DNA of 39,177 nt, taken from Candidatus Poribacteria bacterium. Lineage in GTDB: Bacteria > Poribacteria > WGA-4E > WGA-3G. Of this stretch, positions 1 to 39,177 are shown piece by piece; the stretch's first letter is position 1; each line of letters opens with the position of its first letter. The notes beneath the pieces were generated by a model. It had not been told where the DNA came from. It saw only the letters and a program-made list of their open reading frames with translations, and searched no databases. A program made the position numbers and the translations under genes. The stretch spans positions 1 to 39,177 of the forward strand of contig JAAXHO010000085.1 in assembly GCA_012270795.1 (NCBI GenBank). The letters are read 5' to 3'.

Positions 1-115
1 AAAATAAAAATTGAAGCGTCTCGTAGGTTGGGTTGAACGGAGAACTACTAAAAAATCGCACACAGCACAGAGGTGTCAACGCAACAAAGACACCTGAAAT
101 TACCAAAACCGAGTG

Positions 116-161
116 AAACCCAACGCATCATGACACCCACACGGTTTGAGATGTTGGGTTT
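116..161. repeat. Inverted repeat in the leading intergenic region
   Basis: AAACCCAAC at 116-124 is perfectly complementary to GTTGGGTTT at 153-161, with looser pairing outside (GAGTG at 111 and CACTC at 167). No convincing gene is seen in 1-501; the stretch holds this repeat and two GC-rich palindromes. Confidence 0.6.
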
Positions 162-287
162 CGCTACACTCAATCTGGGGGAAACACCCAAGCAAAAACA
201 CCTACGTCCATATTTGTCCTTTATTTCACAACTCACGTTTAAGCAACATTAAATAATAAATTCCGATTTTCTATCGGGCACGAACCC

Positions 288-312
288 CGTAGGGGCGGGG
301 TTTCCCCGCCCG
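288..312. repeat. GTAGGGGCGGGG-type palindrome, copy 1
   Basis: The arms GGGGCGGGG and CCCCGCCC surround a TTT centre. The same core recurs at 3544-3568 and 3322-3346 and, degenerate, at 3236-3258. A related version is at 392-419 (GTAGGTGCGGTTTCCTAACCGCACC), and another form (GGAGGGGTTTCTAACCCC) is at 6694-6720 and 32350-32372. It behaves as a dispersed intergenic palindromic repeat of REP type; its function is unknown. Confidence 0.8.
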
Positions 313-391
313 TTAGCGACATACAATGTGCAAATTTAATACTGAAAATTGCTTATAGTAAATTCAAAAAATAAATACACACTTTCACCCC

Positions 392-419
392 CGGTAGGTG
401 CGGTTTCCTAACCGCACCG
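392..419. repeat. Palindrome related to the GTAGGGGCGGGG family
   Basis: The arms GGTGCGGTT and AACCGCACC flank a short centre. The GTAGG...GGTTT...AACC layout matches the copy at 288-312, but the bases of both arms have changed together. Such paired change suggests the hairpin itself is what is kept. Confidence 0.7.
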
Positions 420-501
420 ATGCTGAGCGTGTAAGTAATTACAGAACCTACTATAATTATCAAACTCACGTTATTATAAAATCACAAAAAGAGGACTAAA
501 A

Positions 502-957
502 ATGTTTTACACACACGCATTGGTTTTCAGTCCCCGCGGCACAGGCTACGGGATAATCGTAGAAAGACAACATCGAAAATGGGAAGTCGTCCGATCCGGC
601 GTCTTCCACCGTGAACCTGTACCTTATCAAATGGCTTTAGATTGGGTAGTAACAGAGGCAGATAAGCACGACCCACCCCTTGTCATGTTTGGGGCATGGG
701 AGAAACTGCCCAACCCAATTACCATCCTAATAGCAAAGCGACATGTCCCCGTCTTTCAAGTGTCCGAGGCAGAAGCACGACAAGCCGCAATACAGGCACA
801 GGAGCATCTTGACGGATTTTTGGATAAAGTCCATAATGATGAAAAAAGCGATCTAACTCTCGCATTCAACAATTACCTCTCTGTACAAGCACTCGCTGTC
901 GGTTTTTCTGCAGCATACTACCCTGAGATAAACGATGAAGAAGAAGAAACTCCCTAA
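502..957 (+). CDS. Unknown protein, degenerate RuvC/RNase H-like fold suspected
   Basis: A 151-residue protein whose start has a good ribosome site (GAGG about 8 bases upstream). I do not recognise it by family name. Its beginning (FSPRGTGYGII, residues 9-19, followed by a hydrophilic turn and VVRSGVF) resembles the first beta-hairpin of RuvC resolvases (IDPG..TGYGVI). The end (EKSD...ALAVGFSAAY) resembles RuvC's last helix (DAADALAIA). The first catalytic Asp would be Ser10 and the terminal Asp pair is not kept, so resolvase activity is doubtful. The 3' end overlaps the next gene by 23 bases, and that gene overlaps a large terminase, so it probably belongs to a phage packaging set. The RuvC relation is inference from pattern only. 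Confidence 0.7.
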   Translation: MFYTHALVFSPRGTGYGIIVERQHRKWEVVRSGVFHREPVPYQMALDWVVTEADKHDPPLVMFGAWEKLPNPITILIAKRHVPVFQVSEAEARQAAIQAQEHLDGFLDKVHNDEKSDLTLAFNNYLSVQALAVGFSAAYYPEINDEEEETP

Positions 958-1459
958 ACGCGAAATATGGCATGATGAATACTATAAAAACCTACTTGTC
1001 AAGCACGGCTGGAACAAAGCAGCTGTCCGACATATCAACACGCTCTTTTTGGAGGTGCTTGAAGTTGAAGATACCCCAAAAAACCGCGATGCCCTACGGA
1101 GACGAACCCGGAAGATTAACCCCAATTATCCTGAATGTGACCCCGAAATCAGAAAAGAACTGGAGGCTAAAAGACAGGATAAATCGGACGTTTTGAAACA
1201 ATCCCAAACAGACGATTATGACACGTGTAGACTGGTTTTAGAGGTTATTTTAGAGAAGGCAGAAAAATCCTATTTAACATCCGATTTAGAGAACGTGTCC
1301 GTCCGTGATATTATAGATATAATCAAAATGAAACTCGAAATAAATAAACAGGAGGCAAAACTTTATGGACTCTATCCAGAAACGCAACAGAAACTATCTA
1401 TTGAAGATCAAGACAATGCCGGAGAAGACATTTCGGGCGAACTACCAGATATTGATTGA
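935..1459 (+). CDS. Candidate phage terminase small subunit
   Basis: A 174-residue charged protein. The N-terminal half (residues 10-60) is basic and helical, as in a DNA-binding segment. A predicted amphipathic helical region follows at about 95-145, and the C-terminal tail is acidic (EDQDNAGEDISGELPDID). That is the usual plan of small terminase subunits: DNA-binding head, oligomerising helices and a tail that contacts the large subunit. No named motif is recognised. It starts inside the preceding gene (23-base overlap) and runs 95 bases into the large terminase gene in another frame. The call rests on position directly ahead of TerL and on general composition, so it is tentative. Confidence 0.6.
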   Translation: MKKKKLPKREIWHDEYYKNLLVKHGWNKAAVRHINTLFLEVLEVEDTPKNRDALRRRTRKINPNYPECDPEIRKELEAKRQDKSDVLKQSQTDDYDTCRLVLEVILEKAEKSYLTSDLENVSVRDIIDIIKMKLEINKQEAKLYGLYPETQQKLSIEDQDNAGEDISGELPDID

Positions 1460-3179
1460 CGCTCAAAAACTGGAAGCTGCGAAGAAATTGGTAAAAGCAC
1501 GCGGTTATTGGTCACTCCCTTTTTTTGCGAGATTCTTTCTACACCATCATGTCCCTGACCCTTTCGGACAACATCACCATGAAATCTTTGCGCGGCTCAC
1601 ACACGATATGCAGGGTAAGAAACTGAATATCGTAGCACCGCGTGGCTCCGCGAAAAGCACCATCGCAACCATCATCTATCCGATATGGCGTGTCTGTTAC
1701 GCAAAATATGATGAGATCATGAAAAGTAAAGGACACCATCGCGAAAAGTTTATTTTGATTATCTCTAAATCACATCAAATGGCAGCAGCACGTGTGCGTG
1801 ATATTCAAAAGGAATTAGAAAGCAACGATAAAATAATATCACACTTTGGAAACCTCCGCGGAACACGCAATTGGGGGATGAAATCACTTGTCACAGCAAA
1901 CAACATCCAGATCGTTTCTCATGGACGGAGAGGACAAGTGCGCGGCAGTCTGTTTGATGGACACAGACCAACACTCATCATCACCGATGACCTTGATGAT
2001 CCCGAAACCGTGTTGAATGAAAAGGTCCGCGCCAAAGACCTAAAATGGTTCAATGATGATTTACTCCACGCCGGCAGCCTCGACGGCACAACAAACTTTA
2101 TCAACATTGACACCATAAAACATAAATACGCAACAACATCACAACTGATGGACAGACCAGGGTGGGAAACCCTGTTTTTTCAAGCAATACCTCACCCAAA
2201 AGACCTATACCATCCGCTACATGAAGATATCTGGAAACAGTGGGTGCAGTTATACACAGACACTTCTTTACCAGACAAAGAGCAAGCAGACGCATTTTAT
2301 CTACAGCATAAAGAGGATATGACAGCAGACGTTGAGGAACTGTGGCCAGAACGGTTGAAATACATCGATGTTCGCAAAGAGATGTGTGATGTCGGCTACA
2401 ATTCCGTTATGCGTGAACTACAGAACACACCTGTGGATAGAAGACACGCACTCTTCGAAATGGACAAGGCACTCCGTTTCGGTCTCGTACAAGAAGGGTT
2501 TTTGAGAAGCGACAAAGTTTTAGTCCGTTGGAACGAGATCAGCGGTGCCACCGTCTTTTTAGATTGGGCAGGAGGTAAAGACCTAAAAGAGAATTGCTTT
2601 GCTTGCGTTGTCAGCGTTGTGTGGGTCCCACAACCCGGCGGTAGAGACCGCCAGACATCAGATGCCTTTTTAGGGGGCACACACGGATATGTGCTTTTTG
2701 ATTGGCTTGATAAAATCGGACACGAAAAACAGATACAAGCCTGTCTAAATATGATAGATAAACTGCACAGCACACTTAAAAACCGAGACATCAAAATCCA
2801 ACTCGGGATAGAAGGATTTGTCCAAGATACATGGGAAGCACAAAAAAAAGTGATAGAACAGGACTACAAAACCCAACGCGATAAACGGGGAGGGCACGGG
2901 ATATACCCTGCGATAAAGTGGTTACCACGACTACACAACAAATACGACAGAATAGACGCACTACAAGCACCGATTTTCAATAGATGGTTAGGGTTTCATG
3001 AAAAGTTGAGTTCGGAATTCATGACACAGATGAGCGATTATCCAACAGGCGATTACTTGGATGCCCCTGATGCCCTTGAAGGTGCTTGCCAGATACGAGT
3101 CAGCAGATTTGAAAGAGAACGCAGAGAACGTAAAATACGATCTCAACGACAAGCAAAAGCCTTTCACGTCGAGATTTAG
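1365..3179 (+). CDS. Phage terminase large subunit (ATPase and nuclease)
   Basis: A 604-residue packaging motor. The N-terminal ATPase has a Walker A motif APRGSAKST (about residues 92-100) and Walker B LIITDDLDD (about 204-212). The C-terminal RNase H-type nuclease has candidate metal ligands Asp400 (FLDWAGGKD), Glu483 (GIEGF) and the DAPDALEG segment (567-574). Length and domain order are normal, so the gene looks intact. The ATG at 1365 has a strong AGGAGG site just upstream, although this start lies 95 bases inside the preceding gene; a second in-frame ATG at 1416 would shorten that overlap but has a weaker site. No portal, capsid or tail gene follows: a MITE-like repeat begins 7 bases after the stop. 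It may be a prophage remnant or a domesticated packaging gene. Confidence 0.9.
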   Translation: MDSIQKRNRNYLLKIKTMPEKTFRANYQILIDAQKLEAAKKLVKARGYWSLPFFARFFLHHHVPDPFGQHHHEIFARLTHDMQGKKLNIVAPRGSAKSTIATIIYPIWRVCYAKYDEIMKSKGHHREKFILIISKSHQMAAARVRDIQKELESNDKIISHFGNLRGTRNWGMKSLVTANNIQIVSHGRRGQVRGSLFDGHRPTLIITDDLDDPETVLNEKVRAKDLKWFNDDLLHAGSLDGTTNFINIDTIKHKYATTSQLMDRPGWETLFFQAIPHPKDLYHPLHEDIWKQWVQLYTDTSLPDKEQADAFYLQHKEDMTADVEELWPERLKYIDVRKEMCDVGYNSVMRELQNTPVDRRHALFEMDKALRFGLVQEGFLRSDKVLVRWNEISGATVFLDWAGGKDLKENCFACVVSVVWVPQPGGRDRQTSDAFLGGTHGYVLFDWLDKIGHEKQIQACLNMIDKLHSTLKNRDIKIQLGIEGFVQDTWEAQKKVIEQDYKTQRDKRGGHGIYPAIKWLPRLHNKYDRIDALQAPIFNRWLGFHEKLSSEFMTQMSDYPTGDYLDAPDALEGACQIRVSRFERERRERKIRSQRQAKAFHVEI

Positions 3180-3185
3180 ACACGG

Positions 3186-3380
3186 ATTGAGGGGGTGTAA
3201 AGTTTTGGCAAAGGTTATCTCACGTTCAGACACATCGTAGGGGCGGGTCTCCTCGTCCTCGTTGGAACACATCCTATCCATCAGCAGTAGTTGGGATGGA
3301 AATGTGGCAAGGGGTGTTAATCGGGCGGGGAGACCCCGCCCCTACGTGCAGTGCCAAAGACTTTACACACCCCTTCAATT
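3186..3380. repeat. MITE-like element with ~25-bp terminal inverted repeats
   Basis: The left end (3186-3210, GGGGGTGTAAAGTTTTGGC) is complementary to the right end (3352-3380, GCCAAAGACTTTACACACCC) with small indels. Inner arms are two GTAGGGGCGGG-type sequences in opposite orientation (3236-3258 and 3322-3346). Total size is about 195 bp with no ORF of note. The terminal sequence GGGTGTGTAAAG is shared with the element at 32741-32933. No clear target-site duplication was seen. Confidence 0.65.
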
Positions 3381-3459
3381 CAAAAAACTTGATTTTAATA
3401 TTTATATTGCATAGAATAATAGTTGTTAAAGTGAGTTTGATATAAGCAATTTTTTGTAG

Positions 3460-3477
3460 CGCAAACTTTAGTTTGCG
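3460..3477. repeat. CGCAAACT/AGTTTGCG palindrome
   Basis: Perfect 8-bp arms with a 2-base centre, preceded by TTTGTAG. A related palindrome (AGCACAAACT/AGTTTGTGCT) sits at 20841-20863 and another (GCACAATCTG/CAGATTGTGC) at 38712-38732. This is a second family of dispersed palindromes in the window. Confidence 0.6.
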
Positions 3478-3543
3478 TTCCACGAATGCACAAACTAATG
3501 AAGTTTAAATAAATATTCCGGTAATCCAGTACATAAAAATGAT

Positions 3544-3568
3544 CGTAGGGGCGGGGTTTCCCCGCCCG
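3544..3568. repeat. GTAGGGGCGGGG-type palindrome, full copy
   Basis: Identical over 25 bases to the copy at 288-312, about 3.2 kb away. It lies in the gap between the terminase island and the broken genes that follow. The rest of 3381-3600 shows no gene. Confidence 0.8.
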
Positions 3569-3603
3569 TCCATTACCCAATCAATAACTTAATCTTCATA
3601 AGT

Positions 3604-3820
3604 TTGTGCTACAATATGCAGTTATCCGACTACTCAAAAGGCGAAGAAGGGAACTGGCCGGTCAAAAGTGTTTTGTTGGTAGATTATCCCCTTGGTGGCA
3701 AACAGGCATATCTGGATTGGGTTGAATCTGTTTCTTCTATAACAGTCGGCCCGGCTCAGTTAAAAACAATAGCCTCTTACGACAACTACTATGGTGAAAC
3801 GCCGCATCGGAACAGACAGA
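3604..3820 (+). pseudogene. Remnant of a small dimeric alpha/beta-barrel (EthD/NIPSNAP-like) protein
   Basis: The reading frame carries VLLVDYPLGGKQAYLDWV followed by IASYDNYYGETPHR. This pattern recalls small stress-response or EthD-like dimeric barrel proteins, in which such a strand-helix unit ends in a YDN...PHR segment. It has no convincing start (TTG at 3604 or ATG at 3616, neither with a ribosome site). The homologous-looking part stops where a thiamine-diphosphate enzyme fragment begins in another frame near 3791. It therefore looks like a 5' piece of a gene fused by deletion to a different gene. The family assignment is from memory of the pattern and is uncertain. Confidence 0.4.
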
Positions 3821-4261
3821 ATTTATTTCTCAGGCATACTATACCTCAATGGTTTTGCAATTCCCGCTGCTGTTGGTGCTCAACTGGCCAAACCTGGTTC
3901 AAGGCCACTTGTTATTGTCGGAGATGGTGCTTTCCAAATGACAGGCACTGAACTCTCAACGACTATCCGCTACGGACTTAACCCGATTATCCTTGTTTTA
4001 AACAATCAAGGTTACGGCACGATGCGTCCTCTCGTTGAAGGGCCCTTTAACGAGATAGAAAATTGGGACTATACCTGCGTGCCAGAACTCTTGGGCGCAG
4101 GACGCGCTTTTGCTGTCCGTACCGAGGGCGAATTTGACACCGCTATGAAAGCTGCGCTTGCGGAAACGCAACATTTTGTCATGATTGAAGCAAAACTTGA
4201 AAAATCTGACATGTCTCCTGCCCTTATAAGGTTGGCTGAGAAGGTTTCTGAGAAAGTTTAA
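3791..4261 (+). pseudogene. C-terminal fragment of a ThDP-dependent decarboxylase (pyruvate/indolepyruvate decarboxylase-like)
   Basis: The frame encodes the C-terminal thiamine-diphosphate binding domain only: GFAIPAAVGAQLA, the cofactor motif GDGAFQMTGTELSTTIRYG closing with NNQGYGT, and then LGAGRAFAVRTEGE. Full-length enzymes of this family are about 550 residues with three domains; here only about 156 residues remain and the frame is closed by a stop at 3770. The upstream DNA in another frame encodes an unrelated barrel fragment. It is a truncated remnant; an ATG at 3791 exists but has no obvious ribosome site. The domain is recognised with confidence, the exact substrate class is not. 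Confidence 0.8.
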
Positions 4262-4310
4262 GCCTAAAAATAATGTAAGAAGTAACTTCTGTGCTTGTAT
4301 TCCTTAACCG

Positions 4311-4339
4311 TTGACAAAAAAGACGAATCCCGTTAAAAT
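4311..4339 (+). promoter_or_regulatory. Sigma-70 type promoter of the DUF1080 gene
   Basis: TTGACA at 4311-4316, a 17-base spacer, and TAAAAT at 4334-4339, 69 bases before the ATG at 4408. Spacing and hexamers are near consensus. Confidence 0.75.
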
Positions 4340-4407
4340 TGGGGGAAATCCTCAAACCCTAATATAGAGGGTAAATTATAAATGTATAGCATTAGAAAGG
4401 AAAACTT

Positions 4408-5031
4408 ATGTTACAAACACCCCCAGAATCCGCAGTGATTCTCTTTGATGGAAAAGACTTGAGCAACTGGACAGGCCGTGACGGCGAAGCGAAATGGAAA
4501 GTGGAAGGTGACGCTATGATTGTTGAGCCACGCACGGGTGACATATCAAGCAAGGAAACCTTCACAGACCATTTCCTACACCTTGAATTTATGTGTCCTG
4601 ATATGCCTGAAGCAAGTGGACAAGCAAAAGGTAATAGTGGCGTTTTTTTTCAAGGCAGATATGAAATTCAGGTCTTGGATTCTTACGGTATTGATGCACC
4701 CGGGAAAGGTGATTGCGGTGCAATTTACAATCAATTCGCACCACTTGTTAACGCTTGTAAACCGCCACTTCATTGGCAAACGTATGATGTTATCTTCCGT
4801 GCACCTCGGTTCAACGATGCAGGTGAAATGACTGAAAACGTCAGAGTGACCGCCCTACAAAATGGGTTGGTAATCCTCAACAACGTTCAGCTTCCAGGAG
4901 CTACAGCTGGTGGTGCGGGTTCAGGGGTGGCTAAACCGGGCCCGCTACGTTTACAAGACCACGGAAATCATGTCCAATATAGAAACATCTGGGCAGTTCC
5001 ACTCCCACTTGAAGGATCGGACAAATATTAA
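4408..5031 (+). CDS. DUF1080 (3-keto-disaccharide hydrolase-like) protein
   Basis: A 207-residue jelly-roll protein of the DUF1080 family, some members of which hydrolyse 3-keto-glycosides. Typical segments are ILFDGKDLSNW (residues 11-21), NSGVFFQGRYEIQVLDSYG in the middle, LHWQTYDVIFRAPRF, and the C-terminal GPLRLQDHGNHVQYRNIW. No signal peptide is visible, so it appears cytoplasmic, unlike many secreted relatives. The start has AAGGA 8 bases upstream and its own near-consensus promoter. It stands alone between gene remnants, so no operon partner helps assign a substrate. A role in glycoside breakdown is likely from the family. Confidence 0.9.
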   Translation: MLQTPPESAVILFDGKDLSNWTGRDGEAKWKVEGDAMIVEPRTGDISSKETFTDHFLHLEFMCPDMPEASGQAKGNSGVFFQGRYEIQVLDSYGIDAPGKGDCGAIYNQFAPLVNACKPPLHWQTYDVIFRAPRFNDAGEMTENVRVTALQNGLVILNNVQLPGATAGGAGSGVAKPGPLRLQDHGNHVQYRNIWAVPLPLEGSDKY

Positions 5032-5062
5032 AAGTTGCCAATTCCAAATTGTGTGAATTGTT

Positions 5063-5106
5063 ACGTCTATTGTAGGCGAGATTTCAAAACTCCCTACAAT
5101 AGACGT
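5063..5106. repeat. 14-bp perfect hairpin after the DUF1080 gene
   Basis: ACGTCTATTGTAGG (5063-5076) pairs perfectly with CCTACAATAGACGT (5093-5106) around a 16-base loop. It begins 32 bases after the DUF1080 stop. There is no T-run after it, so it may be a transcript-end stabilising hairpin or a mobile repeat rather than a classical terminator. Confidence 0.6.
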
Positions 5107-5127
5107 TATAATACCATTTCTAATTGA
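5107..5127. repeat. Single end of the TATAATACCATTTCTAA repeat
   Basis: TATAATACCATTTCTAATTGA matches the left end of the element at 20804-20925 over 21 bases. Only one end is present here, directly after the hairpin. Confidence 0.55.
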
Positions 5128-5140
5128 CAAATTGCCATAA

Positions 5141-5350
5141 CATATTGTAGGTCCAAATCAACGGTATGAATGCCTTATTGGCATTCCCCGGGTAGAGCTT
5201 GCGAAACCCGACACGTTGGAACACTTTCAAAAAGTCGTTTCAGGTGAAGGTAACGATGTTAATGTGTACGATATTAACGGGTATCGTTACTACGAACTCC
5301 CAAACGGTGAATTGACAAAAGAATATCCATATCCGTTATCAAAAGAATAG
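5141..5350 (+). pseudogene. Start-less ORF remnant
   Basis: A 69-codon open frame with protein-like composition (segments LIGIPRVELAKPDTLEHF and YDINGYRYYELPNGELTKEY) between an in-frame stop at 5138 and a TAG at 5348. It has no ATG and no ribosome site; an internal GTG is the only plausible start. I do not recognise the family. It lies between a repeat and a promoter in a stretch rich in gene fragments, so it is most likely the 3' end of a lost gene. Confidence 0.35.
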
Positions 5351-5363
5351 GAGACATATCCAT

Positions 5364-5393
5364 TTGACAAGACAGAACGTTAAATAGTACAAT
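5364..5393 (+). promoter_or_regulatory. Candidate promoter ahead of the Uma2 fragment
   Basis: TTGACA at 5364-5369, an 18-base spacer, and TACAAT at 5388-5393, 27 bases before the ATG at 5420. Confidence 0.55.
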
Positions 5394-5419
5394 GATTACT
5401 ATGGAATATCAAAAGAGGT

Positions 5420-5644
5420 ATGAAAGCCATGACACAACAAGAGTTTCACGAAATAACGCAAGGGACTCTCACTCCAGAAAAAGTCTCCATGACATTGGCA
5501 GAATTTCTTGAATACGATATAGAGGGTTATGAATACGTTAAAGGAAAATTAGTGCCAATGCCAGTTGTGTATTCTATTAATCTTATAGGTGTGAAATTGC
5601 ATATAAAAAAGCGGAACAAGAAACATTTTGGAAGAAAAAACTGA
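5420..5644 (+). pseudogene. N-terminal fragment of a Uma2 (DUF820) family endonuclease
   Basis: Residues 22-50 (MTLAEFLEYDIEGYEYVKG, then KLVPMP) match the conserved start of Uma2/DUF820 proteins, a PD-(D/E)XK-fold family often expanded in cyanobacteria and in symbionts. Normal members are about 180-200 residues; this one ends at 74 just after the KLVPMP segment, before the catalytic core. No continuation was found in the other frames downstream. The 5' end looks healthy (promoter at 5364, AGAGG ahead of the ATG), so the loss is at the 3' side. Confidence 0.6.
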
Positions 5645-5717
5645 CATGACAACTATTGCGTAATGTGTTGTAACTTGTTCTGACACAATGCATCGCGCGC
5701 TTATCAGGAGAAACTTT

Positions 5718-6668
5718 ATGGAAAATCAACCCTTACCAACAGTACCCAGAAGAAGATTAGGCAGAACAGAATTAAGTATCCCTGTTGTGCCTTATGGCAC
5801 ACAAGGTTTCGGAAACAATTTTGGATTCGTTTCAGATGAAGATGCAATCGCATTGATAAAACATTCGGTATCTATCGGTGTAAATCATTTTGACTGTGCC
5901 CGTTGTTACGGGGACTCCTTGCGGAAACTCGGTTTAGCAATGAAGGAGATTCCGCGCGAAGATGTGATCATCACTGCGCGTCTTTGTTGCCATTCTGCTG
6001 CAGATTGGGGTGGTTATGGACAAGGAAGACCCAATTATTCAGCAGATCGCGCAATAGCCGATCTGGAAGATCAACTTAAGGTACTCAACATTGATTACCT
6101 TGACGGAATGCTGATTCACGATCCACATGAAATTGATCCTACACTTGAAAAGGGTGGAACGCTTGAAGGTTTGCTCAAATGTAAAGAACGCGGACTCGTC
6201 CGCTTTGTCGGTTACGGCATGCACCCTCACGATTTCCACCTAAAAACCATAGCAACAGGTGATGTCGACCTGCTCTTGTGTTTCAACGACTACAACCTTG
6301 TCCGACAGTCTGTCAAAGAAACTATCCTCCCCGCTGCAGCTGAAGCTGATATCGGTGTAATGAACGGTTGGTCAATCTTGCGTGGTATCCTCACCGATGT
6401 GAATATTGACGCAGAAATTGAACGGGGACGGTGGCGGAAAGAGGGAGATGTCGCCGCAGCATACCCAATATGGCAATGGTGCGTTGAGGAAGGGGTCAGT
6501 CTGCTACAACTTGCAATACAGTTCTGTTTGAAAGAGGAAAGAATACACGGAAATAACATCGGAAGCCTAAACGTTGAGCAATTAGAGGCGAATGTCCGAG
6601 CAGCAAGCACACCGATTCCAGACAATGTCTGGGAAAAATACGAAGCAAAGTTCGGATCAAATAACTAA
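5718..6668 (+). CDS. Aldo/keto reductase family protein with altered catalytic tetrad
   Basis: A 316-residue TIM-barrel oxidoreductase. The start at 5718 is chosen because AGGAG lies 8 bases upstream; an in-frame ATG at 5688 has no such site. The N-terminal RRRLGRTELSIPVVPYGTQG is typical of the family. Of the catalytic tetrad, Asp59 and Tyr64 (HFDCARCYG) and His134 (DGMLIHDPHE) are present, but the lysine strand reads VIITARLC, so the Lys position appears to be Arg88. The family reduces carbonyls with NADPH; the Lys change suggests altered chemistry. Neighbours give no pathway. The alignment of the Lys position is by eye. Confidence 0.85.
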   Translation: MENQPLPTVPRRRLGRTELSIPVVPYGTQGFGNNFGFVSDEDAIALIKHSVSIGVNHFDCARCYGDSLRKLGLAMKEIPREDVIITARLCCHSAADWGGYGQGRPNYSADRAIADLEDQLKVLNIDYLDGMLIHDPHEIDPTLEKGGTLEGLLKCKERGLVRFVGYGMHPHDFHLKTIATGDVDLLLCFNDYNLVRQSVKETILPAAAEADIGVMNGWSILRGILTDVNIDAEIERGRWRKEGDVAAAYPIWQWCVEEGVSLLQLAIQFCLKEERIHGNNIGSLNVEQLEANVRAASTPIPDNVWEKYEAKFGSNN

Positions 6669-6681
6669 ATTATCAACAACG

Positions 6682-6768
6682 TATCTCATAAATGGTAGGA
6701 GGGGTTTCTAACCCCGATTTACTGCACACACGATCCGATGAATTTGCAAAAATCGCATTTATGAGATA
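6682..6768. repeat. 13-bp perfect inverted repeat between convergent genes
   Basis: TATCTCATAAATG (6682-6694) is perfectly complementary to CATTTATGAGATA (6756-6768). The right arm covers the last codons of mutY. The pair encloses a GGAGGGG-type palindrome. It could act as a two-way transcript end between the aldo/keto reductase gene and mutY, although no T-run is present. Confidence 0.55.
6694..6720. repeat. GGAGGGGTTTCTAACCCC palindrome, copy 1
   Basis: The core GGAGGGGTTTCTAACCCC plus GATTT is repeated at 32350-32372. It is related in layout to the GTAGGGGCGGGG family. Confidence 0.7.
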
Positions 6769-7838
6769 TGCTGAAGTATTTTGTGAGTAGTTCGCGGTAG
6801 TGGATATTCATGCAGTTTAGTAAGTTCAACCCATTTTGCATCTACAGGTCCGTTCAGAATTAATTCTCCCGATTGATAATCGCAATTGAAAACATCTACA
6901 ACTATTTTGAAATGTGTGAGTGCATGTTTGACACGAGTAAGGTATGTAATATTTTTGACATGGAGATTAACCGCATCAGTGATAAGACGCACACACGCTG
7001 TTTCTACATCTTCACCCTCGTTGATTCTTCCGTTGGGAAATTCCCAGAGACCACCAAGTAATCCGTCAAGGGGTCGTTGAACAAGCAGGACCGCTGTTCC
7101 TTTGTTTATTACGCCTGTAACCATGTGATGCTCTGGAACTGCAATTCGCTTGTTCCTGTGTGGAAATTCGTCTTGACGGGCTGATTGGAATGCTCCACAA
7201 TACACATTCACAGGACAGACAAGACATGTAGGGGATTGAGGACGACACACAGTTGCCCCCAATTCCATCATCGCTTGATTAAACAAACCCGGTTCGTCAC
7301 GATCTAATAGGTTGTCCGCTTGTTGCTGAAAAAGCTTTGATGATGAATTGTCGTTGATCGGTGCGTCCATAAGAAATAGACGGGCTAACACACGTTTGAT
7401 GTTCCCATCAACAGCAGCATAAGGTGCATCGTAAGCAATACTTAGGACAGCAGCAGCACTATAATCACCAACACCCGGCAATTGGCGAAAAGCTTTGTAT
7501 TCACTCGGAATCTCTCCATTATACGCATCAACAACTATCTTCGCTGCTTTGTGTAGGTTTCTCGCTCTTGCATAATACCCTAATCCTTCCCACATCTTCA
7601 GCACTTCTTGAAGAGATGCAGATGCAAGTCGTTTTACGTCTGGAAACCGCGAGATAAACTTTATATAATAATCTACAACCTTTTTTACCTGAGTTTGTTG
7701 AAGCATCACCTCAGAAACCCAAATTTTGTATGGATCCTCAACCCCACGCCACGGCATTTCTCGTTGATGTATTTTGAACCATTCCAACAGTACCTTACGA
7801 AACTCTATAGAATTCTCTGATAAATTCTGTTTATGCAT
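6759..7838 (-). CDS. mutY: A/G-specific adenine DNA glycosylase MutY
   Basis: A 359-residue base-excision repair enzyme that removes adenine mispaired with 8-oxoguanine. It shows WVSEVMLQQTQV with catalytic Glu43, a helix-hairpin-helix LPGVGDYSAAAV, catalytic Asp144 (VDGNIKRV), and a [4Fe-4S] loop with Cys198, 205, 208 and 214 in C-x6-C-x2-C-x5-C spacing. A C-terminal NUDIX-like domain recognises 8-oxoG (GGLWEFPNG). The ATG at 7838 is chosen for the AGAG just upstream; an in-frame TTG at 7853 would add five residues. It follows the SUMF1-fold gene on the same strand by about 25 bases, so the two are probably co-transcribed. All key residues are present. Confidence 0.95.
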   Translation of the reverse strand: MHKQNLSENSIEFRKVLLEWFKIHQREMPWRGVEDPYKIWVSEVMLQQTQVKKVVDYYIKFISRFPDVKRLASASLQEVLKMWEGLGYYARARNLHKAAKIVVDAYNGEIPSEYKAFRQLPGVGDYSAAAVLSIAYDAPYAAVDGNIKRVLARLFLMDAPINDNSSSKLFQQQADNLLDRDEPGLFNQAMMELGATVCRPQSPTCLVCPVNVYCGAFQSARQDEFPHRNKRIAVPEHHMVTGVINKGTAVLLVQRPLDGLLGGLWEFPNGRINEGEDVETACVRLITDAVNLHVKNITYLTRVKHALTHFKIVVDVFNCDYQSGELILNGPVDAKWVELTKLHEYPLPRTTHKILQHIS

Positions 7839-7863
7839 TTTCTCTTTTTTCAATCCAATAATT

Positions 7864-8583
7864 TCATACGTCTATAGCAATCCGAAAACCGATATTATGT
7901 GATGCCCGGATCGGTTCACTTGCAGCTCGGTTTGCACACCGCGCTGCGAACTCACCAACGGGCTGCCACGAACCACCCCGAATCACCTTTCGTCGACCCT
8001 CAACTGCCCCCATTGGATTCTCCGATGGTGAGTACTTGTACGTGTCAATATGAAACCAGTCGCTACACCAATCATAAGCGTTACCTGCCATATCATAGCA
8101 ACCGAAAGGACTGACTCCATCAGGAAAATTCCCAACAGGTACTGTCTTTTTCAACTGAGCTTCCGCTGTGTTTGCCATTGTTGCATCCCAAGTATTCCCC
8201 CAAGGATACTCTCTGCAATCAGTACCACGTGCTGTCTTTTCCCATTCGGCTTCTGTCGGCAGCCGATACTGCTCACCTGTGAGTTCGTTCAACCAAACAA
8301 AGAAATGCTGCACATCATACCAATTCACACCAACAACAGGGCAATCTTCACCATTGAATCGTGCATCCTGCCAAAATATAGGGTGTTGATAATCTGTATC
8401 ATCAACAAATTTGGCATATTGGGAATTAGTTACATGATAGACTCCGATAGCATAGGCATCTAAAGTAACGCTACGTTGCGGTTCTTCAGGATCCGTTTTC
8501 CGCAAACCCGTAGGATAAGTCCCCATAGTAAATGGACCCGCAGGTATTTCTACTAAAGCATAATTGATGACCTTGATATGCAT
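7864..8583 (-). CDS. SUMF1/FGE-fold protein lacking one catalytic cysteine
   Basis: A 239-residue protein of the formylglycine-generating-enzyme-like (SUMF1) fold: IPAGPFTMGT, VTNSQYAKF, the core YRLPTEAEWEKTARG, YDMAGNAYDWCSDW, and the C-terminal IRGGSW...RCANR...IGFR. True sulfatase-activating enzymes use two cysteines five residues apart near the C-terminus; here Cys216 (RCANR) is present but the earlier position is Glu211, so formylglycine formation is doubtful. It may be a non-haem-type or structural member of the fold. The ATG at 8583 is preferred because GGTGA lies 6 bases upstream; a GTG at 8592 is possible. It is the first gene of a two-gene unit with mutY and is divergent from the HTH-MBL gene. 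Confidence 0.88.
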   Translation of the reverse strand: MHIKVINYALVEIPAGPFTMGTYPTGLRKTDPEEPQRSVTLDAYAIGVYHVTNSQYAKFVDDTDYQHPIFWQDARFNGEDCPVVGVNWYDVQHFFVWLNELTGEQYRLPTEAEWEKTARGTDCREYPWGNTWDATMANTAEAQLKKTVPVGNFPDGVSPFGCYDMAGNAYDWCSDWFHIDTYKYSPSENPMGAVEGRRKVIRGGSWQPVGEFAARCANRAASEPIRASHNIGFRIAIDV

Positions 8584-8626
8584 ATAACTCACCGAAACTT
8601 ATTAATCTTGAATATACCTTTTTGAA

Positions 8627-8655
8627 TTGCTTTATACCATCTTTTTTGCTATAAT
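8627..8655 (+). promoter_or_regulatory. Extended -10 promoter of the HTH-MBL gene
   Basis: TATAAT at 8650-8655 is preceded by TGC, giving an extended -10 element. A weak -35 (TTGCTT, 8627-8632) lies 17 bases upstream. It is 33 bases before the ATG at 8688. The whole divergent gap to the SUMF1-fold gene is only about 100 bases. Confidence 0.6.
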
Positions 8656-8687
8656 TTCTCTAACTCAACTATAAGGAGAATAATCGT

Positions 8688-9515
8688 ATGGCTTATACAC
8701 TTGAAGATGAATTTGGAGACATTATCGGTAAAGCTCGACGCGGACAAAAACTGTCTCAAGGTCAACTTGCAACAGCAGTTGGTATTACTGAAGCAGAGAT
8801 TGCCAGTATGGAAAAGTATACTTTAAAACCTACAGAAACGCAAGTATATAAAATTGCGCATATACTAAATTTGGATGGAACAAAGTTACTCGCAATTGCA
8901 ACAGAACAGTGGAAACCAGAACCGCTCAAGCAATCTGACGATTCAGTATTTGATGTCATTACCATTAGCGCACCTGTTGGAGGATGGCCTGTCAACGCAT
9001 ACCTGTTAATCTGTAGGAATACCAAGGATGCCGCTATTATTGATACAGCTGCCCATCCTAATCTTATCTTGCAAGAAATTGATACCCAAAAAGTCAATCC
9101 AACTGCTATCCTGTTGACACATTCACATAGAGACCACACTGATGGATTAACACAAATCCAAAACGCTACCAATTGCCCAACTTACATACATAAAAATGAA
9201 CCCAAACCGCGTAGCGTAAATCCATTACAAGAACTTGTCCACTTTGATGAAGTTGAAGTCGGTAATCTCAAAGTAACTGTTCTTGATACACCTGGTCATA
9301 CACCTGGTGGATGTAGTTTTTTCACACAGACAGCAGCCTTCGTCGGAGATGCAATTTTCGCGGGTTCAGTGGGAGGTCCTAATATCTCATACAAGGATGA
9401 AATAAATAGCGTCAGGGATAATATACTTTCTCTTCCTGATGAAGTGAGACTTTTCCCCGGTCATGGACCACCGACAACTGTCGGGGAAGAGAAGTTAAAC
9501 AATCCTTTTTTCTAA
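8688..9515 (+). CDS. XRE-type HTH domain fused to a metallo-beta-lactamase-fold hydrolase
   Basis: A 275-residue two-domain protein. Residues 8-70 form a Cro/C1-type helix-turn-helix (KLSQGQLATAVGITEAEIASME). Residues 85-275 form a glyoxalase-II-like metallo-beta-lactamase fold with all zinc ligands visible: His145, His147, Asp149, His150 (THSHRDHTDG), His204 (TPGHTPGG), Asp221 (VGDAIF) and His259 (PGHGPP). The start has AAGGAG 10 bases upstream and an extended -10 promoter. The fusion suggests a repressor or sensor whose DNA binding responds to a thioester, sulphur or hydrolysable metabolite, or autoregulation of a detoxifying hydrolase; this is inference. No signal peptide. It starts divergently from the SUMF1-fold gene and precedes the ABC permeases by 60 bases. 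Confidence 0.88.
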   Translation: MAYTLEDEFGDIIGKARRGQKLSQGQLATAVGITEAEIASMEKYTLKPTETQVYKIAHILNLDGTKLLAIATEQWKPEPLKQSDDSVFDVITISAPVGGWPVNAYLLICRNTKDAAIIDTAAHPNLILQEIDTQKVNPTAILLTHSHRDHTDGLTQIQNATNCPTYIHKNEPKPRSVNPLQELVHFDEVEVGNLKVTVLDTPGHTPGGCSFFTQTAAFVGDAIFAGSVGGPNISYKDEINSVRDNILSLPDEVRLFPGHGPPTTVGEEKLNNPFF

Positions 9516-9575
9516 ATGACTTCACTGTAATTGCTGCCATGTCATTCATTCTTTGCGCCGTATGAGGCTTGACTA

Positions 9576-10598
9576 TTGCTCCCCTTTTTAGTTCAACGAT
9601 TCCTATCTATCGGTTTATCACTCCTTGGTGTGTCAATCCTTGTATTCTTGATGGTTCACCTGATACCTGGAGATCCTGCGCTTATCATTGCTGGAGAACG
9701 GGCAAACAAAGAAGTCCTAACCCAGATCCGTGAAGATTTAGGGCTTGATAAACCCTTAGTATACCAATACGGAATATTTCTCTGGGACCTTGCACACCTC
9801 AATTTAGGACATTCCTTCAAAACAAAACAACCAATTGTTGAAGAAATCAAACGATACTTTCCTGCAACCGCTGAATTAACGCTTGCAGCGATGGCATTCT
9901 CAATCATATTCGGGATATTTTTTGGAATTATTGCTGCTGTATTTAGAGGTAGATTATTTGACTATCTGTCAATGTCAATATCCCTTGCAGGGATCTCAAT
10001 TCCGATCTTCTGGCTCGGTTTGATGCTTATTTTGCTCTTCTCACATCTGTGGGAAATCCTACCCGCTACCGGGCGTTTACATCCAGTGATGAGCTTAGAT
10101 ATTGAATCACATACAGGTTTTTATCTAATAGATACGCTGATTGCTGGCAACGCCGCAGCATTTAAAAATGCAATCGCACACCTTATTCTCCCTGCTATTA
10201 CCTTAGGAACAATCCCGTTAGCAATAATAGCAAGAATGACCCGTTCAAGTCTGCTTGAAGTCCTAAATCAACCATACATTACAACCGCTTATGCTAAAGG
10301 TCTATCAAAATGGGTCGTGATTATCAAACATGCATTGAAGAATAGCATGGTTCCAGTCTTGACAGTCATCGGTCTTGAATTTGGATATTTGATGGGAGGT
10401 GCCATCTTAACCGAACACATCTTTTCTTGGCCTGGACTCGGTTCATGGCTACGCGCATCTGTTGAAGCACGTGATGTTCGCGCTGTACAGGGGGGAGTCC
10501 TTTTTGTTTCCGCACTGTTTATGTTCGTTAATCTCATCGTTGACCTGTTGTATGCATACTTTGACCCGCGCATCCGTGTAGGAGACGAAGCAAAATGA
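9576..10598 (+). CDS. Peptide/nickel-type ABC transporter permease (DppB-like)
   Basis: A 340-residue inner-membrane permease with about six membrane segments. The N-terminus is typical of the OppB/DppB family (LVQRFLSIGLSLLGVSILVF followed by HLIPGDPA). The cytoplasmic EAA loop is at YITTAYAKGLSKW, and GYLMGGAILTEHIFSWPGLG follows. The start is a TTG at 9576, chosen because GAGG lies about 9 bases upstream; the ATG at 9562 is out of frame and hits a stop soon. The stop overlaps the start of the next permease (ATGA). No periplasmic binding protein or matching ATPase genes adjoin the pair, so the substrate cannot be told; the family moves peptides, sugars or metals. Confidence 0.92.
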   Translation: MLPFLVQRFLSIGLSLLGVSILVFLMVHLIPGDPALIIAGERANKEVLTQIREDLGLDKPLVYQYGIFLWDLAHLNLGHSFKTKQPIVEEIKRYFPATAELTLAAMAFSIIFGIFFGIIAAVFRGRLFDYLSMSISLAGISIPIFWLGLMLILLFSHLWEILPATGRLHPVMSLDIESHTGFYLIDTLIAGNAAAFKNAIAHLILPAITLGTIPLAIIARMTRSSLLEVLNQPYITTAYAKGLSKWVVIIKHALKNSMVPVLTVIGLEFGYLMGGAILTEHIFSWPGLGSWLRASVEARDVRAVQGGVLFVSALFMFVNLIVDLLYAYFDPRIRVGDEAK

Positions 10599-11449
10599 AC
10601 ACTAACACACGCTCAACAAGGCAGCATCTTGTCTTACGTAAACTGCTACGGCATCCTTCTGCTATTATTGGCGCATCAATCATCATTTTTTTCATCGTCT
10701 TAGCACTTTTTGCACCCCTAATCGCTACACATGATCCGATGCAAACCGACCTTGCAAACCGACTCAAAGGTTGGTCTGCTGAGTATCGGCTTGGCACAGA
10801 CGGTACTGGACGCGATGTTTTCAGTAGAGTCCTTTATGGAGCAAGAATCTCCTTGTGGGTAGGATTCATCGCAATGACATTTTCACTCGGTTTCGGAGCA
10901 CTATTCGGTGCTTATGCCGGTTACTACGGCGGTTGGTTAGACAATCTTATTATGCGTGTGATGGACATGCTACTCGCGATGCCGAGTATCCTGCTGGCAA
11001 TGGTCATCGTTACTATTTTGGGGCAAAGTCTTACAAACGCTATCATTGCTGTGTCCATCGTCTATATCCCACAATATGCACGGATATTACGTGCATCTGT
11101 TTTAAAAGTCAGAGAATTGGATTATGTCACAGCAGCGAAGGTAATTGGTGCAAGCGATTTACGCATTCTATTCACAACTGTTCTACCCAACTGTCTTGCA
11201 CCATTGATTGTTCAGGCAACACTTGGTATTGGTGCTGCTATTTTAGACGCTGCGGGTCTCAGTTTTTTGGGACTCGGTGCAGAGATCGGCATTCCCGAGT
11301 GGGGAGCAATGCTAAATGAAAACACTAAACATATTCGTAAAGCTCCATTGGCAGTTACATCACCTGGGTTGGCTATTTTTCTTGTTGTTTTGGGTTTCAA
11401 TCTTCTCGGCGATGCCCTCCGAGACGCTCTCGACCCACAGATTGATTGA
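10595..11449 (+). CDS. Peptide/nickel-type ABC transporter permease (DppC-like)
   Basis: A 284-residue permease, partner of the preceding gene with a 4-base overlap (ATGA). It has an N-terminal cytoplasmic leader, a membrane segment (AIIGASIIIFFIVLALFAPL), the conserved LGTDGTGRDVFSRVLYGAR, and an EAA loop (YVTAAKVIGASDLRI). These are the marks of OppC/DppC proteins, which pair with an OppB/DppB protein to form the pore. Substrate-binding and ATPase subunits must be encoded elsewhere or are missing. The UgpC/MalK-type ATPase at 21048 belongs to a different transporter family and is unlikely to serve this pair. Confidence 0.92.
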   Translation: MNTNTRSTRQHLVLRKLLRHPSAIIGASIIIFFIVLALFAPLIATHDPMQTDLANRLKGWSAEYRLGTDGTGRDVFSRVLYGARISLWVGFIAMTFSLGFGALFGAYAGYYGGWLDNLIMRVMDMLLAMPSILLAMVIVTILGQSLTNAIIAVSIVYIPQYARILRASVLKVRELDYVTAAKVIGASDLRILFTTVLPNCLAPLIVQATLGIGAAILDAAGLSFLGLGAEIGIPEWGAMLNENTKHIRKAPLAVTSPGLAIFLVVLGFNLLGDALRDALDPQID

Positions 11450-11525
11450 CCAGAATCGTTTTTGTTATTACTGTTGACAAACTATAGATTTTAATTGACA
11501 TTACAAAGAATCAAAGGAAACAAAA

Positions 11526-12485
11526 ATGAAAATTGCATTTATTGGCGTTGGTGGTATTGCGGGGAATTACCGCAGAAGTCTAAATAAATTGGAACGACCC
11601 ATCGCAGCTGTGTGCGACATAAACGCAGACCGCGCTGCAGCTATTGCCGCAGAAGAAAACGCTACGGCATACACAGACCATCAAGATATGCTACAGAAAG
11701 AGAAACCAGATGTTGTCTTTACATGCATACCCCCAGGCGCACATACAACGCAAGTCCCTGATGCTGCCAATTCCGGTGCTGCTGTCTTTGTTGCAAAACC
11801 TGTCGCACAGGATTTGGAAACAGCACAAAAAACACTTGAGGCAATCAACGACACAGATGTCATCAATCAGGTCGGTTATATGGCACGATATAGCGACATC
11901 TCCGAAAAAGCAAAAACATTAGTTGGAGAACGAAAACTATCTATGGGTATAGGTCGGTTTCTAACCCGGATGGGAGCAAATCATCCCTGGTGGGGAAAAT
12001 ACGAAGTCTCACGCGGACAAATGGTGGAACAAACAACCCACGTCTTTGATTTCATCCGTTACTTCCTTGGCGATGTTATTAGTGTGCATGCATTCGGTAT
12101 CAAAGATGTGTCCAACGGAATTGCAGATTTTGAGGAGTGCACAGTTTGCAATCTGAAGTTCACAAATGGCGCAGTCGCAAGTATTACAAGCACATGTGTT
12201 GCTCGCGCACAAGAAGGTTTCGCTTCGGAATTAGTCGGTGATGATATTTACCTTAAATTCACTCACGATAACGGTTTACGGGGACATGTCGGTGGAGACG
12301 CAATTGACTATAACGGAACAGAAGCCGGTTATTATAGGCAGATAGAGCAATTTGTAAAAGCAGTGGAGGCAAACGATATGGGATTAGTTCGGTCATCCTA
12401 TGCAGATGCACTAAAGACACTTGCTGTAACCCTCGCCGCAAATCGCTCATTAGAAACAAGTCAAGTTGAACGGGTTGTGATTTAA
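11526..12485 (+). CDS. Gfo/Idh/MocA family oxidoreductase
   Basis: A 319-residue NAD(P)-dependent oxidoreductase. The N-terminal Rossmann motif is FIGVGGIAGNYRRSL (residues 5-19), followed by DVVFTCIPPGAHTTQV. The usual EKP motif appears as AKP (VAKPVAQD), so the Glu is Ala. The C-terminal domain has the EQTTHVFDFIRYFLGDV helix with the conserved His. Members oxidise or epimerise sugars and inositols. AAAGGA lies 8 bases ahead of the ATG. Its stop lies about 25 bases from the stop of the convergent nuclease-like gene. The substrate is unknown; the surrounding uronate and polysaccharide genes make a sugar or sugar acid likely. Confidence 0.9.
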   Translation: MKIAFIGVGGIAGNYRRSLNKLERPIAAVCDINADRAAAIAAEENATAYTDHQDMLQKEKPDVVFTCIPPGAHTTQVPDAANSGAAVFVAKPVAQDLETAQKTLEAINDTDVINQVGYMARYSDISEKAKTLVGERKLSMGIGRFLTRMGANHPWWGKYEVSRGQMVEQTTHVFDFIRYFLGDVISVHAFGIKDVSNGIADFEECTVCNLKFTNGAVASITSTCVARAQEGFASELVGDDIYLKFTHDNGLRGHVGGDAIDYNGTEAGYYRQIEQFVKAVEANDMGLVRSSYADALKTLAVTLAANRSLETSQVERVVI

Positions 12486-12510
12486 CTCGGAAGGTGTGTT
12501 GATTATAGTC

Positions 12511-13008
12511 TTATCGTCTACCAAATAGCGCGCGAGCAAGATTTCCATCTCTACCACAACGACCAACAAGAATTTGGAGAGAATCACCACGAAAAGACAG
12601 TTTGAGCTGTTTTGCCCCTTTTGGATTAGTCCATTTTATGCCGCGTCCCTCAAATAGTATTGGAAGATAGACAATTCTTGTTCGTATTTGAGTTGGAACT
12701 ATTTGAGCAATATATTTCAGACTGTTCTCTAACTTCTCAATTACATCTGATTCTTGAGCTGTGCCACTCTTGAGTTCAATCAATGCTGCAAGTAGGTTAT
12801 TATCTTTTGGGTGAAAGAGAAATAGAAGGCGGTCACAACGTTTTTCAGTTTTTTGGAGTAGTCCATATTCATGTTCAAGATTTACAATCAAACGCTCGGT
12901 TGGCACATTAGACATGTCAACCCTACATCCTTCTCCTCCGCATGTATTAACTATGCTCTCCTGATTAAAACATGCACGAAGTTCACCTATAAAGTTACTC
13001 TGATTCAA
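12511..13008 (-). CDS. Small PD-(D/E)XK-like protein paired with an ABC-type ATPase
   Basis: A 165-residue protein with a possible PD-(D/E)XK nuclease signature: Asp59 in RCDRLLFLF, then Glu78 and Lys80 in ALIELKSG, 18 residues apart. A Cys pair lies near the N-terminus (NTCGGEGCRVD, Cys23 and Cys28) and a further one near the C-terminus (VGRCGRDG). The start is a TTG at 13008 that overlaps the 3' end of the ATPase gene by 14 bases. There is no good later start before Met32, so translation is probably coupled. I do not know a named family. The pairing suggests an ATP-gated nuclease effector, perhaps in phage defence; this is inference. A purely structural reading of the ELK motif remains possible. 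Confidence 0.75.
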   Translation of the reverse strand: MNQSNFIGELRACFNQESIVNTCGGEGCRVDMSNVPTERLIVNLEHEYGLLQKTEKRCDRLLFLFHPKDNNLLAALIELKSGTAQESDVIEKLENSLKYIAQIVPTQIRTRIVYLPILFEGRGIKWTNPKGAKQLKLSFRGDSLQILVGRCGRDGNLARALFGRR

Positions 13009-14506
13009 TCTTACTTTTATCTTTCAATTCTTCAAGACGGTTTTGCAGACGTGCAGAACGGTTGTATAGGTCTTCTGCAACATCCAGATATTCCAACGGT
13101 TCGACTCCATCAATACGATTGTATGCTATTTCCTCCACCTTTCCACTTTTCTGAAAATGCCATATTCCAACTTGTTCTGCCTGTAGAGATGTCGGTAACT
13201 CACTCACATCCACACCAGCTTTCTCAAGTTCCCCCGTACGGATAAGATTGCCTATTTCCTTTAGCAACCAATCACTATGTGTCGTTATGATTACCCTAAC
13301 ACCTGCGCGCACCAACCGCGCAAGAATAACCGCCATATCTGCTTGTGCACCGGGATGTAAGTGTGCTTCTGGTTCCTCAATGATGAGGGTATCACCCGGT
13401 TTCACAAGACTTCGGAGATATAAAACTAATGGTGCAAGTTCAGATACCATTGATGAAGACTGACTCAAACGGAATTCTTCATTAGAGTCATGTGGAATAT
13501 AACGAAAATCGGGGTAACCACTCGCCGAAGGCTTGAGGAGTATTTGTCCGAAGAGTACTTCGTTTTCCAATGTTTTTGCTATATGTGCCATATTGTCTTT
13601 TGGAACTATCTCATCATCATATAGTATAATCCTTTCCATAAAGTCTGCTATCACTCCTGACATAGTGGGTACCTCAGGAAAACGTTCCAAGCCTACTCTG
13701 GTTGATCGTTTTACAAGTGAAGTTGCAATCACACGGTGACTCTGCATAATTCCACTTCGAGCAGCAGGCAAGTAATACCTATTAGTTCCAAGATGCATGC
13801 TAAATCCTGTAAATGTAATTCTATTGTTGTCTACAAATTCACTGGATATTGAATATCCTTTTGGAAGTATGACCCTGTCCTCAATTGAAGGGGTATCTAA
13901 AGATCTTGATCTGCTTAAATTAATTCCTGAATCAGACACCGTTATTCTTGTGAACGAAGAGTCTTGGTTATTTTCGATAAAATTTAGTATAATAGTAATC
14001 TCATCGCGCTTATTCCTAACAGAACGCATCAGTTCAGATATTGAATTCATATCAAAACAATTTTTCAGTTCACCATCCAATTGTTCTTTTGTTGGTTCTG
14101 TATTGTCCGTAATAATTCCTAATTGCTGTGTCATTTCTTTGGAGAGATCCGACACTTTTATATTAAGATCTGAAAGTTTGAATGGTCTATCATCCATCTC
14201 TAACTTCTTGAGAATTTCTTGAATTTCCTTTTCAGTGCTTTTTCTATCTACAATAATTTTACCTAATACATCAAAAATACTTTCTGGATAAATAAAAGGT
14301 CCCATAGCTGAGCCTGAAAACTCGTTAAAAGTTCCGTGTAATGCATAGACCAACGTAGCAAAATAAGTCTTCCCAGTATTACTCGGACCCACAAACACCG
14401 TCAACGGACGCAGATCAATGTTAGCCTTCGCAATAGACCCAAAATTCTCAACTGCTATTTCAACCTTTGACTGTTCTTGTGTGTCTTTAACTTCACTCAT
14501 CATCAT
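12995..14506 (-). CDS. AAA/ABC-type ATPase (OLD/RecF-like, AAA_15/AAA_21), first gene of a two-gene module
   Basis: A 503-residue ATPase with a split ABC fold: Walker A GPSNTGKT (residues 40-47), a long helical insert (about 85-235), a conserved NRYYLPAARSGIMQSHR segment (243-258), an ABC-signature-like LSQSSSMVSEL (348-358), Walker B LIIEEPEAHLHP (374-385) and an H-loop TTHSD (409-413). No TOPRIM domain follows, unlike OLD nucleases; the C-terminus ends in a charged helix. GAGG precedes an ATG triplet repeat at 14506. It lies 26 bases after the GH88 gene on the same strand and overlaps the small nuclease-like gene by 14 bases. Such ATPases paired with nucleases act in DNA repair or phage defence; the pair here is not one I can name. 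Confidence 0.88.
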   Translation of the reverse strand: MMMSEVKDTQEQSKVEIAVENFGSIAKANIDLRPLTVFVGPSNTGKTYFATLVYALHGTFNEFSGSAMGPFIYPESIFDVLGKIIVDRKSTEKEIQEILKKLEMDDRPFKLSDLNIKVSDLSKEMTQQLGIITDNTEPTKEQLDGELKNCFDMNSISELMRSVRNKRDEITIILNFIENNQDSSFTRITVSDSGINLSRSRSLDTPSIEDRVILPKGYSISSEFVDNNRITFTGFSMHLGTNRYYLPAARSGIMQSHRVIATSLVKRSTRVGLERFPEVPTMSGVIADFMERIILYDDEIVPKDNMAHIAKTLENEVLFGQILLKPSASGYPDFRYIPHDSNEEFRLSQSSSMVSELAPLVLYLRSLVKPGDTLIIEEPEAHLHPGAQADMAVILARLVRAGVRVIITTHSDWLLKEIGNLIRTGELEKAGVDVSELPTSLQAEQVGIWHFQKSGKVEEIAYNRIDGVEPLEYLDVAEDLYNRSARLQNRLEELKDKSKIESE

Positions 14507-14532
14507 TTCCTCAATAGATTTGTTGATATAGG

Positions 14533-15903
14533 TTAGAAAAACGTCAGATACGGCTTCCCAACTATCTCACGCCACAACAGGACAGCAAGTTCGCGCGCAT
14601 GATAATCTCCCCACATAGATGCTTCACCACAAGGAATCTTCCTGCCCTCTGGCACATAATCCCATCCATTCGGACGGTGATACACAGAGTGCAATAACAA
14701 CCCCTGATGTGTTTCGGAAGTAGAAAGATACGGTTCTGAGAAAAGTGTCTTGGCTACCGTTAAACCTGCTTGGTAATACGGATTACCTGACTTAGAGTCC
14801 CCAAGTTTTTTGAGATAATTGCCATATCGAATTAGTCCTTGTGCAGCGATAGCCGCCGCAGAACTATCCACGGGTTCATAATCATTAAACGAATCAGCTG
14901 GTGCATCCAAATAATCCCCAAGTTTTGCCAAACCAGGGGCACCGGTATCCCAATAAGGTATACCATCTTGCGCACTATTTTCAATATAAAAATCGGCTGT
15001 TGCCTCCGCTGCTTTAATCATGTGATTTATTATTTCAGCATACCCACCGTACGGTTCAAGATCATCTTCGGTCAATGTGTCAAAAAATTCAAGTTGTTCA
15101 GCATAACCTGTGAGAATCCATGCCAATCCACGTGTCCATGTTGTAAATGGTGAATAACCTTGTTGTGTACTTGGACAGCGGTAATTTCCATCGTTTGTAT
15201 TGAAAATAGATTCATGCACAACACGACCCTTTTTATCGTAAGCATCCCGACCTTCACCATAATATACGTTATATTTCGCAGTAGTCTGAGAATGCTGAAT
15301 TAACCGTTCCAATAGATTGACAGCAACATCACCCTCCCCCATCAACACAGCACCCAGAGTGTGTCCCAGTGCCAAAACTCTCAGGGAACGAATGGTATCT
15401 GAAAAAAGCGAATGTGGTCCGTTGAAAGACGCAATATACCCTGTACCGTCTTTAATCTGTGTCCAACGGCTCGCTTGCACAGCGGCAGACGCTTTCAGTG
15501 CCAGTTCGTAGAAATGCATCTCGTTGTCATTCCAAGGAATTGCCCCCTCACGCATCAATCGCCGCAGATTTCCATAAGTGGAAACGTTATTGAACCCGTG
15601 GTCATGCACCCCAATATGTGTGATATGGGGTGACATTTTTTCTATTGTATTCTGCCTACCGATTTCAAGAAACTGTACGTCACCCGTAGCATCAAACTGA
15701 AGGATAGCAGAACCGAATTGGAATCCTTGTGTCCACTCAGTCCAACCCCGCGTGGTATATTTACCAGCAGCGGTGAAAACTGGTGTCCCCTGTTCCGGTT
15801 TCCACGTTTCCTCTATCGCTAAAATCTTCTGACCAGAAAATTCAAAAAGCCTTTCAAGTGAACTTTTTAGATCCTGTATTTGCAGTGAATTGTTAATCTT
15901 CAT
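14533..15903 (-). CDS. Glycoside hydrolase family 88-like unsaturated glucuronyl hydrolase
   Basis: A 456-residue (alpha/alpha)6-barrel enzyme. It shows WTEWTQGFQFGSAIL, HDHGFNNVSTYG with Asp101, FSDTIRSLRVL with Asp169 (the two Asp positions expected in the family), TTWTRGLAWILTGYAEQ, VDSSAAAIAAQGLIRYG and the closing CGEASMWGDYHARELAVLL. Family members release unsaturated uronic acid from oligosaccharides made by lyases acting on glycosaminoglycans, gellan or ulvan; the product isomerises and can feed into KDG, for which a kinase lies at 30324. No signal peptide is seen, so it acts in the cytoplasm on imported oligosaccharides. GAGG lies 7 bases before the ATG. It sits between the heptose adenylyltransferase and the ATPase on one strand. 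Confidence 0.92.
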   Translation of the reverse strand: MKINNSLQIQDLKSSLERLFEFSGQKILAIEETWKPEQGTPVFTAAGKYTTRGWTEWTQGFQFGSAILQFDATGDVQFLEIGRQNTIEKMSPHITHIGVHDHGFNNVSTYGNLRRLMREGAIPWNDNEMHFYELALKASAAVQASRWTQIKDGTGYIASFNGPHSLFSDTIRSLRVLALGHTLGAVLMGEGDVAVNLLERLIQHSQTTAKYNVYYGEGRDAYDKKGRVVHESIFNTNDGNYRCPSTQQGYSPFTTWTRGLAWILTGYAEQLEFFDTLTEDDLEPYGGYAEIINHMIKAAEATADFYIENSAQDGIPYWDTGAPGLAKLGDYLDAPADSFNDYEPVDSSAAAIAAQGLIRYGNYLKKLGDSKSGNPYYQAGLTVAKTLFSEPYLSTSETHQGLLLHSVYHRPNGWDYVPEGRKIPCGEASMWGDYHARELAVLLWREIVGKPYLTFF

Positions 15904-15958
15904 GTGTCCTCAATATGAGTAAGTGAATTAGTATATTTGCGTTTAAATCAAATTGAAA

Positions 15959-16450
15959 TTACTGTAAATTTCCATACCGCTTAATTATTAAATCAATTAT
16001 GTTAGTTGTTGATTTACCAGGGATATTTAACCCAATAACAACTTCTCCACCGTTCTCTTCAACTACCTTTCTTTCGACCAGTTCCTCCAATTTATAGTTA
16101 CCACCTTTAACATGTATATTTGGCTTGAGATCAGCAAGTAGTTTCATGGGAGTTAATTCTGGAAATATGACGACATAATCTACGCATTCCAACCCTGCAA
16201 GCATTTCCGCACGTTCCGCTTCGGGGATAAGTGGTCGGTTTACCCCTTTTAGTTCACGAACAGAACTATCACTATTGATCGCTACGACAAGTAGGTCACC
16301 AAGTTGTCTTGCTGCTTGAAGATAACGTAAATGACCTAAATGCAGCACATCAAAACAGCCGTTAGTTGTGACAACTACTTTCCCCTTGGATTTCAAATTT
16401 TCCAGTAGTACAGCAAGTTCTTTTTTTTGATAGATTTTTTCGTGTGTCAT
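15959..16450 (-). CDS. rfaE2: D-glycero-beta-D-manno-heptose 1-phosphate adenylyltransferase (RfaE2/HldE C-terminal domain)
   Basis: A 163-residue nucleotidyltransferase. The cytidylyltransferase-type motif GCFDVLHLGHLRYL holds HLGH at residues 37-40, followed by VAINSDSSVRELKG and RPLIPEAERAEMLAGL, then VKGGNY and the C-terminal GKSTTNII. It attaches AMP to heptose 1-phosphate during ADP-heptose synthesis for outer-surface glycans. It is the stand-alone form, without the kinase domain that is fused in many proteobacteria. The ATG at 16450 has no strong ribosome site, and a long AT-rich gap lies upstream. It is the first gene of a minus-strand run that continues with GH88. Confidence 0.93.
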   Translation of the reverse strand: MTHEKIYQKKELAVLLENLKSKGKVVVTTNGCFDVLHLGHLRYLQAARQLGDLLVVAINSDSSVRELKGVNRPLIPEAERAEMLAGLECVDYVVIFPELTPMKLLADLKPNIHVKGGNYKLEELVERKVVEENGGEVVIGLNIPGKSTTNIIDLIIKRYGNLQ

Positions 16451-16592
16451 TGTGACATTAGTTTATCACGCTTTTAGTTGTTTATCAACAAAGTTTTGAA
16501 CCCAATATTTTCAGAAACTAAAGCCATTCAATTGCCACGAAGTATCTTTGTTGGAAGACTTTGCAACAATAAAATACCAATAGATTATACAT

Positions 16593-16638
16593 GATTTCTA
16601 TTGTTCTCAAAACAGAATTTCTATTGTTCTCAAAACAG
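16593..16638. repeat. Perfect tandem duplication of a 23-bp unit
   Basis: ATTTCTATTGTTCTCAAAAC plus AGA occurs twice head to tail (16593-16615 and 16616-16638) without mismatch. It lies in the very A/T-rich gap between rfaE2 and the gene at 16901, which contains no convincing gene. Confidence 0.85.
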
Positions 16639-16649
16639 AAAACACAACA

Positions 16650-16686
16650 CAAAAAAACAACAAAAAAAGCCATTTAGTTGTTTTTT
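16650..16686. repeat. AT-rich hairpin ending in a T-run
   Basis: AAAAAAACAAC (16650-16660) pairs with GTTGTTTTTTT (16676-16686) around a 15-base loop. The T-run looks terminator-like but the stem has only two G:C pairs and no gene on the plus strand ends nearby. Confidence 0.4.
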
Positions 16687-16830
16687 TCAAAATTTCGTAA
16701 AATTAAAAACCTTCATAAACCCATACCACAACACGATCGAGAAGACTTATGAAAAAGTTGCAAAAAACACGAAAAAAACAACTAAAAAATTCACCACTGG
16801 GACTGAATTCACAACCAGAAGCATTAAAAC

Positions 16831-16859
16831 TTGAAATCTATTCAAAAAAATGCTAAAAT
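16831..16859 (+). promoter_or_regulatory. Promoter with overlapping inverted repeat ahead of the 16901 gene
   Basis: TTGAAA at 16831-16836, a 17-base spacer, and TGC plus TAAAAT at 16854-16859 (extended -10). AATCTATT (16835-16842) and AATAGATT (16857-16864) form an 8-bp inverted repeat that covers the edges of both promoter boxes, as an operator would. The ATG is 41 bases downstream. Confidence 0.65.
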
Positions 16860-16900
16860 AGATTCAACAAATCCAATTATTAGAACCAAGGAGTTTTTTT

Positions 16901-17491
16901 ATGGATGTAAATTACACACCAGCAATTAATAACGTCATAGAAAAATTAGAAACAGGTAACCCATTCCCATCACTTGTACCCTCAAAAGTTTGGAATGATG
17001 CATTAAACGAAGAACTTATTGCCACATCACTTGATGATCTATTTCAAGGACAGACGGTGAAGGACGACATCTTTGGTGGTGCACTTAAAAGCGGATTACT
17101 CATCTGGAATGACGCGTTAAATGATTCACACGATATCTCACAAGGACTGAGTAATAACACCGGCAGTTATTGGCACGGTATCATGCACCGTCGTGAACCG
17201 GATTACAGCAACGCTAAGTATTGGTTCGGGAGAGTCGGAACACATCCAATTTTTCCTGACCTTCGCGAACGCGCAATTGCAATTTTCAATGAACAGTCAA
17301 ATCAACCTAATGAACTCAACCAGATCGCACAAGCAATTGAAAACGCAGAACATTGGGATCCATATCAATTTATTGATTGGTGTGAAGAAACGGAAAACGA
17401 TAGTAATTCTGACGTAACCCGTTTTCTACAGCAAATACAAGCAGCGGAAATCAAATTGTTACTTGCTTATTCCTATAGAAACGCAATATAA
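16901..17491 (+). CDS. Conserved-looking protein of unknown function with a [10 protein letters not shown]-type motif
   Basis: A 196-residue soluble protein. I do not recognise a named family. The most distinctive part is the centre, residues 88-115: [20 protein letters not shown] followed by [11 protein letters not shown], with many aromatic and His residues that could bind a metal or a small ligand. The N-terminal half is acidic with WNDAL repeated twice (residues 31-35 and 69-73); the C-terminus is helical. No signal peptide. AAGGAG lies 8 bases ahead of the ATG, and a near-consensus promoter with an operator-like repeat lies 41 bases upstream, so it appears to be a separately regulated single gene ahead of the thioredoxin genes. 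Confidence 0.75.
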
Positions 17492-17535
17492 TTTCTGTGC
17501 TTGTTGAATGATATTATACGCATAGAAGGTGCATA

Positions 17536-18542
17536 ATGTATAACAAAAAAAGATAACAAAGATAGATTGTTGGTTATATCATTTTGCAGTCACCACATGT
17601 TTGATACTGATATGTTCCTGTGTCACAAGTTCATATAATTCATCCGAAACAACACAGGCATCAACCGGCCGTGCTATTGATAAGTATAACGAGATTAAAG
17701 GCATTGAGAAAAATCTGTTAAACTCAAGCGAAAATGCGGATGCTGAAATGCTAATTGAGAAATCAAAAGTTTTTATAAAGGAACATCCCCTCTACAACAA
17801 GGTGGATGAAGTATTCTTCCTACTCGGTACAGCCTTACTTCAGTATGATCGCGCACCAGAAGCAATTGAGGTCTTTGAAACGTTTATAAAAGATTATCCA
17901 AGTTCTCCATCAATTGCCCCAAGTTTACTAACTTTGGGAATAGCCTACGATAGGGTTGGCAGACATGAAAAAGCCGATCAAGTTTACAAGAAACTTGTTC
18001 TTGACTCTAAATATAGCCAAACCAAATATGCAGAAGGTGCGCAGCAATTGCTGGAAACATCTCTAATAGACAGAAGAGATGCATTAACAGACTTGTCAGA
18101 TACATTCAATCCTGAGAATTTTGTTGATAAACCGGTCCTGGATTTTCAAATAGAAGATGCAAAAGGTCAAACCGTCTCGTTAGCAGAGCTGCGTGGACAG
18201 GTAGTTCTTCTTTATTTTTGGGCAACATGGTCCGACCGCTTTATAAAGGAAATACCTGTTATCAATCAGACATACACGAAATATAATAACCAAAATTTCC
18301 AAGTTATTGGCATAATCACAGACAAAGAAAATGATCAACTTGAGGAGTTTATCAGAAAAAAAGCAATTAAAGGTTTACACTATCACGATAAAGATGGAAA
18401 GATTGCAAATATGTATAGAGTTAGGCAAATTCCAACGAATTTTCTAATAGATGCAGATGGGATTGTCCGCAAAATAAATCTGAAAGGGGGTTCACTTCCA
18501 TCTGCTGTTGCTCAACTCATAGAAGAAAATACTCGAAATTAA
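17536..18542 (+). CDS. TPR plus thioredoxin-fold lipoprotein without active cysteines; start split off by a one-base gap in an A-run
   Basis: The open frame runs from 17544 to 18542. Its natural start is probably the ATG at 17536, which has an AGAAGG site 8 bases upstream, but that frame stops after six codons (MYNKKR). If the A7 run at 17545-17551 had eight As, the protein would begin MYNKKKITKIDCW and continue into a hydrophobic stretch ending in LILICSC, a good lipoprotein signal. Starting at the TTG at 17601 would leave only a stub of it. After it come TPR-like helices (about 80-180) and a TlpA/AhpC-type thioredoxin domain where the usual WCGPC reads WSDRF, so both redox cysteines are gone. 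It is followed by a paralogue with two active domains, and is probably a binding or scaffold protein. Confidence 0.8.
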
Positions 18543-18626
18543 TCCATCGAAAAATGAAATTGTTGAAAACATCCAATAAGGCAATAAAAAAATCAATTTC
18601 CTACAATCAACTATAGGAGGGATAAA

Positions 18627-20285
18627 ATGAATTTTCAATATAAAACAACCCTAATTAGAAATTATGTTACGAATACATGTATTAAAACTTTGAGCTTAGT
18701 TGCTATGGTTATGGTCATTGGGTTAAGTAACAATTTCATACATGCCGAACCTACATCAGAAACTACAACAGTCAGCTCAACTGAAATCAGTTTCAAATAC
18801 CAAGAAATTAAAGCAATTTACAAGAAACTGAATAATGAAAACGATCCTGAAGAATTAGCAAAGTTAGTAAAGAAATCAAGCGATTTTGTGAAAATGTTCC
18901 CCAAATACAAGCGAGTAGATGAGGTATTTTATTATCTGGGGAACGGTTATGTACGATTGGAACTTGTTGATGAAGGCATCAAAACGTTTGAAAAACTTAT
19001 CAAAGACTATCCCGATGCACGCTATGTGCAACCCAGCCTGTTAGAATTAGGATTGGCTTACGACAAACTGAGTAAACACGACAAAGCTGATGAAATCTAC
19101 AACAAACTTATAGAACACCCAAAATATGGGTCAAAAACTTATGCAAAGCAGGCAAAACAGATTCTTGAACTGGAAAGATCTGAAAGAAAAGGGAAACTGG
19201 CAACGCCTGAAGGTGTCAGCACTGGACCGAATAGTAATTTAATAGGAAAACCTGCTCCCGATTTTAAAGTAAAGGACCTAAAGGGGAAAGAACTTTCTTT
19301 AGAAAAATATCGTGGAAAAGTAATACTCCTTGACTTTTGGGCAACATGGTGTGGACCATGCATCGCTGAATTACCCAACGTAAAGCGTACTTATGAAAAA
19401 CACAAAGATCAAAAATTCGAGATAATTGGGATTAGTTTAGATAGATCAAAAACAAAACTTGATACGTTTATTAAGAAAGAAAATCTTAATTGGATACATT
19501 ATTGGGATCATAACCAAACAATTGCTCAGCAGTATAAAGTTAGTGGTATCCCCTCAATGTTTCTCATTGACGGGAAAGGTGTTGTCCGAAAGGCTAATCT
19601 TAGAGGGCATGCACTCGGAACAGAAGTCGCAAAATTGGTGAAGGAGAATCTAACAAAACCTGCTGACTCCGACCCCAAATCAACTACAAAAGACACACAA
19701 ATGAAGTCAGTACCCGCAGTAAAAATACAGAAAAAGGAAACTACAACCCAGGTACCGAATTCAATGCAAACACTTGAGGAAAAAATGCAAGCATGGGTTG
19801 GTAAAAAAGTTCCTGATTTAGAAGTAAAGGACATTGATGGTAACAAACTATCAATAAAAGACTATCGTGGACAAGTTGTGCTTCTTGACTTTTGGGCAAC
19901 ATGGTGTGGTCCCTGTATCAAAGAAATGCCAAAACTAAAAAAGACATTCCAAGAATACAAAGATCAGAAATTTCAAATTATTGGAATCAGTCTTGATAGG
20001 TCTAAACAACCCCTTGTAGATTACATTAAAAAAGAAGAACTTGGGTGGATTCATTATTGGGACGAAGACCGTAAAGTAAAAACTGAATTTGGTATCCAAG
20101 GAATTCCAACTGCATTTCTCATTGACGGTGAAGGTACAATCCGAAAAGCAAGTCTCGCGGGTTTTGATGTTGAAACTGCTGTCGCAGAATTAGTTAAGGA
20201 AAATCTCGCAAAACAAGATAATTCAACTGAAACAGAAAAGCAAGAAATAACCTCCGAAAATGAACAGAAGGAGGAAACAGAGTGA
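18627..20285 (+). CDS. Secreted TPR protein with two TlpA-like thioredoxin domains
   Basis: A 552-residue exported protein. The N-terminus has a basic start and a hydrophobic segment (LSLVAMVMVIGLSNNF, residues 23-38) ending near HAEP, a likely signal peptide. Residues 55-175 hold TPR-like repeats. The first thioredoxin domain has WCGPC at 241-245 and the second at 426-430; they are close copies (both with GISLDRSK and WIHYWD), so they arose by internal duplication. A Lys/Thr-rich linker joins them. TlpA-type proteins reduce or carry disulphides outside the membrane, for example in cytochrome c maturation. AGGAGG lies 6 bases ahead of the ATG. It follows a paralogue with a dead site and overlaps the next gene by 4 bases. 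Confidence 0.92.
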   Translation: MNFQYKTTLIRNYVTNTCIKTLSLVAMVMVIGLSNNFIHAEPTSETTTVSSTEISFKYQEIKAIYKKLNNENDPEELAKLVKKSSDFVKMFPKYKRVDEVFYYLGNGYVRLELVDEGIKTFEKLIKDYPDARYVQPSLLELGLAYDKLSKHDKADEIYNKLIEHPKYGSKTYAKQAKQILELERSERKGKLATPEGVSTGPNSNLIGKPAPDFKVKDLKGKELSLEKYRGKVILLDFWATWCGPCIAELPNVKRTYEKHKDQKFEIIGISLDRSKTKLDTFIKKENLNWIHYWDHNQTIAQQYKVSGIPSMFLIDGKGVVRKANLRGHALGTEVAKLVKENLTKPADSDPKSTTKDTQMKSVPAVKIQKKETTTQVPNSMQTLEEKMQAWVGKKVPDLEVKDIDGNKLSIKDYRGQVVLLDFWATWCGPCIKEMPKLKKTFQEYKDQKFQIIGISLDRSKQPLVDYIKKEELGWIHYWDEDRKVKTEFGIQGIPTAFLIDGEGTIRKASLAGFDVETAVAELVKENLAKQDNSTETEKQEITSENEQKEETE

Positions 20286-20650
20286 ATATCCGCATCGCTG
20301 CTACCTTGATGTTAGTTGCCACAATTATATTGTTAGGAAATAGCATCACGACAGCACAAGAAATGCTTGAAATCAGCGCAACAATCAAAAGGGAAGTCCT
20401 TGATACAACTCCTGAACAAAATCCAATACCAAAAGTTAAGGTTACCGTTGTATCAATGGCAACTAATGAAGAATATACTACCCATACTGATCAAAAAGGG
20501 GAATACGAGATTAAGAATCTTCCTGCTGGTCGCTATACAATAAATTATACTAAAAACGGATACGGTACAAGAGTCGGAAAATCAAAAGTCCTTGCACCCG
20601 GTGGAGAAATCTATGATCGTACGAAAATGAAAAAAAAGACAATATATTAG
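20282..20650 (+). CDS. Small secreted carboxypeptidase-regulatory-like (Ig-like) protein
   Basis: A 122-residue protein that starts at a GTG overlapping the previous stop (GTGA), with AAGGAGG upstream. The N-terminus is a signal peptide (LMLVATIILLGNSITTAQE). The remainder fits a carboxypeptidase regulatory-like beta-sandwich: PKVKVTVVSMATNEEYTTHT, then DQKGEYEIKNLPAGRYTINY. It ends at KKKTIY soon after the domain, so it is a single-domain form. It belongs to a three-gene unit with the two thioredoxin proteins and may bind surface carbohydrate or form part of an envelope complex. The specific role is not known. Confidence 0.82.
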   Translation: MNIRIAATLMLVATIILLGNSITTAQEMLEISATIKREVLDTTPEQNPIPKVKVTVVSMATNEEYTTHTDQKGEYEIKNLPAGRYTINYTKNGYGTRVGKSKVLAPGGEIYDRTKMKKKTIY

Positions 20651-20803
20651 CATTTCTCTTTAGAAAATCAGCGATATTCATTATTCCACTATTTACACTT
20701 CTTACCCTCTGATGTTTAATGCAGAAAAGTAGAACTTCCGACACATATTGGACGTATACCACTATGTAGACATTATCTGCTAAAGGTTGACTCGCTAAAT
20801 ACT

Positions 20804-20925
20804 TATAATACCATTTCTAATTGATAATGTCTCTTATTGTAGCACAAACTTTTAGTTTGTGCTGTATTAGATTATATTCCACAAAAACCTGAAATGCGAC
20901 ATCATATATTAGAATTGGTATTATA
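20804..20925. repeat. 122-bp inverted-repeat element with an inner palindrome
   Basis: TATAATACCATTTCTAA (20804-20820) pairs with TTAGAATTGGTATTATA (20909-20925) with one mismatch. Inside is the perfect palindrome AGCACAAACT-TTT-AGTTTGTGCT (20841-20863). A lone left end is at 5107-5127. It has no ORF and looks like a non-autonomous mobile element. The region 20651-20803 shows nothing else. Confidence 0.6.
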
Positions 20926-20944
20926 TAGAACAGACAGAATAAAC

Positions 20945-21037
20945 CCAAAAGCCCCCTCCCCTCGCTTGCGGGGGGATAAAGGGGGGTGAATTTAGGGTGT
21001 CCAAAATACCAATATTTATTGCCGAGTATACCACTAA
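20945..21037. repeat. 93-bp dispersed direct repeat, copy A
   Basis: CCAAAAG...CCACTAA matches 38616-38708 over 93 bases with about six differences by eye. It contains a G/C-rich hairpin (CCTCGCTTGCGGGGGG region, a perfect CCCCCCGC/GCGGGGGG in copy B) followed by a second G-run. Its right end lies 10 bases ahead of the ATPase start at 21048, and the AAGGA ribosome site straddles the boundary. Confidence 0.85.
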
Positions 21038-21047
21038 AGGATAAACA

Positions 21048-22142
21048 ATGGCACAAGTCATATTGAAAGATATTACAAAAATATATGATGGGGATGTTCT
21101 TGCTGTTGATAAAGCAGATATCCATATTCCCGATGAATCGTTCACTGTCCTTGTCGGTCCATCAGGGTGTGGTAAATCCACGATCCTGCGAATGATTGCT
21201 GGACTTGAGGAGATTACATCAGGCGATATCTATATTGATGACGAACATGTTAATAACATCCCTCCGAAAGACAGAGATATCGCTATGGTATTCCAAAACT
21301 ATGCGCTATATCCGTTTATGACAGTATACAAGAACATGGCATTCGGATTGAAACTCCGAAAATATCCTAAAACCGAAATCGATCAACGCGTCAAAGAAGC
21401 AGCTGATATACTTAGTATAACGCACTTATTGGACCGTAAACCGAAACATCTTTCGGGGGGTGAACGCCAACGGGTCGCTGTTGGCAGAGCAATCGTTCGA
21501 CAACCAAAAGTGTTCTTATTTGATGAACCACTGAGCAACTTGGATGCAAAGCTGCGTGTACAAATGCGTATGGAAATCAGTCGTCTTCATGACCGACTCA
21601 ACGCAACGATAGTTTATGTCACCCATGACCAAGTAGAAGCAATGACCATGGGGGATCAGATAGTCGTACTCAATGAGGGGAAAATCCAGCAAATCGCCAA
21701 ACCAAGTACGCTTTATCACAAACCTAAGAATCAATTCGTTGCAGGTTTTATCGGCACACCACCGATGAACTTTATTGACACACACATTGAAAAAAATGGA
21801 GGTACTTCTAAACTGAGGTTTGAGGAGTTTACGGTGAATATAAATCCTGCAATGCAATCTTGTCTAAGTAAACTTTCAGACAACTCTGTTACACTCGGCA
21901 TACGTCCAGAGGACATACATGTTAACGAAAATGGTAATAGTCAGATAAAAACACATGTAGAACTTGTTGAACCACTTGGAAATCACACCATCCTCTATCT
22001 ACGAACTGAAAAGAACAATTTTGTTGTACAAACCAACCAATCAACATTACCACAAAACAACACATCTTTGACGGTCAGTTTTGATCTTGACAAAATCCAT
22101 CTATTCCATCCCGAAACAGGTGCATCATTGACAGCACCATAA
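21048..22142 (+). CDS. UgpC/MalK-type sugar ABC transporter ATP-binding protein
   Basis: A 364-residue ATPase of the carbohydrate-uptake (CUT1) class. It shows Walker A GPSGCGKST (37-45), a Q-loop (MVFQNYALYP), signature LSGGERQRVA (135-144), Walker B VFLFDEP (155-161), a D-loop SNLDAKLR, and H-loop His193 (VTHDQ). The C-terminal third (about 235-364) is a TOBE-type regulatory domain. Such ATPases often serve several sugar transporters. No permease or binding-protein gene of this class is next to it, so it may act with systems elsewhere. Its ribosome site (AAGGA) lies at the border of a 93-bp mobile repeat. The next gene starts 28 bases later. Confidence 0.94.
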   Translation: MAQVILKDITKIYDGDVLAVDKADIHIPDESFTVLVGPSGCGKSTILRMIAGLEEITSGDIYIDDEHVNNIPPKDRDIAMVFQNYALYPFMTVYKNMAFGLKLRKYPKTEIDQRVKEAADILSITHLLDRKPKHLSGGERQRVAVGRAIVRQPKVFLFDEPLSNLDAKLRVQMRMEISRLHDRLNATIVYVTHDQVEAMTMGDQIVVLNEGKIQQIAKPSTLYHKPKNQFVAGFIGTPPMNFIDTHIEKNGGTSKLRFEEFTVNINPAMQSCLSKLSDNSVTLGIRPEDIHVNENGNSQIKTHVELVEPLGNHTILYLRTEKNNFVVQTNQSTLPQNNTSLTVSFDLDKIHLFHPETGASLTAP

Positions 22143-22170
22143 ATCAGTGTAGACCTCAGTATAACTTAGC

Positions 22171-23322
22171 ATGAAGCACTATTTACAACATCTTGAATGT
22201 AGCAAATGCAAAGAAATCTATCCTCATGATAAACCCCAAAACGTTTGCCATTCATGTGGAAAACCGTTGTTTGCATGCTATAATCTTGATGAATTAACGA
22301 ATACTTGGAAACCCGATTCACTCCTTACAAGAGAACCATCATTCTGGCGTTATCACGAACTCCTACCTATCTGCAACAAAGCAAACATTGTTTCCATTGG
22401 TGAAACGATGACACCACTCATTCATGCGAAAAGACTTGGGAGTCAACTCAGTTTACCAGAACTTTGGATAAAAGACGAATCCCGTTTACCGACCGGTAGT
22501 TTTAAGGCGAGAGGTTTAGCCATGGCTGTGTCAAAAGCCAAAGAACTTGGCACAAAAAACTTAGCCATTCCATCTGCCGGAAACGCCGCAACTGCCTTGT
22601 CAGTCTACGCTGCATGTGCTGGAATTCCCGCACACATCTTTATGCCTAAAGATACACCTTCCTTTAATATAAAGACATGTCAACTTGCAGGGGCAAATGT
22701 TACCTTGATTGACGGTCTCATAACAGATGCTGGTAAAATTGTTGCTAAACGAAAAGAAGTTGAAGGTTGGTTTGATGTTTCAACGCTAAAAGAACCCTAC
22801 CGTGTGGAAGGGAAAAAAACAATGGGGTTTGAACTCGCGGAACAACTCAGTTGGAAACTACCTGATGTGATTATTTATCCTACAGGTGGTGGCACAGGAA
22901 TAGTTGGAATGTGGAAAGCGTTCAATGAATTAGAGGCAATCGGTTGGATTGGGAAGAAAAGGCCACGGTTCATCTCAGTTCAAGCAACGGGGTGCGCACC
23001 GATTGTAAAGGCATGGGAGGAAGATAACCAAACTGCTGAACCTTGGGAAAACGCACATACTTTAGCAAGTGGGTTGCGCGTTCCCCAAGCCATCGGAGAC
23101 TTTCTGATTTTGGAAACAATTCGCAAGAGCAAAGGGACCGCAATCGCTGTCTCGGATGATGCAATACTTAAAGCGAGGCAAGTACTGCCAACGACTGAAG
23201 GAATACTAACCTGTCCAGAAGGGGCAGCAACAGTTGCTGCCCTCAAACCTCTGTTAGAAAACGGAACTATAAAACCATCTGATCAAATAGTACTGTTTAA
23301 CACTGGCGGTTTTCAGGCTTAA
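22171..23322 (+). CDS. thrC: Threonine synthase
   Basis: A 383-residue PLP enzyme that converts O-phosphohomoserine to threonine. An N-terminal zinc-ribbon-like segment has Cys10, 13, 26 and 29 (C-x2-C-x12-C-x2-C). The PLP lysine is Lys112 in PTGSFKARG; the substrate loop is PSAGNAATALSVYAA; the PLP-phosphate loop is PTGGGTGIVG. Length and domain order fit the class I-type with N-terminal ribbon found in many bacteria and archaea. The start has no strong ribosome site and lies 28 bases after the ATPase, so they may share a transcript. All key residues are seen. Related ammonia-lyases are less likely because of the ribbon. Confidence 0.9.
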   Translation: MKHYLQHLECSKCKEIYPHDKPQNVCHSCGKPLFACYNLDELTNTWKPDSLLTREPSFWRYHELLPICNKANIVSIGETMTPLIHAKRLGSQLSLPELWIKDESRLPTGSFKARGLAMAVSKAKELGTKNLAIPSAGNAATALSVYAACAGIPAHIFMPKDTPSFNIKTCQLAGANVTLIDGLITDAGKIVAKRKEVEGWFDVSTLKEPYRVEGKKTMGFELAEQLSWKLPDVIIYPTGGGTGIVGMWKAFNELEAIGWIGKKRPRFISVQATGCAPIVKAWEEDNQTAEPWENAHTLASGLRVPQAIGDFLILETIRKSKGTAIAVSDDAILKARQVLPTTEGILTCPEGAATVAALKPLLENGTIKPSDQIVLFNTGGFQA

Positions 23323-23375
23323 AATCTCCCTGAACTTTCGTGTAGACTAAAAACACTCACAGATAAATGTTACTC

Positions 23376-24155
23376 TTACCGATCAGGTTGATTGAATTCA
23401 ATATAGTCGTACTTCGGTTTTTGCTCCTCAGTGGGTTTCTCACCATTCATCGGTTGCGATTTTTCAGGGGCAGGCTGCCGATTGGTACGAAAACCGACTT
23501 TATATCTGCGAACACGCATAATCGGATACGGACCATCAAAACCGGTAATCTCACCTTGTATTTCTACCTCATTATTGTTGCTATTCACAACATCATGCCG
23601 AAGTTGATCAAATTCAGGAGATGCTTTAAAGACGAAATTCTGTCCACTACGTCCAGCACGCAAAGCATGATGAATCTCGGAAGTCTGCGGTCTCCAACGC
23701 GCCCAAGCAGGTATATCTCGTATACCACCACGTGAGAAGCCAGGATGTGTAAACATGTCACCTCTGATTTCTGCTTCAGTCTTCAGCAGGCGAACTTGTC
23801 CCAATCCATGACGACCCCGATAACGTGAATCCCTCAACTGACGCGTAATGTTGTAAACATCAAATGTATGTGTCTCACTGTATTTAGATACACCACTTCT
23901 CGGTTTTATTTCAACGACTGTCGTAAAAAGTCTTTCCTTCCCATTCTTACCAACAGGAGTATGGAAGGTAATATCTTCTGGGTCTGCCCACGGTGCCAGT
24001 AACCGTTTAATCTGTAATGCATCCCTAAAACTCACGACATCCGAAATCTCTATCTTCAAACTTGTAACTTCTGCGACACTTACATTGTTCATGATACCAA
24101 GAAAAAACAATAAAACCACCACAATTAAGATTATACCATGTATTGCGCGTTTCAT
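23376..24155 (-). CDS. Exported protein of unknown function
   Basis: A 259-residue protein with a signal peptide or anchor (residues 5-27, GIILIVVVLLFFLGIMNN) and a basic, Arg-rich body (QLRDSRYRGRHGLGQVRLL; ARWRPQTSEIHHALRAGRSG). The C-terminal tail is Pro/Glu/Lys-rich and probably flexible. I do not recognise a family. GAGGAG lies 9 bases ahead of the ATG, and a promoter with a palindromic spacer is 64 bases upstream, so it has its own control. It faces the threonine synthase gene convergently. The early residues (DALQIKRLLAPWADPEDITF) recall heavy-metal-associated-like short beta-alpha-beta units but too weakly to name. Confidence 0.75.
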   Translation of the reverse strand: MKRAIHGIILIVVVLLFFLGIMNNVSVAEVTSLKIEISDVVSFRDALQIKRLLAPWADPEDITFHTPVGKNGKERLFTTVVEIKPRSGVSKYSETHTFDVYNITRQLRDSRYRGRHGLGQVRLLKTEAEIRGDMFTHPGFSRGGIRDIPAWARWRPQTSEIHHALRAGRSGQNFVFKASPEFDQLRHDVVNSNNNEVEIQGEITGFDGPYPIMRVRRYKVGFRTNRQPAPEKSQPMNGEKPTEEQKPKYDYIEFNQPDR

Positions 24156-24218
24156 AATTAGCTCCTCACCTGTTTGTTATTCTAACACCTGGTCACTCTG
24201 TATCTTATACTTTTTTGC

Positions 24219-24247
24219 ATTATAACACTGTTATCAGTGTAAATCAA
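24219..24247 (-). promoter_or_regulatory. Promoter with a palindromic spacer ahead of the 24155 gene
   Basis: On the minus strand TTGATT (24247-24242), a 17-base spacer, and TATAAT (24224-24219). The spacer contains ACACTG-ATAA-CAGTGT, a perfect 6-bp inverted repeat. A repressor bound here would block RNA polymerase. The same design is seen at 32446-32474. Confidence 0.7.
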
Positions 24248-24271
24248 GTCATAAACAATACCGTTCATCAC

Positions 24272-24802
24272 TTATTTCGTTTCTTCAACAAACCACAAAG
24301 CGTCAGCCATTCTTGCGTCAGTTTCAGCAGGTTTGACCTGTTGTCCTGCAAACTTTACAAGATCACAATTGAGAAAAAAACTACGAATACGCTCAATGCA
24401 TGAATCATCAATCTGTTCGCGTGACATCCGATGAAGAATGCCTGTAGTTGTCAGTTCTAATGCTGGTATCTGGAAACGCAATGCAATATACTCGCGAATG
24501 ACATAGGAAATCCGCTTGTGAAAAGTAACCATATCGCACGATGAAGACTCAAGCGTTTTTAGCTTCTCAAGTGCAATTTCATGAGCAGGACGAGTAATAA
24601 CTTCCTCAACTATAGTAAGCGGTTTGCTATGATTGCGTTTTCTCTGATACATCCAGATTGCACCAACAACAGCCGCAAGAAAGAAAACTCCTATTAAATA
24701 ATAGGGGAACAGGTTTTTGGTAATTTCCAAAAGGGGTTTGATATCGCGTAGACTTTGCGGATTCAGAGGGGACTGTATCAGAAACTGGGGTATAACTGCC
24801 AT
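24272..24802 (-). CDS. Single-span membrane protein, DUF4381-like
   Basis: A 176-residue protein with one membrane segment (residues 32-50, PYYLIGVFFLAAVVGAIWM) and a C-terminal cytoplasmic helical domain. Residues 73-176 (PAHEIALEKLKTLES, YVIREYIALRFQIPALELTT, then a CDLVKFAG segment) resemble DUF4381-type proteins, which are often encoded with MoxR ATPases and von Willebrand proteins. None of those is nearby. It lies 4 bases after the ferredoxin gene on the same strand, so it is likely co-transcribed, and may anchor a redox complex. The family assignment is by pattern only. Confidence 0.72.
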   Translation of the reverse strand: MAVIPQFLIQSPLNPQSLRDIKPLLEITKNLFPYYLIGVFFLAAVVGAIWMYQRKRNHSKPLTIVEEVITRPAHEIALEKLKTLESSSCDMVTFHKRISYVIREYIALRFQIPALELTTTGILHRMSREQIDDSCIERIRSFFLNCDLVKFAGQQVKPAETDARMADALWFVEETK

Positions 24803-24806
24803 GATG

Positions 24807-25400
24807 CTACGGTGAAAGCGTATACGGTTCTACCACAATGGACTTCGGATCCGTCGGACATGCATACTGACAAACCCCACATCCAGTACATCCAGGTTCA
24901 ATAACTTCTATCATCCCAGCTGACGTGAGTTTAATCGCAGATTTGCCAATAGGGCAACTGTCAACACAATAGGTGCATTCAACTGAATTTGAACGCAGAC
25001 ATGTGTCAACATTGAATATCGCAAGTCCCATTCTAATGTCCTCAGCAAGCACAGTTTGCAATGCACCACTCGGACATACAAACATACATGCCAACGAATC
25101 ACAGATCACACACGGTTGTTCATCTGGGTCAATAAATGGGGTTCTTGCTAATTCGGAATCACGGTGTTGTAAAGGTTGAATAGCATCAGCAGGACAGTTT
25201 TTAACACAATTACCACAACGAAGGCACTTATCTAAAAATTCAGGTTCAGGTATTGCCCCTGGAGGTCTCAGAATTACACGGTGTAGATCATCAACAGGAC
25301 CCTGAACACCGATCCTGTCGTCTACGAATTCTGCAACAGGTTTCATGATCTGCTGGAAAGCTTCCTTGAAAAAGTCACGTCTTCCTTTTTCATCGGACAT
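24807..25400 (-). CDS. Ferredoxin-type protein with four [4Fe-4S] motifs (MauM/NapG-like)
   Basis: A 197-residue iron-sulphur protein. Four cysteine clusters are visible: CLRCGNCVKNCP (59-70), CVICDSLACMFVCP (97-110), CLRSNSVECTYCVDSCP (134-150) and CTGCGVCQYACP (171-182). This is the layout of NapG/MauM-like electron carriers that pass electrons between the quinone pool and exported enzymes. There is no twin-arginine signal; the start MSDEKGRRDFFKEAFQ has only an internal RR, so it may remain in the cytoplasm. It lies between a SufR-like regulator (28 bases upstream) and a membrane protein on the same strand. Confidence 0.9.
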   Translation of the reverse strand: MSDEKGRRDFFKEAFQQIMKPVAEFVDDRIGVQGPVDDLHRVILRPPGAIPEPEFLDKCLRCGNCVKNCPADAIQPLQHRDSELARTPFIDPDEQPCVICDSLACMFVCPSGALQTVLAEDIRMGLAIFNVDTCLRSNSVECTYCVDSCPIGKSAIKLTSAGMIEVIEPGCTGCGVCQYACPTDPKSIVVEPYTLSP

Positions 25401-25428
25401 TGCAGTAACCTTTGGATTTGGGAAATCC

Positions 25429-26106
25429 TTAATTCTGGTTGGTTTGTTTAACTGAAAGTGTCTGCAAATTCTGATTTTTACTTTCAGATTTTGGAATGCA
25501 GTAACTACATCTGTGACTACCCTGCATCAGATGTTCTACTCGATACACCTTTACACCTAACGATTGGCGAAAAAGAGCTAATTCAATCTCGCAAACATGG
25601 GGATATTCCTGAGCAATCGCAGCAATCGGACAATTATGCTCTATCAACACAAACTCATCATCGTTCTCTTCATAACGAGCCATATACCCCTCTTCATCGC
25701 GTATCTGTGTTAGTTCTTTGATGCGATCAAGTAAGTCTTTTCCATCCAGTCGCTGTTGATACATCTCTAATTGTGATTTCATACGACTTCGGAAAACTTT
25801 GTTAATAAAACCTGGACCATTGAATTTCGCTACCTCTTGCATCAAACCAACTGCAAAATTAGCGTAAGTTGTTGGGAATAGGCTATGTGCTTCCTCTTTT
25901 AATAAATAACGATGATGAGGTCTGCCACGTTCCTGTTTTTCACGCTGATATTCTACAAGACCTTCCTCTTCAAGAATAGAAAGATGTTGTCTAATACCCA
26001 TAGCACTAATACTCAGAGCTTCTGTCAGCTCACTCACAGTCATGCTACAGCGCATCTTTAATAACTGTAGGATTCGCATACGAGTTTCACTCATTTCGCA
26101 GTTCAC
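25429..26106 (-). CDS. SufR-like winged-helix regulator with a candidate Fe-S site
   Basis: A 225-residue regulator. The N-terminal winged helix (MRILQLLKMRCSMTVSELTE, then IRQHLSILEEEGLVEYQ) is of the ArsR/DeoR-like type seen in SufR. The C-terminal domain has Cys159, Cys172, Cys200 and Cys203 (HNCP, HVCE, HRCSYC), a spacing like the Fe-S ligands of SufR. It may sense Fe-S status and control the adjoining ferredoxin genes, and perhaps the divergent sulfite-oxidase-like gene. The start is a GTG at 26106 with AGAGG 8 bases upstream; an ATG 12 bases later has a poorer site. No suf genes are adjacent. The regulatory target is inferred. Confidence 0.85.
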   Translation of the reverse strand: MNCEMSETRMRILQLLKMRCSMTVSELTEALSISAMGIRQHLSILEEEGLVEYQREKQERGRPHHRYLLKEEAHSLFPTTYANFAVGLMQEVAKFNGPGFINKVFRSRMKSQLEMYQQRLDGKDLLDRIKELTQIRDEEGYMARYEENDDEFVLIEHNCPIAAIAQEYPHVCEIELALFRQSLGVKVYRVEHLMQGSHRCSYCIPKSESKNQNLQTLSVKQTNQN

Positions 26107-26362
26107 AAGAACAACCTCTTCTAAAATTGAATTCTAATAGAATTATAATATATTTTTCTATGTTTTTCAAGGATATTCTACCATTTGGGTATATAAAGTT
26201 TTTAGCAGACAGAATCACCAAAAAATGTTTGAAATTCAGGACATTATATGCTATCATTTCAATTGTATAAAATGTTGTTTTCCATTTCAAGTCCTCCAAA
26301 CTATCTATATCTTAATATCCATAACTACTCTGACGACAACCCGCGTAATTCTTCAAACTACA

Positions 26363-26578
26363 ATGAACAAATGGTACGAAAACAGAACATTATTGAATAT
26401 CCTCATAACCGCAATGGTTGTCTGTTTTATAGCATATTTTTACTTCTCTTGGAAATGGGGACTACCGTTGTTTCTTACCTTCGGTACTGCGATTATGATA
26501 AGAGGTGTAGTTAAAATCACAATGCGAATGCACAGTAAAAAAACAAAACATCATACACATAACAAGGAGAGCAAATGA
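26363..26578 (+). CDS. Small two-span membrane protein
   Basis: A 71-residue protein starting at the ATG at 26363 (MNKWYENRT). It has two hydrophobic segments (LLNILITAMVVCFIAYFYF and LPLFLTFGTAIMIRGVV) and a basic tail (SKKTKHHTHNKESK). An upstream in-frame ATG at 26225 would add 46 residues of unlikely composition, and neither start has a strong ribosome site. Its stop overlaps the start of the sulfite-oxidase-like gene (ATGA), so they are translated together. It may be a membrane subunit or anchor for that exported enzyme. Confidence 0.65.
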   Translation: MNKWYENRTLLNILITAMVVCFIAYFYFSWKWGLPLFLTFGTAIMIRGVVKITMRMHSKKTKHHTHNKESK

Positions 26579-27567
26579 AACGAAGAACTTTCATAAAAAT
26601 TAGCGCAATGAGTGCCGCAGGTATAGTTTTGCCACTTAAACTGGAAGCACAAGAAGAAGATATACCTTTGCTAAAACCGCGAACCTTAATTACACCAAAT
26701 GACGAATTCTATATACTACAAATCGATGAACCCGCAGAACTTGATGAAGCAAGTTGGCGATTAGTTATTACAGGTTTAGTAGAAAAACCCATGCCACCGA
26801 TGCAACTAAAAGACATTAAAGCAATGGAAGCTGTTGAGACAATGCGAACACTAAAATGCATCGGTGACCCAATCGGCACAGAACAGATGGGGAATGCAAA
26901 GTGGAAAGGTATCCGATTACGCGACCTACTAAAAAAGGTTACAATTAAACTAAAAGCAAAGGTGGTTGTCTTCCGTTGTGCAGATTCATACCATACCGCT
27001 ATTCCTTTAGCGGATGCATTGCATGAAGATACTATTCTTGCCTATGAAATGAATGGGGAAGTCCTACCAATAGACCACGGTTACCCTGTCCGTTTGCTCA
27101 ATCCCGGACACTACGGCACAAAAAATCCAAAATGGATTGTCAATATACAACTTGCCGAAAAACATACAAGTTATTGGGAAGAAAAAGGATGGGATCCAAT
27201 TGCAAATGTGAAACTTGCTACTGTTATCGGCACTCCCTCCGCAGAAGAAGAAATAACCGCAGGTGAAGATTATACCATCAGTGGGGCCGCTTATGATGCC
27301 GGACATCATGGAGGAATCAAGAAGGTTGAAGTTAGCGTTGACTACGGAGAAAACTGGAATGAAGCAAAAATCTGGGCGAAGGATACGCCCTTAGCATGGG
27401 TGCTTTGGAAATGGACCTGGAAAGTACCAAAGAAAAAGGGACCAGTTGAGATATACGCCAGAGCCACCACTAATAGTGGTATCACACAAGATGAAATGTT
27501 CCTTAAAGTCAAACCTGTTGGTGCATTAGGTTATCATACAGTTGATGCAAAAATAGTGGACCCGTAG
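26575..27567 (+). CDS. Exported sulfite-oxidase-type molybdopterin oxidoreductase
   Basis: A 330-residue enzyme with a twin-arginine signal (MKRRTFIKISAMSAAGIVLP), so it is exported folded. The molybdopterin domain shows WRLVITGLVEKP and a putative Mo ligand Cys95 in TLKCIGDPIG. YPVRLLNPGHYGTKNPKW is the typical substrate-side segment. The C-terminal beta-sandwich dimer domain is at about 215-320 (ISGAAYDAGHHGGIKKVEVS, DYGENW). No haem domain is present, as in SorA/YedY-like forms. Electrons could go to the nearby four-cluster ferredoxin or to a cytochrome. It overlaps the small membrane gene by 4 bases and is divergent from the SufR-like regulator. Confidence 0.92.
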   Translation: MKRRTFIKISAMSAAGIVLPLKLEAQEEDIPLLKPRTLITPNDEFYILQIDEPAELDEASWRLVITGLVEKPMPPMQLKDIKAMEAVETMRTLKCIGDPIGTEQMGNAKWKGIRLRDLLKKVTIKLKAKVVVFRCADSYHTAIPLADALHEDTILAYEMNGEVLPIDHGYPVRLLNPGHYGTKNPKWIVNIQLAEKHTSYWEEKGWDPIANVKLATVIGTPSAEEEITAGEDYTISGAAYDAGHHGGIKKVEVSVDYGENWNEAKIWAKDTPLAWVLWKWTWKVPKKKGPVEIYARATTNSGITQDEMFLKVKPVGALGYHTVDAKIVDP

Positions 27568-27600
27568 ATAGTGATACCGTTATATTGACCTCTCAAATCA

Positions 27601-28785
27601 ATGCACATCAAACTGACACACCTAATCACCGTCTACTTACCTGTATTGTTCATTGATCTTGCACTAAGCAGTATATACACTAATTCATCATTTTATAGTA
27701 ATCACCTAAAACTTACACCAACTTTTGTGGGTATCTTGATGGCGGTCTCAACAGCAAGTTTCACCTGTCTTGCAATACCTTGTGGGAAACTTGCAGACCG
27801 TGTTGACCGTAGACGTATGTTATACACTGCCTGCCTTGTATTAGCTGGAATAAGTCTTGTTCTCCCCTATTGTAAAAATAAGATCCTATTATTGATAACT
27901 TTTCCTTTATTAGGTATTTCTCTGGCACTCTTTTGGCCCGCCTATGAAGCATGGCTTTCTGAACAGGAAAGCAAAAGTAAACTTATACAACGGGTAACTC
28001 TCTTCAACCTATTTTGGAGTATTGGTGTAACATTAGGACCATCGCTATCAAGTTATCTATACCAAGATGAAAACCCATTTAGACCGTTTTACATAGCAGC
28101 AGGACTCAGTTTGTTCACAATTGCATTGCTGTATCTTCATAAGAGTGAAGTGAAATCACTACCAACTAAAGCAGCTACTGATAACGTTGAAATACTCTTC
28201 CCAACACCCAAAGTGAGAACTATCCACCTCAATATTGCACGCTGTGCGAATTTCGCCTCTTGGTTCGGTTTAGGAGTCTTACGTAGACTCTCACCGAAAT
28301 TAATCCTGGAGATGGGAATTTCTCCAAAATTATTCGGTAATTATATGCTTACGCTTGGAGGCGTACAAACTTTCGCGTTTCTCGGTCTTGGTTCGGGATT
28401 CTCTACACGATGGCATTACCGATTGAGTCCAATTCTTATAGTGCAGGGTTTGGCAATGCTCAGTTTCCTCATGATATGGAAATTTCAGCATACTATCCTC
28501 TGGACATGTGCATTTGCGATAATTGGATTGTCCGCAGCCTTTACATATTTTAGCAGTATCTACTACGGTTTACACAGACACACCGACAAAGGAAACAAAA
28601 GCGGCTGGCACGAAGCAGTATTAGGGTTGGGAATATTGGTAGGCCCACTGTTCGGTGGAATTGCTACAGATGCCGGCTGGGGGCTGCAAAGTCCATATCT
28701 CTTATGTGCATTAACGTTCTTCACTGCTATCATAGTAGAAGCAATCATTGCTGCTAAACTTCATACTTCAAAGGATTTGCTTTGA
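27601..28785 (+). CDS. Major facilitator superfamily transporter
   Basis: A 394-residue membrane protein with about twelve hydrophobic segments. The loop between segments 2 and 3 carries the MFS signature in the form GKLADRVDRRRML (residues 62-74). The second half starts near 205 after a hydrophilic loop. The start ATG at 27601 has only a weak ribosome site and lies 33 bases after the oxidoreductase. The 3' end overlaps the convergent enolase-superfamily gene by 32 bases. The substrate is unknown; the convergent sugar-acid gene suggests a sugar or sugar acid, but with low certainty. Confidence 0.9.
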   Translation: MHIKLTHLITVYLPVLFIDLALSSIYTNSSFYSNHLKLTPTFVGILMAVSTASFTCLAIPCGKLADRVDRRRMLYTACLVLAGISLVLPYCKNKILLLITFPLLGISLALFWPAYEAWLSEQESKSKLIQRVTLFNLFWSIGVTLGPSLSSYLYQDENPFRPFYIAAGLSLFTIALLYLHKSEVKSLPTKAATDNVEILFPTPKVRTIHLNIARCANFASWFGLGVLRRLSPKLILEMGISPKLFGNYMLTLGGVQTFAFLGLGSGFSTRWHYRLSPILIVQGLAMLSFLMIWKFQHTILWTCAFAIIGLSAAFTYFSSIYYGLHRHTDKGNKSGWHEAVLGLGILVGPLFGGIATDAGWGLQSPYLLCALTFFTAIIVEAIIAAKLHTSKDLL

Positions 28786-29881
28786 TATAATCCTCATCTA
28801 CAGTAACCCCAAGACCAGGCGCATCTGGAACCGTTACTTCATGTGCATTAATCTCAATACCTTCAGCAACCATAGTCTCTAAGAACACTGGCGCGTTCAA
28901 TTCTGCTGGCAACACTAAATCAATAGTAGAAAAAAGATGGACACTTGCAATGAAACCCACACCCGCTTCTGTTAAACCACTTCCCAACATCTCAATAGCG
29001 TAGGCTTCTGCAACATCAGCACTCTTGAGGCATTCTGTGAGACCACCAGACTTACACAATTTCAGGACAACCGCATCTGCACATTCAAGCTGCACAATTT
29101 TACCAAGATCATAATGGCTAAAGCAACCTTCGTCAATAGCAATCGGAAATTGCGACCCATCACGGACACGTTTCATACCAAACCAATCTCGGCTTGCAAC
29201 CGGTTGTTCCATACAGTAGATGGTATCAATATCTTTAATACGATTAAGTAAGTCTAACGCGTTTGAAGGTGTATACGATTGATTCGCATCAATCCAAAGC
29301 TTCGCATGTGGGGCAGCGTCACGGATAGCACGTAATCGGTCCTCATCTTCTGATGGTACACCTGCGACTTTGACCTTGAAGCAGGAGCAAGGTGCTAACG
29401 CTTCGGCTTTCAACGCCATTATTTCAGGCGTATCAATACTCAACGCATAGCTCAGTGGAACCGTATCATGCCGCTTCCCACCAAAAAGCACATGAATAGG
29501 TACACCCAGCATTTGTCCGCTTATGTCACACAATGCAATATTCACAGCTGCCTTTGCAAAAGGATGTCCATTACTCACAGCCGGTTTTAATGTTTGATGC
29601 ATTGCCGTTTGTATTGCATTTCGGTTCAGAGGATTTTTGCCTAACAACAGAGGGGCAATGTAATTTCGTATCGTAGATGTAATAGATTCTGTCGTCTCAT
29701 AACTCCATGAAGGGAGGGCCCGTTGTTCTCCCCAGCCTACGAATCCATCATCTGTCGTAATTTTTACAAAAACATGGTCACCCGCAGACTCAGCATCCCC
29801 GACAAAACCAGTACCAATCGTAAATTTATCCTTCATACCAATGGATGTCGGATACACATCCACACACGCTATTTTGCTCAT
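28754..29881 (-). CDS. Mandelate racemase/muconate lactonizing enzyme family protein
   Basis: A 375-residue enolase-superfamily enzyme. The capping domain is at the N-terminus (TTDDGFVGWGE). The barrel carries the KxK motif (Lys169 and Lys171, FKVKVAG), metal ligands Asp198 (WIDANQSY), Glu225 (CMEQPVA) and Asp250 (IAIDEG), and Lys274 on the far side (VVLKLCKSGG). The Lys-Lys pair is that of the MLE/dipeptide-epimerase subgroup. AGAAGG lies 9 bases before the ATG. The stop region overlaps the MFS gene. It may act on a cycloisomer, dipeptide or sugar acid; the neighbouring KDG kinase and lactonase favour the last. Confidence 0.9.
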   Translation of the reverse strand: MSKIACVDVYPTSIGMKDKFTIGTGFVGDAESAGDHVFVKITTDDGFVGWGEQRALPSWSYETTESITSTIRNYIAPLLLGKNPLNRNAIQTAMHQTLKPAVSNGHPFAKAAVNIALCDISGQMLGVPIHVLFGGKRHDTVPLSYALSIDTPEIMALKAEALAPCSCFKVKVAGVPSEDEDRLRAIRDAAPHAKLWIDANQSYTPSNALDLLNRIKDIDTIYCMEQPVASRDWFGMKRVRDGSQFPIAIDEGCFSHYDLGKIVQLECADAVVLKLCKSGGLTECLKSADVAEAYAIEMLGSGLTEAGVGFIASVHLFSTIDLVLPAELNAPVFLETMVAEGIEINAHEVTVPDAPGLGVTVDEDYIKANPLKYEV

Positions 29882-30055
29882 AACATATTTTCCTTCTGTT
29901 GTTTTATACTTTTATATGAACCGACCTGAATGTATTTTCTTACACCGCATTTTAGCATAATTATGCCATTCTCGCTACAAATTCGGTTGACACATTCATC
30001 GTTATCAACTATAGTACACAAAGCAAGTGCACTTTTCTAAAATAGGGAATATGTT

Positions 30056-30319
30056 ATGCTTTTCATCTTTTTTATTTTGATCTTACCAACCACTGTTTTT
30101 TTGATATTGCTCTATAATGCAAGAGAAAAAAAGGACGATACAGAAAATCCTACAGAAACCATAGAGGTATGTGCAATCTGTCAAAATGATTTTCCACTAA
30201 ACCAATTGGTAGAAAAAGAGATTGGTCCCTACGGTAAAATCTACTGTTTTTGTGGAAATTGTATCAAAGAACTGCAAGAAGAATATAATAGTATAATGAG
30301 TATTTCATCAGGAGAATAA
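30056..30319 (+). CDS. Small membrane-anchored zinc-ribbon-like protein
   Basis: An 87-residue protein: an N-terminal membrane anchor (LFIFFILILPTTVFLILLY, residues 2-20), a charged linker, then CAIC (39-42) and CFCGNC (64-69), which could bind one zinc ion. I do not recognise a family. AGGGA lies 9 bases upstream of the ATG. Its stop lies 4 bases before the KdgK start, so the two are likely co-transcribed. The function is unknown; quality control of a membrane partner or transcription tuning are guesses I would not assert. Confidence 0.7.
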   Translation: MLFIFFILILPTTVFLILLYNAREKKDDTENPTETIEVCAICQNDFPLNQLVEKEIGPYGKIYCFCGNCIKELQEEYNSIMSISSGE

Positions 30320-30323
30320 TTAC

Positions 30324-31367
30324 ATGTATGATTTAGTTACATTTGGGGAAGCAATGATACGACTCACCGCCCCGGAATTCATGCGATTAGAACAGGTCGC
30401 ATCACTTTCAATTACCGCAGGCGGTGCCGAGATGAACGTAGCTGTCAACGCAGCACAACTCGGGTTAAAAACTGCGTGGGTATCACGTCTCGTTGATAAT
30501 TGGTCAGGTAGATACATCCGAAACAAAGGACGTGAATTCGGGGTAGATATGTCTAACATCGTTTGGGTCGATTTTGACGGTGTCGGCTTTGAAAGAAACG
30601 GATTCTATCATCTGGAAATGGGGGCGGGGCCACGGGCAAGTAGTGTCACCTATGACAGAGGACACTCCGCAATCTCAAATGTTCAACCCGGGGAAATTGA
30701 TTGGACAACTATTTTTCGCAATGCACGCTGGTTTCATCTGAGTGGGATTACACCCGCCTTATCAGAATCTGCAGCTGCTGTTTCAGCAGAAGCACTGAAA
30801 GCTGCACAGGATGCTGGTGTCAAAACAAGTTATGATCTCAACTTCCGCTCCAAATTGTGGACTGCAGAACAAGCACAAGCTGCAAACCGCCCCATGATGG
30901 AACATGTGTCAGTCCTCATCGGAAATGAAGAAGACTTTGAAAAATCACTCGGTTTTGCTGCTGAAGGTACAACTGAAACATATAGTAAACTTGAACCTGA
31001 AAGCTACAAAGAAGTTGCACAACGCGTCAAAGAAACATATCCAAACATTGAAATGATTGGCACAACACTACGTGATGCAAAAACCGGTTGGCTAAATGAT
31101 TGGCGTACACTCTTGTTTGATGGAGAGGACTTCTATTTATCACGAATATATGAAAACTTAGAACTTGTGGATAGAGTCGGAGGAGGAGACAGCTTTTCAT
31201 CAGGACTCATCTATAGCCTACTGAATGGGAAAACGCCTCAAGAAGCAGTTGACTTTGCAGGGGGTTACTCAGCGTTGGCACACACCTTCCCAGGCGACTT
31301 TAATTGGGCAACTGCTGCAGAGGCAGAGAAGGCAATGCAAGCGGGTAGCGTACGTATCAGTCGTTAA
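30324..31367 (+). CDS. kdgK: PfkB-family sugar kinase, likely 2-keto-3-deoxygluconate kinase
   Basis: A 347-residue ribokinase-fold enzyme. It shows FGEAMIRLTAPE at the start, the substrate-side AGGAEMNVAVNAAQLG (residues 32-47), YDLNFRSKLW (170-179) typical of KDG kinases, and the PfkB signature DRVGGGDSFSSGL (283-295) with catalytic Asp289. It phosphorylates KDG, the product of uronate breakdown, and so fits with the GH88 enzyme at 14533. AGGAG precedes the ATG. It is convergent with the COG3618 gene, the two stops being 5 bases apart. Other 2-keto sugar substrates are possible. Confidence 0.9.
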   Translation: MYDLVTFGEAMIRLTAPEFMRLEQVASLSITAGGAEMNVAVNAAQLGLKTAWVSRLVDNWSGRYIRNKGREFGVDMSNIVWVDFDGVGFERNGFYHLEMGAGPRASSVTYDRGHSAISNVQPGEIDWTTIFRNARWFHLSGITPALSESAAAVSAEALKAAQDAGVKTSYDLNFRSKLWTAEQAQAANRPMMEHVSVLIGNEEDFEKSLGFAAEGTTETYSKLEPESYKEVAQRVKETYPNIEMIGTTLRDAKTGWLNDWRTLLFDGEDFYLSRIYENLELVDRVGGGDSFSSGLIYSLLNGKTPQEAVDFAGGYSALAHTFPGDFNWATAAEAEKAMQAGSVRISR

Positions 31368-31372
31368 TAACT

Positions 31373-32233
31373 TTACAAAGATTGTTCAAGTCTGTAAAAT
31401 TTGACTGCATTATTATAGAATAGATCGTTTTTTTCTTTCGATGAACATCCTTCAACAGCATCATACAAGGTCTGCACCCAACGCGAATAATCAGAGGCAA
31501 GCGTTGAAACAGGCCAATCACTGCCATAAACAACGCGATCAAATCCGAAACATTCTATGACATGCTCTATATATGGCTGTAGATCAATCGGTTTCCACGA
31601 CTCATGGTCTGCTTCTGTCACCAATCCAGACATCTTGCAGAATACATTTGGAAAAGCAGCAAGCGTCTTTATCTCCTGCCTCCACGGTTCAAAAAGTTGA
31701 TTCTTGATATCTGGTTTGCCAATATGATCCAATATAAATTGAACATGTGGACACTGTTCAACAAGTTGTATGGCGTTTGCAAGTTGTGGGTGAAAAATAC
31801 AGATATCAAAACTCAACCCGTATTGTGCAAGTGTTTTAATACCTTCTACAAACTTAGGTTGTATACAAAAATCAACACTTTCACCTTGAATTAGTCGGCG
31901 AATACCTTTCACAAGTTTTTCCTCAGCAAGTTTCTCAACAAATGCTGCCACCTGCCGACCTTCTTCAAGTGGTGCCCAAGCCACAATACCACGAAGGCGC
32001 GGTTCCACTGCTGCAAGTGATGTTACCCAGTCAGTCTCTTTCAAACCATCATCAGGATGTGTGTCACATTGCACAAAAACAAAGGAGGTTATTTCCAAGT
32101 TTTCGGTTGCAGCGGCATAGTCGTTCAATAGATATTGCCTGTTTAACGCAGGAACCTGCTTCAGCCAAGGATACCTAAGGTGTTTGGGATGCCATAGATG
32201 AACATGCGTATCAACAATCGGGATTCTTTCCAT
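31373..32233 (-). CDS. COG3618 amidohydrolase/lactonase (fuconolactonase-like)
   Basis: A 286-residue TIM-barrel hydrolase of the amidohydrolase superfamily. Metal ligands are His10 and His12 (VDTHVHLWHP), with His170 (ILDHIGKPD) and Asp239 (VYGSDWPVS) completing the site. The length matches COG3618 enzymes, which open sugar lactones such as L-fucono-1,5-lactone or 2-pyrone dicarboxylate lactone. No signal peptide. It opens toward the long regulatory gap at 32234 and converges on kdgK. A lactone from sugar oxidation, perhaps by a Gfo/Idh/MocA-type enzyme, is a likely substrate; this is inference. Confidence 0.92.
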   Translation of the reverse strand: MERIPIVDTHVHLWHPKHLRYPWLKQVPALNRQYLLNDYAAATENLEITSFVFVQCDTHPDDGLKETDWVTSLAAVEPRLRGIVAWAPLEEGRQVAAFVEKLAEEKLVKGIRRLIQGESVDFCIQPKFVEGIKTLAQYGLSFDICIFHPQLANAIQLVEQCPHVQFILDHIGKPDIKNQLFEPWRQEIKTLAAFPNVFCKMSGLVTEADHESWKPIDLQPYIEHVIECFGFDRVVYGSDWPVSTLASDYSRWVQTLYDAVEGCSSKEKNDLFYNNAVKFYRLEQSL

Positions 32234-32349
32234 TGGTTGTCTCCATGTGGCTAAGGATTAACACTATTTTAGTCATTCTATAGAAATTTGTCAAATATTT
32301 TAAACTGGGTGGGCAAACAGACATTCAATTGTCCAGTTTCGTTGTTGTT

Positions 32350-32406
32350 GGAGGGGTTTCTAACCCCGATTTGAAATACACAGCAGCAATCGGGTTAGAC
32401 CCACCC
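32350..32406. repeat. GGAGGGG palindrome with a matching inverted arm
   Basis: GGAGGGGTTTCTAACCCCGATTT (split as arm and centre, 32350-32372) is the second copy of the 6694 repeat. A further arm, AATCGGGTTAGACCC (32388-32402), can pair with the first one. The rest of 32234-32440 shows no gene. Confidence 0.65.
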
Positions 32407-32445
32407 AAAAAAAGTAAAATAAACCACAACAAACGTTAAAAATAC

Positions 32446-32474
32446 TTGACACATATCATTATATGTGTTATAAT
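32446..32474 (+). promoter_or_regulatory. Consensus promoter with an 8-bp operator-like palindrome
   Basis: TTGACA at 32446-32451, a 17-base spacer, and TATAAT at 32469-32474, both perfect consensus. ACACATAT (32449-32456) and ATATGTGT (32461-32468) form a perfect inverted repeat with a 4-base centre between the boxes. A strong promoter with a built-in repressor site is the simple reading. No normal gene follows before 33064. Confidence 0.8.
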
Positions 32475-32480
32475 ATACTT

Positions 32481-32650
32481 CACACATTAAATTTATGATA
32501 AAATATTATGACCACATCAATAAAACTGACACATTCTGCTCATAAAGGACAAGAAATTTCAAAATGCTACACTTTTCAAAAAAATATTTTTTCAATTCAC
32601 AAGAAATTGCCTGTAAACCCTTTCTACTAGTGGGTTTACAGGCAATTTAA
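32481..32650 (+). ncRNA. Candidate small regulatory RNA or short-ORF transcript
   Basis: A transcript from the consensus promoter would begin near 32481 and run into a perfect 17-bp hairpin (32604-32620 with 32632-32648, 11-base loop). Possible short ORFs begin at 32495 (16 codons) and 32508 (40 codons, ending TAG at 32628 inside the loop), but neither has a ribosome site. No T-run follows the stem. The boundaries are inferred from sequence only. Confidence 0.45.
32604..32648. repeat. 17-bp perfect hairpin
   Basis: The arms are AAATTGCCTGTAAACCC and GGGTTTACAGGCAATTT, with loop TTTCTACTAGT. It is the longest perfect stem noticed in this window. Confidence 0.85.
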
Positions 32651-32653
32651 AAT

Positions 32654-32690
32654 GTTACCAAAAAAACGAAAAAAGTGTCCATTTGGTAAC
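32654..32690. repeat. GTTACCAAA/TTTGGTAAC inverted repeat
   Basis: Perfect 9-bp arms (32654-32662 and 32682-32690) with a 19-base A-rich loop. It begins 5 bases after the 17-bp hairpin. Confidence 0.6.
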
Positions 32691-32740
32691 GTTTTAAGGA
32701 CGAATCGCCCGATAAAAACGTGAAATAAACACAACTTTCG

Positions 32741-32933
32741 TAGAGTGTGTAAAGTTTTTGCTTTTGTCTGAACCAGGATTATCAGATTTCCAGGATTACC
32801 GCATCAATAGTTTTTTTGACACAGATTATGCCAACTTATGAATGGTGCGTCCTACCTCAAACTCATCGTCCTGGTAATCTGGTAATCCTGAAAATCCTGT
32901 TTCAGACAGAAGCAAAAACCTTACACACCCGTA
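32741..32933. repeat. MITE-like element with ~60-bp imperfect inverted arms
   Basis: The left arm (32741-32800) begins GAGTGTGTAAAGTTTTTGC and continues TGTCTGAACCAGGATTATCA. The right arm (32873-32933) is its imperfect complement, ending AGCAAAAACCTTACACACCC. About 72 bases lie between. The ends match those of the element at 3186-3380 (GGGTGTGTAAAG followed by a TTTTGGC-like stretch). Both elements are about 195 bp, so they probably belong to one family. Confidence 0.7.
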
Positions 32934-32946
32934 CCCTCAAAAATGG

Positions 32947-32976
32947 TTGACACATTTATCAATGCCATTGTATAAT
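32947..32976 (+). promoter_or_regulatory. Promoter of the LamG gene
   Basis: TTGACA at 32947-32952, an 18-base spacer, and TATAAT at 32971-32976, 87 bases ahead of the ATG at 33064. Confidence 0.75.
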
Positions 32977-33063
32977 CACAGTATATAAAATGACGCTCAT
33001 TTCAATATTAAATTTCACCTATACTATAAAAGGTTAACATCTATCACAAAAGGAGAGGTCACT

Positions 33064-33855
33064 ATGTCTAATAAAATGATATTATGCATTACTTTATGTA
33101 TTTTCTGTTTTTTTCCGATTGTGTCTATTGTAAATGCTCAATTCCCCACAGACGGCGTTGTGGGTTATTGGTCATTTGATGCTGGAACAATAAATGGTAA
33201 TACCGTTCAAGATGTATTAGGGTAAAACAATGGTAAATTAGACGGCAGCCCGAAAGTTGTGTCAGGGAAAGTTGGCAATGCTCTTGAATTTAACGGAGAG
33301 AACGGTATTCAAATTTCAGGCACCAACGCATTGGATTTCAACGGGGCAGAAGAGATGACTGTCGCTGCATGGGTCAATGCAGCAAACGAAAGTCCAATGA
33401 TAGGCGTTGTTGGTGGATGTTGCGGAACCATAGTTGCACAGCGAGACATGAATGGATGGGCATTACGTTTTGATGGCAGAAACCCCAATACTGAAATGAC
33501 ACTTATTGTTCAACCACAATGGCAAGGCAACAAAGTACTCGGCGTACCACCGTTCGCAAAAAACACTTGGCATCACATGGTTGGCATCGTAAATAAAAAT
33601 GAACTCCTGCTCTATATTGATGGGAAATTTGCTGTTGATGCAGCATACAACGGCCCTATGTCTACAAATGGCACTGCAACAGAAATCGGTCATGCATCTG
33701 ATGGAGGTTTTATCGGCATCATTGACGAAGTAGTGATATACAACAGAGCTGTATCAGGTGGAGAAGCCAAACAACTTTATCAAGCGCAGGGTTTGCCAGT
33801 TAAACCACAAGAAAAACTTACAACACGTTGGGGATACATAAAAGCAGCATTTTAA
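33064..33855 (+). pseudogene. Secreted LamG/concanavalin-like lectin-fold protein interrupted by one stop codon
   Basis: The frame from ATG 33064 encodes a signal peptide (MILCITLCIFCFFPIV, ending VNAQ), then GVVGYWSFDAG and DVLG, followed by a TAA at 33223 (codon 54) and then NNGKLDG in the same frame. Without that one stop the protein would have 263 residues with one LamG domain (ALEFNGENGIQI, MTVAAWVN, LLLYIDGKFAV, IGIIDEVVIYNRA). Promoter, ribosome site (AGGAGAGG) and signal peptide are intact, so the stop looks recent, an error, or read through. An internal GTG/ATG restart would lack export. The fold binds sugars or matrix proteins; it is followed by polysaccharide export genes. Confidence 0.85.
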
Positions 33856-33995
33856 GCAGCTTCATCCTAAAATGCCTTTATTATACAGAAAAACAAAGAA
33901 TTTGTGAAGAAATTACATATCAAAAACATCAAAACACTAAATATTAATCTAAAGATATATGACATGAATACTCTTTACAAGGTTATTAAAAATAA

Positions 33996-35177
33996 ATGTA
34001 CTTGAAAGCATACTTCCATTATTTACTGCTACCTATGATAATTTTGGTACAGTTCAGTATTACAACATCCATATTCGCAGATGAGCCTTCCAATGAAAAC
34101 ATCGTAACGGATAATCCACAATACCCAGAAACTTCTACCTATAAGCTGCAAGTTGGGGATAGCATCGTTGTAACAGTGGATGGGTTCCCTGAATATACAA
34201 AAGACCGTATCCCTGTACCACTGCAGCTTGACGGTTTTATCTCCTATCCTCTAATTGGACTTGTCAAAGCCTCCGGTTTAACAGTTTCTGAACTACAAGC
34301 ACAAATGCAAAAAAGGTTTACCAAAAAACTACCGAGTGCAAGAGTCTTTGTTACTCTCATGCAACCAAAACGATATATTTTGGTATTCGGAGCTGTTGAA
34401 CCGAAAGCCAGAGGGAATGTGCACGTCTTTGAAACTGGACAAGTGTATCTGGTACAAGCATTGGCTGCAGCGGGGATCAACTATGAACTCGCAGACCTTT
34501 CCAAAATTTCTGTCTTGCGAGATGGAAAAGTTATTAAAACTGTTGATTTTCAAGAAATCATTGAATCAAACGAAACTGATTTCCCATTGAAGAATTACGA
34601 TGTCGTGATAGTCCCATCCATTTACCAACAGCGCAGAATTCGTGTTATAGGGGCTGTAGTCGCTCCAGGTTTTTACCCGATTACGAATCAACAGATACCA
34701 GCAGATCAAGCACTAAAACTGGCAGGAGGTTCCAGAGCAGATTTCGCAGACTTGAAACAATCTGAAATTATTACTGATACCGACAATACTCCTGTTGACC
34801 TGACGATGGAAAATATCGCTGCAACCTTGTCACCTGGAGATACATTATACGTTCCACTTGCTGAGGCAAAAATAAGTGTGGTCGGCGCAGTGGATAAACC
34901 CGCTCAATATGTTATTACTGAACCAACACTTTTAAGGGATGCTGTGGCAATGGCGGGCGGTTTAGACGAGGAAAAAGCAAATCCAAAAAAATGTATTTTG
35001 ACCAGAGCAAATGGAACACAAGAGGAACTCAACTTCAATACGGTTCAATCTGAAGTATATCTACACCCAAACGACCAACTACGCATATTAGAAAGAACAC
35101 GGATTGATTGGAGAGTTTTGAGTTTCGCAGCTTCACTTACAAATGTTATCGTGACAGTTTGGCTAAGATATAGATAA
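33996..35177 (+). CDS. Polysaccharide export protein (Wza-like, SLBB domains)
   Basis: A 393-residue exported protein. A signal peptide (residues 8-28, YLLLPMIILVQFSITTSIF) ends near ADEP. The Poly_export domain is at about 48-125 (YKLQVGDSIVVTV, DGFISYPLIGLV). Soluble-ligand-binding (SLBB) repeats follow at about 129-345 (FGAVEPKARG, VIGAVVAPGFYPI, VVGAVDKPAQYVI). The C-terminus has a hydrophobic helix (FAASLTNVIVTVWL) like the membrane helix of Wza. No lipobox cysteine is seen, unlike classical Wza. It forms the outer-membrane channel for capsule or exopolysaccharide with the BY-kinase encoded next. The ribosome site is weak. Confidence 0.92.
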   Translation: MYLKAYFHYLLLPMIILVQFSITTSIFADEPSNENIVTDNPQYPETSTYKLQVGDSIVVTVDGFPEYTKDRIPVPLQLDGFISYPLIGLVKASGLTVSELQAQMQKRFTKKLPSARVFVTLMQPKRYILVFGAVEPKARGNVHVFETGQVYLVQALAAAGINYELADLSKISVLRDGKVIKTVDFQEIIESNETDFPLKNYDVVIVPSIYQQRRIRVIGAVVAPGFYPITNQQIPADQALKLAGGSRADFADLKQSEIITDTDNTPVDLTMENIAATLSPGDTLYVPLAEAKISVVGAVDKPAQYVITEPTLLRDAVAMAGGLDEEKANPKKCILTRANGTQEELNFNTVQSEVYLHPNDQLRILERTRIDWRVLSFAASLTNVIVTVWLRYR

Positions 35178-35275
35178 ATACGAAAATATCACTTTCGCAA
35201 TAACTAAAACAATTCCCAATACAAAAATCCTATACGAATACATATACACAGTTTAGAATACCTGAAGAGAAAAAA

Positions 35276-37633
35276 ATGCAAGAAAAAAACGATAGGCAAC
35301 TTGAACAAATTACTGAAATTCGAATTATCGATTATTTCTGGATTCTTTATCGGAATAAATGGAGTGTTCTTGCAATCTTCTTATTTTGTGTCATAGGAGC
35401 ATATCTTGTAACAGATTTTACACAGCCAACATATCAATCCGAAACCAGCTTACGTATCCTTGAAGGTCAACCTACTTCTTCGTTACTTTCACAATTACCC
35501 TTATCCAATTTACTTTCAAGCACATCATTAAGTACTTATGCAACGCTACTACAGTCGAGAGACTACGTTATCGCACCGACAGTTCGGGAACTCAGAGAAG
35601 AAGGACTACTTGAACCGATGCCAATATACAGAGGCAAAACTGTAAAATGGTTAGCAAATCTATTTAATATTGAATTAAACAATGATGCAACAGAGCAAGG
35701 CGAACTAACTATAGAGGAATGGGAAGACTATTTTATAAAAACACTTATAGATGAAGATATAAAAATTGAAGAATCACAAGATGGAAAAGTAATTACGCTC
35801 AAGATCACACAACATCATCCAGAGCGCGCACAACTACTGTGTAATAGAATATCCGCCGCTCTTATCAAGGCTGTTGAAATTGAAGTGTCGGAAAGAATGC
35901 AATGGTGGGAGAAACCCTTACCAAAAACAATGTTAAAAGACGCAAAACAAAATCTGGAAGCTGCCGAAATGAACCTGTTTGATTTTCAGCAGAAAAACCC
36001 AGAGTTAACCCTGAACACGGAAGGGGGAACACAAGCACAACTCATTGTCGCTCTGCAGTTGAATGAAACCACCTTAGCCAGTCAATTGGTAGATGCTGAA
36101 TTACGACTTGTGGCGTACAATGAGGACATCAAAAATATTGAAGAGAACCTTGTCTCAGAGACAATAGAGATGAATCCTAATTATTCTAAACTTAAAGAGA
36201 ATCTGAACCAATATGAAATTGAAAAAAAGGGACTTATCGGAATATATGGTGATGTTTCGCATCCTGAAATTACTTCCGTAAATGAAAAAATCAAAGAAAC
36301 TGAAGCACTTCTAAAAAATGAAGAAAAAGAAACTATAAGTACAACATCTTCATTTAATCCATTACACCAAGCACTTTCAGAAAAGGTGAATGAAGCACAA
36401 GCTGCTATTGATAGCCTTCGGCAACAAAAAAAGGAAGTAACCGCACAAATTAACCAAGAAATTGCTAAACTCGGCGGGTGGTCAGATGAACAATTAGAAA
36501 TGTACCGACTCAAACGTGATGTGGAAATCTACAACACACAAGTTTTAGCATTAGAAACAAAAATGCAAGAATCACAAATTATAAATGAGACACGAACAGA
36601 ATCTCTTAAGGTCTTAGATCAAGCACGTGTCCCAGAAGAACCTATTAAACCACGAATGAAATTAAACCTTGTTTTAGGGGCAATGCTTGGAGGACTACTC
36701 GGATTGACTTTCGCTGTTGCAAAAAATTATTTCACAGATACCTACCTACGACTGGAGGATTCTGTCCGTCAATTGGATACATTACCAGAACCCCCAAGTT
36801 TTCTCGGAGTAATTCCTTCTATTAAAAAAAGAGGTACATATAGAATACCACTTATTGTAAACGACAATCCCAATTCTAAAGCTGCTGAAGCATTTAGAGT
36901 ACTCGTCGCGAAATTACCATTTCTAAACCTTAGCAGTGATCTAAAAACAGTACTCGTCACAAGTTCTACCCGCGGAGAAGGAAAAAGCACTGTTTCCTCT
37001 AATCTTGCAACTGCACTTGCACAAAAAGGGAACAAAGTCCTGCTAATTGACGCGGATATGCGCAGACCTTCACAACACAACGCTTTTCCCACAGAACAAC
37101 TCCTGCAAATAAACCCACAAAATGATGTTGATTTATCTGATGATACTACGGTCGTCACACACAGCGACATACGTAAACCCGGTTTAAGCGAAGCAATCAT
37201 AAGTGTCAATTCCGAGAATAGTTATGAGGTACTACAGTCTACGGTACGTCAAACAGGTATTGCAAATTTACACCTTGTGCCAGGAGGAACAATACCCCCC
37301 AATCCAATTGAACTTTTGAACTCAGATATGATGACAGAATGGTTGGAGATTGCAAAATCTGAATACGATATTATTGTCATCGACTCCCCACCTGTACGAG
37401 CAGTAGCAGATCCCGTCATCTTGGCGACTGTCGTTGACGCTGTCGTATATGTGTTTGACATCACCAAAACCAAAAAATTTGATCTGCTAACTGGATTAAA
37501 ACACCTAAAGGAAGTCCTACCAGGGAAGGGCATAGGTGTGCTGTGTAACATGATAAATCCAAGACACGCAAAATCTTATGGATACTACAACAGACATTCT
37601 ACATATTATGAACTCACCGATGAACAGAATTGA
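35276..37633 (+). CDS. Wzc-like polysaccharide co-polymerase and BY-type tyrosine kinase
   Basis: A 785-residue inner-membrane protein. Membrane segments lie at about 29-48 and 463-485, with a large periplasmic Wzz-like part between them that has long coiled helices. The cytoplasmic kinase has Walker A SSTRGEGKSTV (about 562-572), Walker A' LLIDADMRRP (about 588-597) and Walker B IIVIDSPP (about 699-706). The C-terminal tail is Tyr-rich (SYGYYNRHSTYYELT), the autophosphorylation cluster of BY-kinases. It controls polymer length and export together with the Wza-like protein 98 bases upstream. All parts are present, and the fused form resembles Wzc rather than the split CapA/CapB. Confidence 0.94.
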   Translation: MQEKNDRQLEQITEIRIIDYFWILYRNKWSVLAIFLFCVIGAYLVTDFTQPTYQSETSLRILEGQPTSSLLSQLPLSNLLSSTSLSTYATLLQSRDYVIAPTVRELREEGLLEPMPIYRGKTVKWLANLFNIELNNDATEQGELTIEEWEDYFIKTLIDEDIKIEESQDGKVITLKITQHHPERAQLLCNRISAALIKAVEIEVSERMQWWEKPLPKTMLKDAKQNLEAAEMNLFDFQQKNPELTLNTEGGTQAQLIVALQLNETTLASQLVDAELRLVAYNEDIKNIEENLVSETIEMNPNYSKLKENLNQYEIEKKGLIGIYGDVSHPEITSVNEKIKETEALLKNEEKETISTTSSFNPLHQALSEKVNEAQAAIDSLRQQKKEVTAQINQEIAKLGGWSDEQLEMYRLKRDVEIYNTQVLALETKMQESQIINETRTESLKVLDQARVPEEPIKPRMKLNLVLGAMLGGLLGLTFAVAKNYFTDTYLRLEDSVRQLDTLPEPPSFLGVIPSIKKRGTYRIPLIVNDNPNSKAAEAFRVLVAKLPFLNLSSDLKTVLVTSSTRGEGKSTVSSNLATALAQKGNKVLLIDADMRRPSQHNAFPTEQLLQINPQNDVDLSDDTTVVTHSDIRKPGLSEAIISVNSENSYEVLQSTVRQTGIANLHLVPGGTIPPNPIELLNSDMMTEWLEIAKSEYDIIVIDSPPVRAVADPVILATVVDAVVYVFDITKTKKFDLLTGLKHLKEVLPGKGIGVLCNMINPRHAKSYGYYNRHSTYYELTDEQN

Positions 37634-37653
37634 TTTCAGGAGGTATTACACCA

Positions 37654-38450
37654 ATGAAAGGGAAAATAAGGGTAAAATAATTATCGGTATCCTCGGGGTT
37701 CTTGCTGTCGGATTCATTGGATTCCAAGTGTTGAAACGCCAATTCCCCGATGTAGAGAAAGCAGAAGGAATCATCGAATCAGCCAAGTTAGAGGATCGGC
37801 AAATCACCAAACCTCCTTATGTTCAGAGTACTTCTGAAACGGGAATAGAAACACAACAAGAAAAGGTAAACATTGAATCACCTGAAGTAGAAATGATACC
37901 TGTTCCAGAAACCGTGCCTACTGCTCAGAGCAGCGATGCTGAAATCAAAGAGTTTCAAGCATGGCTTTCTTCCATCTCTACGGAAAAGGACGCTCTTGAG
38001 GAAACAGAAAATGACGAAATGAATTATGATCTTGAGACATCACTCATAAGAACCACAATTGAGGGACAATGGAAAAATAGTCTTGAAACTTTCAACATTG
38101 AAGGGTATATGTCAGTGATTTGGGAAGATAGTTTCTTCTATATTAGTGACATGGGTACACCTGATAACCCAGATGATGATCTGATATTTCGGAGCGGCCA
38201 ACAAGAGCGCGATGGAGCATTGAATATGTTCAATACATCGGATGACATTGAATTGAATCCCCATAGAAACCGCAATATAAAATTCTTGAGTGATTCGCAT
38301 GCAATCGCTGTCTATGACTACGAACTCAATCTTTTCTCTCTTACACATGGCAAATCACATCCATCAGGACAGAAGGTTTTTATCTTGGAACTACGGGAAG
38401 AGGGAAATTGGCGGATACTTGAATGGTATGACTTTGCAACCCCCGAATAG
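37654..38450 (+). CDS. Membrane-anchored NTF2-like protein; natural start split off by one base
   Basis: The body frame is open to 38450 and begins upstream inside the BY-kinase gene (in-frame ATGs at 37578, 37611 and 37623, none with a ribosome site). The natural start is probably ATG 37654, with AGGAGG 10 bases ahead and 20 bases after the kinase stop. That frame ends after eight codons at 37678. One more A in the A-run at 37663-37666 would give MKGKNKGKIIIGILGV and join the body. The protein has one membrane segment (IIIGILGVLAVGFIGFQVL), a Pro/Glu-rich linker and a C-terminal SnoaL/NTF2-like domain (about the last 130 residues: EGQWKNSLETFNIEGYMSV, then NWRILEWYDF). It follows the export genes and may serve them. 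Confidence 0.75.
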
Positions 38451-38615
38451 TAATATAACTCAAGTTGCTACTTATAGGATTTTAGACCCGCAGACACCGT
38501 TTTTAATAGGGCATAATACAGTTTTCGCAAGTTTTTGTAGCACAATCTGCCAGTTTGTGTACTAAGTGATTCACGCGCTAAACATTTATTATATGAAGGA
38601 CGAACCTAAATAGAT

Positions 38616-38708
38616 CCAAAAGTCCCTTCCCCCCGCTTGCGGGGGGATAAAGGGGGGTGAATTTAGGATGTCCAAAATACCAATATTAATTGCCGAGTAA
38701 ACCACTAA
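38616..38708. repeat. 93-bp dispersed direct repeat, copy B
   Basis: Matches 20945-21037 with about six differences. It contains a perfect CCCCCCGC/GCGGGGGG hairpin. Here it is followed by a GCACAATCTG palindrome, not by a gene. The surrounding 38451-38780 holds repeats only. Confidence 0.85.
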
Positions 38709-38711
38709 GAC

Positions 38712-38732
38712 GCACAATCTGGCAGATTGTGC
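38712..38732. repeat. GCACAATCTG/CAGATTGTGC palindrome
   Basis: Perfect 10-bp arms with a single central G. It belongs to the loose GCACAAA-type palindrome family also seen at 3460 and 20841. Confidence 0.6.
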
Positions 38733-38788
38733 TACATTGGTGGCAACTTAGGTTAATATAATACCGATATAACGACATAATTTTTAGG

Positions 38789-38817
38789 TTGACATTTTTG
38801 GAAACCAATAATATAAT
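38789..38817 (+). promoter_or_regulatory. Consensus promoter near the right end
   Basis: TTGACA at 38789-38794, a 17-base spacer, and TATAAT at 38812-38817, both perfect. It precedes a structured leader and a small ORF at 38865. Confidence 0.75.
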
Positions 38818-38864
38818 AGTTAAAGAATACAACATTCGGTTTGACGTAAATATAAGGGATTTTC

Positions 38865-38966
38865 ATGCATGGTAAAGTTTTCAATCCCAAGCACACAAAC
38901 CGAATCCCAAATACGAAGGATCTGAGCAACGGCAAAATGCACGGATCTGATGCTTTTATAGGTTAG
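38865..38966 (+). CDS. Small ORF (33 residues) with its own promoter and ribosome site
   Basis: ATG 38865 is preceded by AGGGA at 5 bases and by a consensus promoter 48 bases upstream. The peptide is basic (starting MHGKVFNPKHTNRIPNTK and ending DAFIG) and is not recognised. ATTCGGTTTG in the leader (38834-38843) is perfectly complementary to CAAACCGAAT within the ORF (38896-38905), enclosing the start site. It may be a real small protein, a leader peptide, or the 5' remnant of a longer gene. Confidence 0.45.
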   Translation: MHGKVFNPKHTNRIPNTKDLSNGKMHGSDAFIG

Positions 38967-39111
38967 TTGAATAGATTCCTACTGAATCCTGAATCTGTTC
39001 CACATTTTTCATTAAGTTATACCAATTTTACGACTTGTGCCAGTTAATTACATTTGTGTAATATTCTATTTTACTTAGTTTATTAATTTGCAGATTTCTC
39101 TTTACTTTAAA

Positions 39112-39167
39112 CCATCCTTATGCTTTTCTTTATTGTATATTCCATCAAAAAGGAAGCAAAAGGATGG
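39112..39167 (+). promoter_or_regulatory. Inverted repeat that would mask the start of the last gene
   Basis: CCATCCTTATGCTT (39112-39125) pairs with AAGCAAAAGGATGG (39154-39167) with one mismatch. The right arm covers the ATG at 39164 and part of its ribosome site, so in RNA the start could be hidden. Confidence 0.45.
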
Positions 39168-39177
39168 ATTTACAGAA
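39164..39177 (+). CDS. First codons of a gene cut by the window end
   Basis: ATG at 39164 with AAGGA about 8-12 bases upstream; only the codons for MDLQ are visible. The product cannot be told. Confidence 0.4.

What the first reader, a model, noticed from the sequence alone, without database searches (positions are those of the whole stretch)
32446..32690. Perfect promoter with built-in operator feeding a 17-bp hairpin and no normal gene
Both promoter boxes are perfect with a 17-base spacer, an 8-bp palindrome lies between them, and about 120 bases later comes a 17-bp perfect stem, then a 9-bp one. Such a tight arrangement suggests a regulated small RNA or leader, not decayed DNA.
Basis: seen in the sequence. 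Interest (0 to 1): 0.6.

Follow-up and report, generated by a model that had tools for sequence, protein, structure and literature searches.

The report
Orphan gene-control region spread by transposon
The strong promoter and hairpins are a copied, gene-less control region of a DUF2280-like gene that was multiplied across a Candidatus Poribacteria genome inside a small transposon-like repeat; the whole family suggests a protein that binds its own leader, each gene copy with its own matching DNA code.

Summary
The sequence features are real: a perfect TTGACA-17-TATAAT promoter, a 17-bp stem and a second near-perfect stem. The reading as a regulated small RNA is not supported. The stretch is one copy of a dispersed repeat (22 hits in its genome; Candidatus Poribacteria). 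Complete sister copies are about 570-580 bp with 18-bp terminal inverted repeats; the repeat family makes 10-bp target duplications: a MITE. The window copy has lost both intact ends to other repeats. The MITE core is homologous to the promoter-to-Shine-Dalgarno leader of a multicopy gene X (DUF2280-like, two related genera only) but carries no X reading frame. The only X copy in this genome is broken. In X leaders across species the stem next to the ribosome site varies in sequence but stays palindromic (21 two-sided changes, no one-sided change), direct copies of the box recur at about 11 or 21 bp, and X residue 21 (Arg or not) matches the last base of the box in 30 of 30 genes. Best reading: an orphan operator array of an autoregulating DNA-binding protein, spread by a MITE. 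The promoter hexamers are unchanged in all 18 promoter-bearing copies compared; the 17-bp stem is unique to the window copy. Binding by X is inferred, not shown.

The parts
32316..32405 (.). Remnant of a sister MITE of the same TIR family (AACAGACATTCAATTGTC + CAGTTTCGTTGTTGTTGGAGGGGTTTCTAACCCC..), lying where the intact left end of MITE-A should be
   Evidence: TIR consensus CAGAGGCATTCAATTGTC with 3 mismatches at 32316; the following sequence resembles the start of 131-bp sister MITEs, not the left end of MITE-A; the G013 ortholog keeps the intact left end
32407..32745 (+). Core of the dispersed element (MITE-A): promoter plus gene-less leader
   Evidence: 22 hits in own genome, homologous limits 32407-32745 in sister copies; 71% identical over 307 bp to the leader of intact gene X in G013
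32446..32474 (+). Consensus sigma-70-type promoter TTGACA-17-TATAAT, extended -10
   Evidence: 0 of 168 differences in the two hexamers among 14 copies (0 of 216 among 18), 6.8% (11%) elsewhere
32566..32572 (+). Upstream box (GCTACAC; GTTACAC in most copies)
   Evidence: same place as the upstream box of X leaders, whose core matches that of the downstream palindrome in several paralogs
32604..32648 (+). 17-bp perfect hairpin; only the inner and the outermost pairs are kept in sister copies
32654..32690 (+). Box array: GTTACC 32654-32659, GTGTCC 32675-32680 (21 bp on), inverted GGTAAC 32685-32690; proposed orphan operator of protein X
   Evidence: the same array precedes the start codon of X genes, with changing but matched box sequences
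32696..32714 (+). Relic of the X ribosome-binding site (AAGGA) and of its start codon (ATA where X has ATG)
   Evidence: pairwise alignment with the intact G013 leader AAGGAGGAATCAACCCATG
32745..32930 (.). Another inverted-repeat element (GTGTGTAAAGTTTTTGCTTTTGTCTG .. CAGACAGAAGCAAAAACCTTACACAC) in place of the right end of MITE-A
   Evidence: sequence; sister copies continue here towards a right TIR

Best explanation
The stretch is an orphan copy of the promoter and leader of a DUF2280-like gene (X), carried and multiplied by a MITE with TIR CAGAGGCATTCAATTGTC. In intact loci the promoter transcribes a leader of about 200 nt that holds one upstream box, a conserved AACCC..GGGTT hairpin and a palindromic box array just before the ribosome-binding site of X. 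X most likely binds these boxes as a helix-turn-helix protein and limits its own expression. In the window the reading frame of X is gone, the boxes remain, and both MITE ends were later overwritten by other repeats. Shown: homology, copy number, TIRs, covariation, phasing. Inferred: that X binds the boxes, that binding represses, and that the promoter is active.
For: Dispersed repeat: 22 hits in own genome, 13 in the nearest relative. Full copies have TIRs (326 TIR matches in the genome against 2 for the reversed pattern). TIR pairs have 10-bp target duplications (60% flank identity at length 10, shuffled mean 28%, maximum 40%); one full MITE-A copy, L055 of 580 bp, matches at 9 of 10. The relative G001 has no element at this locus, while G013 keeps a left and a right end on two contigs. 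The core matches the leader of intact X, E 3e-29, ending near its start codon. X occurs in 42 of 59 genomes of the family, in 2 of 4 genera, and meets the DUF2280 cut-off in two members. Palindromes next to the ribosome site: 21 cells changed on both sides, none on one side; 0 of 500 shuffles. Direct boxes at 10-12 or 20-22 bp in 12 of 28 leaders, shuffled mean 1.6, maximum 6. Residue 21 is Arg in all 14 genes whose box ends in C and never in the 16 whose box ends in A, with at least two switches nested in the Arg clade. Promoter hexamers invariant.
Against: No binding, expression or repression data. The boxes lie downstream of the promoter, not over it, which is less usual for a repressor. 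The AlphaFold model of X is all-helical but matches no solved structure. Box labels for the residue-21 comparison were assigned by eye from the palindromes, and the palindromes were chosen for being palindromic. No transposase for the TIR was found (PF01609 absent from the genome).
Confidence: 0.72

Rival explanations
1. A regulated small RNA or stand-alone structured RNA transcribed from about 32481.
For: Perfect promoter and strong folding; several full MITE-A copies end in a CACTG..CAGTG hairpin followed by a T-run near the right TIR, so complete copies could make a discrete RNA (sequence).
Against: The window copy has lost that end and no terminator was found before 33145. The 17-bp stem is unique to it. 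The homologous region is the leader of a protein gene. The scan did not call a terminator at the right end of sister copy L036. No Rfam family.
Confidence: 0.1
2. The X leader acts at the RNA level: the right arm of the palindrome pairs either with the adjacent arm or with the upstream box, switching transcription or translation of X (attenuator).
For: The upstream box matches the left arm in several paralogs, the palindrome abuts the ribosome site, and the arms covary.
Against: No one-sided (G-U) change beside 21 two-sided ones. Extra direct copies at 11, 21 and 31 bp fit DNA helical turns. The match of one protein residue to one base points to protein-DNA contact.
Confidence: 0.2
3. The copy is a working mobile promoter for the downstream LamG-domain gene.
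For: Promoter hexamers invariant. The called downstream ORF runs the same way in 27 of 29 copies; in tandem contexts the non-TIR leaders all point into the next gene, several 33-135 bp from its start.
Against: In the window another repeat and a second perfect promoter (32947) lie between, and the gene is broken by TAA at 33223. Most TIR copies lie in divergent intergenic regions, where co-direction carries no information.
Confidence: 0.15
4. Inert MITE debris, its promoter no longer of use.
For: Both ends are eroded, and the only X gene of the genome is a pseudogene.
Against: 0 of 168 changes in the hexamers, where about 11 would be expected at the background rate of 6.8%.
Confidence: 0.2

Closest known systems
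MITEs carrying promoters or other regulatory motifs (for example Correia elements of Neisseria; PMC2229807)
   Same: Short, non-autonomous, TIR and target duplication, many intergenic copies, carry regulatory DNA
   Different: The cargo here is a recognisable promoter-operator-leader of one gene family, still matched to its intact parent gene in sister genomes
Autoregulated operators of iteron-type plasmid initiators (own knowledge)
   Same: Direct repeats about two helical turns apart plus an inverted repeat next to the gene of the proposed binding protein
   Different: Chromosomal, no replication gene; X is DUF2280-like, the boxes lie in the leader, and the box sequence differs between paralogs
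DUF2280 (Pfam PF10045; the one paper held that names it concerns Acinetobacter baumannii ATCC 19606 mobile elements and prophage, PMC7760358)
   Same: The N-terminal 37 or so residues match the start of the profile above the cut-off in two members
   Different: X proteins are about 240 aa (profile 103), multicopy, dispersed and preceded by the box leader; no phage record matched one X protein
Mobile or propagating promoters in prokaryotes (terms found in PMC9208149, listing only)
   Same: A promoter is copied across the genome
   Different: Here the carrier, the parent gene and a box code are identified

Membership tests
MITE | terminal inverted repeats | tested here: met
   18-bp TIRs in sister copies; the window copy itself keeps no intact TIR of its own
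MITE | target-site duplication | tested here: met
   10-bp duplications in the TIR family, 9 of 10 in one full MITE-A copy
MITE | short, no transposase gene | tested here: met
   568-580 bp complete copies, too short for a transposase; sequence shown
MITE | related autonomous element with the same TIRs | tested here: inconclusive
   PF01609 absent from the genome; other transposase families not searched
DUF2280 (for gene X) | score over the Pfam cut-off | tested here: met
   28.0 and 24.3 bits against 24 in L124 and L126; 22.5 in two others; 15 of 20 members at E<=0.01
DUF2280 (for gene X) | match over the whole domain | tested here: not met
   best stretches cover only profile positions 3-43, or 22-91 in L118's protein
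Autoregulated operator | binding of the gene product to the boxes | not testable with these tools
   only indirect evidence: covariation, phasing, residue-21 match
Small RNA gene | promoter plus terminator and conserved RNA structure | tested here: not met
   no terminator in the window copy, stem not conserved

The most novel reading that the evidence does not exclude
A lineage-specific family of DUF2280-like autoregulators in Poribacteria in which each paralog has its own diversified operator code, with one residue of the helix-turn-helix (position 21) reading one base of the box, and whose promoter-operator regions, with or without the first codons of the gene, have repeatedly been turned into high-copy mobile elements.
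Probability: 0.45. Interest if true: 0.65.

Novelty: new variant of a known kind. Interest (0 to 1): 0.5.

Why it matters
It turns an isolated promoter and hairpin into a natural experiment: a gene family of unknown function whose paralogs carry different, internally matched box sets, so that the DNA specificity of a DUF2280-like protein could be read by a direct binding test. It also shows promoter-operator DNA of one gene being spread as a repeat, with the promoter kept intact in all copies compared.

Tried and rejected
Spacer palindrome as the operator: not conserved. Conserved 17-bp RNA stem: only in the window copy. A short reading frame from the ATG at 32508: indels of one or two bases between copies break its frame (alignment). 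A CRISPR-Cas accessory role of X: the X genes of G016, G005 and G012 lie beside cas genes, but those of other genomes have no common neighbour. Structure search of X: no match in PDB. DDE_Tnp_1 transposase (PF01609) as the mobiliser: none in the genome. X in phage records: no match with one member.

Full report
OBSERVATION. The second stem is longer than stated: 16 positions with one G-T pair. Exact TTGACA-N16-18-TATAAT occurs 3 times in the window against 0.03 in shuffles, and the folded transcript has z = -5.3. No gene of 60 aa or more is listed between the amidohydrolase (31373-32233, minus strand; Amidohydro_2) and the LamG-like gene at 33064, which is itself interrupted by TAA at 33223 where the G013 ortholog reads Gln.

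IT IS A DISPERSED REPEAT. The stretch 32420-32700 has 22 matches in its own genome, eight others at 84-89% identity over nearly the full length, and 13 in the closest relative G013. A pattern scan names Candidatus Poribacteria isolate jk18x9bins.65 as a carrier of the same sequence; that this is the G013 genome is an inference from two contig lengths that both share. Aligned with their flanks, sister copies extend to about 570-580 bp and end in CAGAGGCATTCAATTGTC and its complement. The 18-mer occurs 326 times in the genome at up to 3 mismatches, against 2 for the reversed control. Among 22 TIR pairs, flanking identity peaks at 10 bp (60%, shuffled mean 28%, maximum 40%); the full MITE-A copy L055 has ATTTCGCAGT/ATTTCGCAGC. 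The family is therefore MITE-like. At the window locus, G013 retains the intact left end on one contig and a right TIR on another, and G001 has a short gap without any element. In the window, the left end is taken by a remnant of a sister MITE and the right end by another inverted-repeat element at 32745-32930.

WHERE THE CORE COMES FROM. Part of the core (about 32560-32697) also occurs alone. In G016, G005 and G012 it lies directly before an open reading frame of 212-228 aa with a Shine-Dalgarno sequence between. This gene X is multicopy (21 profile matches, some of them partial, in the single-contig genome G009) and present in 42 of 59 genomes of the family but only in 2 of 4 genera. Its N terminus meets the DUF2280 cut-off in two members. 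Most X genes carry the same type of leader: promoter, upstream box, AACCC..GGGTT hairpin, palindromic array, Shine-Dalgarno; a few (L181, L178, L163) lack the array. The MITE core aligns with the leader of the intact X gene of G013 over 307 bp (71%, E 3e-29) and ends near the start codon, which reads ATA in the MITE. In the window's own genome the only X locus has four in-frame stops. In G002, G008, G009 and G014, repeats made of the X leader plus the first 20-50 codons are abundant; in G008 some are bounded by the same TIRs on both sides, in G014 at least on the right. Capture or internal deletion of X units thus happened more than once; which of the two is open.

HOW IT PROBABLY WORKS. Three results point to a DNA-binding protein acting on its own leader. 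First, 16 distinct palindromes just before X show 21 two-sided changes and no one-sided change in 9 pairs; sliding the partners abolishes this. An RNA stem would be expected to show some G-U steps. The palindromes were selected for symmetry, so the absence of one-sided standard pairs is the informative part. Second, direct copies of the box recur at 10-12, 20-22 (and 31) bp, that is, one, two or three helical turns: 12 of 28 non-redundant leaders against a shuffled mean of 1.6 and maximum of 6; the spacing classes were chosen after looking. One solo leader (L064) has a 21-bp unit iterated. Third, X residue 21, at the turn between the first two predicted helices, is Arg in all 14 genes whose box ends in C and Leu, Ile, Asn or Pro in all 16 whose box ends in A; two of the switches are nested inside the Arg clade of a tree built without the N terminus. 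Box labels were assigned by eye. The proposal that X binds its array and limits its own expression is inference.

THE PROMOTER. In 14 MITE-A copies the hexamers show 0 differences in 168 cells, against 6.8% in the rest and 9.7% in the spacer; adding four divergent copies gives 0 of 216 against 11%. This is the strongest sign that the promoter is used. Copies lie upstream of genes: the next called ORF is co-directional in 27 of 29. For TIR copies this mostly reflects divergent intergenic regions; the solo leaders in tandem context all point into the next gene. One solo leader sits 33-50 bp before the same 780-aa gene in G000 and G013 with two different box sets (L043, L064).

AGAINST THE SMALL-RNA READING. 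No terminator in the window copy, no Rfam family, 17-bp stem not conserved. The perfect 17-bp stem looks like a copy-specific perfection of an imperfect one, since the other copies have several mismatched pairs in its middle.

LIMITS. No expression or binding data; MAG assemblies break at these repeats; the mobilising transposase is unknown; the fold of X matches nothing solved. The literature search was by words only and found a single paper naming DUF2280.

Noticed in passing
window 33064-33855: LamG-like gene interrupted by an in-frame TAA at 33223; the G013 ortholog is intact (263 aa).
   Followed up: partly
window 32947-32976 and 38789-38817: Two further exact TTGACA/TATAAT promoters, the first directly before the LamG-like gene.
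   Followed up: no
window 32745-32930: Inverted-repeat element with ends GTGTGTAAAGTTTTTGCTTTTGTCTG; the same motif recurs near many loci in related genomes.
   Followed up: no
window 16519-16536: Further possible remnant of the CAGAGGCATTCAATTGTC terminal repeat (4 mismatches).
   Followed up: no
L066 3150-3833; also L070, L069, L155: Gene X lies inside CRISPR-Cas loci (Cas3 upstream; Cas10 or Cas4-Cas1 downstream) in three species.
   Followed up: partly
L123/L139: Tandem X genes at one locus with different boxes (GTTACC and GTTACA) and different residues 21 (Arg, Leu) to match.
   Followed up: partly
L146-L149 (G009): Whole X units (promoter, leader, gene) were recently multiplied, 97-99% identical at different loci.
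   Followed up: partly
L064: 21-bp unit ATGTTTTCAAAAAAACGAAAA iterated in a leader before a gene other than X.
   Followed up: no
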